Shown here: positions 1-64,000 of the stretch, piece after piece
Position numbering within the stretch: the first letter of the stretch is position 1
Layout: every line of letters begins with the position of its first letter
Origin: Nitrospira sp.
GTDB taxonomy: Bacteria; Nitrospirota; Nitrospiria; Nitrospirales; Nitrospiraceae
Length of the DNA stretch: 64,000 nt
Direction: 5' to 3'
Assembly (NCBI GenBank): GCA_024331125.1
Contig: JANDJI010000001.1
Coordinates: 342,001-406,000, forward strand
Notes under the pieces: generated by a model
Databases searched by the model: none
Seen by the model: the letters and a program-made list of their open reading frames with translations, nothing else
Told to the model about the DNA's origin: nothing
Translations under genes and position numbers: made by a program

Positions 1-85
1 GCGCGGCGGTCGCGATGAGCGGCGCCCACCCGCGAGGAATCACGCGGCGTGCCATATTGACCATGGCTTGCAATGTCATCGCCAT
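1..85 (-). CDS. Start of an unidentified protein, cut by window edge
   Basis: Downstream of the exosortase gene on the same strand an open frame begins at an ATG at 83-85, with further in-frame ATGs at 79, 64 and 55, and runs off the window. The visible residues (about MARRVIPRGWAPLIATAA) look like the beginning of a signal peptide or membrane anchor: basic residues followed by a hydrophobic run. The gap to the exosortase stop is under 50 bases, so it would be the next gene of that operon. Nothing identifies the product. The ribosome-binding site is weak and the true start is uncertain. Confidence 0.35.
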   Translation of the reverse strand, partial: MAMTLQAMVNMARRVIPRGWAPLIATAA

Positions 86-112
86 CTCGCGGTGTTTTTG
101 TTTTTGCCGGGC

Positions 113-1666
113 CTAACTGGGCACAAACCGGGGCAGCACGTCAAGGAGCGTCATCGCCATGTCTTCCATGACGGCATCGGCAGCCGACAGGTCAGGCACG
201 GAGTCGAGCGACATGACCAACCGCACCAGCGCCCCGTCGATTCTGCCCTCGGTGAACGAGTTCCAGAGGAGGATCGGCTTGACCGTGTTTTGGTCCGCGA
301 TGACCATGCCCTTGTGCAGGAACCAATAATAAACGACATGTTTTTTCCCCTCGATCGTAGCCACCAGGCGGTTGATGCGAAGTGATTGATGATCCGGTCT
401 CTGCCGATTGGGCAACTCCTTGATGCCCTGCTCGTCAATGGTCCATCCGTTACCGGGCAAACAGACCGCCGGATTGTGCGTGTACGTATCCTCGTAGAGA
501 GACGGAAAGTAGGGCACAAACACGTTGATCACCGGCCCGCCCGGCTTTATGAAGTTGGCGAGCAAATAATCGCTCCACGGGAGCGCATTGCGATAGATCA
601 CGTCCATCCGCTCATGCTGCCCTTTCCACTCTTTTAGCTCAAGTGGAAACATGCTGAATGGTTCGCGTGGCGGTGTCACCACCGTACGTTCCGGCAAGAC
701 GAACGGCAAAGAAGCCACTCCCGCCATCAATACGACCGTTGTGGCCAGCGCCGGCAGCCCGCCACGGACGAATGCTCCGGTTTGCGCGGCGAGCGAGGAG
801 CCGAACCCTCCTTCCGGGAGCAAGGCCCAGTCGAAGGCTGACGTCTTTCGATCGGCAAACTTCGACAAAATCATATTGACGCCCAGGATCAGGCCCAGCG
901 CCGGGAAGAAAATGACCCATCCTTCAAAGTCGTGCAAAAACCCCTCCGCCGTATTGACGCCCAGATATTCGGAAAACACGGCCGTGAGCGCGATTCTGAT
1001 ACTATTCATGAGCACGGTGATCGGCGCCGCAGCCACTAGCAACAACCCGATCCTGACCAGACTTGCTTTACTGAAGACCCCCACAATATAAGCCAGCGCC
1101 ACCAACGGCAACAGGTATCGCAACCCGCTGCACGCCTCGACCACTTGCATCTGCATGGTGCCGATGTCGATCACGTTGCCTTCGAGGTGCACGGTGATGC
1201 CGGCCAGTTCGATCATGGCCGCCCCCAAGCGGGAGGAAATGAGTTGCAACGAACTCGACATCTTGTTGAACAGCGCCGTCGGCATGGGCACCGCAAAGAT
1301 CAGCAACGTGAGCGCCGCCCAGTTTCGCTTGGTCTGTTCCCAGCCAGCACAGGAGACGAAGACTCCACAGACCATGAGCAACAGGCTGAAACCATAGACG
1401 CTGAACATATGCCCGTAATGGGCCAAGAGCAGCAAGGCCGTGCCCACCGCCAGCATAATCACCCCGCCCGCTCTCGAACTCTTAACCGGTTGGTCTGCCG
1501 CCCCCTGATTGAGCAACACCATGTAAGCCCCCACCAGGGGGATCATGATGGCATGGCTGTATTCTTCGGAGTTCCACTGTTTCAGCAGCCAATCCATGCC
1601 GGCCGGATAGCCGATCCAGAGGGCCGCCAGCGGGAGTATCAAGGAGACCAGATACACGATCACCAT
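113..1666 (-). CDS. xrtD: Exosortase D fused to EpsI domain (VPLPA-CTERM sorting enzyme)
   Basis: This is an inner-membrane cysteine protease/transpeptidase that recognises C-terminal VPLPA-type sorting signals on exported proteins. The first ~270 of 517 residues are mostly hydrophobic helices and carry the exosortase catalytic triad: Cys179 in EACSGLR, Arg224 in NSIR and His245 in FLHDFEGW. A soluble EpsI-like domain follows (about 305-515), with the family motif H-x-P-x-x-CLPG-x-GW around residue 402. This fused architecture is typical of the XrtD branch. The match is strengthened by five genes within 15 kb ending in VPLPA-like tails. It follows the beta-helix gene after 47 bases on the same strand, so the two are probably cotranscribed. 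Confidence 0.93.
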   Translation of the reverse strand: MVIVYLVSLILPLAALWIGYPAGMDWLLKQWNSEEYSHAIMIPLVGAYMVLLNQGAADQPVKSSRAGGVIMLAVGTALLLLAHYGHMFSVYGFSLLLMVCGVFVSCAGWEQTKRNWAALTLLIFAVPMPTALFNKMSSSLQLISSRLGAAMIELAGITVHLEGNVIDIGTMQMQVVEACSGLRYLLPLVALAYIVGVFSKASLVRIGLLLVAAAPITVLMNSIRIALTAVFSEYLGVNTAEGFLHDFEGWVIFFPALGLILGVNMILSKFADRKTSAFDWALLPEGGFGSSLAAQTGAFVRGGLPALATTVVLMAGVASLPFVLPERTVVTPPREPFSMFPLELKEWKGQHERMDVIYRNALPWSDYLLANFIKPGGPVINVFVPYFPSLYEDTYTHNPAVCLPGNGWTIDEQGIKELPNRQRPDHQSLRINRLVATIEGKKHVVYYWFLHKGMVIADQNTVKPILLWNSFTEGRIDGALVRLVMSLDSVPDLSAADAVMEDMAMTLLDVLPRFVPS

Positions 1667-1713
1667 AAATTTCTAACCCCAGCTTCCTGATGGTGGGTTC
1701 TCCTCATACATCC

Positions 1714-3360
1714 TCATCGAACATGCAGGTGCTGCGGCGCGGGCAGTTCCCTCGCGCATTCGGCGACGCTCAGAATGAAATTGTTGGGAAGCGCGCGACG
1801 TTGAGTGGATTCAACTGCTCCCCTCGTACAAAACACGTTGGCGGACATGCGGACGCCGGGCGACAGATCCTTCGCCGTCACAACCGGCACCGCGACGTCG
1901 CCGAAGACATTGTCCCGGATCTCGACGTTGACCGGCGGACAGCAGGGCTGGAGCACTGCGACCGCGGCGCGTCCGCCTCTTGTCCGGTTGTTTCTGACGA
2001 CCGTATTGGCCATGTTTTGCGAGGTGAAGGCGAACGGGGCATAGGGATCGGCGACCATGATGTTGTTGTCATAGATCTCGAACCGAGGCCGCAGCTCAGC
2101 GGCGCCTCTAATCGCGATGCCGTGTGCGTTCGACATCGTGATCACATTGTTTCTGACCACTGTTGTCCCTCTCGCCTCATAACCGTCCACCACAATTCCG
2201 GCGATACCAGAGTCCGGATCAGCTCCGGTCATGCGAACATCGCGAATCGTGTTGTATTCCACGGTGACATTAGACGATCCAAGGCCGATGCCGAACATGC
2301 CGTTCAAGTCAAAGATCGTATTGTGATCAATGATACCTGCCGCAACACCTTGTTTGATGTCGAGCCCCTCGCCGTTCGCCCAGTCATCCACACCGACCGA
2401 TCTCCATCCAAACTCATTTCCCCCGATGGTGTTCCCGCTGATTCTCAGCATCCGCGTCACGACCAAGCCCTGTTCCTGCCCCTTGAGGTACCGGATATAG
2501 ACCCCCTCTTGGCCGTTGGCGGTGACGGTATTGTTGAGGATGTCCACGTCACGGAAGACGTTCGTGCCGCCGATATGGATGGCTTGTTTGGCGTTGCCGA
2601 AGAAGACACAATTGGCCACCCGCAAGGAACCGTATCGCGCATCGGACGATTGGTACCAGAATCCAATGGCATACTCGTTTGCAAACGAGAGTCGGAGCCC
2701 CTGCACCACCACCTGTTCGACCACCCCAGGTTGGAATTCCACGATGTGGTTTCTGCTTGAGACGTAAAAGTCCCGCGACGGATCGGCACCGGGGAGCGGT
2801 CGTACATAGAGAACACGGGCGGCGGCATCGTGAAAGAACTGTCCTGGAGCCGTGAGGGCTGTGAGCGAGGAGACCTTGTCATAAAACCGATTGTTCCGTT
2901 CGTCATAGACAATGAGAATCTCTTTGGGGCCATGAGAGCCGGGAGCCACGGCTGCCTCGGCTGAGATAATCTCGCTATTGGGCGCACGCATCCACGAACG
3001 AATGTGCACCGCCCCGGTTAAATGCGGAGGGTCCGAGGCCGCACCGTAGGGCTCAATCGTGAGAGAGCGGGAGACCTTGAGCCATGCATTCTCCCACGTG
3101 CACCCCTTCTTGAAGCGAACGCTGTCGCCGTTGCGAAAATTAAATCCGGAGACTTTATCGGTTGATCGCCACGCCCTTGTTTCGCTTAATCCGTCATTGG
3201 CATCGCTCCCCGTGTCACACGAAACGTAGTAGACGGCAGCCTTAACCTCTCCCACCATAAACGGCACACCGACGAGCCCGCTAATCGCCACTCTGATCGC
3301 GACGCCGAGTACGTAAGCCCCTCTCACCCCGGCACGTCTGGTCCTTCGTGGCGAAAACAT
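1714..3360 (-). CDS. Secreted right-handed parallel beta-helix protein
   Basis: The product is a 548-residue exported protein. The start at 3360 is preferred over 3384 because a GGGGGA ribosome-binding site precedes it closely and the following residues (MFSPRRTRR then a hydrophobic stretch) form a signal peptide. The mature part opens with YYVSCDTGSDANDGLS, the typical opening of pectate-lyase-like (DUF1565) proteins. It then has many repeats of the form N-x-I-x-x-N-x-V, as in the coils of a parallel beta-helix. Such folds bind or cleave polysaccharides. There is no VPLPA tail. Because it is upstream of xrtD in one operon, a role in extracellular polysaccharide modification is a reasonable inference. 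The substrate cannot be told. Confidence 0.75.
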   Translation of the reverse strand: MFSPRRTRRAGVRGAYVLGVAIRVAISGLVGVPFMVGEVKAAVYYVSCDTGSDANDGLSETRAWRSTDKVSGFNFRNGDSVRFKKGCTWENAWLKVSRSLTIEPYGAASDPPHLTGAVHIRSWMRAPNSEIISAEAAVAPGSHGPKEILIVYDERNNRFYDKVSSLTALTAPGQFFHDAAARVLYVRPLPGADPSRDFYVSSRNHIVEFQPGVVEQVVVQGLRLSFANEYAIGFWYQSSDARYGSLRVANCVFFGNAKQAIHIGGTNVFRDVDILNNTVTANGQEGVYIRYLKGQEQGLVVTRMLRISGNTIGGNEFGWRSVGVDDWANGEGLDIKQGVAAGIIDHNTIFDLNGMFGIGLGSSNVTVEYNTIRDVRMTGADPDSGIAGIVVDGYEARGTTVVRNNVITMSNAHGIAIRGAAELRPRFEIYDNNIMVADPYAPFAFTSQNMANTVVRNNRTRGGRAAVAVLQPCCPPVNVEIRDNVFGDVAVPVVTAKDLSPGVRMSANVFCTRGAVESTQRRALPNNFILSVAECARELPAPQHLHVR

Positions 3361-3553
3361 ATTGTCCCCCATTCTGAGCGGCATGGCCCCTTGCTTGCCA
3401 TCCCTGGCTGAGCCGGGTCAGAGACAGATATTTATGGGTAGGCGCCTGAGCATTCTCCGCTCGGCCGATAGCTCCTCTTCGACCGTCTGCTGAGCAGACA
3501 CGTAGTGTACTGGGGTTCGACCATCGAGGCGGCTACCGCCCCTTAAGTTTGTG

Positions 3554-3568
3554 TTAACGAATCGTTAA
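3554..3568. promoter_or_regulatory. Palindrome, possible operator
   Basis: TTAACG and CGTTAA are separated by AAT, giving a perfect inverted repeat. It lies about 190 bases before the beta-helix/xrtD operon and is AT-rich against a GC-rich background. A role as a repressor or activator site is inference only. Confidence 0.3.
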
Positions 3569-4090
3569 AAGGAAGCCCTCGCGACACCTGCAGTGCATCA
3601 TTGACCCCCGCGTATACCTGATACCGCTATTTGATGCATTCCTGCTAAGGGAGAATCGTCTCCGGCACGAGGGATTCCAGCACGTTTCGGATGAAAGATC
3701 CCTCATCGCCAGTATATATGGCCGACAACCGTTTATTTGGAGGAAACAGGTTTCGTTGCAACCGGCGCATTCCTCGGCAGCGCCGCAATTTGATTTCCAC
3801 TCAAGCACGGCCATCGCCCTCTTGCACCGCGCTGCGGGGAATTATTACCGCCGCTCTTTGCGAATTGCATTCACATTATAATAACGAGTCGGTCTTCGTC
3901 CATGCGGGCATCGGCAATGTATGGCCCATTGTGCACCGCCTGTTACAATAACCGAGAACAACGAATGGCAACCTAAGAAAACGCGCTTGGAGCTCTGGCT
4001 CCAACCGGACCAGACGACTGGGTTCCCAAGTAAAGGCGCTCACCTTTTGCCCATCCGCCCATTGTCCGTCGTCTCCCCGCGCATGTGAAT

Positions 4091-4133
4091 CTTTTCACCA
4101 CATCCGGTGCAATCGTTGGCATCATTCGGTAGC
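4091..4133 (+). promoter_or_regulatory. Conserved VPLPA-regulon element, copy A (sigma-54-like)
   Basis: The sequence CTTTTCACCACATCCGGTGC, followed by a GTTGGC core and ending in TCGGTAGC, is shared with copies at 8071, 8488 and 14491. The core has GG then 10 bases then GG, close to the -24/-12 GG-N10-GC layout of sigma-54 promoters. It lies about 165 bases before the zinc-ribbon protein gene. Confidence 0.55.
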
Positions 4134-4285
4134 TCCTCCCCACTTTCCCATGGTTTTATGTCACTCAATACGGCGCTTGCTCGCTCCTCGATTTAGGGAA
4201 CGGTTCAGAGCGGCTAATCCGTCGGACAGGGAACACGGGAACCTTGGAAGAAGGAACACGGCGAAAACAGAAAGGTAGGTCTCGC

Positions 4286-5011
4286 ATGTTGAATGAACCG
4301 TACAAAAAAAGACCATCCGTCCTGGTCGCGACGCCCGATCTCACCTTTGGGATCAAGCTTGCCGATTGGCTTGCCGCCCACGGATACCAAGCGGTGCTGA
4401 TCCGGTCCTGGGTGACAATGATCGACGAGTGCCGTGACCTCCGCCCCCAGGCGGTCTTGATCGATCTGGCCCACACCGACCGCCGAGTGGCGCCGCTTCT
4501 TCGTGACGCGCTCCATGCCATCGAGACAATCAATCGGGAGGCCGTGATTGTCCTCCTGAGAGCCTCTCCCAATCCATCATCCGCACAGGTGATATCTGAG
4601 ACATCTCTCCGCCTCCTTGAGATTCAACTTGCCGACTTCGCGCACATCGGCCGCCTCCTCCGCGCGGAGATTGATCACGATGCGACGATTCTCTCCGGTC
4701 CGCACGCTGGGCGGACCTCTCATGAGCAATGGACCCGGTACGGCCACGCCCGCCAAGGAGAAGGGCCGAGCGAGATGGATCATCGGACTTGTCACCGCTG
4801 CCAAGGCTTGATGCACCCGATCGACCCGCTCGATCCGCTGGACGCCCTGCGAACCGGTGAGCGAGACAGCATGCAGACATGGCGCTGCATCTCCTGTGGG
4901 AACCTGATCGACCCAATCATCATTCAGAACCGCCACCACGCCACGAGCAGACTCGCTCGCCGTCGAGGCGCTTCTCCGCGGCAGCCGGTGTTTCGAGAAA
5001 CGAGTCCGTAG
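4286..5011 (+). CDS. Receiver-like domain protein with C-terminal zinc ribbon
   Basis: The start at 4286 follows a GGTAGG-type ribosome-binding site; an upstream in-frame TTG at 4244 is less likely. Residues 10-130 of 241 have the alternating strand/helix pattern of a response-regulator receiver fold (SVLVATPD, QAVLIDLA, AVIVLLRA). The phosphorylation-site region is not canonical, since only Asp60 in LID is a candidate. Cys169, Cys172, Cys201 and Cys204 form a CxxC...CxxC zinc ribbon. No helix-turn-helix output domain is visible. The conserved element upstream places it in the same regulon as the VPLPA-CTERM proteins. A regulatory or scaffolding role is inferred; I do not recognise a named family. 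Confidence 0.6.
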   Translation: MLNEPYKKRPSVLVATPDLTFGIKLADWLAAHGYQAVLIRSWVTMIDECRDLRPQAVLIDLAHTDRRVAPLLRDALHAIETINREAVIVLLRASPNPSSAQVISETSLRLLEIQLADFAHIGRLLRAEIDHDATILSGPHAGRTSHEQWTRYGHARQGEGPSEMDHRTCHRCQGLMHPIDPLDPLDALRTGERDSMQTWRCISCGNLIDPIIIQNRHHATSRLARRRGASPRQPVFRETSP

Positions 5012-5538
5012 CCGCATTCGACCGGCGCACACGTCGACCACCCGGCGAGGTGTGCGCCGGCGACAACGCTTCGCCCCCCGATCGATCCCTTGCGGGAGCA
5101 AAACCGGCCTGTTTCTCTCTGAAGACCATATAGAAAATGGTCGGGTCCTTATCTTTTCGTTCCTACGGCCGGGCGAATCTCTCCTCGTCGTGGGTTGGGA
5201 CCATGATGGTTGTCCCATTCCCGGATTCGGCATGGCTGTTCGGCCATGGCGTTGTGGCTGCATATGGCGACACCTAAAAACGGAGCGAGCGAAGCAAGTC
5301 TTCCACGCTCAAGATTTCTGTGAGGGCTCCGTACAAATTGCAGAAAACTTCGCGGCATACAAGTTATTTTTCCTGCCAAATCAATGCTCTAGAGGAATGT
5401 AAACTTTTTTCTGTCACAATTGTTGCACCGCTGCAACTTTGCTCTGGTAAAACCGTGCGGAGGATGGTATGCTCGCCCCCGTTTATGTCCTGAATCACTT
5501 TGGAAATGAACGGTTCGTCCAAGGAAGGAGAAGCCGCC
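5012..5538. other. Gene-free stretch upstream of a VPLPA gene
   Basis: Short frames here lack ribosome-binding sites and recognisable content. The only structure noted is the divergent copy E of the regulon element at 5404-5442. Confidence 0.55.
5404..5442 (+). promoter_or_regulatory. Regulon element, divergent copy E
   Basis: CTTTTTTCTGTCACAATTG followed by TTGCACCGCTGC aligns with copies A to D (CTTTT, GTCACA, TTGCA, TGC), but the -24 GG is GT and the spacing is one base shorter. It also contains the inverted repeat TTGCA-CCGC-TGCAA. It lies about 105 bases before the start codon of the next VPLPA gene, a distance like those of the other copies. Confidence 0.45.
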
Positions 5539-6264
5539 ATGAAACGCTTGGTCTTGTGGAGCATCGCTCTGGTTTGCACTGTCGCATTGACCACACCAGC
5601 GTCTTCGACTGCCGCCATTATCGTACCAGATCCCGGCTATGCCCCTGGGATCGGCTATGAATGGGGCATCACCATGGATCAAAACGATTGGATTGTGTTC
5701 AGCAGCACGGATCATCCGAATGCCCCGCAGAATGCCGGTGTCGGTGCACGAAGCTGGGCCGAACCATTGAATCCCGATGGGCTCAAGGGCTGGACTCACA
5801 CAGTGCATTGGGTGGCGTTGGATTTAAGCGGCCTCACGGAAACTACGATCTTGGATGTTACCATGGCTCGCGGCACCACCGGGGAATTGTTCCCGGCCTT
5901 CACTCTCTATAGAGGCTGGGAATTAACGGGGCCGGAGTCGCACGAGTTCAATAACATCGGCTCGACTCCGTGGGCATCGAGCCTGGAGTACATTGGGCAT
6001 GTTCAGAATGGCGGCGGTCCAAACGGCACCGACAACGGGAAAGGTGTCGCCTCTATCGCTGCACAATTTATCTTGGAACCTGGTCTCTACTCGCTTGCTT
6101 TGGGTGGTAATCCCCCTTACGACGCGGACCAATCAGGACGCCAGGCCTATAGCGCCCGCATCAAGACGGCGCCAATTCCTCTCCCTGCGGCAATCTGGCT
6201 TATCGGCGGGGGATTGGTAGGTCTGGCCGGCCTTGCGAGACGACACCATTCTTCGGCTAAGTAA
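5539..6264 (+). CDS. VPLPA-CTERM sorted surface protein (241 aa)
   Basis: The start at 5539 has a strong AAGGAGAA ribosome-binding site. A signal peptide spans residues 1-26 (MKRLVLWSIALVCTVAL..SSTAA). The mature part opens with a PGIGYEW motif shared with the 8648 gene. The C-terminus has an IPLPA motif, a W-containing hydrophobic helix and RRHHSSAK, the exosortase D signal. XrtD would cleave near the helix and release or anchor the protein outside the inner membrane. The body contains beta-rich WVALDLSGLTE and FTLYRGWEL segments and no catalytic motif I recognise. It is a paralogue of the 8648 product and identical in length. Confidence 0.88.
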   Translation: MKRLVLWSIALVCTVALTTPASSTAAIIVPDPGYAPGIGYEWGITMDQNDWIVFSSTDHPNAPQNAGVGARSWAEPLNPDGLKGWTHTVHWVALDLSGLTETTILDVTMARGTTGELFPAFTLYRGWELTGPESHEFNNIGSTPWASSLEYIGHVQNGGGPNGTDNGKGVASIAAQFILEPGLYSLALGGNPPYDADQSGRQAYSARIKTAPIPLPAAIWLIGGGLVGLAGLARRHHSSAK

Positions 6265-6957
6265 TTCCCGTTTTCACGAGCTTGTGGGGCGGCCCTTGAT
6301 CGGCTGCCCCCGACGCCTCGCCTTCCTTGCTCTGCGTGCTCCTCTCTCTTAGTTTTCTGTCGGTCTGCTGCATTGAGGAGCACCGGTCAGTAGATCATTT
6401 CTCGCTATTTTGCTACTGCTCGCCTCGCATACCAGATGCGTTGGGCATGCTGATTTCCTGCTTCGGCTCAGCCGTCGCGCAGGACCATTTCCCAATGGAG
6501 CACGCTGTAAGCATACCGACCATATCACAGGCAACACTTATATACACGACCCACAGGGCACCTCGTCGTATGGAGAAGAGATTCCGTCACGCCACGCGGA
6601 ACGTGTTTCTCACACCAGAGACGAGAAAGGGATCCGGTGAAGCGCTTGTGTTGTACGCACCCCTTTTTCACAAAGATTTGGAAGTAGGATGGTTGGCATA
6701 ATGTGGTGAGGCCTCTTCGATCCGCCAGGCCTCCTCCCGCCGGACAAGTGCCGAAGTGCGCCTGTTTTGCTGGTCCGTCGGCATACGCGATCCCACTCGG
6801 TCGGGGCGCGCCCGCGATCGATTCCGTGCGTCCCTTCGCTTCGTCGAGTTTGAGAAGATAGCTGCCACCAGCCATCTCGAAGCCGGTGCCGAAAAGGATG
6901 CGGCCGTAACCGATTGCGTCTCTGAAGAAAAGAAGGCTTGCTGGCGCCGGCTCACCA
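6265..6957. other. Gene-free stretch between convergent genes
   Basis: It contains a hairpin shortly after the VPLPA gene and otherwise no frame with a ribosome-binding site or recognisable product. A minus-strand frame over 6525-7100 overlaps the lipoprotein gene and has no family features, so I do not call it. Confidence 0.5.
6285..6310 (+). terminator. Hairpin after VPLPA gene
   Basis: GGGGCGGCC and GGCTGCCCC form a 9-position stem (one mismatch) around a 7-base loop, about 20 bases after the stop codon. There is no clear T-run, so it is a weak intrinsic terminator candidate. Confidence 0.4.
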
Positions 6958-7941
6958 TCACGGCGAGGTGGGCAGCGCCGCTTCGCCCGTTGCCATGGCG
7001 AAGTCGTCGAGATAGACGATCGAATCCTCTTCGTTAACCGTTGTCGGCATGGCGACGACCCGGTTACCGACACGTTCAGCCGTTGAAATTGGCCACTCAA
7101 AGCTGGGAGTTACCCCGCCGATCCATTCAGACACCTTGATCCACGGGTTTCCCCGTTCCCGAATCCAGACTTCGTAGATTCCCTGTGCGCGGGAGGTGTC
7201 AACATGGATACGGACCTGGTACCACCGCCCGGCAAGCAGCGGGATGGGGTTCAGATTCTGGTAGAGCTTGTCCTGGTTCCACTCGGGGACGGCCCGATTG
7301 GTGGCCAGCGGAGCACGAAGGAGCCAAAACCGCCCGCCTGCCGGCGCCTCAATCAGATTGTCCTCTGTTCCCGTCACATTGTGCCATCCGAACAACCACG
7401 CGAACCGTTCCGTGGTGCAGGGATAGGGTCCACGGCAGGGATAGATGAATTTGCTTGAGTCAAATCGGCTTTCTGGTGTCGCATAGGTCCAGAACTGAAA
7501 CCACACATTGGCTGGCACGGTTGTGAGCGGCGCGTTCTCCGCACCGTATTTGAGCCAGTAATCAGTCTGTCTGTTCGGAAAATTCGGTGGATCATACGCA
7601 GTCGACGGCAACGATTCCATCACGAGCACGCGCGAATTGCGGAGCAAATCAACGCGGGTATAGAGATATCCGGCACCGCGGTCAAAATAGGAATTATTCG
7701 CCTTCGCATCCGTCCAGCCATGCGCCCGAAACTGCAGCTCGGCATCAGTTGCGGATCGCGCCACGTCATATTCGAAGTCGTCAAAGAACACCAGACGGGC
7801 CGTTGCTCCAGAGCGAGAATTGCCACTACCCGTGGCTGATGATTCATCGTCTTGTCCACAGGCGACAAGCCCACTGCCGACAAATACGACGCCGGAAACC
7901 GCAAGGACGAGAGCGTTCGCTCGTTGAGTTCGCGAAGCCAT
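6958..7941 (-). CDS. Lipoprotein with concanavalin-A-like / lyase-like fold
   Basis: The start at 7941 is chosen for its GAAGGGAG ribosome-binding site; the reading frame stays open further upstream. Residues 1-27 form a lipoprotein signal peptide ending in the lipobox LVAC, with Cys27 lipidated, so the protein is probably anchored to a membrane. A Ser/Gly-rich linker follows. The body (about residues 45-327) has aromatic beta-strand segments such as FFDDFEYD, WFQFWTYATP, GRWYQVRIHVDT and YLDDFAMA. These are typical of the jelly-roll fold in polysaccharide lyases of the heparin lyase I type and in laminin-G-like lectins. Catalytic residues cannot be assigned. It sits between two paralogous VPLPA genes on the opposite strand, which suggests a polysaccharide-related role. 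Confidence 0.65.
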   Translation of the reverse strand: MASRTQRANALVLAVSGVVFVGSGLVACGQDDESSATGSGNSRSGATARLVFFDDFEYDVARSATDAELQFRAHGWTDAKANNSYFDRGAGYLYTRVDLLRNSRVLVMESLPSTAYDPPNFPNRQTDYWLKYGAENAPLTTVPANVWFQFWTYATPESRFDSSKFIYPCRGPYPCTTERFAWLFGWHNVTGTEDNLIEAPAGGRFWLLRAPLATNRAVPEWNQDKLYQNLNPIPLLAGRWYQVRIHVDTSRAQGIYEVWIRERGNPWIKVSEWIGGVTPSFEWPISTAERVGNRVVAMPTTVNEEDSIVYLDDFAMATGEAALPTSP

Positions 7942-8070
7942 CCCAGTCTCCCTTCTCAACTTGCTCAACTTGACCCGACTATCCAGGGACATAACACCCT
8001 GGCTAATGTTACTACGGCGCTCACCGTAGTATACAAGCGTGCTCTGCCATGAGCCTCAAGAGATTCTTAA

Positions 8071-8103
8071 CTTTTGGTCACATCTGGTGCAGTGATCGGT
8101 AGT
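8071..8103 (+). promoter_or_regulatory. Regulon element, orphan copy B
   Basis: CTTTTGGTCACATCTGGTGC continues with AGTGATCGGTAG. It matches copies A and C almost perfectly but lacks about nine bases of the central GTTGGC part. No gene starts within 500 bases downstream on this strand. Confidence 0.45.
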
Positions 8104-8487
8104 TGCCATTGTTTGATTCTAGATAAGGACATTAAATCGGCCACGGAGCGCAGCCCTCCCCCACGTGTACGATGGCTACACAGAACCGCACCAGGAAGGA
8201 TGCGTGACAAGCACACTCTCGCTAGTACCGATGTGAGCAAGCCAAACCCAGTTTGCAGATGCCCGACTGCCCTTCGATCAACACGATGGGAACCGATCGT
8301 GAACCGGAGCGATAACACAGCCTTGAGCCTCGCTCGCGTAGAACTGATCCTCTCCTAATCTTTTCGTTTTCACCATGCCTTTCAGCACCCTTCTCTCAGG
8401 TTCTTTTGTCCCCCTTCCTCACTTTCCAATGCACTGCGGCGGAGGGGAAGGATGGCAGAGAGATGGTAGTCCCTCTGAACAAATGCA

Positions 8488-8530
8488 CTTTTCGTCACAG
8501 CTGGTGCATCCGTTGCGGCTATCGGTAGCG
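8488..8530 (+). promoter_or_regulatory. Regulon element, copy C (best sigma-54 match)
   Basis: CTTTTCGTCACAG precedes CTGGTGCATCCGTTGCG and a TCGGTAGC end. The middle 17 bases fit the sigma-54 pattern YTGG-N10-TTGC: GG and GC are exactly 10 bases apart. It lies about 120 bases before the start codon of the VPLPA gene at 8648. Sigma-54 with the PrsK/PrsR pair is the known control route for PEP-CTERM genes in other bacteria; its use here is inference. Confidence 0.6.
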
Positions 8531-8647
8531 AATCATTCATGACCTTCCCTATAAAGCCGCCATGTGTGCCCCACCTGGAGGATGTTCCTCCACCAGAACA
8601 GGGGTGCGATGATTTCGCTGTTTAACTGCCTTAACTGGAGGTATCAA

Positions 8648-9373
8648 ATGAATAGGAATGTCTTACACGCCATCGCATTGTGTGGCATGTCATTGGGCTG
8701 GAGCTTCGCGATGGGCAGCCCTGGACAGGCGGCAATAATATCGTCTCCCGGTCCTGAGACCGGGATTGGTTATGAATGGCAAGTAGTGATGAGCCCGTCA
8801 GGCCCCTTCGGTCTCGATTTCGCTCATTTCCATGGATCAGTTGGTGCCAAGAGCTGGGCCGAACCTGGCCAGCCTGTCGGCGCGAAAGGCTGGACCCATA
8901 CGACCGACTGGGTGGCACTGGATCTCACGGGTTACACAGTGCCGGTCTACCTCACGGTCGAACTGGAGCGGGGGCATACGGGAAATAGTCAGCTCTTTCC
9001 CGCGTTCACGCTGTATTCCGGATGGGAGCTGGTGAATGACGATACGGACAATCACACGTTCAACAATACGGGCGATATCTCGTGGGCCACGAATTTGACC
9101 TACCTAGCCCATGTGGCCAACGCCGGCGGACCCAACGGAACGGATACCGGCACAGGCTCTGACCACGTTCATGCGACATTTACCCTGAACCCCGGACTCT
9201 ACTCGCTGGTCTTCGGCGGCAACCCACCCTATACCATTCCACCTCAGGGTGGGTCGCATTCGTTCTCGGCTACCCTGTCCACCGCGCCGGTGCCGGTGCC
9301 GGCGGCCCTGTGGCTGTTCGGGAGCGGCATTGTCGGTCTGGCTGGCTTGGCACGGAGACGGATGCACGGCTGA
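8648..9373 (+). CDS. VPLPA-CTERM sorted surface protein (241 aa, paralogue)
   Basis: The start at 8648 has a GGAGGT ribosome-binding site. An upstream in-frame ATG at 8564 is not supported. A signal peptide (about 28 residues, ending in GQAA) precedes a mature start with ETGIGYEW. The C-terminal sorting signal reads VPVPAALWLFG, a hydrophobic helix, then ARRRMHG. The sequence shares FTLYSGWEL, GGPNGTDTG and GLYSLVFGGNPPY with the product of the gene at 5539 and has the same length, so the two arose by duplication. The likely role is an extracellular or surface matrix protein processed by XrtD. No enzymatic motif is visible. Confidence 0.88.
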   Translation: MNRNVLHAIALCGMSLGWSFAMGSPGQAAIISSPGPETGIGYEWQVVMSPSGPFGLDFAHFHGSVGAKSWAEPGQPVGAKGWTHTTDWVALDLTGYTVPVYLTVELERGHTGNSQLFPAFTLYSGWELVNDDTDNHTFNNTGDISWATNLTYLAHVANAGGPNGTDTGTGSDHVHATFTLNPGLYSLVFGGNPPYTIPPQGGSHSFSATLSTAPVPVPAALWLFGSGIVGLAGLARRRMHG

Positions 9374-9446
9374 CAGGCGGTTTAAACCGGCTCCCGGATC
9401 ATCGATTGTTCTGATCCGGTCAAGAGTCGTTTTCAAGTCAGACCCC

Positions 9447-9488
9447 CCATCGGGCCGGGCTGCCAGAACAACGCAGCCGGCCCGATGG
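9447..9488 (+). terminator. Strong hairpin terminator
   Basis: CCATCGGGCCGGGCTGC pairs with GCAGCCGGCCCGATGG (one bulged C) around a 9-base loop, and TCATTTT follows. It lies about 75 bases after the VPLPA gene and ends that transcript, or at least attenuates it before the next VPLPA gene. Confidence 0.7.
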
Positions 9489-9537
9489 TCATTTTGAAGA
9501 AGGTCACAGGAATGGACAGAAACGGAGGTCAAGCGCC

Positions 9538-10167
9538 ATGATCGTCCCGCACAAATTTGCCACCCTCGCCCTCGCCAGCCTCCTTGCTTTCGCCGGCTTC
9601 CCTGACACCACGCAAGCCGCTGTCATCGACCTGACCCACGTTGATTTCGAATTTGATAGCTCCCCTTGGACGCTCGGTTGGACATTTGCCGTCCATGAAC
9701 CGGTCTTCGCCCACGCCTTGGGCGTTTATGACTCTGGGCAGGACGGCCTTGCAGATTCCGCCCAGGTGGGTCTGTGGTTGGCCACCGGCGGAGAACCACT
9801 GACCACTGTGATCATCCCGGCCGGAACGGATGCGACGCTCGATGGCTTTTTCCGTTTTGTCCCGATAAGTCCGGTCGTCTTGACACCGGGCGTTGAATAC
9901 CTCGTCGGCGCCTCTTCGCCGGGAGAACTGGCGACGTCCTTTTTCGGCGACAACGGCGTGGTTGATCCTCGGGTGACGGTGATCGAGGCTCGGTATTCCT
10001 CCGAATGGACCGGATTTGCTTTTCCGGAACTCACCGATTCCACTTCAGCCGGTGGCGCGCTGTTGGGGGCCAATCTGCGCATCACGCCGGTGCCGCTTCC
10101 GGCGGGGCTGTGGCTCTTTGGCGGGGGACTCATCAGCCTGGCAGCATGGACTCGACGAAAACGATAG
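9538..10167 (+). CDS. VPLPA-CTERM sorted surface protein (209 aa)
   Basis: The start at 9538 follows a GGAGGT ribosome-binding site. A signal peptide of about 28 residues ends at TTQAA. The body is beta-rich, with segments such as TLGWTFAVHEPVFAHALGVYD and VVLTPGVEYLVGAS that resemble DUF4082-like beta-sandwich proteins. The C-terminus has VPLPAGLWLFG, a hydrophobic helix and TRRKR. It is not an obvious paralogue of the two 241-residue proteins. It lies between their cluster and the di-haem peroxidase genes on the same strand. It has no regulon element of its own, so read-through from copy C or a separate promoter must serve it. Confidence 0.85.
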   Translation: MIVPHKFATLALASLLAFAGFPDTTQAAVIDLTHVDFEFDSSPWTLGWTFAVHEPVFAHALGVYDSGQDGLADSAQVGLWLATGGEPLTTVIIPAGTDATLDGFFRFVPISPVVLTPGVEYLVGASSPGELATSFFGDNGVVDPRVTVIEARYSSEWTGFAFPELTDSTSAGGALLGANLRITPVPLPAGLWLFGGGLISLAAWTRRKR

Positions 10168-10254
10168 CGCGAGTGAAAAGTGTCAGCACGTGTCTTCGTC
10201 TTCGTCTTTGACATTGCCTGTGGCTTCACAACAGAGTTTCAGACTGACTTTCAA

Positions 10255-10267
10255 TGGTGACGCACCA
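10255..10267 (+). promoter_or_regulatory. Short inverted repeat before peroxidase gene
   Basis: TGGTG and CACCA are separated by ACG, 27 bases before the start codon of the first peroxidase and just ahead of its AAGGAGGG ribosome-binding site. It could be an operator or a 5'-leader hairpin. There is no further support. Confidence 0.25.
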
Positions 10268-10293
10268 CCATTTGCAACAAGGAGGGTGCAACG

Positions 10294-12387
10294 ATGGCAC
10301 GGACATGGGTTGTGACTGTTTTGTGGGGATTCGGATTGATTGCGTCCGCCTCCACACTTTATGCGCTGACCGGTGATGGCACGATCCCCCGCGTGCCCAA
10401 CCCTCCCCCGCCGGCCGATGTGATTCACCTGCCCGGCGATCTCCGCTCCATCCCCGTGCCAGGCCCCAGTGAGCAGGATCTGGCTGAATATGTTAAAGAC
10501 CGGCAAATGGCTCTCGTGCTCGGCAAGGCCCTGTTTTGGGACATGCAGGTGGGCAGCGATGGGAAGACCGCTTGCGCCACGTGCCATTTCCGCGCCGGGG
10601 CCGATCCTCGTTCCAAGAACCAATTGTCGCCAGGACTCAAACGGACTCCAAAGCCCGACCTCACGTTTCAGCTTGGCGGCCCGAATTATCAATTGACCGA
10701 ACTTGATTTCCCCTTGACCAGACTTGCCATCCCTGACCAGCGTGGAGCGCTTGACCCCTTGACCGACCGAAACGACGTAGTGAGCTCCCAAGGAGTGCCC
10801 TATCTCGCCCCGGGACCTGATCCGCTGGGCTTTCAAGTCAGCCGATTCAAGACCCGCCGGGTCGAGCCGCGCAATACGCCGACGGTCATCAACGCCGTGT
10901 TCAATCATCGGCAATTCTGGGATGGGCGGGCCGAGAACATTTTTAACGGCGTCAATCATCTGGGCGACCGAGATTCGGAAGCACGGGTCTTGGCCTCGAT
11001 CGGCGGCAGTCTTGTGCCGGTTCAAGTGAGATTGGTCAATTCCAGCCTGGCCTCCCAGGCGTTGGGGCCCATTCTCAATGAACTCGAAATGGCCGAGCCT
11101 GGGAGAACCGTGCAGGACCTCGCCCGCGACCTGCAAAAAGGCAGATTATCTCGTCGGATCGGCAAACGGGTCCACACGACGCGCCCGTTGCAATACCAGC
11201 TTGTCGCGCCCTCGGACAGTGTGCTCGGCCTCTGGAGCCGGTATCCCAAGCCAGGACTCCGGGTGAATTCCTATGACGACCTGATCCAAGCTGCATTCCA
11301 AGACAAGTACTGGCGCAGTGACAAACGAATCGCCGTGGCGGACGATGGAACCATCACGATCGTCGATCGCCCCGGTCGAAAGCCCAACACCGATGAATAC
11401 ACTCTGCTCGAATACAACTTTGGTCTCTTCTTCGGCTTAGCCATCCAACTCTATGAGTCGACGCTGGTGTCGGATGATTCGCCCTGGGATCGATTTCGGC
11501 GACTCCACCCTCATCCCTCTGACCCGGCCCTCAATCCTTGGACCAACAAAAACCCTGAATTCATTTCGCGCCTGGCTTTGTTCGGCGCCCATCTGTTCAA
11601 TGATCGCCCTCGCGGCCCGCACAACCTGCGCTGCACCAACTGCCACGAGGGACCGGAATTGACCGACGCCTCCGTGCGGCGGATCATGATGGCTCCGAAC
11701 GGTCCCGTTCGCAACCGCGACGGTAACATCATCGACAAGGGGTTTAACAATATCGGTGTGCGTCCGACCGAAGACGATCTGGGCGTCGGCGCAAGCGACG
11801 AGTACGGTCCCCTGTCCCACAGCAAGCGATTGTTTCCCAACGACCCGCCGGCCTTCTTTGACGGCGCGTCGGTCACCAAGGGATTCGGCGTGGAGGGTGC
11901 CTTCAAGGTCCCTTCGCTCCGGAACGTGGCGCTTACGGCTCCCTATTTTCACAACGGCGACACCCATTCGCTGCGAGAAGCCGTCATGGTCTATAGCCGA
12001 GGCGGCAACGTGTTTCCCGTCAGGCAAACCGACGGAACACCAATCGAACCGCTGGGTGTCGCCAACATGACACCGGACGAAGTCGACGCCGTCGTGGCTT
12101 GGCTTGAAACCCTGACGGACGAACGGGTGCGCATCGCGGCCGCGCCGTTCGACCATCCGCAACTCTTTGTCCCGAACGGGCACATGGGGAACCATCAGCG
12201 AGTGATGCCAGGCCTCTTCGGCTTCGCCATGGACGACATGATCGAAATCCCCATGACCGGCGCGGAGGGAGTGCCGCCGTTGCCGGGGTTTCTGGAGGGG
12301 ATTTTTGGACCGCAGGCCGGCAAATGGCCTCGATTCCGTTCACTGGAATGTCTTCCCGCCATGATGTTGCAGGGAAAGTGTTCATGA
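10294..12387 (+). CDS. Secreted di-haem cytochrome c peroxidase/MauG-like protein
   Basis: A signal peptide (about residues 1-25) precedes a proline-rich linker. Two haem c attachment motifs are visible: CATCH at residue 94 and CTNCH at 447. Between the second haem and the C-terminus lies APYFHNGDTHSLREAV, the conserved peroxidase/MauG segment that helps ligate the high-spin haem region. At 697 residues it is about twice the length of a classic bacterial CcpA, with a long insert between the haem motifs. Family members reduce peroxides or carry out radical oxidation of partner proteins in the periplasm or outside. It is followed at 133 bases by a paralogue. Its place inside the VPLPA cluster suggests action on surface proteins, which is an inference. 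Confidence 0.85.
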   Translation: MARTWVVTVLWGFGLIASASTLYALTGDGTIPRVPNPPPPADVIHLPGDLRSIPVPGPSEQDLAEYVKDRQMALVLGKALFWDMQVGSDGKTACATCHFRAGADPRSKNQLSPGLKRTPKPDLTFQLGGPNYQLTELDFPLTRLAIPDQRGALDPLTDRNDVVSSQGVPYLAPGPDPLGFQVSRFKTRRVEPRNTPTVINAVFNHRQFWDGRAENIFNGVNHLGDRDSEARVLASIGGSLVPVQVRLVNSSLASQALGPILNELEMAEPGRTVQDLARDLQKGRLSRRIGKRVHTTRPLQYQLVAPSDSVLGLWSRYPKPGLRVNSYDDLIQAAFQDKYWRSDKRIAVADDGTITIVDRPGRKPNTDEYTLLEYNFGLFFGLAIQLYESTLVSDDSPWDRFRRLHPHPSDPALNPWTNKNPEFISRLALFGAHLFNDRPRGPHNLRCTNCHEGPELTDASVRRIMMAPNGPVRNRDGNIIDKGFNNIGVRPTEDDLGVGASDEYGPLSHSKRLFPNDPPAFFDGASVTKGFGVEGAFKVPSLRNVALTAPYFHNGDTHSLREAVMVYSRGGNVFPVRQTDGTPIEPLGVANMTPDEVDAVVAWLETLTDERVRIAAAPFDHPQLFVPNGHMGNHQRVMPGLFGFAMDDMIEIPMTGAEGVPPLPGFLEGIFGPQAGKWPRFRSLECLPAMMLQGKCS

Positions 12388-12520
12388 AGGATTTGAAGAG
12401 CGAACCGGTCATCGTGAACCCCCGTCCCATGTGGACGACCATCCAGCGACGTTCGTTCGGCTCGACGCCGGACCGGCTCAAGCGGAATGGAACGTTCCTT
12501 TTTCCCATGGAGGGACTCCT

Positions 12521-14416
12521 ATGACACCACGTGGACTCATGATCGGCCTTGCGGCCAGTGCGCTTGTGCTTAGCAGCGTCGTGTTCTCTCAAGTTGTGAT
12601 TCCGGTTCCCCACCCGGATGATCCGCCGCCCCCTCCATCGCTCAAAACCGTTCCCGTCCCCGAACCAGCCAATCTCGGCGAATTTGTGCGGGACCGCGAG
12701 GCGGCGATTCACTTAGGCAAGGCCTTGTTCTGGGACATGCAGGTCGGGAGCGACGGCGTGACCGCCTGCGCCAGTTGTCACTTCACTTCCGGCATGACTG
12801 ATAACCGACACCGGAATTCTTTGGCCCCTGGAATTAAACGCATCACGCGGACCGGCCAGCCCAACCCGGATACCACGTTTTACAACAACCTGGGACCGGT
12901 CGGTGAAGTAACGGCCACGGACTATCCTTTTTTCCCACGCAGCAATGACGTGCTGTCCTCTCAAGGTGTTCGCCGCTCCGTGTTTGTGGGGGTGGGGTTG
13001 GGACCGACTGACATCACGAGACCGGAGCCGGACCCCAACGGCTTCCGAGTCGGATCGGTGAACACCCGCTGCGTCGAGCCGCGAAACACGCCGACCGTCA
13101 TCAACGCGGTGTTCAACCACCGCCAGTTTTGGGATGGACGGGCGGACAACGTGTTCAACGGCGTCAATAACATGGGCGATCGAGACCCCAACGCCCGCAT
13201 CTATCGGGCCGATGACCCAAATCGACCAGCCCCTGTCCAAGTCCGGCTTGAAGATTCTAGCCTGGCTTCGCAAGCCGTGAGCCCGCCGGTCGATCCCTGC
13301 GAAATGTCCGCTGTCGGGCGAACCATGCGGGACGTGGGCAAAAAATTCGCTCGGTGGGCTCCGCCTGCTCAACCGGTCTTCAATCTGCGGCCGCTGGCGC
13401 TTCAGCAGGTTCATCCCCAAGACAGTGTGCTCGGCTCTTTAACCCGCTGGCCGCAAAAAGGACTCACGGTGCCTGATTACGCCACCTTGATCCGCCAAGC
13501 ATTCCATCGGCAGTGGTGGGACTCACCGAAAATCTTACGTGTCGCACCTGATGGAACCACGACGGTCGTCGATCCACCGACGAGTGGAGGCCTTCAGGCC
13601 AATGAGTTCTCGCTTATGCAATATAACTTCTCCCTGTTCTTTGGACTAGCTATCCAACTCTACGAAGCGACGCTGGTAGCGGACGACACACTGTTTGATC
13701 GGTTCATGGAGGGTGATTCGACGGCGTTGAGCCCTTCCGCCCAATTCGGCCTCAACCTGTTCCGCAGTCAACTGCGGGGCCAGTGCATCACCTGCCACGA
13801 AGGGGCGGAATTGACCGGGGCGTCGGTGCGCCAGGTTAGAGCAAGTCCGATTCGCATTCGCGAGGGCCAAGCCATGGACCGAGGGTTCAATGCCATTGGC
13901 GTTCTCCCCACACTCCAAGATTTAGGGTTGGGCGCGCGGGATGAACTGGGCAACTGGTTGTCCATGGCCAAACGGCTGGTGCCCGCTCCCGCAGAGCCGC
14001 TCGTGGTTGACGGGGCCTTCAAGGTGCCAGGCCTTCGGAATGTGGAACTGACCGCCCCTTATTTCCACAACGGCGGACACCGGACCCTCCGCGACGTGGT
14101 GGACTTCTACAGTCGGGGTGGTGACTCCCATACCGGCATGGTCACACTCGATGGAACGGAAATCGTGACCCTCGAGGTCTTTACCTTCACTGAGGATGAA
14201 ATGCAGGCCCTGGAGGCTTTCCTCCGTTCCCTCACCGACGAACGAGTGCGCTACAAGCGAGCCCCCTTTGACCATCCCCAAATCTTCATCCCCAATGGGG
14301 TGGGCCGACCGGCCGGATTCATGCCCGGCGATCGGTTTGTGGAGATTCCGGCCGTCGGTCGCTATGGTGGAACCCCCACCAGGCCATTTCTCGAACCAGC
14401 AAATGGAGCGAGCTGA
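12521..14416 (+). CDS. Second secreted di-haem peroxidase/MauG-like protein
   Basis: The start at 12521 is preferred over 12431 because it follows GGAGGGA and begins a good signal peptide (MTPRGLMIGLAASALVL..). The mature protein repeats the layout of its neighbour: a Pro-rich linker, LGKALFWDMQVGSDG before the first haem motif CASCH (residue 83), CVEPRNTPTVINAVFNHRQ, the second motif CITCH (residue 422), and APYFHNGGHRTLRDVV near the C-terminus. It is 631 residues long and clearly a tandem duplicate of the 10294 gene. The two have diverged, so they may use different electron donors or substrates. A strong terminator follows. Confidence 0.85.
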   Translation: MTPRGLMIGLAASALVLSSVVFSQVVIPVPHPDDPPPPPSLKTVPVPEPANLGEFVRDREAAIHLGKALFWDMQVGSDGVTACASCHFTSGMTDNRHRNSLAPGIKRITRTGQPNPDTTFYNNLGPVGEVTATDYPFFPRSNDVLSSQGVRRSVFVGVGLGPTDITRPEPDPNGFRVGSVNTRCVEPRNTPTVINAVFNHRQFWDGRADNVFNGVNNMGDRDPNARIYRADDPNRPAPVQVRLEDSSLASQAVSPPVDPCEMSAVGRTMRDVGKKFARWAPPAQPVFNLRPLALQQVHPQDSVLGSLTRWPQKGLTVPDYATLIRQAFHRQWWDSPKILRVAPDGTTTVVDPPTSGGLQANEFSLMQYNFSLFFGLAIQLYEATLVADDTLFDRFMEGDSTALSPSAQFGLNLFRSQLRGQCITCHEGAELTGASVRQVRASPIRIREGQAMDRGFNAIGVLPTLQDLGLGARDELGNWLSMAKRLVPAPAEPLVVDGAFKVPGLRNVELTAPYFHNGGHRTLRDVVDFYSRGGDSHTGMVTLDGTEIVTLEVFTFTEDEMQALEAFLRSLTDERVRYKRAPFDHPQIFIPNGVGRPAGFMPGDRFVEIPAVGRYGGTPTRPFLEPANGAS

Positions 14417-14432
14417 TCGCGGTCGATGGTCA

Positions 14433-14460
14433 AGCCGCCGCCGGGAAGCCGGCGGCGGCT
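14433..14460 (+). terminator. GC-rich hairpin terminator
   Basis: AGCCGCCGCCGG and CCGGCGGCGGCT form a perfect 12-bp stem around GAAG, 17 bases after the peroxidase stop codon, and GTTTCC follows. It is a likely intrinsic terminator. Confidence 0.75.
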
Positions 14461-14490
14461 GTTTCCAGTCCACCCGCCAAGTCCCCGCTG

Positions 14491-14534
14491 AATTCCGTCT
14501 CACCTGGTGCATCAGTCGGCACCCGTCGCTAGCT
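14491..14534 (+). promoter_or_regulatory. Regulon element, copy D
   Basis: TTCCGTCTCACCTGGTGCAT continues with CAGTCGGC and ends CGCTAGC, matching copies A and C through most positions. GG and GG are 10 bases apart in the sigma-54-like core. It lies about 120 bases before the tiny VPLPA gene and right after the terminator, so it should start a new transcript. Confidence 0.55.
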
Positions 14535-14633
14535 CAGATCTACTCTTCCCTGTTAAAAGCTGACGCAGAACAGGGCCAACTGACAGCAGAGTTCCTAAGC
14601 TATTTATACCTAGTTGATAGGGAGCGATTGATC

Positions 14634-14915
14634 ATGCGACAGCGTCTCACGCAACTAATGTTGGGCGTGTGCGTACTGCTGAGGCTCGGTGCGGGCAGCG
14701 TTTCATCCCTTGATAACCTCTCCCCTTCAACCAGCTTCGTGAATCCCATCACCACCCATGCGGATTACCGCCTGACCTTGAGAAGCGACGACTTCCAGTT
14801 TCTGGTCAGCGGCAACACCATCACCATCACCCCCGTCCCCCTGCCCGCCGCGGTTTGGCTGTTCGGGAGTGGACTGGCGGCAGCCTGTGCCTTAGTGCGG
14901 AAACAGATGGGTTAG
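14634..14915 (+). CDS. Very short VPLPA-CTERM protein (93 aa)
   Basis: The start at 14634 follows GGGAG; the open frame before it is not coding. The 93 residues consist of a signal peptide (1 to about 23), roughly 42 residues of mature sequence rich in Ser/Thr, and a C-terminal sorting signal (VPLPAAVWLFG, hydrophobic helix, RKQMG). This leaves a peptide-sized product after both cleavages. It could be a remnant of a longer gene, but the signal peptide, ribosome-binding site, regulon element and sorting signal are all intact. A functional small surface peptide is therefore possible. Confidence 0.7.
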   Translation: MRQRLTQLMLGVCVLLRLGAGSVSSLDNLSPSTSFVNPITTHADYRLTLRSDDFQFLVSGNTITITPVPLPAAVWLFGSGLAAACALVRKQMG

Positions 14916-15223
14916 CCAACGAAGTTGGGACTCGTCGTTCAGTTTTGTTACCAAAAACTACAAGCAGACATACGATGCGATTCCGTAATCCCTCAACGTT
15001 GGGGCGCGCTCCCCCGGCAGATCTGAAACAGATCTGACGTCGCCAGTCATCTTGGGGACCGTTTTCTCAAACACGACCGGCCTGGAGGAACGAAAGCTCC
15101 CCAGCCGTATATGCGAAATCTCGTCGTTTCATTGAACGGTCTGTACGACCATTCACTATCACCATGCAAGACTCAGTCACACCATGCAAGATTGCGTTTA
15201 ATAAGTCATAAGGAGCAACCACC
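14916..15223. other. Gene-free stretch with direct repeats
   Basis: No coding region is seen. The only notable structure is the 20-base-spaced direct repeat before the next VPLPA gene. Confidence 0.5.
15161..15191 (+). repeat. Two direct repeats spaced 20 bases apart
   Basis: ACCATGCAAGA occurs at 15161-15171 and 15181-15191, exactly two helical turns apart and 33 bases before the start codon at 15224. Each copy is preceded by TCAC or CACAC, recalling the GTCACA-TGCA part of the regulon element. It may be a pair of activator sites or a degenerate version of that element. Confidence 0.45.
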
Positions 15224-16099
15224 ATGCGACAACTGATGACTATGGCTTTCGCCAGTGCGTTCTGTCTTTCGCTTGTAAGTGCGGGCCCGGCCTTGGCCAA
15301 CACGGTCTCTATCGGTGATCCGACAAGCGGCGGAGTGCGCTATCACCTCTGGTACCAATTTGACAACCCCGGAACCCTGTCAGCCAGAACCGGGCAGGCC
15401 TTGCCCATCAATACCAATCCCGACAATCAACATGTCGATGCCGGCAGCGACGGCCTGGTAGACACCATCGCCTCAAAATCGCATTATGATCAGATCCGCC
15501 TCGGCGGCACAGCCAGTAGCCCCATCGAGCCGGGCATCTACGGTTGGACCCACACTTCCCGCTGGGCGTTGGTCGATCTCAATCCTTTGTATGCCAATGG
15601 GCACACCGTGGTCGATGTGAGCATCACCCTCGGCCGCTACGATGACGGCACGGCGGGCCGAGAAGATTTGATCCCTGGCTTGACCGTGTGGCTGGGGAAA
15701 GAAGACGCGGGCAACTGGCTTCACACCTACGTGAATGGGATTAACTCCGCGAACTGGGGAGCCTGGAACGGCGATCCTCCTTGTGCCCCGGCCGGTACCT
15801 GTTCATATTTCCCCACCTTGGCGCAGGCCGGGCTCGCCGGCCACGTCTGGGCCGAAGGTGATGACCATACCAATCCGACCGGTACCGCCACAGTTGTCAT
15901 CGACGACCTGGTCCTGAATCCCGGCGGAAATAACTATCTCACCATCGTGTTGGGCGGCCGGGCTGACCTGACTTCAACCGGCGCCGCCAAGAACTTCATC
16001 GCGTCGGTCTCCGTCGTCCCCCTCCCTGCTGCGGCTTGGCTCTTTGGCGCGGGCCTGGTCGGCTTGGCCGGCATGGCCAGACGGCGCATGGACGCGTAA
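15224..16099 (+). CDS. VPLPA-CTERM sorted surface protein (291 aa)
   Basis: The start at 15224 follows AAGGAG. A signal peptide (residues 1-25, ending PALA) precedes a body with GVRYHLWYQFDNPG, IYGWTHTSRWALVDL and NYLTIVLGGRADL segments. The WTHT and WALVDL pieces echo WTHTVHWVALDL of the shorter VPLPA proteins, so they may share a domain. The C-terminal signal is VPLPAAAWLFG, a hydrophobic helix, then ARRRMDA. It is expected to be exported by Sec and processed by XrtD. Two cysteines near residue 190 (PPCAPAGTCSYF) could form a disulfide. No catalytic motif is visible. Confidence 0.88.
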   Translation: MRQLMTMAFASAFCLSLVSAGPALANTVSIGDPTSGGVRYHLWYQFDNPGTLSARTGQALPINTNPDNQHVDAGSDGLVDTIASKSHYDQIRLGGTASSPIEPGIYGWTHTSRWALVDLNPLYANGHTVVDVSITLGRYDDGTAGREDLIPGLTVWLGKEDAGNWLHTYVNGINSANWGAWNGDPPCAPAGTCSYFPTLAQAGLAGHVWAEGDDHTNPTGTATVVIDDLVLNPGGNNYLTIVLGGRADLTSTGAAKNFIASVSVVPLPAAAWLFGAGLVGLAGMARRRMDA

Positions 16100-16243
16100 C
16101 GGTTCCTTCTGTTACATGCACCGTGATCGGGTCGGATCGTGACTGGTCCGGCCCGGTCGCGTGCCGCTTCCTCGCCCGGTCAACGCTCCGGTCACATTGC
16201 TCCGCTTTCCTTCACGCCCGGACTCCTGTACAGTGCATGTCTG

Positions 16244-18034
16244 ATGGGCCTCGCGTCTCGCGTACCGCTGATCATCGCCCTCGGCTCCATGGGCATGTGG
16301 GCATCTCCTGCCCACGCGACGCTCGAACCGCGGCATGTCGTCATCCTCGCCAATGCCACGAACCCCGACAGTCTGGCCGTGGCCCGGCACTATGCAATGC
16401 AGCGGCAGATTCCTGATGACCATATTATTTCATTGGCTGTTCCCTTTCGCGACCGGATCAGCCGCCAAGAATACGAAGACCTGGTGGTGACACCGCTTCG
16501 CCGGACCTTACAAGACCGCCACCTGGCTTCATCCATTCGCGTGCTCGTCACAACATATGGGATACCACTGCGTGTGGATGCTCCTCCCTTATCCGATGAA
16601 GACCGCCTGGTGCTCGCTGACGCCCAGAGCCGCGTCAAAACCAGTCGCACTCGATTGGAACATCTGCAGGCTGAACTGGCGAAGCTGGTCTCGCCCCAGT
16701 CACCTCCTTCGCCACCAGCTTCAGGTCAAGTCGTCCTCGAGGCCGCAAAGGCGGCGCTGTTTCTTTCGCAGATCGACAACATATGGCGTGCCGCTCTCGA
16801 GCATGTCCGCCGACAGGGGGGAACCGAGACCGGGCGCAAAGTGATTCCTGAGTTTCTCCAACTGACTCAACAATACGGCGGCTGGGCGTTGCTACTACCC
16901 AGGCGCATGGATGCTGAACATGCCCCTCCTATCCCCGAGCCACCTCAAGCCTCGGCCTGGCGCACCCTGTTGGATCGCACTGTTCCCCTGTGGACCGGCC
17001 TTGCCCATCGGCCGATCACAACCGAGCGACAGTTGTTGTATCGTTGGGCCGAACGGCTGTTCGGCGTGCGGGGCGTCCTTGAACTGGCCAGCGCGGAGGT
17101 CGATCTCCTGACCCCCGCCCATGCCGACGCCAGTTTCGATAGCGAACTAAGCCTCCTCTGGTGGGACCCCGGCCTCTACTCCGTTGCCTGGCGCTGGAAC
17201 AATCCCTTGTTTGAAGATGCGGCTCCTCGACCGGACGACCCTCCCGTGCTCATGGTGAGCCGCTTGGATGCGCCGACCGCGGAGTTGGCCAAGGGCCTGG
17301 TGGACAAGGCGCTGCAGGCGGAGCGCTCCGGCCTGCAGGGAGCCATTTATTTCGATGCGCGCGGGTTGCAGCCGGACGGGCCGACCGACACCTACGGGGA
17401 GTATGACCACAGTTTGCGGGAAGCCGCCACGCTGGCCAAAGAGCTCTCTTCGTATGATGTGGTGCTGGATCTCGCCGAGCGCACTATGGCCTCCATGCCG
17501 AATGTCGCGCTGTACATCGGCTGGTACAGGCTCCGTTCCTACGAGGATGTCTTTTCGTTTAATCCCGGTGCGATCGGCTACCACATGGCCTCGGCCGAGG
17601 CCGTGACGATTCACGACCCCCATGAGCGAGGATGGTGCAAGAACGCGCTGGAACGAGGCATTGCGGCGACGGTGGGCTCCGTGGGCGAGCCGTACCTCGA
17701 TGCCTTTCCCGAACCGGCCCGTTTTACGAGGTTGCTCCTCTCCGGCAAGTATCCGCTGGTCGAGGTCTATTACCTGACCAGCCGCTATGTCAGTTGGCGC
17801 ATGGTGCTGTTCGGCGATCCGTTGTACAAGCCGGTCGCGGCCCAACCACAATCATCTGCCGCTCGTCCGCTTCGCTTACCGGTTGCTCCATCCGAACGGC
17901 TGATGGGCGATCCTCCCTCTCTCTTAGAACAAAGCCGCCGTGCCTACCGGCAGCGATTGGACGCCCTCCTCTCGATTCTCAAGCGAATCGAGACGGAGCG
18001 GCCTGAGACGGAGCGACCAGGAGGGGGTCCGTAA
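16244..18034 (+). CDS. TIGR03790-type secreted protein
   Basis: The start at 16244 opens a signal peptide (MGLASRVPLIIALGSMGMWA.. ending AHA); an upstream in-frame GTG at 16139 is possible. The mature protein begins LEPRHVVILANATNPDSLAVARHYA and continues with IRVLVTTYGIPLRV, typical of the TIGR03790 family of unknown function often found with PEP-CTERM systems. A coiled or linker section with Pro/Ser spans about residues 120-180, and the C-terminal part has NPGAIGYHMASAEAV and LFGDPLYKP. These motifs suggest a cysteine-peptidase-like alpha/beta fold, but I cannot assign catalytic residues. It lacks a VPLPA tail. It probably belongs functionally to the surface-protein locus. Confidence 0.78.
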   Translation: MGLASRVPLIIALGSMGMWASPAHATLEPRHVVILANATNPDSLAVARHYAMQRQIPDDHIISLAVPFRDRISRQEYEDLVVTPLRRTLQDRHLASSIRVLVTTYGIPLRVDAPPLSDEDRLVLADAQSRVKTSRTRLEHLQAELAKLVSPQSPPSPPASGQVVLEAAKAALFLSQIDNIWRAALEHVRRQGGTETGRKVIPEFLQLTQQYGGWALLLPRRMDAEHAPPIPEPPQASAWRTLLDRTVPLWTGLAHRPITTERQLLYRWAERLFGVRGVLELASAEVDLLTPAHADASFDSELSLLWWDPGLYSVAWRWNNPLFEDAAPRPDDPPVLMVSRLDAPTAELAKGLVDKALQAERSGLQGAIYFDARGLQPDGPTDTYGEYDHSLREAATLAKELSSYDVVLDLAERTMASMPNVALYIGWYRLRSYEDVFSFNPGAIGYHMASAEAVTIHDPHERGWCKNALERGIAATVGSVGEPYLDAFPEPARFTRLLLSGKYPLVEVYYLTSRYVSWRMVLFGDPLYKPVAAQPQSSAARPLRLPVAPSERLMGDPPSLLEQSRRAYRQRLDALLSILKRIETERPETERPGGGP

Positions 18035-18038
18035 CGCA

Positions 18039-19199
18039 TCAGCACGAGCCTGCACGGAGGCCGGCGAGCAGATTCCGCACTCCTTCTTTCACATCATCGA
18101 CCGATATTTCTCTCATGCAGAGATTGTCGTGCGGGCAGACCTCCAGATAACACGTATGACAGGGCACTCGCCGCTCGAGGATTACATGGTTCCCTTCCGG
18201 ATCCCAGATACCTCGCAGGTTGCGCGCGGGCATCAGCGTCACACAACGAGTGCCTACCGCCGCGGCGATATGCTGGAGCCCGGAGTCAAGGCAAACGATC
18301 ATCGTACACAGCCGGAGAATGGCTCCCACCTGGGGAATGGTGGTACGTCCCGCCAGATTCGTGACGTCACATCCGGCTCGTTCTGCAATCTCGTTGCAGA
18401 GGGCAGTGTCGGCTTTTCCAGCCAAGAGGACTGGATGGCATTTCTGACGATCAAGATCTCTCACCATTTCTATCCAACGGTCTGTCACCCACCAGTTGGT
18501 TGCCCGTTTGGCTCCAGGCGCCACGGCAACGAGGGGGCGACCGGTGGCGCGAGCCGCCGCCAGCAGTCGCTCCGCTTCCCTGGTCTCTTCCGGCCCGCTC
18601 CAGATTTTCGGAGCGGAATCATGGGGGACGATGCCTTCATCGCGAAGAATCCCAAGCAGCCGTTGGACTTCGTTGGGGTGTGTCATCCTCTCTGATTGCA
18701 ACGGGCGCCACAACCGAACACGACTCTGCCGCCACCCGATTCCATACCCTGCTCCGGCAAAACGTGCGAACAACATGTCGCGCAGATTTCTTCCCAGAGC
18801 GGCGGCGCCAATGGGAAGTTCGACCCACAAATCAATCTTTCTGCCTCGCAGATTCTTAATCAGCCTCCACAGGGACCGCGGTCGTTTCATATCACTTGGC
18901 GCATACACGATGATGTCATCGATCCAGTCTTCTCCACCCAGGACTTCTCGGGCGCCAGGGAGCGTCAGTGTGCCAGGACTGGTGAGGACCATCAGTTTGG
19001 CCGACGGCCATGTCTGCCGGATGGCCCAGAGAGCCGGGATTGCGCAGACCGTATCGCCCACGTTGCCGATGCGATAGACACAGATCCTCTCGGGTGGCTT
19101 CCGAGGTCGCCAAGGCCATAGCAGGCGACGGGCACCCCGCAACAGCCGATTCGACGCGCCTAGCAGCAGTTCGATCAAAAAGAGTCGAATGCGATCCAT
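18039..19199 (-). CDS. Glycosyltransferase family 9 (heptosyltransferase-like)
   Basis: The 386-residue product has the GT9 opening RICVYRIGNVGDTVCAIPAL, which forms the N-terminal Rossmann domain, and VAPGAKRATNWW with LAGKADTALCNEIAE in the C-terminal donor-binding half. Family enzymes transfer ADP-heptose or related sugars to lipopolysaccharide core or surface glycans at the inner-membrane face. A Cys-rich C-terminal piece (CHTCYLEVCPHDNLC) is typical of one GT9 subgroup. It is convergent with the TIGR03790 gene; only 4 bases separate the two stop codons. The acceptor is not known. Confidence 0.85.
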   Translation of the reverse strand: MDRIRLFLIELLLGASNRLLRGARRLLWPWRPRKPPERICVYRIGNVGDTVCAIPALWAIRQTWPSAKLMVLTSPGTLTLPGAREVLGGEDWIDDIIVYAPSDMKRPRSLWRLIKNLRGRKIDLWVELPIGAAALGRNLRDMLFARFAGAGYGIGWRQSRVRLWRPLQSERMTHPNEVQRLLGILRDEGIVPHDSAPKIWSGPEETREAERLLAAARATGRPLVAVAPGAKRATNWWVTDRWIEMVRDLDRQKCHPVLLAGKADTALCNEIAERAGCDVTNLAGRTTIPQVGAILRLCTMIVCLDSGLQHIAAAVGTRCVTLMPARNLRGIWDPEGNHVILERRVPCHTCYLEVCPHDNLCMREISVDDVKEGVRNLLAGLRAGSC

Positions 19200-19716
19200 C
19201 CTGTCAATCCAGGCAGTGGGAGCATCTCACTCCCATCGAGAGATGGCTGTTGTACGCAGACTGTTTTGAGACCGTTCTGCGAGTGCGGGGCGTTGGGCTT
19301 TCAGGAATGTGCGCACTTGTGTCGTGTGATGCCCGGGAGCGTATAAGGACGACTCGCTCATCCACACCGGCAACAAGACCTTTCCATGTTGTCAGACGTA
19401 ACCGTCCATTTTTTTGACTTTTTGCCGTTCGCTCTTCGCGAGCAGGGATTATAGCATGCGTAGCGGCCGGCTCACGGTGTAACGGGATGGTGCGCGAGAA
19501 CTTGCTTCTTCCCGGACGCGAGCGGGAACAGAGGCCCCGGCGATCAAGGCCGACCTCGACAACTCGTTTTTCTCTGCTCCTGGCGATCCAGAGAATACTC
19601 TGCTTGCTTCACTTCGCCAGGACTCACCGCCGCAGGACTCAGAACCCTGCCGCGCTTGGAGCCGAATCGTCTCGGGATCGTGGAGTGCTCGCGATCATCG
19701 CTTAAGGTACTGCCAT
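19200..19716. other. Gene-free stretch
   Basis: I see no coding region, RNA gene or clear repeat here. It contains the upstream region of the GT9 gene and the 3' end of the P460 operon. Confidence 0.5.
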
Positions 19717-20202
19717 TTACTTGATCAACAGCAGCACACCGCCCGGATCGTTCGGATTAAGATGATCGCGGTACGTGAGGGTCTGCCCTTGGGCCGCGTA
19801 GGTCAGGTCGCTGGTGGGGATGCCGATATACTTTGTTTCACCGGGTTTCAACACGACTTGCGCCTTCAACGCCGTAGGGGCTCCGGAGTGACCGGTTTCT
19901 TCCATTTGAAAGCCTCGCTCGGCGCTCGAATTGTTCGAGACTTTGATCAGCACCGGCCTGCCCGGTCGCACTCGAAAATCGATCACGGTCGCCGGGGGAT
20001 ACCAGGTCTTCACCGTGCCGATCTCGGTGGCGATCAATCGCACATCGACCTCCAGTTCCTTAAACGGCTGCCCTACCACCGATCCGCTCTCGAAATCCCC
20101 GATTTCGACGCCGCCCGCCTGGAGAGCAAACGACGGTTCCTCTGCAAAGATTCCCCCAGCAATACACGCCAGAATCAAAAGCCCGACGACCGGCTGCCGC
20201 AT
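19717..20202 (-). CDS. Cupredoxin-like exported protein
   Basis: The 161-residue protein has a signal peptide (MRQPVVGLLILACIAGGIFA) and a beta-rich body. The segment VIDFRVRPGRPVLIKVSNNSSAERGFQMEET is the typical strand pattern of cupredoxin_1/plastocyanin folds. LKPGETKYIGIPTSDL and LTYRDHLNPNDPGG follow in the place where the C-terminal copper-loop ligands would be. The classical Cys ligand is absent, so a mononuclear blue-copper site is unlikely; a His/Met site is possible. It is the third gene of the P460 operon (30-base gap) and may act as a periplasmic electron or metal carrier, or as a structural partner. Confidence 0.6.
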   Translation of the reverse strand: MRQPVVGLLILACIAGGIFAEEPSFALQAGGVEIGDFESGSVVGQPFKELEVDVRLIATEIGTVKTWYPPATVIDFRVRPGRPVLIKVSNNSSAERGFQMEETGHSGAPTALKAQVVLKPGETKYIGIPTSDLTYAAQGQTLTYRDHLNPNDPGGVLLLIK

Positions 20203-20232
20203 GTTGTTTGTTTCCTTTCGATCTGTATGAGG

Positions 20233-20580
20233 TTATAAGTCCGACGCGGGATGATGTTCCCCCGAGGATGAACAGGCGGGCAGACCTTCTTCTTCCAACA
20301 CCTGCCCGCTGACGACCGTCTGCCCGTCGAGCTGGAACAAGGCCTTCAGTCGCCTGGTATGCTCGGAAAATTTTCCCTTGGCCTCGGCCGTCACCTCCCG
20401 CATACCATCGGCGTTGGCGACATCACGCTCGATGGTCACCTGGTAAAAGTCGAATCCTTCGAATACTTTGTTGAATACCTGCGTGCGCAACAGCGTTTCA
20501 AGAGACGTGTTATCGGCATAGGCTGGCGGGACGATCCCGGCACATAGCGCTGTTATTGCCAGCACGACCAAGACACGCAT
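20233..20580 (-). CDS. Small exported protein in P460 operon
   Basis: The start at 20580 has GGAGGGAATC directly before it. The product is 115 residues: a signal peptide (MRVLVVLAITALCAG.. ending AYA), then an alpha/beta body with FEGFDFYQVTIERDV and ALFQLDGQTVVSGQVLEEEG. The C-terminus holds one Cys and several His (CSSSGEHHPASDL). I do not recognise a family. It sits 31 bases after the cytochrome P460 gene and 30 before the cupredoxin-like gene, so it is probably a periplasmic partner of the cytochrome. Confidence 0.65.
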   Translation of the reverse strand: MRVLVVLAITALCAGIVPPAYADNTSLETLLRTQVFNKVFEGFDFYQVTIERDVANADGMREVTAEAKGKFSEHTRRLKALFQLDGQTVVSGQVLEEEGLPACSSSGEHHPASDL

Positions 20581-20611
20581 GATTCCCTCCTTCACGAACG
20601 ACCTGAGTGCA

Positions 20612-21172
20612 TCAGGACCCGCCGCTCCTTTTTTCGAAGTACTCATCGTAGCGATGGACGAAATCCTTCTCGGCGAGCGGTTTGTGACACACGCGGCAAT
20701 TGTTGAAATCTTCGGCCAAGGACTTGCCATCCGCACTGAACGCTCCAAAAACCCAATTGCCGGTTTTGAAACTGTCATGCACGTCCTGGCCCCATCCATC
20801 GCCTTTCGCCATGACGAAGATCTTTGCCAATCCCTCCTTGACCAGACGACCGTCCGACCCCGTGAGCGGCGTTTCTCCCTCCATCTTGACCTTATACAGC
20901 TCCATGACCATGACTGTGCCGGATGGGAACACTTGCCCCCTCGTTGTTTTGCTCCCTACCTGATTGATAAACAGCTCGCGCACTTGCTTCACATCAGGAC
21001 GCTGAACTGATGAAAGAAACTTAGGCCAGTTTTGATACCCGGTCGGGAACGGGATTTCACCGTCCTTGAGCACACGAGAGCTTGACGGTTGAGGCGCACC
21101 CGTCATGTCCGCACAACCAGCCGTTACTCCTGCAATAAGCACTCCCATCAAAAAATAGCGTTTCGTCTTCAT
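20612..21172 (-). CDS. Cytochrome P460-family lipoprotein
   Basis: The start at 21172 follows AGGAGGAG. The 186-residue protein has a lipoprotein signal with lipobox VTAGC (Cys20), then the P460 family pattern: YQNWPKFLSS, FPSGTVMVMELYKVK, GDGWGQDVHDSFKTG and a C-terminal haem motif CRVCH (159-163) before DFVHRYDEYF. P460 enzymes bind a c-haem crosslinked to lysine and oxidise hydroxylamine or bind NO; related c'-beta proteins only bind gases. Which type this is depends on the crosslinking Lys, which I cannot place. It heads an operon with a small exported protein and a cupredoxin-like protein. Confidence 0.82.
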   Translation of the reverse strand: MKTKRYFLMGVLIAGVTAGCADMTGAPQPSSSRVLKDGEIPFPTGYQNWPKFLSSVQRPDVKQVRELFINQVGSKTTRGQVFPSGTVMVMELYKVKMEGETPLTGSDGRLVKEGLAKIFVMAKGDGWGQDVHDSFKTGNWVFGAFSADGKSLAEDFNNCRVCHKPLAEKDFVHRYDEYFEKRSGGS

Positions 21173-21510
21173 CGACTCCTCCTGCGCTTGCGATCGACGG
21201 TACTTAGCAGGTTTCGCCATGACGCGCTACCGACGCCTGCCGACGGAGTCTCCGAATGCAACAGGTTTTGCGGCCATTGATGAAGGCAGGGCTGAGAAAC
21301 AAGGTAGATCTAAACGGATCTAATCGGCGCGAAGAGAAGCCCGGCCTGCACTGCGACTGAGCCAGATCGGCTTCTTAAAAAAGGCCGCGCGCACTTCCTT
21401 GAAGCGGAAAGACAAACCGGCTGCCCACACATTGTTTCACCACTGAGAACGTGACGGTGATGCGGTAGAGGGCTTTTGGATGTAGAGGGGCTCAACTACT
21501 TTTCTTGCCA
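21173..21510. other. Gene-free stretch upstream of the P460 operon
   Basis: No coding region is visible. It should hold the P460 operon promoter, but I see no clear consensus. Confidence 0.45.
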
Positions 21511-21867
21511 TCACCGTTCCGCGTGCAGGGCCAGATACCGAAAAATGGCTTCGCGATCCTGATCGGTCAGTGGCGGAAGTCCCTTTTCGCGCATCAGCCC
21601 TTCCATGCGTGCGATTTCTTTTTTCCACTCTTCGAGCGTGCGGAATCTGGGATCCGGCACTCCGTGCGTGACGCCGTGATCGCCGAACGTCTGGAGATGG
21701 CAGGCTGAACACCGTTGCGCAAAAATCTTCCCATCGGGAGTATCGAGGCCCGGAATACCGGTCCAGGCTCCACCGCAACCCTCAACCAGCAAGAGCAACG
21801 GAAGAACCCCAAGGGCACAGATCTGAGGGAATGACTCTGCCCCCCGACCGATTGTTGAGATTCCCAT
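21511..21867 (-). CDS. Small c-type cytochrome
   Basis: The 118-residue protein begins at 21867 after an AGGTGG ribosome-binding site. It has a hydrophobic N-terminal segment ending near Cys31 (VEGC), a possible but imperfect lipobox. One haem c motif, CSACH, lies at residues 53-57. The later segment MEGLMREKGLPPLTDQDREAIFRYLALHA is typical of mono-haem cytochromes c, with a Met axial ligand from MEGLM. It would carry electrons in the periplasm and could accept them from the nearby P460 protein. It is on the same strand but separated from the P460 gene by 338 bases. Confidence 0.8.
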   Translation of the reverse strand: MGISTIGRGAESFPQICALGVLPLLLLVEGCGGAWTGIPGLDTPDGKIFAQRCSACHLQTFGDHGVTHGVPDPRFRTLEEWKKEIARMEGLMREKGLPPLTDQDREAIFRYLALHAER

Positions 21868-21924
21868 TGAACCACCTCTTCTGAGTGGCTAAGCAGCCAC
21901 TCATGGCTCCAACCACTGATCAAT

Positions 21925-23112
21925 TCAATGGGCTCGAATGGCCGCGGCCCGGCCCGCAATGAGTCCGGCCTCCAGCCGTTGCCCCATGTCTCTTAGCAAC
22001 GACGCATACCGATCCAATGTCACGGCCAACATCGGATGCTCCCGGCCCATGGTCTTCTGCTGGATGACCAATGCCCGTTCGTACCGAAGCTTGGCCTCGT
22101 CAACGAATCCCCGCTCATGGAGGAGCCAGGCCCAATTGGCTAAAATTCTTCCCGTGAGCGAGGCCTCCGAGCCAGACGTCATCTCACTCACGACCAATGC
22201 CTCGCGATAGTATCGGTCCGCCAGTTCCGGCAGTCCTTGGGCATGGTACAAATTGGCGATGTTGTTGAGTGAAATCGCAACGGCCGGATGGCGATCACCG
22301 AAACGGGCCCGCCGCAAGGTCAAGGCTTCTTCGTACAGCGGTTCAGCATAAGCGTAGAGGCCCTTCTCTTTGTACAGAGCGGCCAAGTTATTCAGGAGCG
22401 GGGCCCGGTTGCCGGCTTCATCCTGCCCTGCTCCTTTGAGAATAGATGCCGCCAGATGAAAGAGCGCTTCCGCCTCGACAAACCGTCCCTGTTTCCGATA
22501 CAGGCCGGCCAGATTGTTGTATCCGATCGCCATATCGGGATGCCCGCAGCCGAGATTTCGCTCGCCGATCTGAAGGGACCGGAGATACGCCCGCTCGGCA
22601 CGTTCGAAGTTTCCTTCTTCCTGATAAATCTCCGCAAGATTGTGGAGGGTGGACGCCGCCTCCGGGTGATCCAATCCGTGCGTGCGCTCCCAGATTTCCA
22701 ACGCCTGCTCATAATACGGCTTCGCTCGGTCGTACTGTCCTTGTTCTTGAAAGACCAGCCCCAACTGGTTCAGCGTCGCGACCATTCGCACGTCGTTCGG
22801 CCCGATCCGTTCCAACTCGCGGCCGGCCGATAACAAGAACCTCTCCGCTTCTCGATAGCGAGCCTGTTCGCGCGCGGCAATCGCCGCATTGAGCAGCGCC
22901 TCCCAGTTTTCCGCCTCGTCGGCAAAAACCGGAACGGCAAGAAGCGGCACACAAGCAATCGCCGCCAGGATGACGGCCGTAACACCAGCGTTCCGCAGAC
23001 ACCGTCTCATCCAAGGCAAACCGTCCCCTCGACTCATACCCCTTCCTACCTCCGCATGCCCCGTTCCGGCTTGGCGACCGTCAGCCTTTTTCTTCATCAT
23101 TCCGCTTGCCAT
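21925..23112 (-). CDS. Tetratricopeptide repeat protein (kinesin-light-chain type)
   Basis: The protein of about 395 residues has a hydrophobic N-terminal segment (NAGVTAVILAAIACVPLLAVPVFA) that acts as a signal peptide or anchor. About seven TPR units of roughly 42 residues follow, with repeating patterns like YYEQALEIWERTHGLDHPEAASTLHNLAEIY and DRHPAVAISLNNIANLY. The longer 42-residue spacing is typical of kinesin-light-chain TPRs. These repeats bind partner proteins. The true start may be one of the in-frame ATGs at 23097, 23037 or 23007. No catalytic domain is present, and the partner is unknown. Confidence 0.8.
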   Translation of the reverse strand: MASGMMKKKADGRQAGTGHAEVGRGMSRGDGLPWMRRCLRNAGVTAVILAAIACVPLLAVPVFADEAENWEALLNAAIAAREQARYREAERFLLSAGRELERIGPNDVRMVATLNQLGLVFQEQGQYDRAKPYYEQALEIWERTHGLDHPEAASTLHNLAEIYQEEGNFERAERAYLRSLQIGERNLGCGHPDMAIGYNNLAGLYRKQGRFVEAEALFHLAASILKGAGQDEAGNRAPLLNNLAALYKEKGLYAYAEPLYEEALTLRRARFGDRHPAVAISLNNIANLYHAQGLPELADRYYREALVVSEMTSGSEASLTGRILANWAWLLHERGFVDEAKLRYERALVIQQKTMGREHPMLAVTLDRYASLLRDMGQRLEAGLIAGRAAAIRAH

Positions 23113-23237
23113 GGTCGATAGTGGGGTCAGCTTCGCGGATTTTTAGGCAAAACGCTACCGATCCCTGCAACCGATGCCGCCGCTTGCACGCGATTTTTTG
23201 AGTGATCAACGGCGCCGGCCTTTCCCGGAGAAAGGCC

Positions 23238-24743
23238 TTACCATCTGGGCGTCGCCTGGTTGTTGTTTCTCACAAGGCCGTAATAGTACACCGTGACCAT
23301 TTTGGGATTTCGGCCAACCCGAAACGTGGACGTGATTCTGCCGCTGTTTGGATCGATCAGTGAAACCGTCCCATTCACACCAGGCGTCGCGTTAGTGACG
23401 ACAACGCCCTTGGCCGAGCCGGCCCCGGCCGGTCCTGTAATCCAGAGATCCATCGCATGGCTGGTCGCCGCAGGCAACGAGACTTCTCGCGCCACCTGAG
23501 GAGGATTGCGATCGAGAATGACTAGCAAGTCTTTCCGCTGATTGGCAACTTGCGTTGAACTGAGCCCTGTCGAGTCGTTGGATGCCAAGAGATAGAGTTG
23601 GCGCCCATCCGGCGTAAACTGAAACTGCGCGACACGGACATCCTGCAACGTTGGAGTGGTCAGCTCCATGAGCGTCAGGGCTGTCACGTCAATGGAAGCA
23701 AATCGTGTCACAACATGATTAGAATCAGACCGGTCTTCGATAATCACCAGCAACTCGCGGCCGTCGGGGGCCATGCCGACGTGCGAGACTGATCGTGAGC
23801 TGGAGAAGTTGAGCTGAACGGATCTAGGAATCAGAGGAGTTCCTGTCGGATTGATCTCGACAATCTCAGACGGAGCACGGCCAGCAAGATAAGCATAGGC
23901 TCGGTTTGTCGCCTGTGACCAGAAGAATCCTATCGGCGCCGCATTACAGTTTACAGTCGAAGGCAATGCAAATTGTCCATTGCACAGATTAATCACCAAA
24001 GGCAGCTCACTCCAGGCCGTTCCCCCTCCGGCTATCGGCAATTCGAGTAGCACACTGACAATTCCCGTGGTCCTACTTGCGACAAGAGCAGAGCGCTGGC
24101 TCGGCGGAAGGGCAAACACCACAAAAAACTCCCCTCTCCCAGACAGACACCCACTCGACGTCACACGCGGCAGTTCTCCACCTCCAACGCCAAGGTGTGA
24201 GTTGTGCAGCACTGAGAACGAGCCGCCATTGGGACAATTGGCTACGGTGTCGAGCCCCGTGGTCGGATCACCCTCGTTAGTCGTCCACAATACTTCTCTG
24301 TCCACCGGATCTCGATAGATCTTCGTCGGCCGCTGCCCGACGCGCACCAGCGTATTGGCCGGATTCGTGGTGATAAAATCTTCAAGGATTGGAGGCAATC
24401 CACCAATCGGGTCGATCGCCACCACGCGATTACCGGCCGTATGGGTCACGAAGATCCATTCACCTAAGGAAAACGTGACCCCGCCGATCGCATCGGGTTG
24501 GGCTGGACCGAGCGACAGGGTGCCGACGACCGGAGAAAATTTGCCATCCAGGCGCAACGTGGTCAACGTCGTATCGTCCTGGTTGACGACAAACGCCATC
24601 GGCGTCGTGAGCGGGCTGTTCGGCTCCGGATCATCTCCTCCGGTTCCACAGCCGGCAAGCAACAAAATCATCGCGCACGCCGACTGCCACCCAAACAGAC
24701 GGAAAGGGCCGCTTCTTGCGCCCATTTGTTTTCGGTGCTTCAT
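23238..24743 (-). CDS. Beta-propeller lipoprotein (YncE/lactonase-like repeats)
   Basis: The start at 24743 follows GAGGAG; the frame upstream is not needed. A lipoprotein signal ends in the lipobox LLAGC, followed by a GTGGDDPEPN linker. The 501-residue body is made of repeating beta-blade segments (MAFVVNQDDTTLTTLRLDGK, WIFVTHTAGNRVVAIDPIGG, AFVAF-like blades, DGRQLYLLASNDS) like those of YncE and 6-phosphogluconolactonase propellers. It ends with a last blade containing DPNSGRITSTFRVGRNPKMV. Such lipoproteins often act as surface or periplasmic interaction platforms. It is 42 bases after the beta-barrel gene in the same direction. Confidence 0.7.
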   Translation of the reverse strand: MKHRKQMGARSGPFRLFGWQSACAMILLLAGCGTGGDDPEPNSPLTTPMAFVVNQDDTTLTTLRLDGKFSPVVGTLSLGPAQPDAIGGVTFSLGEWIFVTHTAGNRVVAIDPIGGLPPILEDFITTNPANTLVRVGQRPTKIYRDPVDREVLWTTNEGDPTTGLDTVANCPNGGSFSVLHNSHLGVGGGELPRVTSSGCLSGRGEFFVVFALPPSQRSALVASRTTGIVSVLLELPIAGGGTAWSELPLVINLCNGQFALPSTVNCNAAPIGFFWSQATNRAYAYLAGRAPSEIVEINPTGTPLIPRSVQLNFSSSRSVSHVGMAPDGRELLVIIEDRSDSNHVVTRFASIDVTALTLMELTTPTLQDVRVAQFQFTPDGRQLYLLASNDSTGLSSTQVANQRKDLLVILDRNPPQVAREVSLPAATSHAMDLWITGPAGAGSAKGVVVTNATPGVNGTVSLIDPNSGRITSTFRVGRNPKMVTVYYYGLVRNNNQATPRW

Positions 24744-24785
24744 AATACGTGCTCCTCGATCAACATCATCGCCCATGTGCAGCGT

Positions 24786-25862
24786 CTACTGAGAAAACAG
24801 CGGGGGCGTCGCAAACGATTTGGTCACGCCCCCGACGAAACTAATTTCCTGCTGCAAGTTTCCATTGAAATCTCGATAGATCGGAATCTGGGCCATGAAA
24901 TAGATCTGCCCGAAATCGAAAGCGTTCACGACCGCGCCGGTCGTAAATGCCACAAAGGTATGGTCGGTCGTTGGAACCGACCGGCCGATCACGTTGGCAT
25001 CCAGTAATTCGAGGCGATTGATCGGATCGGTGGAATTAAACCGATACAGCGCCGCCTCGATGTTGTCTCGCTCCTTGTAACGGAAATTGATCTGGTTGGT
25101 CAGCACAAGCCAGGGAAATGTCACCAGATTGAGACCCGCGCTGACGGTAAATTCCTGCCCGAATCGATACCCATCCGAATTCCGCATGGTGTACCGATAG
25201 TTGCCGGACAAAAATTGATTGAGGCGATGAGGCAGGATTTCATAGGTTTGATAGAAGCCCGGCTGAAAGCCGAAGGCACCTCGCCCCACTTGCAATGTTG
25301 ATTCGGCAAGCTGACCGGCCACGGCCTCGTGACCATAGTCTCCAATGGGAAACCACACTCCCATTTCCAGCACCACCATACTCCGTAAGGTCGGAAGCAC
25401 GTTGTACTTGACCTTGCCCAGAATATCTCCAAACCCTCGATCGAACGTATTGGAGACCGCGCCCGTGCCGATCTGTCCGACCGCATCGACCATTCGGTAG
25501 GGGATTTGCATCTGAAGGCCGATTCGTTCCGTCAAGCCATAATTCAGATCCAATGCCCCTATTTGCACCAACGTGCGAAGCTGACTGACTTGGCTATTGG
25601 CCAGGATGAGTTGCTTGGTCTGCTGATTGGCGAATGGAATGGTGCTCACGCCCTCGGGCGGAATCCCGTTCGGCGTATGCGTAAAGTTCACGTTGACTGT
25701 CAGGACACCGGCCGGCGACACCGCCTGTTGCGAGCCGATCACAACGAAACAACTGGCCGATCCGCAGGAGCCCTCGGCCGACGGCTCGAACAGTCCCATG
25801 CTTTGAGCCAGCATGAGCGCGCAAATCAACCAGAGGGACCGTTGAAACCCCGCCTTCATCAT
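24786..25862 (-). CDS. Outer-membrane beta-barrel protein (phenol MetA-type family)
   Basis: The 358-residue product has a signal peptide (MMKAGFQRSLWLICALMLAQSMG) and alternating hydrophobic beta-strands. LDLNYGLTERIGLQMQIPYR, FGDILGKVKYNV and WFPIGDYGHEAV match the pattern of the meta-pathway phenol degradation-like/porin family. The C-terminus TKSFATPPLFSQ lacks the usual final Phe. It would form an outer-membrane channel for a hydrophobic or small substrate. Its start codon overlaps the stop of the HTH gene by four bases, so translation is coupled. It is followed by the beta-propeller lipoprotein gene, so the two may form an outer-membrane pair. Confidence 0.7.
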   Translation of the reverse strand: MMKAGFQRSLWLICALMLAQSMGLFEPSAEGSCGSASCFVVIGSQQAVSPAGVLTVNVNFTHTPNGIPPEGVSTIPFANQQTKQLILANSQVSQLRTLVQIGALDLNYGLTERIGLQMQIPYRMVDAVGQIGTGAVSNTFDRGFGDILGKVKYNVLPTLRSMVVLEMGVWFPIGDYGHEAVAGQLAESTLQVGRGAFGFQPGFYQTYEILPHRLNQFLSGNYRYTMRNSDGYRFGQEFTVSAGLNLVTFPWLVLTNQINFRYKERDNIEAALYRFNSTDPINRLELLDANVIGRSVPTTDHTFVAFTTGAVVNAFDFGQIYFMAQIPIYRDFNGNLQQEISFVGGVTKSFATPPLFSQ

Positions 25863-26173
25863 AAGGCGGCCTGCCGTCGCGGGCCGACCATGCCGGAGAC
25901 AGAACGCTTGCGGCCGCTCGGCCCGGATGTTTCATGGGAAGCGCGGCCCCCTTGCCCCGCTTCCGCGGGGACCGAGGCCCCGACGCAGTGGTGATTGATG
26001 AGGGCGGCCACCGTGTCGCTGAAGATTCGCAAGCTGCCCGCCCCGATTCGCGTACCGCCGAGTTGCCCGGCGTCGACCCACCGATAGATCGTCCAACGAC
26101 TGACGTTCAACAGTCTGGCCGCTTCATCGACTCGCAACAACCGCTTATTCTGCAATGCGAGAAAGTCTTCCAT
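25859..26173 (-). CDS. Excisionase/MerR-type helix-turn-helix protein
   Basis: Residues 13-60 of 104 (LRVDEAARLLNVSRWTIYRWVDAGQLGGTRIGAGSLRIFSDTVAALI) form the winged helix-turn-helix of excisionase-type DNA-binding domains. The C-terminal 40 residues are rich in Gly/Ser/Arg and disordered. It could control transcription of the operon it heads. Its stop overlaps the start of the beta-barrel gene by four bases. No integrase or recombinase is nearby, so a phage excisionase role is unlikely. Confidence 0.75.
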   Translation of the reverse strand: MEDFLALQNKRLLRVDEAARLLNVSRWTIYRWVDAGQLGGTRIGAGSLRIFSDTVAALINHHCVGASVPAEAGQGGRASHETSGPSGRKRSVSGMVGPRRQAAL

Positions 26174-26396
26174 GATAAGTACCTCCTGGTTTCTCAGAAG
26201 TGTTACGCCGTCACCCAGGCGGCCACGACTGTTTCCTCATCTCCATGACGAGGCCACCACAGCCGTGGATGCCGGGGGCTACCCTGTTTTTTCTTATTGG
26301 CGCGAACCCGATCACCGCCGATGCAAGGAATCGGCATCGTGCCCCTCCGGGGAGCAATGCCTGTTCCCGAGCATCAGACGGCTGAACAGAGAGGAG

Positions 26397-26699
26397 TTAG
26401 CAAGAAAGAGGAGGACCGCGAGAGAAAAGCCTCAACCGCTTGAGGTCGTCGATTTGGCTGTCGGACTCAATGCTCTGAATGGCTATGAAAGAAAAAACGG
26501 GGGCAAAAACAGAATCTCTTACCTCATACCCTTGTCCTACGCCACAAAACCAGGCACACAACGGAGACGAATGAGTCGCCGCTTTATGATGGCTATGCTG
26601 GACCTCATGGGCGACGGCCGCCGGCGCCGCGAGAATGGGCACCAGCAGCAGGCACGCCACAAGGGACAGGACAAGCATCTGTCGATGAAAACGAGTCAT
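26397..26699 (-). CDS. Small His/Cys membrane protein, paralogue 1
   Basis: The 100-residue protein has an N-terminal hydrophobic segment (MLVLSLVACLLLVPILAAPA), then a His-rich stretch (HEVQHSHHKAATH) followed by LCAWFCGVGQGYEV. It ends with a RGPPLSC tail. The His cluster and the CxWxC pair could bind copper or another metal, as in DUF2946-type proteins. It lies six bases after the TlpA-like gene. A paralogue of the same design lies on the other side of that gene. Family unknown. Confidence 0.6.
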   Translation of the reverse strand: MTRFHRQMLVLSLVACLLLVPILAAPAAVAHEVQHSHHKAATHSSPLCAWFCGVGQGYEVRDSVFAPVFSFIAIQSIESDSQIDDLKRLRLFSRGPPLSC

Positions 26700-26705
26700 A
26701 TCGTC

Positions 26706-27302
26706 TTACTTGACCAACGCCGCTTGAACGGACTTCCTGCCTTGAATTCGATGAAACGTCTGCACGATTTTCTCTTCCGTCAGCAGCCCGCCCTTGACGT
26801 ATTCTTGCACCACGCCTTTTTCGTCGATAAAGACGCTGACCGGCAAGCCGAACACGCCGAATTGATTGGCCACTTTGTTGTCACGGTCCATCAGAACCGG
26901 AAACGTGTGCCCGTGCTGCTTGATGTGTTCGCGCACTTTCGCCTCGTCCTCTAATTCATTGACCGCGAGCACCACAAACCCATTGTCCTTGAGTTTGTCG
27001 TATGCCGCTTGCATCGCGGGCATTTCGGTCGTGCAGGGCTTGCACCAGGTCGCCCAGAAGTTCACAAGGACAACCTTGCCGCGATACTGACTGAGGCTTT
27101 GTTGTTTTCCTTCAAGATCAATGAGCCGAAAATCCTCCGCTGGAGTCCCCACCGCCGGCACACGCGAACCCATCGCCCACACCGAGTAGCTCGAAAACAT
27201 GAGCAGGAGAGGGAGAACAAGCCATGTTCCCCGACTTCGGTTGATCAATCGCAAGGGCAACGACTCTCCTCGATTCATCTGAAGCCTCATGGGTTCACCC
27301 AT
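26706..27302 (-). CDS. TlpA/ResA-type thioredoxin
   Basis: The start is uncertain between several ATGs; 27302 is listed, giving 198 residues. An N-terminal anchor (WLVLPLLLMFSSYSVWA) is followed by a thioredoxin-fold domain with FWATWCKPCTTEMP (CKPC active site), FVVLAVNELE and FGVFGLPVSVFIDEKG, including the cis-Pro. TlpA-type proteins reduce disulfides in the periplasm, for example in cytochrome c or copper-site assembly. The two flanking His/Cys small proteins make a metal- or disulfide-handling module plausible. Confidence 0.85.
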   Translation of the reverse strand: MGEPMRLQMNRGESLPLRLINRSRGTWLVLPLLLMFSSYSVWAMGSRVPAVGTPAEDFRLIDLEGKQQSLSQYRGKVVLVNFWATWCKPCTTEMPAMQAAYDKLKDNGFVVLAVNELEDEAKVREHIKQHGHTFPVLMDRDNKVANQFGVFGLPVSVFIDEKGVVQEYVKGGLLTEEKIVQTFHRIQGRKSVQAALVK

Positions 27303-27411
27303 GGTTTCAAAAGATCCCCACCGCCCCCTGTCTCCATGCCTTATACATCGAAGAACCTGGCACAGAGAAAACTTCAAAACCGGCCAGAAACGAGACTGCT
27401 CGAAACAAGAC

Positions 27412-27717
27412 TCAAGAAACGGGAGGTCCTCGCGGAACTATGAAAAGGGAGTGGATGATGGAAGGTCTCTTACTTACCTGATACTCTATCCATTCAGATG
27501 GGAACCCTTCCCACAGCCTCGGAGCAATCGTAACTTCCCACCCCTGTCCGGCGATACATAACCAGGAACAGAGTACGGTACTGTGATGAGAGGACGATTG
27601 ATGATGGGATCGATGGTCAAAATCGTTCGCGACCGACTGCCCGATTGCCAGCCCGCCGACGGACAGGACACAGAGCACAAGGACGATCGAAAGGACTTTC
27701 AGAACCCCGTGGCCCAT
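27412..27717 (-). CDS. Small His/Cys membrane protein, paralogue 2
   Basis: The start at 27717 follows GGAG; an upstream GTG at 27732 is possible. The 101-residue product has a hydrophobic anchor (VLKVLSIVLVLCVLSVGG), then HRSHHQSSSHHSTVLCSWLCIAGQGWEV, and it ends with RGPPVS. The CSWLC...GQGWEV block, the His cluster and the terminal RGPP match the protein at 26397-26699. The two are paralogues on either side of the TlpA gene. No family is recognised; metal binding by His/Cys is inferred. Confidence 0.6.
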   Translation of the reverse strand: MGHGVLKVLSIVLVLCVLSVGGLAIGQSVANDFDHRSHHQSSSHHSTVLCSWLCIAGQGWEVTIAPRLWEGFPSEWIEYQVSKRPSIIHSLFIVPRGPPVS

Positions 27718-27835
27718 GGAACGGTTCTCCACCGGCTTTGCGCGAAATAGTAATTGACCATCATGAAACCTGTCAAGCGGGTGATACCTAAAGAGGAGCC
27801 CTCGCTAACTTATAGGATTCACCGGAGAGATGCGG

Positions 27836-27841
27836 TATACT
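27836..27841 (+). promoter_or_regulatory. -10-like TATACT before secA
   Basis: TATACT lies 52 bases before the secA start at 27893. No matching -35 is seen. It supports the later start codon, because the alternative ATG at 27830 would lie ahead of this box. Confidence 0.3.
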
Positions 27842-27892
27842 GCATCGGTTGTTTTCTCGTCTTATCGAGACGTGTTTCCGACGAGACCATTT

Positions 27893-30616
27893 ATGGTTAC
27901 GCAACTACTTAATCTGATCTTCGGCAGCAAAAACGACAGGGAAATCAAAGCGCTCCTTCCGATCGTGGAACGGATCAACGGCCTGGAATCCGGGCTGACG
28001 CCGCTCTCCGACCAAGCCCTCGCGGACAAAACTCCGGATTTCAAGAAACGTCTGGAAGCCGGAGCGACGCTCGACGACATCTTGCCGGAGGCCTTTGCCG
28101 TGTGTCGCGAAATGTCCCGCCGCGTGCTCAACATGCGGCATTTCGACGTGCAACTCATCGGCGGCATGATCCTGCACAAGGGCCGCATCGCGGAGATGAA
28201 AACCGGCGAAGGAAAAACCCTGGTCGCCACCCTCCCCATTTATCTGAACGCGCTCGAAGGGAAAGGCGTCCACCTGGTCACCGTCAACGATTATCTCGCC
28301 AAGCGAGACGCGCAATGGATGGGGCGCCTCTACCATGCGTTGGGCCTGTCCACCGGCGTCATTCAGCACGATGCCTCGTTTCTCTTTGATCCGACCTATG
28401 AATCGGCGGACAAGCGGCTCCAGCATCTTCGGCCTTGCACCAGGGCCGAAGCCTATCGCGCCGACATCACCTACGGCACGAACAACGAGTACGGGTTCGA
28501 TTACCTGCGCGACAACCTGGTGGTGACCGACTTGAGTCAATGCGTCCAGCGCGAGCTGAACTTCGCCATCGTGGACGAGGTCGACAGCATTCTGATCGAC
28601 GAGGCACGGACGCCGCTGATCATTTCCGGGCCGACCGATCAGTCCACCGACCTCTACTATCGGATCAACGCGATCATCCCCCAATTGAAACCGGAGCGGG
28701 ATTATACGATCGAAGAAAAAACCAAGACCGCCGCGTTGACGGAAGACGGCAACGCCCGCGTGGAAAAACTGCTCGGCGTGGAGAACCTCTACGACCCGGC
28801 CCACATGGATCTGGTGCACCACGTGGTCAAGGCGCTGCAGGCCCACGCGCTGTATAAGCGCGACGTGGACTACGTCGTCAAGGACGGCGAAGTCATCATC
28901 GTGGACGAATTTACGGGCCGACTGATGCCCGGCCGCCGCTGGAGCGACGGCTTGCACCAAGCCGTCGAGGCCAAGGAAGGCGTCAAAATCGCCAACGAAA
29001 ATCAGACGCTGGCGTCCATCACCTTCCAAAATTATTTCCGCATGTACAAGAAGCTCAGCGGCATGACCGGAACCGCGGATACCGAGGCCGCCGAATTCGC
29101 CAAAATCTACAACCTCGACGTCAACGTGGTGCCGACCAACCGCAAGATGATCCGCATCGACTATCCCGACGTCGTCTATCGGACGGAGAAAGAAAAATTC
29201 ACCGCCATCGTCGAGGAAATTAAAGATTGCCACCAGCGCGGGCAGCCGGTGCTGGTCGGCACCATCTCCATCGAAAAATCCGAAAAGCTCTCGGCGCTCC
29301 TGAACCGGAACGGCGTCAAGCACAACGTCCTGAACGCCAAGCACCATGAGCGGGAAGCCGAGATCGTCGCGCAAGCCGGTCGAAAAGGCGCCGTCACCAT
29401 CGCCACCAACATGGCGGGACGCGGCACCGACATTCTGTTGGGCGGCAACCCCGACTTCCTCTACAAGCAAGTGCTGTATCGGGAAGAGAACCTGCCCGAC
29501 GCCCGCAAACTTGAACTCTACGAAGAGATCAGGGCGGACTGTGAAAAGAATAAGCAGGAGGTGATCGCCTGCGGCGGACTGCACATCCTGGGCACCGAGC
29601 GACACGAGAGCCGTCGGATCGACAATCAATTGCGCGGGCGGGCGGGCCGGCAGGGCGATCCCGGCACGTCCCGGTTCTATCTGTCGCTTGAAGACGATCT
29701 GATGCGCATTTTCGCCTCGGAACGGGTCTCGCAACTGATGCTCAAACTCGGCATGGAAGAGGGCGTGCCCATCGAGCACGGCATGGTGACGCGCGCGATC
29801 GCCAACGCGCAAAAGAAGGTCGAAGCCCACAACTTTGAGATCCGCAAACAGTTGCTTGAATATGACGACGTCATGAACAAGCAGCGCGAAGTGATTTATC
29901 GCCACCGGCGGGCGGTCCTCAGCGGAGAAAACCTCAAAGAAAACCTCCGCGACATGATGGCCGGATTGGTGGACTCGGCTATGAACGTCTACTGCCCGCC
30001 CGACCAATATCCGGAAGAGTGGGATCTCAAGGGCCTGGTGGAAATGATGCAGGGCCAGTTCGGCGTCGACATCACACAGGGCAAGCACGATAAAGGAGAA
30101 TCCCTCAGAGAGATCGGGCGGGACGCCCTGTTGGAAGACTTGCATACCCAGGTTCGCGAGGCCTATTCGCGGAAAGAGCAGGAGTTGGGACCGGAGCTGA
30201 TGCGGTTTCTGGAGAAGACCTTCATGCTCCAGGTCATCGATCATCACTGGAAAGACCATTTGCTCGCCATGGATCACCTGCGAGACGGGATCGGCCTTCG
30301 CGGCTACGGGCAAAAAGATCCGTTGATCGAATATAAACGCGAAGGCTTTGATCTTTTTGCCGGCATGATGGAACGGATCAAATCCGATACGATCAACCGG
30401 CTTCTGCACGTCCAAGCCGTTCGTCAAGACGCGGAGCCGCCGTCACCTGCGCCCCCTCCCGTCATTTCCCGCCCGCAGGCGAAACTCACGCTGAACCGCG
30501 GGGAAGAGCCAGCCGCGGCTCCGGCTCCCGTGCACCGCGCCGACGCCAAGGTCGGCCGCAATGATCCCTGCCCCTGCGGAAGCGGCAAGAAGTACAAAAA
30601 ATGCCACGGCGCGTGA
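27893..30616 (+). CDS. secA: Preprotein translocase ATPase SecA
   Basis: The start at 27893 gives [17 protein letters not shown], the normal SecA N-terminus, and a 907-residue protein of usual length. Visible motifs are the Walker A sequence MKTGEGKT (102-109), the DEVD box in [15 protein letters not shown] near residue 228, the helicase motif [12 protein letters not shown], and a C-terminal zinc SEC-C motif with [13 protein letters not shown]. It drives export through SecYEG, including export of the VPLPA and peroxidase precursors in this window. It is a single-gene unit followed by about 280 bases without a gene. Confidence 0.98.
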
Positions 30617-30894
30617 CGGCGAGTTCTACCGAACCTGTCGTGCCGACAGATTTGATTCAACCGCTTGCAACTTGGCCTTCCGATCGATCGAGAACGAGCT
30701 TCTTCCTGAAACGAGCATCAAAAAATATCGATCGGTCTCGGTCGCTGCTTCCGCGCTCCGCGGAACTTCGCCAAGATGAAACTCCGCCGACACGATTCGC
30801 GGCTTCTCGTCGAGCGCGCTTTCGACGCAACCACAACGGACCTTGCATTTTGTAAGAAAAGCCTCTAGACTCTGCCGCCTGGGAGAACCAACGT

Positions 30895-30990
30895 ATGTCG
30901 AGCGTTTTGAAAAAACGACGAAAAAAAATGCGCAAGCACAAATACAAAAAGCTGCGCAGACGTCAAAAGTTTCTTCGCCGCAAAAGTTAG
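30895..30990 (+). CDS. 31-residue basic ribosomal protein (bS22/AURKAIP1-COX24 type)
   Basis: ATG at 30895 follows GGGAG and opens a 31-codon frame: MSSVLKKRRKKMRKHKYKK continues with LRRRQKFLRRKS. The alternation of Arg/Lys with SVLKKRRKKM and KHKYKKLRRR matches the AURKAIP1/COX24 domain, whose mycobacterial member bS22 is a 33-residue small-subunit protein starting MGSVIKKRRKRM. It would bind 16S rRNA in the 30S subunit. It sits between secA and a small conserved protein. Confidence 0.85.
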   Translation: MSSVLKKRRKKMRKHKYKKLRRRQKFLRRKS

Positions 30991-31029
30991 GCCGACAGTT
31001 AGGCAGGGGTCACGTGACCGGAGGGTTTC

Positions 31030-31251
31030 TTGGCTGAGGGCAGGAAAGTTCGGATTCGCGTTCGAACGATCCACTGCACGTACGTAGGCGACTTTCTGAT
31101 TCCTCCAACACGTAATCGCGTCTCCGACGCAATCAATGAAGACGGGCGTCCGTTCATCAGCCTGACGAACGTGGTCATCGATGACAAGGACCGGGCTGAT
31201 TTTGTGGCACTCAATAAGACACTCATTGAATCGGTCATCCATCCCGACTGA
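31030..31251 (+). CDS. Small conserved protein with TTG start
   Basis: A TTG at 31030 is preceded closely by GGAGGG, which decides the start. The 73 residues are IRVRTIHCTYVGDFLIPPTRNRVSD and FISLTNVVIDDKDRADFVAL, a compact beta-rich domain without signal peptide. I do not recognise the family by name. It lies 39 bases after the bS22-type gene on the same strand, so the two may be cotranscribed. A cytoplasmic role is likely. Confidence 0.6.
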   Translation: MAEGRKVRIRVRTIHCTYVGDFLIPPTRNRVSDAINEDGRPFISLTNVVIDDKDRADFVALNKTLIESVIHPD

Positions 31252-31352
31252 GCGTCGCCCGTTTCTTCCCACCTTGCCGTGCTTTCCCGCAGAGGCGGAA
31301 TGACGAACCAGGCTCCCCAAGCCGGTATCCGGACGCCTCTTTCCAGCCCGTC

Positions 31353-33083
31353 ATGTTGATCTTTAGACGCTTCTTGCCGTTCATTCAGCCGTATGTGACG
31401 CGGATGTTGGCAAGCGGCCTCCTCGTCATGAGCGTGGCCGCCGTCAATCTGGCTTTGCTTCGATTGACGGGCGCGCTGTGGGACGTCATCACGGTCCGAC
31501 AAGACGCCGACCGAATGACGGAACTGATCGGGGTCTTGCTCGGGCTCGTGCTTCTCCAAGGCCTCTGCACGATGGGGCACAGCTATTTGACCGCATGGGT
31601 GTCTCAACGAATCATGGCCGACTTCCGCCGGCACGTCTTCGCGCATTTGCAGACGCTGGACGTCAAATTCTTCGCCCGCCGCCGAACCGGCGAGCTGCTG
31701 TCGCGATTAATGAACGACGTCGGGATCATCCAGTCGGTCGCGACGGAACTGCCGATCGACAGCGCAAAACAGCTTGTCACGTTCGTCGGCGGACTGGCCT
31801 TTCTGTTCATGATGAATTGGCGTCTCTCGCTTCTGATCTTGATTCTTCTCCCGTTGTTGGTGTTGGTCGCCAAAATGTTCGGGCGCAGGCTCAAGGCCCT
31901 CTCCCTGTCGCTTCAAGACCAAACCGCCGCTCTCAACACCTTGGCCGAGGAAGTGATTTCCGGCATCCGCATCGTCAAATCGTTCGTGCAGACGAAGCGC
32001 GAAGAAGAGCGCTTTTCCGCCCAGATCGATCAAACCCTCCGCGTCACCATGCGCCGAGCCGGCATCATGGCCCTGTTCATTCCGACCATCAGCCTGCTCA
32101 CCTTTTCCATCGCGGCCGCCGTCATCTGGTACGGAGGCCGGCAAGTGGTCGAGGGCGCCATCACTCCCGGCGATCTGTTCGCCTTCATCTTGTTTGCGGG
32201 CATCCTGATCGGTCCCTTCAGTTCGGCCGCCCGTGTCTTCTCGCAAGTGAAAGAGGCTCAGGGCGCCATGCAACGGGTGTTCGAAATACTGGACGTGGAA
32301 CCGGCCGTTCAAGACCGGCCGGGAGCGATCGTCCTCTCCGCGGCGACCGGCCACGTGCGGTTTGAAGACGTCGGGTTCGCCTATGATTCACGCGCTCCCG
32401 TTCTCTCGCACTTATCGTTCGAGGCCAAGCCCGGCGAGGTCATTGCGATCGTCGGGCCGACCGGCGCCGGGAAGACGACCGTCGTCAATCTGCTCCACCG
32501 ATTCTATGACCCGACCGAAGGCCGGATCATGATCGACGGGTACGACCTGAAACAGGTGACCCTCGAGAGCTGGTATCGGCAATTGGCGCTGGTCCCGCAG
32601 GAAACCATTTTGTTCGGCGGCACCATTCTGGACAACGTCCGTTACGGGAATCCCGCCGCCGATGAAGAGGAAATAGAGCGCGCGTGCAAGGCGGCGCACG
32701 CCCACGACTTCATTATGAGTTTCCCCGACAAGTACTGCACCATCGTCGGGGAAAAGGGAATCAATCTCTCAGGAGGGCAGCGTCAACGTCTTGCGATCGC
32801 GCGGGCGATTCTGAAGAACCCACGCATCCTGCTGTTGGATGAAGCCACGTCTTCCCTTGACAGCGAGTCGGAACGTCTGGTCCAAGAAGCCATCGATCGC
32901 CTGATGCGCGGGAGAACGACGTTCGTCGTCGCCCATCGGCTTTCCACCGTCCAGCACGCCGACCGCATTCTCGTCTTGGACAAGGGCCGTCTCGTTGAAG
33001 AAGGCACCCATGCCCGGCTCATGGAGCGCAAAGGCCTCTATCACTATCTGTACACCATCCGCCTGAACGATCCGGTGGGATAG
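31353..33083 (+). CDS. MsbA-like lipid/drug ABC exporter
   Basis: The 576-residue half-transporter fuses an N-terminal membrane domain (six helices, about residues 1-310) to an ATPase domain. Walker A GPTGAGKT (369-376), signature LSGGQRQR (about 472), Walker B LLLLDEA (about 493) and the switch His in VAHRLS are all intact. The sequence is close to MsbA/LmrA-type exporters, which flip lipid A or lipids across the inner membrane as homodimers. The contrast with the motif-dead ABC protein at 44605 is notable. Substrate is inferred only from family. Confidence 0.88.
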   Translation: MLIFRRFLPFIQPYVTRMLASGLLVMSVAAVNLALLRLTGALWDVITVRQDADRMTELIGVLLGLVLLQGLCTMGHSYLTAWVSQRIMADFRRHVFAHLQTLDVKFFARRRTGELLSRLMNDVGIIQSVATELPIDSAKQLVTFVGGLAFLFMMNWRLSLLILILLPLLVLVAKMFGRRLKALSLSLQDQTAALNTLAEEVISGIRIVKSFVQTKREEERFSAQIDQTLRVTMRRAGIMALFIPTISLLTFSIAAAVIWYGGRQVVEGAITPGDLFAFILFAGILIGPFSSAARVFSQVKEAQGAMQRVFEILDVEPAVQDRPGAIVLSAATGHVRFEDVGFAYDSRAPVLSHLSFEAKPGEVIAIVGPTGAGKTTVVNLLHRFYDPTEGRIMIDGYDLKQVTLESWYRQLALVPQETILFGGTILDNVRYGNPAADEEEIERACKAAHAHDFIMSFPDKYCTIVGEKGINLSGGQRQRLAIARAILKNPRILLLDEATSSLDSESERLVQEAIDRLMRGRTTFVVAHRLSTVQHADRILVLDKGRLVEEGTHARLMERKGLYHYLYTIRLNDPVG

Positions 33084-33162
33084 GATCGCGCGCCGACAGT
33101 GACACGCCGGTCTTTCGAGCATCGATCTTTCGACCTCGAAGAAAAATCTTCTTTAACTTTTC

Positions 33163-33819
33163 TTATTTAACTTTGGAAAAATCGGCGGGGATTCGCACTT
33201 CCTGGCCGTCTTGCAAGTTCACGACGAAGACCGACTTCGCATTCGGATCAAATTGCTCATAGGCGAAGAGTGCGGTAAACCGAGAGCGAAACGCGGGGCC
33301 GTTGCCTTCTTCGTTCTTGCGTCCGCGTTCGGCCCGCCCGATATCGACAGGCTTGATCCGTTTGGCGCCTTGGTGCAATTCAACGAGGGCTCCTTCGGCA
33401 AAATACTCGTCATCGCCGCACAGTTGAACCTCGACTTCCATGTTCGGCATGTCCAACACTTTTTTCACGAACTCCTCCGGCATCCGCACTTCGACCTTGC
33501 GTTTCTTGGACTCCACCGCCTCTTGACGACCGAAGGCCTCAAGCCGATACCGCTTGGTCCGCAAGATCGCGCTGGCGCCGCACGGATCCTTTTCCGGATC
33601 GGCCCCCACGCGACTGGACAACGACGCCTGTTGCAACACTTTCTTAATATCTTCGGGCAGCTCGGCTTTCTCCATTGGAAGCCTTCCGCTTTCCAATGTT
33701 TTACGGGCCTCTTCAAGGGACAAGTGTACGTCGATGGCGTGAGAAACCCCGCCTATAACGGCAGACGCCCCGACCAGAGCGGCCGCCAGCCACGCTTTTC
33801 CGACTCGGTGCGACGTCAT
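33163..33819 (-). CDS. Exported protein of unknown function
   Basis: The start at 33819 opens a signal peptide (MTSHRVGKAWLAAALVGAS.. ending SHA); upstream in-frame ATGs at 33843 and 33927 exist. The 218-residue mature protein has a short helical opening (VHLSLEEARKTLESGRLPMEKAE), two cysteines (DPCGAS and QLCGDD) and a beta-rich body ending in QDGQEVRIPADFSKVK. No family is recognised. It follows the maf gene by 108 bases on the same strand. Confidence 0.55.
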   Translation of the reverse strand: MTSHRVGKAWLAAALVGASAVIGGVSHAIDVHLSLEEARKTLESGRLPMEKAELPEDIKKVLQQASLSSRVGADPEKDPCGASAILRTKRYRLEAFGRQEAVESKKRKVEVRMPEEFVKKVLDMPNMEVEVQLCGDDEYFAEGALVELHQGAKRIKPVDIGRAERGRKNEEGNGPAFRSRFTALFAYEQFDPNAKSVFVVNLQDGQEVRIPADFSKVK

Positions 33820-33927
33820 ACTCTTTCTCGACTCCCTTATCATTCGTTCAACGCCGTCTTTCATGCATCGTGACAACACCGAGGCATTGTAGGGAAACCT
33901 TCTCCGGTATGCAATCACGGCATGCAA

Positions 33928-34560
33928 TCAGCTCGCAAAACGGGACCAGTTCGGATAAGGCTTTCGTCGATACAAGGCTTCCACGTTTTCTTGCGAGATA
34001 GGATAACCGGCAATCTGCAACAGGCTTGCTACGACCTTCAAGGGAAGACCGACGACCGTTGTGTAATCACCCTCGATTTTTTCGATCAAATCCGCCCCGT
34101 TCCCCTGAATCGAGTAGCTTCCGGCCTTGCCCAAGAACTCTCCGATCTCAAGGTACCGTTCAATGCCGCCGCCGTCCGGTTTCATATGAACGGTAGCCGT
34201 CGCAACATCCACCCGTTCGATGGATCGCGCTTGATGACAGAGGGCCACGGCGGTGTGGACCTGATGAGGCCGTCCTGCAAGGCTCGTCAGCATACGGAGG
34301 GCGTCTTCCCTGTCGCGGGGCTTCCCCAGAAGACGGCCATCGGACTCGATCACGGTATCACCGCCCAACACAATGTCGTCGGATCGCGCCCCCGCAACGG
34401 ATCGCGCCTTCTCCAAGGCGAAATGCGCAACCTGCTCGCGAGGAGCGAAGCCGGACATCGGTCGTTCGACAAAACTCGGCTCACAAACGTCGAAAGGCAC
34501 TCCCAAGAGGCCGAGCAGCTCCCGGCGACGCGGCGACGTCGATGCCAAGACTATCCGCAT
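33928..34560 (-). CDS. maf: Maf nucleotide pyrophosphatase
   Basis: The product begins MRIVLASTSPRRRELLGLLG, the Maf signature, with later FALEKARSV, DTVIESDGRLLGKPRD and GSYSIQGNGADLIEKIEGDY. Maf proteins hydrolyse non-canonical or canonical nucleoside triphosphates (dTTP/UTP type) and limit cell division or modified nucleotides. It is 210 residues long, as usual. Its start overlaps the dus stop by 10 bases, so the two are translated as a pair. Confidence 0.93.
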   Translation of the reverse strand: MRIVLASTSPRRRELLGLLGVPFDVCEPSFVERPMSGFAPREQVAHFALEKARSVAGARSDDIVLGGDTVIESDGRLLGKPRDREDALRMLTSLAGRPHQVHTAVALCHQARSIERVDVATATVHMKPDGGGIERYLEIGEFLGKAGSYSIQGNGADLIEKIEGDYTTVVGLPLKVVASLLQIAGYPISQENVEALYRRKPYPNWSRFAS

Positions 34561-35717
34561 CGCGAGACCGGTTCCAGTTCATCATCGACTCCTTTCGTCG
34601 CAACCGAGAGAAGTCGGTCGTTCAGATAATCATCCAAAATGGATTCAAGTTCGCCGATGGAAGACAGGCGCACCATCCGCGCCCGAAGCGCGGCCGAATG
34701 GGGAAATCCTTTGCAATACCAAGCCAGGTGCTTGCGCATGCGATAGAACCGATTCGGTCCGCAGAACGCTTCGAACTGACGGGCGTGATCCAGCAAAACG
34801 GCGAATCGCCGGCTCAGCGGGACCGCTTGCTCATCCCATCCGACTTCCGCTTCGTTCGCCCGCTGCGCAAACGTGCGGGCCCGTTCCTTCTCCTGAAAAA
34901 ACCACGGTGCGCCGAGAACGGCCCGCCCGACCAACACGCCGTCCACTCCCGTCTCACGAACGCGTACGGCCGCTTCGTGAAGGCTCTGGATATCGCCGTT
35001 TCCGAACAACAGAATGCCCGCCCCTCCGACCATCTCCGCTGCGCGAGCAATGGCCGACCAATCCGCCGAGCCGCGATACATCTGCTTGAGCGTCCGCCCG
35101 TGAAGAGAAATCGCCGCCGGACGCTCCGCCGCCAACTGCTCGAGCCATGGCTCCACCGCCACGGCGTCGTACCCGATCCTTGTTTTCACGGAAAGCGGAA
35201 TGGAGCGACGCTCGACCCGTGCTTGACCTCCACGGCGCTCATTGAGCCGGCGGAACGCCGCCACCTTCTCGGATTGGAATCCGGCTTGCTCCAGCGTCCG
35301 GCCACTCACCCAGTCGTCGATTCCACGCTTCGCCGCTCGGAGAATGGCCCGTGCCAATGCCGGAGTCTTGATCAACCCTGCGCCGGACCCGGACGAGGCC
35401 ACGCTCTTGGATGGGCACCCCATATTGATGTCCAACCCGTCAAACCCCAGTTCGCACACGGCATAGGCGGCCCGATAAAACAGATCGGGATCGTTCCCGT
35501 AGAGCTGCGCTACGATGGGACGCTCGATCTCGCTGTAGATGAGGGTGTCCAGCAGATGCTCGGGGCCGAGACAGACGTCGTGCACGTGCGTGAATTCCGT
35601 GAAGATGACGTCCGGTTTTCCCTGCTGCGCGACGACGAAGCGAAAGCCCGCATCCGTAACGCCGTCCATGGGAGCAAGGCCGATGACAGGGCGAGGCAAC
35701 GTCTTCCAAAAGTTCAC
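34551..35717 (-). CDS. dus: tRNA-dihydrouridine synthase
   Basis: A GTG start at 35717 begins MNFWKTLPRPVIGLAPMDGVTDAGFR. The TIM-barrel FMN-binding elements are visible: GLAPMDGVTD, INMGCPSKSV (with the active-site Cys), KTRIGYD and GRTLKQMYRGSADW. It reduces uridine to dihydrouridine in the tRNA D-loop with NADPH. It is 388 residues, slightly longer than average. It lies one base after the MNIO gene and overlaps maf, forming a three-gene operon. Confidence 0.93.
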   Translation of the reverse strand: MNFWKTLPRPVIGLAPMDGVTDAGFRFVVAQQGKPDVIFTEFTHVHDVCLGPEHLLDTLIYSEIERPIVAQLYGNDPDLFYRAAYAVCELGFDGLDINMGCPSKSVASSGSGAGLIKTPALARAILRAAKRGIDDWVSGRTLEQAGFQSEKVAAFRRLNERRGGQARVERRSIPLSVKTRIGYDAVAVEPWLEQLAAERPAAISLHGRTLKQMYRGSADWSAIARAAEMVGGAGILLFGNGDIQSLHEAAVRVRETGVDGVLVGRAVLGAPWFFQEKERARTFAQRANEAEVGWDEQAVPLSRRFAVLLDHARQFEAFCGPNRFYRMRKHLAWYCKGFPHSAALRARMVRLSSIGELESILDDYLNDRLLSVATKGVDDELEPVSRCG

Positions 35718-35718
35718 G

Positions 35719-37221
35719 TCACGCCCACCCTACCGCCTGCGGGGACGGCTCGTTGGCAAGGTCATAGGCCCGTCGGAGCTCGCCGGCCTCACGCTCGGCG
35801 ATATCGATCGATTCCGGGGCCGCTTGGCGGACGAATTCCACGAACATCGCTATCTTGACCAGGAAGAAATCATACGAACCTTCCATCGTCCTGGGACGTT
35901 CGAACCAAAAGGACACGAACGTGGAGAGCGGCACCCCCTTCTCGTCGAGCCGGCCGCAGGATTCCGGAAACATCGCGCGCACGTCACCTCCCCAGAACAG
36001 GATCTCGTAAGGAAGATAGACGGACCGATACAGATCCAGCTCATCGATGCAGGCTGTCGGCTGCGTCCACTCCGGTCCAAGCGGCTCAGCTTGTCCGGAA
36101 ACGACACGGGCATATCGTTCGTAGGCCGATTCGAGCGCCGACCTGACGACAGCCGACGCGCACTCTTTCGGAGTCGCAGGTATCTTCTCATCCGAAACGA
36201 GCGTCTTTTTGAGTCTGCGCCCCTCCGAGAAGACCCCTGCATAACGTTCCCGGAACTCCGAGAATTCTTCCACGATCAGCGGGACCGCCTTCGTGTCCAC
36301 CTCCAGCGCAAGCCCTCGCAGATTGGTCAAACGCGGATTCCCGAGAATCCGATCCAGCATCTCGAACAGACGCGCCGGAATGGGGGCGCCATGGGCGTCT
36401 ATCCAAGAGGGCAGGCGATCCGTTTCTTTCGGCCGTGGACAGACTTCTGGAACGCCTTTATCGGCGGTATGGAGATCGAGCCCGGCGACGTGGATTTGGA
36501 CGACGCGATGCAAGGGAAACTCTTCAAGAAATCCGTCGACGAATCGCTCAAGGGAAGCCGTTCGCCAAGCCCCTGAGTAACGAAAGACGGTCCACAGATG
36601 CCCGACATCGAGCACAAGCCCGCACGGAGCGGCCCGGGTAATAAGGCGGAAAAACGTCGGGATCGGCAGGGTGCCGGCCACAAAATAGGTCAATGGAGGC
36701 AGCTCAAGAAGCAGTAGCGGGGAGCGGCCGTTCACGAAGCCATCATGCCGATCAAGCATGGCTTGTGCGGCCATTGCATTTTCTGCCACCACGGCCGCGC
36801 CGGCTTCGGTATAAAGCGGCGGCAAATAAGTTCCATACGAATAACCGGCGATAGATTTGGCGGCGCATTCGTGTGTCAGCCATGCACTGCCGAGCGCCGA
36901 CAGATGGCGCGCGACCTCATCCATTTCCCTGTGAAACATCGGATCTTCGCGAACGCCCGGCTGCGTCAGCCACAGCCCTTCTCCGTGGTATGGAGTCAAG
37001 CTTTCGCCCATCCGGTTCCTGACGGCGGCCAACGCCGTAGGAGCCGCGCGAAAGATCTCCACATAGTCGGGAAACACTTGACGTTGGCGCAGCGTTCCAA
37101 GCAAGGTAAAGATGTCAGGAGAATAGACGTCGAGGGAAAGGCCCAGCCCATGAAGCTGGACCTGCTCAAGACGACGGAGGAACGATCGCTCGACGAGATC
37201 CGGAGTCTCCATACCATTCAT
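35719..37221 (-). CDS. MNIO (DUF692) oxidative enzyme with C-terminal extension
   Basis: The start at 37221 gives 500 residues. The DUF692 barrel is seen in HGEGLWL (His79), THECAAKS (His117), ENAM (Glu148), LDVGHLW (Asp205, His208), IHVAG (His244), IDAHGAP and LALEVD (Glu307). These match metal ligands of the multinuclear non-haem iron enzymes such as MbnB and TglH, which modify Cys residues in ribosomal peptides. About 150 residues follow the barrel and match no partner I know. No precursor peptide or partner gene lies next to it; instead it leads dus and maf. Substrate unknown. Confidence 0.8.
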   Translation of the reverse strand: MNGMETPDLVERSFLRRLEQVQLHGLGLSLDVYSPDIFTLLGTLRQRQVFPDYVEIFRAAPTALAAVRNRMGESLTPYHGEGLWLTQPGVREDPMFHREMDEVARHLSALGSAWLTHECAAKSIAGYSYGTYLPPLYTEAGAAVVAENAMAAQAMLDRHDGFVNGRSPLLLLELPPLTYFVAGTLPIPTFFRLITRAAPCGLVLDVGHLWTVFRYSGAWRTASLERFVDGFLEEFPLHRVVQIHVAGLDLHTADKGVPEVCPRPKETDRLPSWIDAHGAPIPARLFEMLDRILGNPRLTNLRGLALEVDTKAVPLIVEEFSEFRERYAGVFSEGRRLKKTLVSDEKIPATPKECASAVVRSALESAYERYARVVSGQAEPLGPEWTQPTACIDELDLYRSVYLPYEILFWGGDVRAMFPESCGRLDEKGVPLSTFVSFWFERPRTMEGSYDFFLVKIAMFVEFVRQAAPESIDIAEREAGELRRAYDLANEPSPQAVGWA

Positions 37222-37413
37222 TTTTGACGTGCTAAGGTGCCTAAAGTGTACGCCTTGAAACCATTGAATCACAAGTGAATCACAAGCGTTTCACGGCATC
37301 ATGGCAAACAAGGACTGTCTGCTATACTTGGCATGCCACAAGCTCCGGAAGCCGGATGGCCCGAAGCGGAACAACCCGGCCGATCGATGCTGAATAAGGG
37401 GAACGACCCACCG

Positions 37414-38157
37414 ATGGCCGCCAGCTATAGGGACACAGTGGTCGCTCATATGATGACACCAGGTGTCGTTCAAATTCCCGGCGACGTTTCCGTCACGGAA
37501 GCGGCCTCGCTCATGGAACGGGAACGGATGCCCTGTCTGCTTGTCAAGGACACGGAGGCGTCTTACGGACTTATGACGCCCACGGATATCGTGAGGAAAG
37601 TGGTGGCCCAGGGCCTGGAACCGGATGATATCGAAGTGCGGACGATTATGACGCAACCGGTTCAATTCATTGAGTATGATCGTCTGGCCGACGAGGCCTC
37701 CACTCTCATGATGTCCAGCGGCTCGCCTATCCTGATCGTGACGAAAGAGCGCCTGCCGGTCGGCGTCCTCACCGTCAGAGACTTGATTCTCTCCCCTCAA
37801 CGACGGGCGGTGCAGATTCCGGCCCTCCTTCAAGTGCTGGAAGGAAGCGATCCGTCGCGCGAGTGCCAGGCCGTCATCGTGCAACTCAGTCACGTTGGCG
37901 CGCTGGTCCAGTCTCTCCTCTCTCTGCTTCCTGACACTCCCGTCCTCATGAGTTTTTCTCTTCCCAATTTTGTCACACCCTTGACCATCCGAGGAACGGT
38001 CGTGGCTCACCCTGTACGGATTGGAGGCGCCGGCGATAGCCTTCAATCTTCGCAAGCGACTACCGAAATTCAATTTTCCGACCTGTCCCCGTCGGACCAG
38101 TCGAAAATCAAGGCGTGGATGCTCCAGCACGCGACAACCGATCGCGATCTCCCATAG
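37414..38157 (+). CDS. CBS-domain pair fused to PilZ-like domain
   Basis: The start is uncertain (37333, 37387 or 37414); 37414 is preferred because a TATACT box lies at 37323-37328. Two CBS repeats span about residues 10-130 (VAHMMTPGVVQIPGDVSVTEAA and VRTIMTQPVQFIEYD...GVLTVRDLI). A C-terminal domain with AVIVQLSHVGALV and IQFSDLSPSDQSKIKAWM has the pattern of PilZ, whose DxSxxG motif appears here as QLSHVG. CBS domains sense adenosine nucleotides and PilZ binds cyclic di-GMP, so a dual nucleotide sensor is inferred. The PilZ Arg motif is not certain. Confidence 0.65.
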   Translation: MAASYRDTVVAHMMTPGVVQIPGDVSVTEAASLMERERMPCLLVKDTEASYGLMTPTDIVRKVVAQGLEPDDIEVRTIMTQPVQFIEYDRLADEASTLMMSSGSPILIVTKERLPVGVLTVRDLILSPQRRAVQIPALLQVLEGSDPSRECQAVIVQLSHVGALVQSLLSLLPDTPVLMSFSLPNFVTPLTIRGTVVAHPVRIGGAGDSLQSSQATTEIQFSDLSPSDQSKIKAWMLQHATTDRDLP

Positions 38158-38189
38158 TCGAGGCTCCTCTTCGACTTCTCGATGGATCT

Positions 38190-38218
38190 TTGACCGCCGG
38201 ACGATCCGTTGATACAAT
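38190..38218 (+). promoter_or_regulatory. Sigma-70-type promoter of LOG gene
   Basis: TTGACC and TACAAT are separated by 17 bases, each differing from consensus at one position. The start codon at 38251 lies 32 bases after the -10 box. Confidence 0.6.
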
Positions 38219-38250
38219 TTCCATGAACTTTTTACGGCCAGAGACCACCC

Positions 38251-39306
38251 ATGAGTATATCCGCGCGATCTCAGCAGGTTCGTGAGCGCCTCTCCCCGTC
38301 CAAAGAGGAAATTCTCCAACAAGTCGGCGCCTTGCTCGACAGGCCGGAGGACGATCTGCGCCTCACGCTCATGAAAGAGCTGTTGTGCAATCTCTTTAAG
38401 CTTCATGACGCGAACCTCGATCTGCTCGACCTCAAAATCGTCAACCGAGCCGTCAAAGAGCTCCGCCACGCGTTTTGCGTGTTTCGAAGTTACCGCGACC
38501 GGAAAAAGATCAGCATCTTCGGCTCGGCCAGAACGCCGTCGGATGATCCCAATTATCAATTGGCCTCCCGCTTCGCGCGAGCCGTTGTCCGAGCGGGGTT
38601 CATGGTCATCACCGGAGGAGCGGACGGGATTATGCGCGCCGCTCAGGAAGGAGCCGGGCGCGAGAATAGTTTCGGCGTCAATATCATGCTCCCCTTCGAG
38701 CAAGGCCCCAACAACATCATCGCCGACGATCCGAAGCTGATCACGTTCAAGTATTTTTTTACCAGAAAATTGATATTCCAAAAGGAAGCGGACGCCATCG
38801 CGCTGTTTCCCGGAGGATTCGGCACCCATGACGAAGGCTTCGAGATCCTGACACTGGCTCAAACCGGGAAAAGCGATCCGCAACCGATCGTCTGCCTTCA
38901 GACGCCGGGCTGTGATTATTGGAACGATTGGGAGGCGTTCATCAGAAAGCAACTCTTGGAACGCAGGCTGATCAGCGAAGACGACCTGAGCCTGTTCGCG
39001 GTCATGGATTCCGCCGATGCGGCCGTCGATCACATTCTCCGCTTCTATCGCCGGTACCACTCCATCCGGTTCGTCGGGCGACAATTGTCGATGCGGCTGA
39101 ACTCGCCCGTTTCCCCCGAACAGCTTGAATCCGTTCGGGAACGGTTCGGCGATCTCTTGGCCGAGGGCCGATTCGAATTGCGAGGCCCCTTGGAGGAAGA
39201 GCTCGATGAGCCGGCGTTGCAGCACCTGCCTCGGCTGGTGTTTACGTTCAACCGCCGGAGCGCGGGACGACTGCGTCAGTTGATCGATCACCTCAACTCG
39301 CTCTGA
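38251..39306 (+). CDS. LOG-family (lysine decarboxylase-like) protein
   Basis: The 351-residue product contains SIFGSARTPSDDPNY, VITGGADGIMRAAQEGAG and the LOG motif PGGFGTHDE. Family members hydrolyse nucleoside 5'-monophosphates (cytokinin-activating LOG type) or bind nucleotides. The N-terminal ~80 residues (SARSQQVRERLSPSKEE to FRSYRDRKK) and C-terminal ~60 residues are extra to the core fold, which is typical of the larger bacterial subgroup. It has its own promoter and no close partner. Confidence 0.88.
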   Translation: MSISARSQQVRERLSPSKEEILQQVGALLDRPEDDLRLTLMKELLCNLFKLHDANLDLLDLKIVNRAVKELRHAFCVFRSYRDRKKISIFGSARTPSDDPNYQLASRFARAVVRAGFMVITGGADGIMRAAQEGAGRENSFGVNIMLPFEQGPNNIIADDPKLITFKYFFTRKLIFQKEADAIALFPGGFGTHDEGFEILTLAQTGKSDPQPIVCLQTPGCDYWNDWEAFIRKQLLERRLISEDDLSLFAVMDSADAAVDHILRFYRRYHSIRFVGRQLSMRLNSPVSPEQLESVRERFGDLLAEGRFELRGPLEEELDEPALQHLPRLVFTFNRRSAGRLRQLIDHLNSL

Positions 39307-39433
39307 CCGCCCATCAAACGGCTTGGCGAGCCTTCTCGTGACACGGCCGACGTCTCCGTTCAGCCTCCTATCAGCCTCCCAGCGGATCTTTTCGTTTGCC
39401 AACGCCCCATGTTATCCTCTGTAGCGATTCCTC

Positions 39434-40306
39434 ATGGCTGATTCGCCCCATATACAGAAGTTTCGAAACCCTCCGGATGTCGTTCTGTACCATGCCGACT
39501 GCTCGGATGGGTTCGGAGCGGCCTGGGCTATTTGGAAGAAATATCCCGGCGCCCGCTTTCTCGCGGTCAAGCACGGCGTTCCTCCACCGCCCGATCTCAA
39601 AGATCATCGGGTCGTCATCGTCGATTTCAGTTACGCGCCCTCGGTTCTTGACGCCATGGCAAGCGAAACGAAAGAACTGCTCATCCTGGATCACCATATT
39701 ACGGCGGAGAAGGCCTTGGAGGGGCGCCCGTACGCGTATTTTGACCAGACGAAGTCTGGCGCCGTGTTGGCCTGGGAATGGGCCCACGGCTCATCTCCGC
39801 CGTGGCTGCTTCGATACATCGAAGACAAGGATTTATGGCGATGGGCCTTACCGGCAAGCCGGGAAATCAACGCAGCGATTGCGTCCTACCCGTTTGATTT
39901 TCAGGCGTGGGACCGCTTTTCCCAAACGACCCTCGAACAAGAAGGCCGGGCGATTCTTCGCTACGAGCAGGAATTGGTCGGCAAATTGACGGCCCACATC
40001 GTGATGGTGGAGTTTCAGGGAGACATTGTGCCGTCGGTTCACAGCGCGATTTTGACGAGTCAAATCGGCGAACGGCTTTCTTCTGACCACCCGTTTTGTC
40101 TCATCTGGCACGACCGTGATGGACGGCGCTATTTCAGTCTGCGATCCCGCGCCGGGGGCAGAGACGTCGGGGCGATCGCCGCCTCGTTCGGAGGAGGCGG
40201 GCATACCCATGCCGCAGGATTTTCCGTCCCGCTTGAACCCGATGGAACCCTCCCTCCCGATCCGCTGCTGCCGCGCCTTGCCACGACTCAGTCCCGTTCT
40301 CGCTGA
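39434..40306 (+). CDS. DHH-family phosphoesterase
   Basis: VVLYHADCSDGFGAAWA gives the DHH-family opening with metal-binding His/Asp residues, and ELLILDHHITAEK supplies the DHH motif. A GGGGHTHAAGF segment near residue 255 is the DHHA1 motif. Such proteins cleave phosphoester bonds in short nucleotides or c-di-AMP-like substrates with manganese. The length of 290 residues fits the family. It ends 13 bases before the rhomboid gene. Confidence 0.82.
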   Translation: MADSPHIQKFRNPPDVVLYHADCSDGFGAAWAIWKKYPGARFLAVKHGVPPPPDLKDHRVVIVDFSYAPSVLDAMASETKELLILDHHITAEKALEGRPYAYFDQTKSGAVLAWEWAHGSSPPWLLRYIEDKDLWRWALPASREINAAIASYPFDFQAWDRFSQTTLEQEGRAILRYEQELVGKLTAHIVMVEFQGDIVPSVHSAILTSQIGERLSSDHPFCLIWHDRDGRRYFSLRSRAGGRDVGAIAASFGGGGHTHAAGFSVPLEPDGTLPPDPLLPRLATTQSRSR

Positions 40307-40318
40307 GGAGGGGGCGCC

Positions 40319-41029
40319 GTGATCCCTCTTCATGATGACAATCCCACCGAGCGCACTCCTTTCATCACCGTGTTGCTGATCATCATGTGCGTTGCGATTT
40401 TTCTTTATCAGGAATCGCTGCCGGGCCAAGCCGGAGAACTGTTTGTGTTTCAATACGGCGCAATCCCCGCCGTGATTTTCGGGAATGCCACATTCCCCGA
40501 GGACTTTTCCGTGGCCGTGCCGGCAAGTCTGACGTTGGTCACCAGCATGTTTCTCCATGGCGGATGGATGCATCTGTTGGGCAACATGCTGTATCTCTGG
40601 ATCTTCGGAAACAACATCGAGGATGCCATGGGACACGTAAAGTACATCGTCTTTTACGTGTTGTCCGGCATACTCGCGGCCCTGAGCCACGCCCTCATCG
40701 ATCCTTCCTCGACAATTCCCATGGTTGGGGCGAGCGGAGCCATTTCTGCCGTGCTGGGGGCCTATCTGCTGTTGTACCCTCGCGCCCATGTGCTGGTCTG
40801 GCTGATGGGACTGGGCATCGCTCGAGTCCCGGCCGGTATTGTATTGGGCATGTGGTTTGTCACCCAATTGGTGAGCGGCGGCATGAGCGTCGGGGCCTCC
40901 GGAGGCGGCGTCGCCTTTTTTGCCCACATCGGTGGATTCGTCGCGGGCATGGCGCTGATCGGCTTTTTTAAACGGCCCGACGTCCCTTTCTTTTCGCCGA
41001 GTCGTCCCTACGACCGATGGGAGCGATGA
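40319..41029 (+). CDS. Rhomboid intramembrane serine protease
   Basis: A GTG start begins MIPLHDDNPTERTPFITVLLI. The protein has six hydrophobic segments, and the serine of GASG (Ser139) with His203 (FAHIGGF) forms the catalytic dyad. The WMHLLGN motif in helix 1-2 is typical of the family. It cleaves membrane protein substrates within the bilayer. It closely follows the DHH gene, and its 3' end overlaps the convergent purK gene by 22 bases. Confidence 0.9.
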   Translation: MIPLHDDNPTERTPFITVLLIIMCVAIFLYQESLPGQAGELFVFQYGAIPAVIFGNATFPEDFSVAVPASLTLVTSMFLHGGWMHLLGNMLYLWIFGNNIEDAMGHVKYIVFYVLSGILAALSHALIDPSSTIPMVGASGAISAVLGAYLLLYPRAHVLVWLMGLGIARVPAGIVLGMWFVTQLVSGGMSVGASGGGVAFFAHIGGFVAGMALIGFFKRPDVPFFSPSRPYDRWER

Positions 41030-42201
41030 AGCACCCGTTCTTCCGACAGTTCCAGTAGGCGCATGAGCCGATCGGCTCGCTCAACGGTTTCTTCGGCGTG
41101 TTCGGCAAGAAAGGTGATGTGTCCCATCTTTCTCCCGGGACGCGCAACCCGTTTCCCGTACAGGTGCAGCACCGCTCCCGGAATGGAGGTCAGCTCCCGG
41201 TACTGCCGTCCGGTTGTCACGGTTTGCGCCTCGGCACCAAGCAGATTGACCATTGCAGCCGGGCTGAGCAAGCGGATTTCTCCCAACGGCAGCCCGCAAA
41301 GAGCGCGAACTTGCTGTTCAAACTGCGAGACGGTACAGGCATCCAGGGTGTAGTGACCTGAGTTATGGGGACGAGGAGCGATTTCATTAATAAGAAACCC
41401 GTCCGCCGTTTGAAAAAATTCGACGCAAAAGACGCCGATTCCGTTCAACTTCTCGACCGCTTGCCGAGCAAGGAACGTGACGGTCCGTTCGGTGTCGGGC
41501 TGGAGGGAGGAGGGGACACGCGTCAGACGCAGGATGCCACGTTCGTGCAGGTTGTGCGCAGGAGGATATGTGCGACTTTCGCCGTCGTGCCCCCGAACAA
41601 CGAGGACCGACGCCTCTCGCTCAAATGTCACCAACTGCTCGAGAACCCACTTGGAGCAAGAGGGTTTCGCTTGTTGCAATTCATGGGCAACCCTCTCGAT
41701 TTCAGCCGGCTGGCGGATGATCCACTGCCCTTTTCCATCATAGCCGGACCTCACGGTTTTGCACACGGCCGGCAGACCGATCTGTTTCACGGCTTCGGCC
41801 AGTTGTGTCGGTGAATTCAGGGCGACAAAAGCCGGAACCGGCAGAGAGACGGCCGAGAGGAACTGTTTTTGTGCGATTCGGTCTTGAATGGTACGAAGGA
41901 CTATCGATGACGGTCTGACCGGATGACTTTGCTCGAACCGCTCACACAGTTCGGCCGGGATATTTTCCCACTCGAACGTTATCGCGTGGACAAAACGGGA
42001 AAAAGCTTCGAAACTCTGAGGATCGGAGAACGGGGAAACGAACGATCGGTCCGCGACGGCATGAGCCGGTGCGTCGGGATCGGGATCCCACACGGCGACG
42101 CGATAGCCCATTCGTCTCGCCGCTCCGGCGAACATCGCTCCCAACTGCCCGCCGCCTAATACGCCGAGAACCGAGCCTGGTTCGAGAATCGCCTGCGTCA
42201 T
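41008..42201 (-). CDS. purK: N5-carboxyaminoimidazole ribonucleotide synthase
   Basis: The 397-residue ATP-grasp enzyme starts LGVLGGGQLGAMFAGAARRMGY, with KTVRSGYDGKGQW in the ATP-binding loop and EIAPRPHNSGHYTLDAC near the active site. It carboxylates AIR with bicarbonate and ATP in purine synthesis. It is nine bases after purE on the same strand, the usual pair. Confidence 0.95.
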   Translation of the reverse strand: MTQAILEPGSVLGVLGGGQLGAMFAGAARRMGYRVAVWDPDPDAPAHAVADRSFVSPFSDPQSFEAFSRFVHAITFEWENIPAELCERFEQSHPVRPSSIVLRTIQDRIAQKQFLSAVSLPVPAFVALNSPTQLAEAVKQIGLPAVCKTVRSGYDGKGQWIIRQPAEIERVAHELQQAKPSCSKWVLEQLVTFEREASVLVVRGHDGESRTYPPAHNLHERGILRLTRVPSSLQPDTERTVTFLARQAVEKLNGIGVFCVEFFQTADGFLINEIAPRPHNSGHYTLDACTVSQFEQQVRALCGLPLGEIRLLSPAAMVNLLGAEAQTVTTGRQYRELTSIPGAVLHLYGKRVARPGRKMGHITFLAEHAEETVERADRLMRLLELSEERVLHRSHRS

Positions 42202-42210
42202 ACCGAACGA

Positions 42211-42777
42211 TCATTCGTGGTGAGTTATGGAAGAGAATGTCTTGGCTCCACCGGCCTCCGGAGAATTGAGCACGGTCTCTGTCTGCCGATGCCTATACTG
42301 CTTGACACGCTCGGCAATGTCCGAGTATCGTCCGGCAAGAATCTGTGCCGCAAGCAATCCTGCGTTTTCACCTCCCCCAATCGCCACCGTCGCGACCGGA
42401 ATTCCCTTGGGCATCTGAACAATGGACAACAAGGAATCAAGACCGCGCAGGTGCTCGGTTGGAATAGGGACGCCAATAACGGGAAGATGGGTTTTGGCAG
42501 CGAGCATGCCCGGAAGATGGGCAGCACCCCCGGCTCCGGCGATGATCACTTCGATTCCTCGCTGCACGGCGGTCGAGGCATATTCGAACAGCCTGTCCGG
42601 CGTCCGATGCGCTGAGACGACCAGCAATTCATACGGGACATTCAATTCAGCCAAGATCGCACCGGCTTTTTCAAGGATTGGAAAGTCGGACTTACTTCCC
42701 CCCACGACCCCCACAACAGGCCGCCGATTATCCGGTAGAGAGCCGTCTTGGGGACGCTGTCCTGGCTGTTGTTTCAT
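42211..42777 (-). CDS. purE: N5-CAIR mutase
   Basis: [40 protein letters not shown] is the PurE signature, with [16 protein letters not shown] and [17 protein letters not shown] in the core. It converts N5-CAIR to CAIR in purine synthesis. The ribosome-binding site CGGAG lies eight to ten bases before the ATG. The C-terminal tail after AERVKQYR is variable. Confidence 0.95.
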
Positions 42778-42992
42778 ATGCTACTTTGCTCCGAGACAGG
42801 TTTTTGATCTATTGAACATGGTCTTTTGGGTACCGCAAGAGCGATTCTTTTATGTGGAGTTCTCACCTTAATGAGTCGCTCATAAATGGTCAAGTTCTGA
42901 AAGACCATGCCACGCACACGAACAATGGGACACGGCCAGAGGGCATGAAGATAGGAAAAAGCGGGCAGCAACTCTGAAGAGGGTCTGAACAG

Positions 42993-43029
42993 ACCCAAAG
43001 CTCCCACTATCAATGTGGGAGCTTTGGGT
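42993..43029 (-). terminator. Perfect 15-bp hairpin
   Basis: ACCCAAAGCTCCCAC and GTGGGAGCTTTGGGT form a perfect stem around a seven-base loop. There is no long T-run on either side, so it could be a terminator for the exporter operon or a stable leader for purE. Confidence 0.55.
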
Positions 43030-43081
43030 AAATTCTCTTACGATTCCTATTGCCCTAACGCAGCAAACGCTATTCCAAACG

Positions 43082-43113
43082 GGGGAGGGGAACGCTTAAT
43101 TGCTCCCCTCCCC
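43082..43113 (-). terminator. Hairpin after the exporter operon
   Basis: GGGGAGGGG and CCCCTCCCC flank a 14-base loop right after the HlyD stop codon. On the minus strand GTTTGG follows. It is a plausible terminator of the five-gene operon. Confidence 0.5.
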
Positions 43114-43122
43114 TTCGTGATG

Positions 43123-44565
43123 TTATTTAATACCTTGTCCGGTCGTCCTGGGCATGAACATCTCAAAGATGCTGGGCTCGCGCTCGGTATAATCAGGCGG
43201 GAAGAAGTTGAATCGCCGCCACAATTCATACCACAGCGGAACGCGATTCAGAATAACCCAACCCAGAACCTTCGTCCCTTGCCGAACCCGTGATTGGTCG
43301 GGCCATGGTTGCGAATCTTCAGGGTCCGGCACCACCCAGAATCTAAAATTGCCTTTGCCATCGTCGATCTGATCGACGACTCGAATGATGCCGGTCCGAG
43401 TGCCTGCCATCAACTCCGGCCAAGCTGGCAATGGAATCGCCGGAACTCCGAAGAAGAGAATTTTCACCTTTCGCCCTGGCGTCAAGAGCGGGGCGTCCAA
43501 CCCTTCGGCCATCATTTCAATCGCAACGTCCTCCGCCTTGGGAGACAGTGTGACGAGTGTCTCCCCTTGCTTGATAGTCTCCATGATGCCGATCCTTGCC
43601 TGCCTAACCACGGTCCCGTCCATCGTTGCATAGATCTTGGCTGCTTCAATACGCTGCTGAGTATTTTGCAGGCGAACCGTGACGTCCGCCAACTCGTCCG
43701 CAGCCTTTGCCGCATCGGCAACCGCTTGGTCACGAGCGGCTTCCGCGTCGATCAGCTGTTGCCACACATCGGCGGTAATCTGGTCCCGACCAAAGGCCAG
43801 GGCCTCTCTCGCCCGTTCGGCAGCTTTCAGATTCGCCTCCGCCGCTTGCAGAGCAGCTTTTGAGGCCACCTCATCTTGGATAGCCAATTCAAGTTCCCGT
43901 TGAGAAACCAGCCCGTCCTTCACGAGCTGTCGATGTCGATCAACGTTGAGCAGCGCCGTAGTCAAGTCGATCTTGGCCGCCTCAAGCTTTTGCTGCGCCT
44001 CGCGCACCCTATTTTCCGCCTCTACCACCCTTGCATCGGCCGATGGGACGGCGGCCTTGACCAAATTTCTCATTTGTCCGATGCGCTTGTTCAACTGATC
44101 AGCCCTGGCCAAAGCGGCCTCTCGCTTTTGCTGCAACGCGACCTTGCGTTGCTCCAAGAGGGCAATAATCTCCGGCGCCATGAAATTCGGATCATAGTCT
44201 TCAAGCTCGGCGATGAGATCGCCTTTCTTTACCGGCATGCCTTCATAGACATGCCACGCCTTCAGTCGACCGGTGATACGAGATTCAATATTTTGAGGCC
44301 TTTCATACGGCGTATAGGCTGATACTTTTCCCACGGCACTGATCGTCTGTGTCCATGGGATAAACTCGACAATGATCAAAATCAGAAGAAGTATGGTTAA
44401 TGTTACCCGTGATGAGCCGAGCAAACTTTTTGGTACCTTTACGGCCTGCCACGATGACATGTTGGCCGCACCAGCCATCATGTCGATATCAGCAGCCGCA
44501 ATCCCCGGGCCCGGTTGTGATACCACAAGCGCTCTTTCTTCTGAATTACCTTGTTGGCGAGCCAT
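43123..44565 (-). CDS. HlyD-type periplasmic adaptor (membrane fusion) protein
   Basis: The start at 44565 follows GGGAGG. The 480-residue protein has a cytoplasmic N-terminus, one membrane helix (VTLTILLLILIIVEFIPW), a lipoyl-like domain (GRLKAWHVYEGMPVKKGDLIAELED), a long alpha-helical hairpin (about residues 150-300, many Ala, Glu and Gln repeats) and a beta-barrel end (IKQGETLVTLSPKAED, GRKVKILFFGVPAIP). Adaptors of this kind link an inner-membrane exporter to a TolC channel. It is the last gene of the operon that encodes the ABC subunit and three TolC-like proteins. Confidence 0.88.
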   Translation of the reverse strand: MARQQGNSEERALVVSQPGPGIAAADIDMMAGAANMSSWQAVKVPKSLLGSSRVTLTILLLILIIVEFIPWTQTISAVGKVSAYTPYERPQNIESRITGRLKAWHVYEGMPVKKGDLIAELEDYDPNFMAPEIIALLEQRKVALQQKREAALARADQLNKRIGQMRNLVKAAVPSADARVVEAENRVREAQQKLEAAKIDLTTALLNVDRHRQLVKDGLVSQRELELAIQDEVASKAALQAAEANLKAAERAREALAFGRDQITADVWQQLIDAEAARDQAVADAAKAADELADVTVRLQNTQQRIEAAKIYATMDGTVVRQARIGIMETIKQGETLVTLSPKAEDVAIEMMAEGLDAPLLTPGRKVKILFFGVPAIPLPAWPELMAGTRTGIIRVVDQIDDGKGNFRFWVVPDPEDSQPWPDQSRVRQGTKVLGWVILNRVPLWYELWRRFNFFPPDYTEREPSIFEMFMPRTTGQGIK

Positions 44566-44604
44566 GGAGCCTCCCTTAATTCGCTGTTACATGACAACAG
44601 TCAG

Positions 44605-46281
44605 TTACATATGGGCATGATGCAGCATCACACGGCGATCAGCATGATCCGTCAAGTTGGGATCAGTGGACACAAAAATCACCGACCAAGGTTCTTCTTT
44701 CGCACAGAGCCGACGCAAGATTCTCTCCCGCAGCGATGGTTCCAGGCTGTGAATGAGACCGTCGAAGATCAGAACTTGCGGCCGACCAAGAATAGCCCTG
44801 GCAAGAAGGATTTGGACGGCATGACTTGGGGAAAGTGCTTCGCCTAGCTCTGAGATATCCGATTTGATGCCTTGAGGAAGGACATCAATATCTTCTTCGA
44901 GTTCTGTAAAACGGAGCGCCCATATAATGTCATCGTACGTAACGTAGGATCGTCCAAGCACGATGTTGTCTTCGATCGTCCCCTTCAGCAGAGAAAGCTG
45001 AGAATCGATCATCACGCTCCGACATTGACTGAGGACGGTGGGATCGATATATCGCAAATCAACGCCATTATATTGGACAACGCCGCTGGTCGGCGCTTCC
45101 AACCCTCCCAACACCCTCGCCAACGCCGTTTTCGCGGTGGTGGTGCGGGCATAAATACCGAGCTTTTCTCCCGGAGCGACGTCCAAATTGAAACCATCAA
45201 ACACGGGCGCTCCGTCATGAACCAGTCCCACGCTTTTGCAGGTGACTCGGATCCCCTCGTTCAGATGCGAGGGCAACGCGACCGTGGACGCCGTGGGGAG
45301 CGGATCACGCTGAAGCGAGAAGAAATCGCTCAGTTCCATGACGGCCGTGAAGAAATAATACACGTGGCCCATGTTTTTGATCAGCGAGTCAAAATTGAGC
45401 ACCAAGGCGCTGACCACCACTTCGGCCGCCACCAACTGACCGAGAGTCATTTGGCCCTGCGCCATCAACCATCCGGCGAGCGCCAACGCACCGGCTTGCG
45501 CGACTGCTTGCCCGGAGACGGAACCGATGTACTGACGCAACAAGACGCGAATTCTCGCCTTTCGAGTTTCGGTGTAGCGGTTAATAAGCTGGTCAGTCTT
45601 CTGCATGATCCAGGCAGAACTGTCCGTTGCCTTCAGCTGCAAGACATTGCGCGAAATATCCTGCATCCAATCGAAGACTTCATACTTGGCCTCGGCCATA
45701 TCCATTGTTGTCCGTAACGCGCCGCGGGAAAGAACAAAAAAGGTGATGGCGAAGCCGACCATCAGCAACATGTCGTACACAAGAAAATAGGGGTGATAAA
45801 TCACCAGCAGGGCCATACCCACTGTCCCACCCACGACGACGTTCACCAAATCGATGAGAAGCGTGGACAAGGCACGCTGCATGAACACGATCTCAATAAA
45901 GCGATTGGCCGCTTCCGGCCTAAAGCCTTGGAAGCGATAACGTGGCAGCTGTTGTGCCATGGCAATGGCCACCCGAGCAAAGATCCGCCGCTGCACGATT
46001 TCAACCGCATAGAAGTGGAAGGTCTTGAACATGCCGACGAATAGCAAGACCGCCAGCATGATGCCGGTCAACGTCCAAATCATCACGGGCTGAACGGCAT
46101 AGGAGAAGGTGCTGACGAGTTCTTGAACCGTTAAGGGGACGATAAGGGAGAACAGTCCGATCGCAAGAGCATAGGCCAGGATGACGGTGAGCAATTTTTT
46201 CTCGACACGCGACCCTACAGAGAGCTGTCTCATCAGTGCTTGAAACAAGTTCGGATAGTTTGAACCGTAAAGCTCTTTCAT
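44605..46281 (-). CDS. ABC exporter subunit with degenerate ATPase motifs
   Basis: The start at 46281 follows AGGGGG. Residues 1-320 form a six-helix transporter domain like those of type I secretion exporters. The C-terminal ~220 residues align with an ABC ATPase domain but lack its motifs. Walker A reads ARTTTAKT (about 378-385, normally GxxGxGKT), the signature reads LSPSH instead of LSGGQ, Walker B reads VLIFDG with Gly in place of the catalytic Glu, and the switch-His position reads VSTDPN. The frame is intact across all of these and the domain boundaries are normal, so this is not a sequencing artefact in one place. It probably needs another ATPase or acts without ATP hydrolysis. Confidence 0.85.
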   Translation of the reverse strand: MKELYGSNYPNLFQALMRQLSVGSRVEKKLLTVILAYALAIGLFSLIVPLTVQELVSTFSYAVQPVMIWTLTGIMLAVLLFVGMFKTFHFYAVEIVQRRIFARVAIAMAQQLPRYRFQGFRPEAANRFIEIVFMQRALSTLLIDLVNVVVGGTVGMALLVIYHPYFLVYDMLLMVGFAITFFVLSRGALRTTMDMAEAKYEVFDWMQDISRNVLQLKATDSSAWIMQKTDQLINRYTETRKARIRVLLRQYIGSVSGQAVAQAGALALAGWLMAQGQMTLGQLVAAEVVVSALVLNFDSLIKNMGHVYYFFTAVMELSDFFSLQRDPLPTASTVALPSHLNEGIRVTCKSVGLVHDGAPVFDGFNLDVAPGEKLGIYARTTTAKTALARVLGGLEAPTSGVVQYNGVDLRYIDPTVLSQCRSVMIDSQLSLLKGTIEDNIVLGRSYVTYDDIIWALRFTELEEDIDVLPQGIKSDISELGEALSPSHAVQILLARAILGRPQVLIFDGLIHSLEPSLRERILRRLCAKEEPWSVIFVSTDPNLTDHADRRVMLHHAHM

Positions 46282-46352
46282 GAACACCCCCTGTGATTTA
46301 AAAATGAGGGATCGGCCTTTACCCTCACGGACCCTTTAATCACGTCCCTGCT

Positions 46353-47951
46353 TTAATCACGTCCCTGCAGCTTTCGGCCTGACAAACCGGCAGCGGTGGC
46401 AGGATCACCGTACTTTGCCAAAATATTATCGGGCACAGGCTTCGACAGCGCACCCTTGGCCCATAAATAGCCGCCCCGTGCCAGATCGTAATCGTACTGC
46501 GCTTGATAGAGCTCATAGGCAGCCTCGACGGCGTTTCGCTCTCGCAGATTCACGAACAAGAGACTGGTGATACCCATATCGAATCGCTTCTGCTCACCGG
46601 CCAACAGGGTCTGCGCCAATTGATACGCTTCCGTGGCGGCCTTCACACGGTCCCTGGCCCGCACGATGGCGGACACCCAGTTATCAACGTCGAGACTGAC
46701 TTTTTGCTCGGCATTCCACAGGTCATACGTCAGCCGTTCCTGTTCGGCTTCCGCGTGGGCTACTTTACCGCGGGCCTCGCGATTAAACAGAGGCATGCTA
46801 AGAACGGTCCCCACTCGGTAGCCGAACCCTCCAATCCAGTAGATGCCACCGACGGAACGCCCCCCTTCAAGCTCTAGTTTTGGGAGCAACTTATTTTTCG
46901 CCAGCTTAAGATCGATATTGTTCATCTGAACATCGATTGCCAGCTTCCGCACTTCCGGGCGGTCTTCCCTGGCCGCAACTTTGGCCTCAGCAATTTCATC
47001 CTGGGTCGGCAAAGGTGTTTCCCCTCCAAACTCCGGCGCCCACTCCGGTCTCGGAGTCGTAGGTTCACCGTTCTCCCAGAGAAACAGTGACAATTTATAT
47101 TGCTCAAGCTCGACCTTTCGCTGAGCGGTAATCGCAGCCTCTCGGCGGCGCTGAACCTCTTGACCTGCCTCGACAACGTCGAGCGGCGATACCAATCCTG
47201 CCTTCGCCTGTCCATCGACTTGAGCAAAGCGCGCCTCGGCTACCTCCAGCGCCTGCCTCTGCACCTCGGCCTGCTTGACCGCCAACTGCCAATCCCAGTA
47301 CTGCACGGCCCCGGCTAAGAAGAGATCTTGCCGCGTCTGAGCCACTTTCACCTCGGCCAACGGTCCTGCCAGTTCGGCCTGTTGAAACTCGGCAAACTCA
47401 TCATTGATCATGAAACCGCGAAGGAGATTAAACGCTCCGCCGACGATGAGCATTTGCTGTGGATAGAAGAGTTCAAGATCTTCAGGGAACGCCACCGGTC
47501 CCCCGACCGGAGAACGAGGGATAGCTCCGGCACCAGTGAGGGTTGCACGATCTCCAAAACCGTGACGGATACCACCGAAAATATTGAACCCATAGGGATG
47601 TCCAACCTTAAGCATGGTATCGTTATAAGCGGCTACCAACGTATTCGGCACACCTTGCACGTTGGTCAGGTTCCACGTTTGGTAGCGGTCGACCTCGACT
47701 TCATTCTTTAACTTTGGTTCCCACGCCCCCAACGCCTTCAAGACCTTTGCCCGAGCCTGCGCCCGTTCCAGTCCAGTCGCCCGAATCAATGGATGAGTCA
47801 ACTCGATTCTGGCCAGCACCTCTTCAATGGTCAATGGAGCGGTCCGCATCGACGTCTGCTCCGGTGATCCCGTGACCGTCGGCGTCTCCGCCAAAGCAAC
47901 TACTGGCATCCAGACCAACGAGACTAACAACGCCACCAACAAAGCGATCAC
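46353..47951 (-). CDS. TolC-like outer membrane efflux protein, paralogue 1
   Basis: A GTG at 47951 follows AAAGGAG and starts a signal peptide (VIALLVALLVSLVWMPVVALA); upstream in-frame starts at 47984 are less supported. The mature part has the TolC-family pattern LTIEEVLARIELTHPLIRATGLERAQARAKVLKALGAWEP and RAKVLKALGAWEP-type helices. It has repeated long alpha-helical segments and ends ILAKYGDP. TolC proteins form trimeric outer-membrane tunnels. Two closely similar genes lie directly upstream on the same strand. The operon ends with the degenerate ABC subunit and the adaptor. Confidence 0.87.
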   Translation of the reverse strand: MIALLVALLVSLVWMPVVALAETPTVTGSPEQTSMRTAPLTIEEVLARIELTHPLIRATGLERAQARAKVLKALGAWEPKLKNEVEVDRYQTWNLTNVQGVPNTLVAAYNDTMLKVGHPYGFNIFGGIRHGFGDRATLTGAGAIPRSPVGGPVAFPEDLELFYPQQMLIVGGAFNLLRGFMINDEFAEFQQAELAGPLAEVKVAQTRQDLFLAGAVQYWDWQLAVKQAEVQRQALEVAEARFAQVDGQAKAGLVSPLDVVEAGQEVQRRREAAITAQRKVELEQYKLSLFLWENGEPTTPRPEWAPEFGGETPLPTQDEIAEAKVAAREDRPEVRKLAIDVQMNNIDLKLAKNKLLPKLELEGGRSVGGIYWIGGFGYRVGTVLSMPLFNREARGKVAHAEAEQERLTYDLWNAEQKVSLDVDNWVSAIVRARDRVKAATEAYQLAQTLLAGEQKRFDMGITSLLFVNLRERNAVEAAYELYQAQYDYDLARGGYLWAKGALSKPVPDNILAKYGDPATAAGLSGRKLQGRD

Positions 47952-47976
47952 GAAAGAACGCTCCTTTGTTGTCGAA

Positions 47977-49560
47977 TTAATCACGCCCCCGTTGCTTGTA
48001 GCCGTTCTTGCCTGCTGCCGTCAGTGGATCCCCATACTTAGCCAAGACGGCGTCCGCCGCCGGCTTCGACAAAGCCCCTCTTGCCCAGAGAAGGCCGCCC
48101 CGTGCCAGATCGTAATCGTACTGCGCTTGATAGAGTTCAAATGCCGCTTCAACGGCGTTCTGCTCTCGCAAATTCACAAATAAAATACTGGAGATCCCCA
48201 TGTCGAATCGTTTTCTCTCTCCCTCTTCCAGCGCCTTGGCCAATCGATAGGCTTCCGTCGCCGCCCTCACGCGGTCCCTGGCCCGAACAATCGCCGAGAG
48301 CCAATTGTCTACATCGACGCTGGCCTGTTGCTCGGTGTACAACTGGCTCAAGACCAATTGCTGCTGCTCCGCCTCCGCGTCCATGACCTTTCCACGCCCC
48401 TCTCGCTGGAACAAGGGCATCTCGAATTCCGTTGCGTACCGATATCCCACACCCACAATCCAATCTCCGGCCGCATCCATGCGTCCGCCCTCAACATTGA
48501 ACTTCGGCAGCAGCTTGTTCTTGGCCAGCTTAAGATCAATATTGTTCATCTTGGCTTCGATGTATAGGGCTCGCACTTCCGGCCGCTCTTCCTTCGCCTC
48601 CACTTTATAGGCCGCAATCTCCTCTTCCGCCGGAATCGGCGTTTCGCCCTGAAACTCCGGCGCCCACTCCGGTCGCGGAGTCACAGGTTCGCCGTTCTCC
48701 CAGAGAAACAGCGACAATTTGTATTGCTCAAGCTCGACCTTTCGTTGCGCGGCTATGGCAGCCTCCCGCCGGCGTTGAACTTCCTGGCCAATCTCCACCA
48801 CATCAAGCGGCGACACCTTGCCCGCCTTGGCCTGGCCCTCAATCTGCTCGAAACGAGCTTCCGCCACGGCCAGATTCTGCTTCCGCACCTCCGCCTGTTT
48901 AACAGCCAACTGCCAATCCCAATATTGGATGGCCCCGGCGAGATAGAGATCCTGGCGTTTCTGGGCCACCTTCACCTCCGCGAGTGGCCCCGCCAGTTCG
49001 GCCTGCTGAAACTCGGCGTACTCGTCGTTGACCATCAAGCCGCGCAGCAGCTTGAACGATCCGCCGACGATGACTTGCTGCTGAGGATAGAAAAGCTGAA
49101 GGTCAGGAATCAGAGCGACGGTTCCTCCCGAGTTAGGAGGTGTCCCGACCATGGAGCGATCCCCAAAGCCGTTGCGAATTCCGCCATGAATCCGGAACCC
49201 CCAAGGATGTCCGACCTCGATCTTGCTGTCGTTAAATCCCGCCGTCGCCACATGGTCATAGGTCAGGAAGTTCCAAATCTGAACACGAGCAGCTTCGGTA
49301 ATGTTTTTAAACGTCGGTTCCCAGGCCCCGAGCGCTTTCAAGATTTTCGCTCGGGCCTGTTTCCGCTCAACCCCCGTCGCTCGAAGCAGAGGATGAGTCA
49401 GCTCGATTCTGGCGAGAACTTCTTCGATGGTGAGTGGAGCGGTGCGGTCCGGTTGAAGTTGCAGGGGCTCCGCATTACTCACCGTTTCCGCCATCGTCGT
49501 CACAGGAAACAGAATGAGAATCGCAAATAAGAGAGCGGCCATAAAAGGATGTACCTTCAT
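47977..49560 (-). CDS. TolC-like outer membrane efflux protein, paralogue 2
   Basis: The start at 49560 opens MKVHPFMAALLFAILILFPVTTMAE as a signal peptide. The mature 500 residues share LTIEEVLARIELTHPLLRATG, VELEQYKLSLFLWENGEP and the C-terminal YGDPLTAAG with paralogues 1 and 3. Stretches are nearly identical at the DNA level, for example the segment around 48640-48720. Its stop is 26 bases before the start of paralogue 1. It probably forms homotrimers or mixed trimers with its siblings. Confidence 0.87.
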   Translation of the reverse strand: MKVHPFMAALLFAILILFPVTTMAETVSNAEPLQLQPDRTAPLTIEEVLARIELTHPLLRATGVERKQARAKILKALGAWEPTFKNITEAARVQIWNFLTYDHVATAGFNDSKIEVGHPWGFRIHGGIRNGFGDRSMVGTPPNSGGTVALIPDLQLFYPQQQVIVGGSFKLLRGLMVNDEYAEFQQAELAGPLAEVKVAQKRQDLYLAGAIQYWDWQLAVKQAEVRKQNLAVAEARFEQIEGQAKAGKVSPLDVVEIGQEVQRRREAAIAAQRKVELEQYKLSLFLWENGEPVTPRPEWAPEFQGETPIPAEEEIAAYKVEAKEERPEVRALYIEAKMNNIDLKLAKNKLLPKFNVEGGRMDAAGDWIVGVGYRYATEFEMPLFQREGRGKVMDAEAEQQQLVLSQLYTEQQASVDVDNWLSAIVRARDRVRAATEAYRLAKALEEGERKRFDMGISSILFVNLREQNAVEAAFELYQAQYDYDLARGGLLWARGALSKPAADAVLAKYGDPLTAAGKNGYKQRGRD

Positions 49561-49566
49561 TGCTAA

Positions 49567-51120
49567 TTAATCGCGTCCCGGCTGTTTGTGACCATTCATA
49601 CCCGCCGCTGTCAGCGGATTCCCATACTTGACCAAGACGGCGTCAGCCACCGGCTTCGACAAAGCTCCTATCGCCCAGAGGAGACCGCCGCGAGCCACGA
49701 CATAGTCGGCTTGCGCCCGATACAATTTATAAGCTGTGTCCACAGCGTTCTGCTCTCGCAAATTGACAAATAGAATGCTCGACTTCCCCAGATTGAACCG
49801 TTTTCGTTCGCCCTCCTCCAGTTCTTTAGCCAGTCTGTATGATTCCGTAGCGGCCCTGACCCTGTCCCTGGCCCGCACGATCGCCGAGAGCCAATTGTCC
49901 ACATCGAAGCCGACTTGTTGCTCGGTATATTGCTGCTTCAAGGCCAATTGCGCCAGCCCTACTTCGGCGGACATGACCTTCCCACGCCCTTCCCGCTGGA
50001 ACAGCGGCATCTCGAAATGAAGCCCGACCCTGTAGCCGACCCCCACAATCCAGTCCGTGGCGGCATCGGTCGGCCCCCCTTCAAGAACCAACTTGGGGAG
50101 CAACTTGTTCTTGGCCAGCTTGAGATCAATGTTGTTCATCTTGGCTTCGATGTACAGGGCCCGCACTTCCGGGCGATCTTCTTTTGCTTCCGCTTTATAA
50201 GCCGCGATCTCCTCCTCGGTCGGCAGCGGCGTTTCACCCTGAAACTCCGGCGCCCACTCCGGTCGCGGAGTCACAGGTTCGCCGTTTTCCCAGAGAAACA
50301 ACGACAACTTGTACTGCTCAAGCTCAACCTTCCGCTGAGCGGCAATCGCTGCCTGCTTGCGACGCTGTACCTCTTGCCCCGCTTCGACGACATCAAGTGG
50401 CGACACCTTACCCGCCTTGGCCTGGCCCTCGATCTGCTCGAAGCGAGCTTCCGCCACGGCCAACGCTTGCTTCACAACCTCGGCCTGTTTGACCGCCACC
50501 TGCCAATCCCAGTATTGGATGGCCCCGGCCAGATAGAGATCCTGCCGCTTTTGGGCCACTTTCACTTCCGCGAGCGGCCCCGCCAGTTCGGCCTGCTGAA
50601 ACTCGGCGTTTTCCTCGTTGATGATCAAGCCGCGCAACAGCTGGAACGACCCCCCGACGATGAGCTGCTGCTGAGGATAAAAAAGCTGGAGATCAGGAAT
50701 AATGGCTATGACGCTCTGATTGATACGGTCCCCGAAGCCATTGCGGATCCCGCCATGGACCTGAAAACCCCAGGGATGCCCGACTACGAGCTTGGTATCA
50801 TTAAATCCCCCGGTCTGGATGTTCGGCAAAAAGGGTGACGTCGTGAGGTTCCACGTTTCATAGCGCTCGACTTCTGTAATATTCTTGACCGTCGGTTCCC
50901 ACGCCCCGAGCGCCTTCAGGACCTTCGCGCGAGCCTTCATACGCTCGGCTCCGGTCGCCCGCAGCAGGGGATGAGTCAACTCGATTCTCGCAAAAACTTC
51001 TTCGATGGTGAGGGGAGCGGTGCGGATCGACTGAGCCTGCTGGGTCCTCGAATCGGTTACCGGTTCCGCCAGTGCGATCATCGGGGACAAGATGAGCACG
51101 ACCAGCAACGGGGCGATCAC
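49567..51120 (-). CDS. TolC-like outer membrane efflux protein, paralogue 3
   Basis: A GTG at 51120 follows AAAGGAG, the same ribosome-binding context as paralogue 1, and starts the signal peptide VIAPLLVVLILSPMIALAE. The mature protein has LTIEEVFARIELTHPLLRATG, WENGEPVTPRPEWAPEFQ and ends YGNPLTAAG. It is the first gene of the operon and is divergent from the LysR regulator at 51276. The 517-residue length matches the others. No lipobox is seen. Confidence 0.87.
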   Translation of the reverse strand: MIAPLLVVLILSPMIALAEPVTDSRTQQAQSIRTAPLTIEEVFARIELTHPLLRATGAERMKARAKVLKALGAWEPTVKNITEVERYETWNLTTSPFLPNIQTGGFNDTKLVVGHPWGFQVHGGIRNGFGDRINQSVIAIIPDLQLFYPQQQLIVGGSFQLLRGLIINEENAEFQQAELAGPLAEVKVAQKRQDLYLAGAIQYWDWQVAVKQAEVVKQALAVAEARFEQIEGQAKAGKVSPLDVVEAGQEVQRRKQAAIAAQRKVELEQYKLSLFLWENGEPVTPRPEWAPEFQGETPLPTEEEIAAYKAEAKEDRPEVRALYIEAKMNNIDLKLAKNKLLPKLVLEGGPTDAATDWIVGVGYRVGLHFEMPLFQREGRGKVMSAEVGLAQLALKQQYTEQQVGFDVDNWLSAIVRARDRVRAATESYRLAKELEEGERKRFNLGKSSILFVNLREQNAVDTAYKLYRAQADYVVARGGLLWAIGALSKPVADAVLVKYGNPLTAAGMNGHKQPGRD

Positions 51121-51217
51121 GAGGATGCTCCTTTCGTCGTATGTATGTAACGTGTGTCTGCAGCGCGGGCGGGAGAGTAGCAATCACGGCCCTTTTATGA
51201 AAAATAGATAAAACGGA

Positions 51218-51247
51218 TTGGAATCTTCGTGAAAGACGATGTATAGT
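51218..51247 (+). promoter_or_regulatory. Promoter of the LysR regulator
   Basis: TTGGAA and TATAGT are separated by 18 bases. The start codon at 51276 lies 28 bases after the -10 box. It is in the 155-base region between the regulator and the divergent exporter operon. Confidence 0.5.
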
Positions 51248-51275
51248 GGACGCGCCGCTTTTCGACGTAAACCGT

Positions 51276-52172
51276 ATGGAATGGCTCAACTATCATCATT
51301 TGCTGTACTTTTGGTCCGTCGCCAAGCACGGCACGGTCGCTAAAGCCTGCGAGGAGCTTCGCCTCGCTCAGCCGACCATCAGCGGGCAGATCCGGCTCCT
51401 GGAACAATCTCTAGGTGAAAAATTGTTCGTGCGCACGGGACGCCGGCTTGCCCTGACCGAAATGGGACATGTGGTATTCGGATACGCGGAAGCCATCTTC
51501 GCCATGGGACAAGAGTTGCTGAACACGGTAAAAGGACGCGCAGAGGGGCACCAAGCACGCCTGGTCGTCGGCATCGCCGACGTCGTGCCGAAGCCGCTGG
51601 CGAATCATCTTCTCCGAGCGGGACTAAACTTGGATCAGCCCATGCACTTGATTTGTCAAGAGGACAAACTCCATCGGCTCCTGGCCGACTTAACAATGCA
51701 CCGATACGACCTTGTCATCTCCGACATGCCCGCGCCGCCGAACTTCAAAGTGCATGCCTACAGCCACCCCATCGGCGAATCGGGGGTGACGTTCTTCGGC
51801 ACGCCGAAATTGGCGTCGCTCTATCGGCGCGAGTTTCCTCGTTCACTGCACGGCGCCCCGATGCTCCTGCCTACCGCGGACGCAGCCCTTCGCCGATCGA
51901 TCGACCAATGGTTGGTCCACCACCACCTCCACCCCACCATCGTAGGCGAGTTCGATGACAGCGCGACGCTCAAAGCCTTTGGTCAGGAGGGATTCGGCAT
52001 TTTCCCCGGCGTGACTGCAATGGAAAAGGAAATCTGTCGCCAATACCGGGTATCGCCCATCGGCCGTCTGGATTCCGTCAAACAGCACTTTTATGCGATC
52101 ACCGTCGAACGCCGCCTCAAACATCCGGCGGTGCTGGCGATCGTCCAAGCAGCCCGGCGGGAGTTGGACTGA
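51276..52172 (+). CDS. LysR-family regulator, NhaR-like
   Basis: The start at 51276 gives MEWLNYHHLLYFWSVAKHGTVAKA, the NhaR-type N-terminal winged helix with QPTISGQIRLLEQ. The 298-residue protein has an effector-binding domain (ADVVPKPLANHLLRAGL, QEGFGIFPGVTAMEKE). NhaR activates Na+/H+ antiporter genes and responds to sodium in E. coli. Here the protein is divergent from the triplicated TolC operon, so control of that operon is likely. The signal sensed is not known. Confidence 0.85.
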   Translation: MEWLNYHHLLYFWSVAKHGTVAKACEELRLAQPTISGQIRLLEQSLGEKLFVRTGRRLALTEMGHVVFGYAEAIFAMGQELLNTVKGRAEGHQARLVVGIADVVPKPLANHLLRAGLNLDQPMHLICQEDKLHRLLADLTMHRYDLVISDMPAPPNFKVHAYSHPIGESGVTFFGTPKLASLYRREFPRSLHGAPMLLPTADAALRRSIDQWLVHHHLHPTIVGEFDDSATLKAFGQEGFGIFPGVTAMEKEICRQYRVSPIGRLDSVKQHFYAITVERRLKHPAVLAIVQAARRELD

Positions 52173-52236
52173 GAGTTAGGTGACTTTCTGAACCTTCTTC
52201 AAGGCAATCCTCTATTCGCAAGGGAGTCAGAGTGAC

Positions 52237-52977
52237 TTATTCACGACCCACGGCTTCCAACAGTTTTTCCCGCTCCTGAGCGGTCAATTCGCGCCATTCT
52301 CCCGGGGCAAGCCCATCAATGGTAACGTGCATGATCCGCACGCGGTGAAGGCTCGCGACCCGATAGCCCAACGCCGCACACATCCGCCTGATTTGGCGAT
52401 TGCGCCCCTCCGTGAGAATGATTCGAAACCGCTTGGGTCCGATGCGGGAAACCTTGCACGGTTTCGTCATGGCTCCAAGCACTTCCACGCCCGCGGCCAT
52501 TTGATCCAGAAACCGTCGATCGAACGGGCGATCCACCTCGACGACGTATTCTCGTTGGTGTCCGAACTCGGCGCGAAGGATTTCGTTGACGATGTCCCCG
52601 TCGTTCGTCAGCAGAATCAATCCGGAGGAATCTTTGTCCAACCGTCCGATCGGGAAAATCCGCTCCGGATAGCCGATTTCCGCGATGATGTTGCGATGGA
52701 CGTGCGGCTCACTGGTGGTCGTCACCCCCACCGGCTTGTGGTATTTGATATACACGGGCGCGTTCCCCCAAGGGATCACCCGTCCATCACGGGCGATCAC
52801 GTCCGTGCGACTCACCCGATCGCCGAGCTTGGCCACGCGCCCGTTGATCGTGACGGCTCCCGATTCAATCAGACGGTCCGCCTCGCGCCGGGAACAGATC
52901 CCCTGCTCGGTGAAAAACTTGTTGATGCGGATGAAAGCGGTCACGGGCGACCCGTCGGCAACCGTGCGAGAGCTCAC
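52237..52977 (-). CDS. rluF: 23S rRNA pseudouridine synthase RluF-like
   Basis: An S4 domain (INKFFTEQGICSRREADRLIESGAVTINGR) precedes the RsuA/RluB/RluF catalytic core. The catalytic Asp114 is in GRLDKDSSGLILL, and RNRQIRRMCAALGYRV is typical of RluF. The enzyme modifies U2604 or a nearby base of 23S rRNA. A GTG start overlaps the agmatinase stop. It ends about 65 bases from the convergent regulator gene. Confidence 0.88.
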   Translation of the reverse strand: MSSRTVADGSPVTAFIRINKFFTEQGICSRREADRLIESGAVTINGRVAKLGDRVSRTDVIARDGRVIPWGNAPVYIKYHKPVGVTTTSEPHVHRNIIAEIGYPERIFPIGRLDKDSSGLILLTNDGDIVNEILRAEFGHQREYVVEVDRPFDRRFLDQMAAGVEVLGAMTKPCKVSRIGPKRFRIILTEGRNRQIRRMCAALGYRVASLHRVRIMHVTIDGLAPGEWRELTAQEREKLLEAVGRE

Positions 52978-53924
52978 AAGGCGGGAGATGGCTCTCGAAC
53001 AAGCTTTGCGGCCTTGATGCGGCCGAGCATACGATAGATCAACCGGGCCACCGAAAACTGGGGAGCCACGAAGCCCTCGATGGGGGTCATTTCACTCACG
53101 TCCATTCCCACGATACCGGGGCCTCCTGCGAGAGCGGCGACCAGATTCAAGGTATCGTACCAGCCCAGCCCACCCGGCTCGGGAGTGCCCAACGCGGGAA
53201 CAATGGAAGGATCAAGCCCGTCACAGTCGAACGTAAGATAGACGGGGCCTTTGCAAGCGGCCACGACGTCGGGAATCCATCGGGAGGCCTGCCCGCCGTA
53301 GGGACCGGCGGGATCCAAGAGGTTTGCGGCGAAAAACGTGGTGATCCGAGCCGTCGTCTTTATTCGAATCATCTCTTCCCCGCTGATCGACCGTATCCCG
53401 ACCTGGACCAGCGGATGCCCGTCCTCCACCACTCTGGCCATGACGCTGGCGTGGCTGAACGGGTTGCCCTGGTAGGCCTCCCGCAAATCGCCGTGCGCGT
53501 CGATCTGCACGACGCACATATTCGGGTGGCGCCGGGCGTGGGCGCGGATCGCTCCCAATGCGCCGGTATGTTCCCCGGTCAACGTCACAAGAAATCGCCC
53601 GGCCTCGACGTGCGGGCGAACGAACTGCTCGATGGCGGCGACGGCGGCCCGATCCACTTTCCCCTCCAGATCCAACGCCGACGCCGTGGCAATCCCGCCC
53701 CATTCACGAAAGGGTTCGCATTCGAGTTGCTCATCGTACAGCTCAACCTGGCGGGAAGCTTCAAGAATGGCGGAGGGGCCGTGATCCGATCCCCGAACAT
53801 AGCTGGACGTGTGTTCATAAGGGACCGGCAGGACGTAAACGCCAGCTCGATCCGGATGGCACCACGGTTCTTCGAGGCCGAGAAAATTGTGCTCCGGCCC
53901 TTCCCATCCGGCCGGCAATGTCAT
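52974..53924 (-). CDS. speB: Agmatinase
   Basis: The start at 53924 has AAAAGGA before it. The 316-residue arginase-fold protein has metal ligands in TLTGEHTGALG, VQIDAHGDL, SHAS and FDCDGLDPS. It hydrolyses agmatine to putrescine and urea with manganese. It lies 56 bases after the arginine decarboxylase gene, so the two carry out arginine to putrescine conversion. The GGEH motif reads GEHT, a mild change. Confidence 0.9.
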   Translation of the reverse strand: MTLPAGWEGPEHNFLGLEEPWCHPDRAGVYVLPVPYEHTSSYVRGSDHGPSAILEASRQVELYDEQLECEPFREWGGIATASALDLEGKVDRAAVAAIEQFVRPHVEAGRFLVTLTGEHTGALGAIRAHARRHPNMCVVQIDAHGDLREAYQGNPFSHASVMARVVEDGHPLVQVGIRSISGEEMIRIKTTARITTFFAANLLDPAGPYGGQASRWIPDVVAACKGPVYLTFDCDGLDPSIVPALGTPEPGGLGWYDTLNLVAALAGGPGIVGMDVSEMTPIEGFVAPQFSVARLIYRMLGRIKAAKLVREPSPAL

Positions 53925-53980
53925 GGCATGCGTCCTTTTATCAAGCGCGGTCACGCTGGAGAGTCAGGCCGGCGCATCCA

Positions 53981-54550
53981 TTATCGGCGATACCGCTTGG
54001 CCACGTTCTCGCCCGGAATGAAGACTGCGAGCGCGATGACCGTCGTCCACTTGCCGGCCTTGCCGATCGCCGACTGAGTGATGTTCGACGTTTTGACGAT
54101 CTTGCCGCCCATCTTAAACACTTGCTCGCGCTCCTTCCAGGCGACGTTGGGATCAAATTCCAAGCCCAGCGTGGTGGCCAACATCTGAGCCGCAAGATCT
54201 TCCGTGTACTCGCCGGTTTCCTCGTCCGTCTCGCCATGGGCATGGTGTTCGGACAAGTAGCCGTAGCTGTTCCGGTCCGTCGGTTTCGCCAGACCGACCG
54301 AGGCCGAAATCAGCCGATTTCGTTCGTTGGTTTCGGAACGGGCCATCACGCAGAACGTGATTTCCCCCGGGCTCAACAGTTTCTCCCCCCGATTCCGCGA
54401 GATGATTTTGCAATTGGGCGGCAAAATGGACGACACGCTGACGAGATTGCAGTAGGCAACCCCCGCGCTTCGCAGCGCCTCCTCGAAAGAGGCCAGTTTC
54501 TCCTTGTGCACGCCCACTCCTCTCGTCAAAAACATGTGCGTCGGTACCAT
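53981..54550 (-). CDS. pdaD: Pyruvoyl-dependent arginine decarboxylase
   Basis: The 189-residue product matches the PvlArgDC family, including the self-cleavage site in [12 protein letters not shown] (Ser40/Ser41), where a pyruvoyl group forms. [21 protein letters not shown] and [18 protein letters not shown] follow. It decarboxylates arginine to agmatine, the substrate of the next gene product. It is the usual type in archaea and some bacteria, in contrast to the PLP enzyme of E. coli. The polyamine product is putrescine. Confidence 0.92.
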
Positions 54551-54723
54551 GTGTGCTCCCTCTCTTGGTGATTGAGTCGCCCGGGCTTTCGAGCTGTCGG
54601 CGGGGCTTGCGCGGATCTCCGGCCCTCAGTCATCCGAATCAGAATCGGTTCCCGTACAAAGCGTGCTCTTGTATCAAGATTGATTCCGCTTCGCAATATC
54701 CTGAAACAATTTTTACAATCTTC

Positions 54724-56163
54724 TTAGGAAGGGTCCGGGTCCTGAGCGTTCACGATCAGCAGCTTCGGCTCCGTCATCTCTTCAATGGCGGCCCGCACGC
54801 CCTCGCGTCCCAACCCGGAATCCTTGACGCCGCCGTACGGCATGTGGTCGGAACGGAACGTCGGGATTTCATTGGCGAGCACGGCTCCGACTTCCAGATG
54901 GCGAAACGCATAAAAGACTTTGTTGATGTCCCGCGTAAATACGCCGGCCTGGAGCCCGTAGTCCGATTGATTGAGCATGGCGATCGCGTCGCTGAACCGG
55001 TTGTACGGCGTCACCGTCACCACCGGGCCGAACACCTCCCGACAGGACACTTTCATATCCGGTTTCACGTCCGACAAGACGGTCGCCTCGACCACCGACC
55101 CCATCCGTTTGCCACCCAGCAACACCCGCGCTCCTTCCGCCACGGCTTCATTGATCCAGCTTTCGACGCGATGGGCGGCCGATTGATCGATCAACGGCCC
55201 GATGGTCGTTGTCTCGTCCGTGGGATCTCCGGCCTTCAGCCGCGCGACGTGCATGAGCAACTTCGTCGCAAACGGATCCGCCACCGCCTGATGCACGAAC
55301 ACCCGCTGGACGGAAATGCAGGTCTGCCCCGCGTAGCCGAATCCGCCGGCGGCGCATCGCCGGGCCGCCAAATCAAGATCGGCATCCGGTTCGACGATCA
55401 CCCCCGCATTGCCTCCCAATTCCAACACGACCTTCTTTTTGCCGCACTTCGCCTTGAGCATCCAGCCCACCGCGGCGCTGCCGGTAAAACTCAGAAGCTT
55501 GAACCGAGGATCAACGACCAACCGCTCCGCCGACACATTGTCGCAGGGCACGACGTTGAGTCCGCCGGGGGGGAGCCCGGCTTGCAAGGCGATTTCCCCC
55601 AGCAACAACGCGGTGAGCGGCGTTTGGGGAGCCGGTTTGATGAGAATCGGATTGCCCGCGGCCAACGCCGGCGCCACCTTATGGGAGACCAGGTTGAGCG
55701 GAAAATTAAACGGCGTGATGCCGAGAACGGGTCCGATTGGAAACCGCCTGAGGATACCGACGTGGGAATCGGACCCCGGCGTCCAATCCAGGGGAACGAC
55801 TTCACCGGCGATTCGCCGGGATTCCTCGGCCGCCACCGTAAAGGTTTGCACCGCCCGATCGACTTCCCGCTTGGCATCCGTGATCGGCTTGCCCGCTTCG
55901 GCGGTGATCGTGGAGGCGATCTCATCCCGGCGTTGAGAAAGGAGGGCGGCGATCTGCTGCAGAATCTTATAACGGGCATGTCCCGGCATACCCGCCATCA
56001 CGGGCGCGGCTTCAACCGTGGAGGCGATCGCCTCTTCGAGATCGGTGTCTGTGGCTTGGGCGACGGTGGCGATGGTCCGGCCGGTAAATGGATCCGTGAC
56101 CTTTGTCGTTTGGTCGCTCTGCTTCCATTGGCCGTGAAGGAGAAAGGGGCGCGATTGCTGCAC
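54724..56163 (-). CDS. NAD(P)-dependent aldehyde dehydrogenase
   Basis: The 479-residue enzyme has FNFPLNLVSHKVAPALAAGN, SFTGSAAVG, VVLELGGNAG and the catalytic Cys282 in FGYAGQTCISVQ. It oxidises an aldehyde to the acid; the substrate may be succinate semialdehyde, lactaldehyde or another. It lies 24 bases after a zinc-ribbon gene on the same strand. Regulation is not evident. Confidence 0.9.
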   Translation of the reverse strand: MQQSRPFLLHGQWKQSDQTTKVTDPFTGRTIATVAQATDTDLEEAIASTVEAAPVMAGMPGHARYKILQQIAALLSQRRDEIASTITAEAGKPITDAKREVDRAVQTFTVAAEESRRIAGEVVPLDWTPGSDSHVGILRRFPIGPVLGITPFNFPLNLVSHKVAPALAAGNPILIKPAPQTPLTALLLGEIALQAGLPPGGLNVVPCDNVSAERLVVDPRFKLLSFTGSAAVGWMLKAKCGKKKVVLELGGNAGVIVEPDADLDLAARRCAAGGFGYAGQTCISVQRVFVHQAVADPFATKLLMHVARLKAGDPTDETTTIGPLIDQSAAHRVESWINEAVAEGARVLLGGKRMGSVVEATVLSDVKPDMKVSCREVFGPVVTVTPYNRFSDAIAMLNQSDYGLQAGVFTRDINKVFYAFRHLEVGAVLANEIPTFRSDHMPYGGVKDSGLGREGVRAAIEEMTEPKLLIVNAQDPDPS

Positions 56164-56187
56164 GAGATACCTGCAAGCCGTGACCTG

Positions 56188-56460
56188 CTAGTCCGCCGCT
56201 TCGACCGGGGCTGAAGATTCGACAGGGGGCTCCGACGTCGCCGCCTCTTGCTGGGCCGCGACGGCCTTGGCGATCAATTCTTCCGTTCCCCAATCTCGAA
56301 TGGCCTCGAGAGAAAACCCTTCATAGGTCGAAACTCCGTGACACGACGGGCAATCGGGCATGGGAACTTTTCGATAGAACACCTCTCCCAGACAGGACAT
56401 ACAGACCCAAAAATCATCGTCGCGATGGGACACCGGCCAGAACAACTGTGGTGATGCCAT
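56188..56460 (-). CDS. Small zinc-ribbon protein
   Basis: The 90-residue product opens WPVSHRDDDFWVCMSCLGEVFYRKVPMPDCPSCHGVSTY, with two CxxC knuckles (CMSC and CPSC) typical of a zinc ribbon. The acidic/Ala-rich C-terminus (AAQQEAATSEPPVESSAPVEAAD) looks flexible. It starts after AGGAA. It is the leading gene before the aldehyde dehydrogenase, but a functional link is not evident. Confidence 0.65.
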   Translation of the reverse strand: MASPQLFWPVSHRDDDFWVCMSCLGEVFYRKVPMPDCPSCHGVSTYEGFSLEAIRDWGTEELIAKAVAAQQEAATSEPPVESSAPVEAAD

Positions 56461-56609
56461 AAGATATTCCTATCTGGTTACAAACGTGACCGCTGCAACA
56501 GAATCTCTCATTCCATCTCTCATCACACTCGGACGGAAAAGGGGTCGGGCTGCACGGGCATGGCTTTGCCCTCGTCTTCCGGCACCATCTTTCACGTCCT
56601 TAATTACAT

Positions 56610-57248
56610 CTAACGCACTTTGCCGGCAAGGAGCTGTTCGATCTCCTCCGCGAACATTTCAAAAGGAAACGCCCCCGGAATGGCAATCGCCGGTTCTTTC
56701 TCGTTCGGTTCGCTATGCGTCCGAAACAGAATGAACCCCGGCGTCCCTCGGAATCCCCAGTTGTTGGCTTCCTGCCGATCTTCGAAAATCGCCTTGGCAT
56801 AGCGTCCGTCTTTGACACACTGCGCAAAGGCGGCGGCATCCAGCCCGATCGCCGACGCATGGCGGGCATACACGGTCGTGGCGAGTCGCCCTCCTTCTCC
56901 GAACAGACGATCGTGCATCGCCCAATATTTGCCCTGCGCACCGGCGCAGCGGGCCGCCATCGCCGCATCGAAACCAGGCCCCTGGTCGGAGCGCGGAAAG
57001 TCTCGGTACAGGAACTTCACCTTGCCGGTATCGACGTAGCGTGCCTGCAGGCGCGGCCAGGTCTCCTTGAAGAACTTGACACAGTACCCGCAGGTGAAGT
57101 CCGAATATTCGATCAACGTCACCGGCGCGTTGGCCTGCCCCCTGACCCGCACATCCGGCTCGGCGGCATATACCGATGCCGGCCCCAAGCAGCCGCACCA
57201 CAAGACCGTCGCAATCGCCAGCGCCAACCATGTCAACCGCCGTCTCAT
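56610..57248 (-). CDS. DsbA-like periplasmic thiol oxidoreductase
   Basis: The start at 57248 gives 212 residues and a signal peptide (MRRRLTWLALAIATVLWCGCLG). An alternative frame from 57332 would add 28 residues without a signal. The thioredoxin-fold domain has VTLIEYSDFTCGYCVKFFKE (CGYC active site), and NNWGFRGTPGFILF supplies the cis-Pro loop. It would form or rearrange disulfides, or act as a DsbG/DsbA relative. It is adjacent to, but not in, the Dnd operon. Confidence 0.85.
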   Translation of the reverse strand: MRRRLTWLALAIATVLWCGCLGPASVYAAEPDVRVRGQANAPVTLIEYSDFTCGYCVKFFKETWPRLQARYVDTGKVKFLYRDFPRSDQGPGFDAAMAARCAGAQGKYWAMHDRLFGEGGRLATTVYARHASAIGLDAAAFAQCVKDGRYAKAIFEDRQEANNWGFRGTPGFILFRTHSEPNEKEPAIAIPGAFPFEMFAEEIEQLLAGKVR

Positions 57249-57822
57249 GAACGTTCCATTATTCCGTCTTCGTGGAGCTCGCGCGGGGCGTGACTCGAAA
57301 CAAAGTGTGGCACGCCACTTTCTTATACACAACCGTTGCCAGGAGCGTCAATGAATCCTGTTCCCCGTTCGCGGAGATCCTCTCGGCCCGCAAGACCACA
57401 AAACGAACGCCACAACGGAGCAGCCGTCCCTCACCCACCATCCTTTCGACCTTGAGTGGGGCCAGCCTCCTCAACGGAGCTGTCCGGCGAAGTAGCAGGA
57501 GAACGACATCTCCATAAGACTCTCAATCGTGAACAAGTCCCCCCACCAAATGTCTCTCTCGGCCGCCACCGGCCTCTTGGCCGAAACCTCGGCGGATTCC
57601 ACGTGCGCCTTTGGTGAGCCACCCCCTGGAGAGGTCATCGGGAGACTGCCTCCATGTCTCTTCGGCAGACTCCCTCGACTCCACAAGGTGTCACGTTGTA
57701 GCTCAGTCTCTTCGCCGCAGATAGACCTACGAGGGACATCAACGCCCTCTAGTCATATTTCAAGCGAATCACGCTGCAATCCGCTCTTGTAAGGATTGGC
57801 GTCAAAAGGCATACTTGCGCCC
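57249..57822. other. Gene-free junction before the Dnd operon
   Basis: The stretch separates core genes from the phosphorothioation operon. Short frames on both strands have no ribosome-binding site. One minus-strand frame (57471-57686) ends in WWGDLFTIESLMEMSFSCYF but matches nothing I know. It may be the edge of a genomic island. No tRNA or attachment repeat was recognised. Confidence 0.5.
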
Positions 57823-59121
57823 GTGACAGCTTCGACCTACCAAGAGATCAGGAACAATCTCCGCGAGCTGTATTTGGAGGATCCTCGCCCTTGGCTGGTC
57901 GGCTTCAGCGGTGGAAAAGACAGCACGATGTTGGCATCGCTCGTGTTCGATGCCATTTTGTCCGTGTCAGCGGAGCAGCGTCACAAACCGGTTGCCATCC
58001 TCTGCACAGACACTCGCGTAGAAATCCCTGCGATCGTCGAAATGGTCGAAAGCACCCTGGCGCGGATGCACAGGTTTTCGCAGCAGAATGGGCTCAACAT
58101 CAAAGTCCACTTGCTCAAACCACCGCCTGAACAGTCGTTCTGGGTGAACATCATCGGTCGCGGCTATCCCCCACCAAATCGCACATTCCGCTGGTGCACA
58201 CAGCGAATGAAGATCGATCCCGTGAACGATTTCGTCAAACAACGCATCGGTCATTGGGGTGAAGCGATCCTGCATTTAGGCGCCAGGCGTGCCGAAAGCT
58301 CAACGCGAGCCCAGACCATGGCAGACATTGAGACTCGAAACGGTCTCCGTCGTCATCCTGACCTGCCCCGTGTCTGGGTGTCCAACCCCATCGAGTTCCT
58401 CTCCACCGAGGAAGTCTGGGCGTACCTGTTGCAAAAGCCTAACCCTTGGGGCGGTGACAACCGCGCACTGTACAAGCTCTATGCCAACGCCTCCAACGGT
58501 GAATGCCCCATCCAGATTGACACCAGCACGCCCAGTTGCGGCAATTCCCGTTTCGGCTGCTGGACTTGCACGGTCGTTGAACATGACAAAGCCGGCGAGG
58601 GTTTGCTTGCTGCCGGTGACGAACGCATGGAACACCTGCTCGCCTTCCGGGAAACGCTTCTCGAATTCCGCGATCCCGCTAACGGGTGGCGCGACAACCG
58701 CCGCATGAACGGCAACGAAGGCCCCGGTCCTCTCACTATCGAAGCCCGTCGCGAACTCCTGAAACGCCTGCTCACACTGCAGGAGGAAACCGGCCTGACG
58801 CTGATGACTCCAGAAGAGCTGCTGTTGATCCAACAGTTGTGGAAAGTCGCACGGGACCCGGACGACGGCTGGGGCGTCGCTCGGATCGTCAACAAACAGC
58901 GAGGTGTCGTCATGAACGCCGACCTCAACGAATTGAACCGCATACGCGAATTGGAGGAGAAAATCGCCCAGAAGTTCGGCATCCGCGCTGACACCCTGCG
59001 CCGCATGCTGGCCAAAGTGGAGGAATATAGCGAGAGCCACCGCGCCCACGGCCTGCCCGATGACTTGCTCAACATTCTCAAAGATGACTTAGAGGCGCAG
59101 GCTACAGGAACGAAGGACTGA
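57823..59121 (+). CDS. dndC: DNA phosphorothioation protein DndC
   Basis: A GTG at 57823 is listed as start; a TTG at 57796 is the alternative. The protein carries the PP-loop SGGKDST (about residue 29), which activates a substrate with ATP, and Cys motifs RWCTQRMK, SCGNSRFGCWTCTV for an iron-sulfur cluster. It is a member of the PAPS reductase-like family. It supplies sulfur chemistry for replacing a non-bridging phosphate oxygen in DNA. It is the first gene of the operon, followed by dndD after two bases. The cysteine desulfurase DndA is not in this window. Confidence 0.9.
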   Translation: MTASTYQEIRNNLRELYLEDPRPWLVGFSGGKDSTMLASLVFDAILSVSAEQRHKPVAILCTDTRVEIPAIVEMVESTLARMHRFSQQNGLNIKVHLLKPPPEQSFWVNIIGRGYPPPNRTFRWCTQRMKIDPVNDFVKQRIGHWGEAILHLGARRAESSTRAQTMADIETRNGLRRHPDLPRVWVSNPIEFLSTEEVWAYLLQKPNPWGGDNRALYKLYANASNGECPIQIDTSTPSCGNSRFGCWTCTVVEHDKAGEGLLAAGDERMEHLLAFRETLLEFRDPANGWRDNRRMNGNEGPGPLTIEARRELLKRLLTLQEETGLTLMTPEELLLIQQLWKVARDPDDGWGVARIVNKQRGVVMNADLNELNRIRELEEKIAQKFGIRADTLRRMLAKVEEYSESHRAHGLPDDLLNILKDDLEAQATGTKD

Positions 59122-59123
59122 CC

Positions 59124-61193
59124 ATGCCCGAAGTTTACATCGACTCTTTGACGCTGGAAAACTTCGGCCCGTTCTATGGCGAGCACACGTTCACTTTTAG
59201 CAATCTCGATGGACGCTGTGGCATTCTGATTGGCGGCAGGAACGGTGCGGGCAAGACACACTTGCTACGTGCTCTATATCTCGCGGTTGTCGGTGAGAGC
59301 GGCGTCGGCGATTTGAAGCATGTCGAGACTGGCTCTGAGGCAACCCGCTTCCTCTTCGACAGGTCACTCAATCGCCGCGCATTAGCTGAAGGACAAGACA
59401 CCGTTCGACTTAAGGCAGTGATTTTGTTGCATGACGAGAAGAGCGGTGGCAGTCGCAAGGTTGAGTTGGCACGTGAGATTCGACACCGCCCCAGTTCGCC
59501 CCCAGTCTGGCGCTCTTACGCCAGGCGCTCGGGAACAGCTGGCCAAATCGAAGACGAGCAGGTCATTCAGAAACTGCGCGATGCTTTCCTTCCCAGGCAC
59601 CTAGCCCGCTTCTTCTTCTTCGACGCAGAACGCAGTCAGGGCATCAACTTGGGGCAACAGGATATTGTGGAAGGCGTGAGTCGCATCCTTGGTCTTTGGA
59701 CATACACCGAACTGGAAAACGACCTGCGTCAATTGATCAATTCCAAGATTCCGCGCGTGTTCAATTCCACCGGTGGCTCGGACCCGGAGACGAGACTCGC
59801 CGAGTTGAACGGCAAGGTCATCACTGCTGAGGGTGTCCTGAAGGCGCGTCGCAATGAACAGGACCACCTGGAGCGTGAATTACGAGAGGTCGAAGCTGAT
59901 TTGCTAGAGGTCGAGGATGATCTTAAAACGCTGGGCGCTGTTGACCCAGAAGAGCTCCAAAAGGCACAGGAGCAGCGCGACGAACTGACCAAGGCAAAAG
60001 CCGCTTTGGAGTTAAAGCTGACTGATGCGTGGGAATCAGCACTCCCGGTCTCCTTACTTGGTGCACTCCGCCTAGAACTCCACGATTATCTCAGATCGGA
60101 AGAGCGGCGACGTGAGTGGGAAAGCGCAAAGTCAACGGTTGAACCAAAAATCCCGCAGGTCAAGAACGATGTGTTCGTGAACGTTCCTCCCGACTATGCG
60201 CTTCAGCCGGAGGCCCTGGCGTTCTACATAAAGCGACTTGAGGACGCCTTGCACCGACTATTCCACCCGCCACCAGAGGGGATCCCCGAGCGCATTTTCG
60301 TGACCGACCGGAACGACATCAGTGCCCAGGTGAGACAGCGTCTCGCGACTTCTACCGATTCGACCCACGATTTGGCCCAAATGTGTGTGAGCATCGAGCG
60401 GATGGATGCTGAACTGCGGGAACTGGACCAGAAGCTGAAGCACATGCAGCAGAACACCGCCGCCTTCAAAAGAGGCACGGAGCTGCATCAGAAGCGCGGG
60501 GAGCTCATTGCAAAGCGTGACCAAATCACCAAGCGCCGTGAGGAGGTTGCCTCTGAGATTCACCGCTTGGAGACCGAGCTTGGCGAACTCAAGCGCCAAG
60601 AGTCCATCCAAAGTGAGATCGTCAAAAAGGCGCGGCGCGGCGAGAGCTTAGCAGCATTGGCGGCTCGTTACCGCGAGGCAGCCAGCGAGATCCGGAGCCG
60701 AGCGGCGATTCAATTGCGGAAGCGGCTCTCGGAACACGTCGGCGAGTTATGGGTTGAAATCACCGAACGCCAACGTGAGTTCCTCGGCATGGAGTTTGAC
60801 AACAATTGGCAATGTTGGCTCATCCGCAAAAATGGTGAGAAGGTGACCTGGGAGGATACAAACACGTCCGCCGGACAACGACAGGTTCGCATGCTCGCAT
60901 TTTATGAGGCGTTGCGCCAGCTGGCGAAAGTCGTACCCCCGCTGGTGGTGGATACCCCGTTAGCGAGGCTCGACAAGGATGTCCGGGCTAATGTGCTCGA
61001 CAAGCTTTATCTCAGCGGCCATCAGTCCATCATTCTTGCCACCGATTCTGAGGTTGACCCCGAAGGCCCACTGTTTGGCCGCATTATTCGCAACCGTCTC
61101 GCGCGCGTGTATACATTGCACCCGCATGGCAAGCCTGACAGCACGAGCTATGAAGTGCGGGTCACAAGCGACTACTTCGGGCATGAATTGTGA
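59124..61193 (+). CDS. dndD: DNA phosphorothioation ATPase DndD
   Basis: The 689-residue SMC/Rad50-like protein has Walker A GGRNGAGKT (37-45), a long coiled coil (about 215-545, Glu/Arg-rich) and a C-terminal head with VVDTPLARLDKDVRANVL (Walker B, about residue 607), the DndD signature. It uses ATP to manipulate DNA during sulfur insertion. It starts two bases after dndC and precedes the DndE-ATPase gene by 14 bases. All motifs are intact. Confidence 0.93.
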   Translation: MPEVYIDSLTLENFGPFYGEHTFTFSNLDGRCGILIGGRNGAGKTHLLRALYLAVVGESGVGDLKHVETGSEATRFLFDRSLNRRALAEGQDTVRLKAVILLHDEKSGGSRKVELAREIRHRPSSPPVWRSYARRSGTAGQIEDEQVIQKLRDAFLPRHLARFFFFDAERSQGINLGQQDIVEGVSRILGLWTYTELENDLRQLINSKIPRVFNSTGGSDPETRLAELNGKVITAEGVLKARRNEQDHLERELREVEADLLEVEDDLKTLGAVDPEELQKAQEQRDELTKAKAALELKLTDAWESALPVSLLGALRLELHDYLRSEERRREWESAKSTVEPKIPQVKNDVFVNVPPDYALQPEALAFYIKRLEDALHRLFHPPPEGIPERIFVTDRNDISAQVRQRLATSTDSTHDLAQMCVSIERMDAELRELDQKLKHMQQNTAAFKRGTELHQKRGELIAKRDQITKRREEVASEIHRLETELGELKRQESIQSEIVKKARRGESLAALAARYREAASEIRSRAAIQLRKRLSEHVGELWVEITERQREFLGMEFDNNWQCWLIRKNGEKVTWEDTNTSAGQRQVRMLAFYEALRQLAKVVPPLVVDTPLARLDKDVRANVLDKLYLSGHQSIILATDSEVDPEGPLFGRIIRNRLARVYTLHPHGKPDSTSYEVRVTSDYFGHEL

Positions 61194-61207
61194 GCTGAGG
61201 AGGCCCT

Positions 61208-62704
61208 ATGAAGTTCGACACCAGCACCGAAGCCCACGAGTTCATCGAGACCGTTCACGCTCGCGTCGGCGCGCGCAATCAGGCAGTGCTGGGACGAGCG
61301 GCGTTGTTCCTGGCGATAGGCGAAGGTGTTCCTCCTGAATTTAAACCCAAAGATGCCAAGGGTGTGACACTCAACGACGAACAAGTCGTTGGGGACGAAT
61401 TACGCGATGTTGTTCGCGCTGCGCTGAACTATCGTGCGGGTCGGGCACTTGACGAGAGCGGCTATCGGCAGGCCTTCCGCCAGCATTTCGAGTACGGCTG
61501 CCAGCGGCTCAAACAACTGTGGGAGGAGGCCGGCCATGACCAAGCCAAGTTTATCTCGGCTCTGTTGAAGCTCGTGAAGCTCGCGGGAGACCTCGATTTT
61601 GGTACGGGGTTGAGAGCCGCAATGCGAATCATGCCCGTGGTTGAAACAGAAGTGAAACTCAAGGTGCTCGCAGACGCTACCGCTCCAGAATGGTCTTTGA
61701 ACGGTCCCGGCACTTCCAACGGTCTGCTTGTGATTTCCGGCCAGCCAGGAACTGGCAAGAGCCAGCTTGCGCTCGACCTCCTGGCCCAACTTGCCAACCA
61801 TGGTGTCCGTTTCGTCTTCTTCGACATGAAGGGCGAACTAGAAGACGATCCCAACAACGCTCAACAGCGAAAGAACCGCACTCGATTTTTGGAACAGACC
61901 GGGGCACGCTATGTGCGTCTCATCCGGCAGGACTTGCCGATTAATCCACTGCTGCACGATCCCAATCCGACTGTCAATGCCCAGATTGCATACGAGATTG
62001 CCGGCCTGATCCGTGCGTTTGCCCCTCAGCTTGGCGCGAAGCAGGCACAGAACATCTCCGACGTGTACCAGCGTCTTCCATCGCCGGATTTTGTGTCCCT
62101 GGTGGACGGATTGGAGCAGAGCGGCGCAACCGGAGTGGACTTGGCCATCGTGAAGAAGATTGTAGACTTCAATCTCTTCGCCAGCGCGCACACGTCCATC
62201 ACCCCCGAGGAATGGCTGAACGGGTCAATCGTCGTGGACTTCAAGGAATTTGGGACGGATAGCGATACCAAGGCGCTGGCTGTCGCACTCATCCTGAACT
62301 TTCTCATCAAGAGACTTAGTCGGCAACTGGCTGTCAAGAATGATATCCAGCCGCTCAAGATGGTGCTGTTCGTAGACGAAGCCCACCTGCTGCTGCCCAA
62401 GGAGCACAAAGCCGGCTTGCTCAGTCAGCTTGCGCGGCAAGGTCGATCCTGGGGCTTCCCCGTCTGGCTGGCCTCGCAGGATGCAGACAAGTTCCTGACC
62501 TCCGGTACCAACGAAACCAACTTTGCCGAGTTGGCCGAGTGCGGTATTCACTTCTCCCCGCATACGTTGAGCGAGGCACAGCAACGCGCAATCCTTGGCG
62601 GCGTAATCCATCAAAAGCTCAAGAAAGCAGAAGCCGCCTTGCGCTTGCAAGGCAAGCTACAAACTGGTGTGGCACGACAATTTTGGAGAGACGGAGGAGG
62701 GTGA
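61208..62704 (+). CDS. DndE-like domain fused to HerA/FtsK-type ATPase
   Basis: Residues 1-110 resemble DndE: FIETVHARVGARNQAVLGRAALFLAIGEG, then YRQAFRQHFEYGCQRLKQLW. Residues 165-480 form an ATPase with Walker A ISGQPGTGKSQLA (about 178-185), Walker B MVLFVDEAHLLLP (about 385-394), and a sensor-like LASQDADKF. DndE binds nicked DNA as an oligomer in the Dnd complex; HerA-type ATPases translocate DNA. The fusion would couple both. No separate DndE gene is seen, so this protein probably replaces it. It is followed by a membrane-protein gene. Confidence 0.75.
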   Translation: MKFDTSTEAHEFIETVHARVGARNQAVLGRAALFLAIGEGVPPEFKPKDAKGVTLNDEQVVGDELRDVVRAALNYRAGRALDESGYRQAFRQHFEYGCQRLKQLWEEAGHDQAKFISALLKLVKLAGDLDFGTGLRAAMRIMPVVETEVKLKVLADATAPEWSLNGPGTSNGLLVISGQPGTGKSQLALDLLAQLANHGVRFVFFDMKGELEDDPNNAQQRKNRTRFLEQTGARYVRLIRQDLPINPLLHDPNPTVNAQIAYEIAGLIRAFAPQLGAKQAQNISDVYQRLPSPDFVSLVDGLEQSGATGVDLAIVKKIVDFNLFASAHTSITPEEWLNGSIVVDFKEFGTDSDTKALAVALILNFLIKRLSRQLAVKNDIQPLKMVLFVDEAHLLLPKEHKAGLLSQLARQGRSWGFPVWLASQDADKFLTSGTNETNFAELAECGIHFSPHTLSEAQQRAILGGVIHQKLKKAEAALRLQGKLQTGVARQFWRDGGG

Positions 62705-62711
62705 CTCATCT

Positions 62712-63269
62712 ATGAATACCGCCTCGGGCAATGTATCGGATCAACCGAACCACTGGCAAGAGTTTTGGCAAGAGATCAAGGAACGTGCTCGAAAACCTCT
62801 CAGACACCCCACTTTTGTGATGTATTTCGTTGGAATCATCATCATCCTCGGCGGGCTCGGCTTTCTAGAAGCGCTGATAAGCTCCGTGATGCTTGAACAA
62901 AAGCCGGAGATTGAATGGGGGCGCCTGATCAGCGCGTGTTACACATATTTTCTTGCCATCGCCGCAACTGCAGCAGTGGATCTCATTCTCTCTCTAAGCC
63001 AACGGAAATTTCTGATGATGTTCTTCCTGCTGTGTTGTTTGGCTGTCGTTCTCTGTGCCATCCTTGCAGCCATCTTGGGGACATTCCGAGGGAACGCGGC
63101 AGCGGCAGCGGTTCCATCTGTGCTCGGATACGTTCTGGCGCTTTTTCTTTGGTGGGTCGGGAACGCCAACAATGCCAACTTACTGGATACGCCGATCAAG
63201 CCAGATGCCACAACCGGTGGCGATGCACAGACGCAACCGGCTGGCGATCTAAGCGGTTTCACTGTCTGA
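62712..63269 (+). CDS. Four-helix membrane protein in the Dnd operon
   Basis: The start at 62712 follows GGAGGG. The 185-residue protein has about four hydrophobic helices: VMYFVGIIIILGGLGFLEAL, LISACYTYFLAIAATAAV, FLMMFFLLCCLAVVLCAIL and VPSVLGYVLALFLWWVG. It starts with a WQEFWQEIKERARK amphipathic segment and ends in a flexible polar tail. I know of no standard Dnd component like it. It lies between the DndE-ATPase and dndB genes with 7- and 4-base gaps, so it is cotranscribed. Confidence 0.75.
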   Translation: MNTASGNVSDQPNHWQEFWQEIKERARKPLRHPTFVMYFVGIIIILGGLGFLEALISSVMLEQKPEIEWGRLISACYTYFLAIAATAAVDLILSLSQRKFLMMFFLLCCLAVVLCAILAAILGTFRGNAAAAAVPSVLGYVLALFLWWVGNANNANLLDTPIKPDATTGGDAQTQPAGDLSGFTV

Positions 63270-63273
63270 ACCA

Positions 63274-64000
63274 ATGCCCATAGATTTTCCCGTTCGCACA
63301 CCGGTCCTCAAAGTAGTCCAACCGCTTGGGGAGTATTTTGCGGCGGTGCTGCCGGCTGAGTTGCTGCTTCAGGTCACCTACAGCGACCCTCTCAGGATTC
63401 TGGGCTTCTCAGAATCCGGCGATTATGAACTCAAGGGACATCAACGTAAACTCGTCAAGGAACGTCTCAGGACTATCGGGAGATTCATCGACACTGTCGA
63501 GGCCGCATTCCCGAATAGCATCATCCTGGCTGCAAACTACAATGAGAGCGGAGAACTTGTGGAGGATGAGGCCATCCGTTGGTCAGTGGAGTTCAATCAA
63601 GAAAACGAAGCGGTCGGGACACTGATTATACCGTCGGCAGCTCAGCTTGCCGCGATCGTGGATGGCCAGCATCGGCTCTACGGCTTCAAGGAGGTGTCTC
63701 TAGATGAGCGCCGGGCGATGCCTCTCCTCACCGCAATCTACCTTGACCTCCCAAACCCGTTTCAGGCCTACTTGTTCGCCACGATCAACTACAACCAGAA
63801 ACCGGTAGACAAAAGTCAAACCTATGAGCTTTATGGGTTCAACTTGGAGGAAGAACCTCCAGAAGCATGGTCTCCCGAAAAAACGGCTGTGTTTCTTTGC
63901 CGAAAGCTGAATACCGACCCAACGTCACCGATTAAAGATCACATCATTGTTGCGGCGCAATCTGATGCCGCTGTCGAAATCGCAGCCAAAGCGCAAAAGA
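63274..64000 (+). CDS. dndB: DndB (DGQHR-domain protein), truncated by window end
   Basis: The frame starts with ATG at 63274, four bases after the membrane-protein gene, and is open to the window end. It contains the hallmark VDGQHRLYGF (GATGGCCAGCATCGG at 63661-63675), followed by YLFATINYNQKPVDKS. DndB is a DGQHR-domain transcriptional repressor and modulator of the Dnd system. The C-terminus lies beyond the window. Confidence 0.88.
   Translation, partial: MPIDFPVRTPVLKVVQPLGEYFAAVLPAELLLQVTYSDPLRILGFSESGDYELKGHQRKLVKERLRTIGRFIDTVEAAFPNSIILAANYNESGELVEDEAIRWSVEFNQENEAVGTLIIPSAAQLAAIVDGQHRLYGFKEVSLDERRAMPLLTAIYLDLPNPFQAYLFATINYNQKPVDKSQTYELYGFNLEEEPPEAWSPEKTAVFLCRKLNTDPTSPIKDHIIVAAQSDAAVEIAAKAQK

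Follow-up and report, generated by a model that had tools for sequence, protein, structure and literature searches.

A conserved ATPase-dead branch of type I secretion-like ABC exporters in Nitrospira and its relatives

The window analysed here, 64,000 nucleotides of a Nitrospira sp. genome (contig JANDJI010000001.1, positions 342,001 to 406,000), encodes an ATPase-dead ABC half-exporter that belongs to a conserved, and probably recurrently, ATPase-dead branch of type I secretion system (T1SS)-like ABC exporters. ABC transporters are defined by ATP use. This family keeps its architecture, its partner genes, and the constraint on its ATPase domain without catalysis in Nitrospirota, Sphingomonadaceae, and Bacteroidota. 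The system it most likely serves is a tripartite, type I secretion-like one that runs without its own ABC subunit hydrolysing ATP. No prior description of this family was found in the open literature, a search that reached few subscription papers.

The gene, its motifs, and its operon

The gene has two candidate starts, and residues are numbered on the 558-amino-acid form that begins at the ATG. The features of the gene are as follows.

44605 to 46281 (ATG) or 46287 (GTG), minus strand: ATPase-dead ABC half-exporter, six-helix membrane domain plus ATPase domain, 558 to 560 codons
45421 to 45423, minus strand: Glu287, in the last hydrophobic segment of the membrane domain
45127 to 45150, minus strand: Walker A position, ARTTTAKT (residues 378 to 385), glycines lost, K384 and T385 kept
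45004 to 45006, minus strand: Q-loop position, Asp426; the placement of the lost Gln hinges on a one-residue alignment gap
44821 to 44835, minus strand: signature (C-loop) position, LSPSH (residues 483 to 487) in place of LSGGQ
44758 to 44775, minus strand: Walker B, VLIFDG (residues 503 to 508), catalytic Glu replaced by Gly508, Asp D507 kept
44740 to 44751, minus strand: D-loop region, HSLE (residues 511 to 514), His511 nearly invariant in Nitrospirales
44665 to 44667, minus strand: switch-His position, Thr539

A canonical Walker A motif reads GxxGxGK[S/T]. A preliminary description of this DNA held that every catalytic motif is lost, which is accurate for the Walker A glycines, the Q-loop, the signature, the catalytic Glu, and the switch His, all of which are replaced, but too broad for K384, T385, and D507, which are retained. 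It also held that the frame and architecture are intact, and indeed the frame is open and the predicted exporter fold complete. We conclude that motif loss in the window gene is confirmed.

The ATPase domain is recognised by PF00005 (36.5 bits; cut-off 25), and PF00664 does not pick up the membrane domain. An AlphaFold2 model of the protein (mean pLDDT, 72.7) contains the complete exporter fold, with most of the ATPase domain at 80 to 90 and the membrane part at middling confidence, and the model is consistent with an ABC exporter that has a six-helix membrane domain. The top Foldseek match was HlyB of the HlyB/HlyD complex (E, 8.8e-20), and VIA-align superposed the ATPase domain on that of TAP1 at 2.2 Å over 222 residues. 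The first hydrophobic segment begins near residue 30, and an N-terminal peptidase-like domain is absent.

The following features surround the gene.

42993 to 43029, no strand: 15-pair stem between the operon and purE, a pattern match only
43123 to 44565, minus strand: HlyD-like periplasmic adaptor (biotin-lipoyl and HlyD_3 domains)
46353 to 47984, minus strand: TolC-like outer-membrane channel protein, third of three tandem paralogues
47977 to 49560, minus strand: TolC-like outer-membrane channel protein, second paralogue
49567 to 51183, minus strand: TolC-like outer-membrane channel protein, first paralogue
51246 to 52172, plus strand: divergent LysR-type regulator, NhaR equivalog (239 bits; cut-off 219)

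The operon reads OMF, OMF, OMF, ABC, HlyD, with gaps of 6, −8, 65, and 39 bases, and contains the single ABC subunit that the preliminary description had reported. It is followed, after 345 bases that include the stem, by purE and purK (named from their translations). The stem, going by its pattern, probably marks the operon end, and the NhaR-type LysR gene is, from its position, the probable regulator. No cargo gene was recognised, and a role in phage defence was dropped when PADLOC gave no match. Elsewhere in the window, the MbnB/TglH/ChrH family of RiPP-modification enzymes (PF05114; E, 4.4e-12) was matched at 36000 to 37200 on the minus strand. A live MsbA-like exporter is encoded at about 31400 to 33060 on the plus strand, outside the operon and some 13 kb from the dead gene; in many genomes of the genus the spacing is broadly similar.

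Of 91 distinct loci with 5 kb of sequence available on both sides, 83 have HlyD and TolC-like genes within 5 kb of the dead gene, and the loci without recognised HlyD and OMF genes are second-type ABC copies. Two main layouts occur. In the group of the window the order is LysR, two to five OMF genes, ABC, and HlyD; in sister genera it is HlyD, OMF, and ABC, frequently with a further ABC copy, and then a four-helix protein gene (4HB_MCP_1). The 4HB_MCP_1 membrane protein gene directly follows the dead ABC gene or genes at L101 (13565 to 14374), L131 (9934 to 10722), and other sister-genus loci; a search of the window's own genome for this predicted sensor gene did not find it. Five loci (L055, L137, L177, L179, and L180) carry a solo second-type dead ABC gene with no recognised HlyD or TolC-like neighbours, and that of L180 adjoins a glycosyltransferase gene. 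One locus (L067) has five tandem TolC-like paralogues, compared with the three at 46353 to 51183 in the window. TolC proteins are trimers, and the tandem paralogues may therefore form hetero-trimers or cargo-specific channels.

Conservation and history of the family

We aligned 148 relatives, nearly all from Nitrospirales, and 110 remained after clustering at 95% identity. Not one of the 110 has the catalytic Glu (Gly in 108), the switch His (Asn in 74, Thr in 31), the first or fourth-position glycine of Walker A, or the first glycine of the signature, and the third P-loop glycine is lost in 90. The Walker A Lys is kept in 90/110 and the Walker B Asp in 92/110. The replacements Gly508 and His511 are themselves fixed, being invariant or nearly so. 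Four other exporters of the same genome, placed in the same alignment, keep all motifs except for one Val in one signature. The alignment of relatives, which the preliminary description had proposed as a check, thus indicated that the loss of catalysis is old and shared, with canonical motifs at this locus in none of the 148.

A search of 59 related genomes indicated that the dead gene is present in nearly all members of the genus, with orthologue identities of 97 to 98% in two genomes and 68 to 76% in most, and also found relatives in another family of the order. The window's genome carries a second copy at a different place, a paralogue at 57% identity. Carriers in a scan of named genomes were mostly Nitrospira and other Nitrospirota, and 77 of 296 genomes in a sample of the phylum had the dead gene. 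Split reading frames were seen at L054 and L173, possibly through true decay or assembly error.

Compared with two near orthologues, the whole gene gave dN/dS values of 0.021 and 0.023. Per domain, the values against the same two orthologues were 0.014 to 0.015 for the ATPase domain and 0.027 to 0.029 for the membrane domain, such that the ATPase domain is at least as constrained as the rest, unlike what a relic would show. We conclude that the loss of catalysis has been kept under strong purifying selection.

Relatives outside Nitrospirota scored 204 to 422 bits against the family model, compared with 79 to 106 for ordinary exporters. On plasmids of Novosphingobium, Sphingobium, and Sphingomonas, the ABC protein of the ABC-HlyD-TolC trio has lost even the Walker B Asp, and the same holds for trios in five further genomes outside Nitrospirota. 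The trio of Novosphingobium aromaticivorans DSM 12444 comprises SARO_RS19820, SARO_RS19815, and SARO_RS19810. Plasmids of the Bacteroidota Persicobacter, Aureibacter, and Riemerella carry dead versions with motifs of yet another look; the plasmid relatives of Sphingomonadaceae and Bacteroidota share one three-gene order and are dead in different ways. On the plasmid of Sphingobium sp. KCTC 72723 (L215, 1362 to 5664), 44 bases separate a DUF2309 gene from the start of the dead ABC gene behind it; next come genes for the adaptor, TolC, and a LysR protein.

Four genomes outside Nitrospirota have a family member in which Walker A, the signature, Glu, and His are all canonical. A 16S sequence, from one genome of this live-motif group only, had about 80% identity to Alphaproteobacteria. 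The family design is, or once was, compatible with ATP use, since one clade carries canonical motifs. The member in a fifth genome, L201, is intermediate: it keeps Walker A (GPSGSGKS) and a signature (LSQGQ) and has DG and, at the switch position, Asn. The L201 gene (7426 to 9573) also encodes an N-terminal extension of about 140 residues, which aligns with the start of the LssB and HlyB models.

In a tree built from the membrane domain only, the family formed one clade (bootstrap, 100; SH-aLRT, 100; 42 family rows versus 5 outgroup rows). The live clade grouped with the dead Bacteroidota (98/92), which forces at least two changes of state, or three or four losses if loss is irreversible. The ATPase-domain-only tree forced one change of state. 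ATPase domains of live members are about 30 to 33% identical to those of dead Nitrospirales members and of ordinary exporters alike, and a domain swap could have given the live clade its ATPase domain. The preliminary description had taken simultaneous loss at all sites as an argument for selection against hydrolysis, a premise that fails among the relatives, where L201 and several Nitrospirales copies that retain GKTT show loss in steps. We conclude that motif loss is stepwise and was probably repeated.

Sister genera often have a second, tandem ABC gene in the operon, and both copies are dead. The tandem copies form two sister clades in the membrane-domain tree, indicating that the duplication predates the genera. 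The dead family offers a natural test of the non-hydrolytic roles of ATPase domains and of how tripartite systems are powered, and the live-motif clade and the half-dead L201 provide direct comparisons.

Candidate mechanisms and energy sources

We favor, at slightly better than even confidence, a reading in which the window gene encodes the inner-membrane subunit of a three-part (ABC-like, HlyD, TolC) export or conduit system without ATP hydrolysis of its own. The subunit would form a homodimer here, in sister genera two different dead subunits would pair with each other, and the dimer would dock HlyD and TolC. The inner-membrane path would then open and close without hydrolysis at the dimer's own ATP sites, with the ATPase domains as a structural or regulated lid, and the driving force would come from elsewhere, either from the cargo, through its gradient or its folding, or from an ion gradient that acts on conserved charged residues, Glu287 for instance. 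Set against this reading are the mostly retained Walker A Lys and Walker B Asp, the live exporters of every genome compared, one of which might in principle be a partner, the clade with canonical motifs, and the solo second-type copies that have no recognised HlyD or TolC-like neighbours. The HlyB/HlyD complex contains three HlyB dimers with six HlyD subunits (PMC11026475), and assembly of the haemolysin system is stated to need no energy (PMC8277102); both make a structural role for a dead ABC protein plausible. The passive scaffold that the preliminary description put forward may thus apply, as may a gate. A wider claim, which we advance only tentatively and consider doubtful, is that the tripartite T1SS-like machine of several phyla repeatedly dropped ATP hydrolysis and that its cargo is now moved by an ion gradient or diffuses through a gated pore of ABC fold, such that an ABC exporter would have become a non-ATP transporter.

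Energy could instead be supplied by a live ABC ATPase encoded elsewhere, with which the dead subunit would pair or share a ring. Three ABC dimers per haemolysin complex make mixed rings conceivable, and ordinary live exporters of the same fold were present in all 59 genomes compared; the window's own genome has four by PF00664. However, damage to both the signature and the Walker motifs would leave both composite sites of a dead/live dimer defective, and the only type I secretion-like live exporter of the window's genome adjoins an HlyD gene of its own (395 bits). Close homologues of that exporter are missing from seven genomes of 95 to 100% estimated completeness that keep the dead gene (G009, G025, G030, G050, G055, G057, and G058), so that its orthologue was rejected as an obligatory partner. 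Where the operon itself supplies two subunits, as in the sister genera, both are dead, which rules out a dead/live heterodimer within the operon for those genera. The suggestion in the preliminary description that the subunit may pair with another ATPase is therefore narrowed by the genome search: a T1SS-type partner is unlikely and an in-operon pair of dead and live subunits was not seen, whereas an ordinary exporter, being universal, is by co-occurrence still a conceivable partner. We regard powering by a live partner as unlikely.

Somewhat less probable again is nucleotide gating: the protein would bind nucleotide without hydrolysing it and serve as a nucleotide-gated channel or regulator, much like CFTR or the sulphonylurea receptors. 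With the Walker A Lys and the Walker B Asp mostly kept among the 110 relatives, weak nucleotide binding is possible judging by these residues, and the strong constraint on the ATPase domain and the predicted four-helix sensor gene beside the dead ABC gene in sister genera would fit gating. Against gating, all 110 relatives have lost two of the three P-loop glycines and most have lost the third, the ATP-clamping signature is gone too, and the sensor gene was not found in the window's own genome.

At a similarly low level, and ranked just below gating, stands a secondary transporter in which an ion gradient would drive conformational change through charged residues of the membrane domain. Glu287, Arg or Lys at position 136, and, mostly, Asp or Glu at position 130 are common to the family. 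Glu287 is present in nearly all members and is Asn in two ordinary T1SS ABC proteins, which also differ at residue 136. Moreover, an NhaR-type regulator (activator of an Na+/H+ antiporter) lies by the operon both in the window and in a second family of the order, and two relatives outside the phylum have a regulator close to the NhaR type. Against this reading, regulators of the NhaR type have further target genes, and the same charged residues occur in the live-motif clade and thus were not acquired with ATPase loss. The family-wide charged residues and the regulator make an ion gradient a candidate driver worth testing.

A pseudogene or assembly artefact would account for the many lost motif positions and the broken frames of a few relatives, but it is very improbable, and a recent pseudogene is ruled out, given that about 150 relatives, assembled independently, nearly all have open frames, that dN/dS is about 0.02, and that the replacements are conserved.

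Comparison with known systems

The system favored here, a tripartite conduit without hydrolysis by its own ABC subunit, most resembles HlyB and LssB in its exporter fold and in an operon with an HlyD adaptor and a TolC-like channel. The window protein differs from them in having neither working ATPase motifs nor the N-terminal domain, and it scored 122 bits with the LssB model (TIGR03375) and 104 bits with the HlyB model (TIGR01846), below their cut-offs of 693.1 and 725.55. The best NCBIfam matches were the NHLM bacteriocin exporters TIGR03796 and TIGR03797 (131.5 and 129.4 bits), also below cut-off (853.3 and 709.4), and these families are named as permease/ATPase subunits.

CFTR and the sulphonylurea receptors are ABC proteins that are not used for pumping, and they retain ATP binding and one or more competent sites. 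The likeness to the window protein would lie in the proposed non-pumping job.

At HlyD/M50/secondary-SecA loci of Planctomycetes and others, HlyD and OEP proteins have been described that have no working ABC transporter with them; these loci contain a SecA-like ATPase and yielded no ABC homologue (PMC4452313). The dead-gene locus, in contrast, has a protein of ABC fold, and the part of its neighbours that was scanned contained no SecA.

The heterodimeric exporters TM287/288, TmrAB, and TAP share with the window protein degenerate ATPase motifs that are kept by selection, as well as a structural match. A canonical composite ATP site is absent from the window protein, as the single subunit lacks both halves. 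Thus, whereas TM287/288, TmrAB, and TAP keep one working site by way of a partner, the window subunit and the tandem pair of the sister genera are dead throughout.
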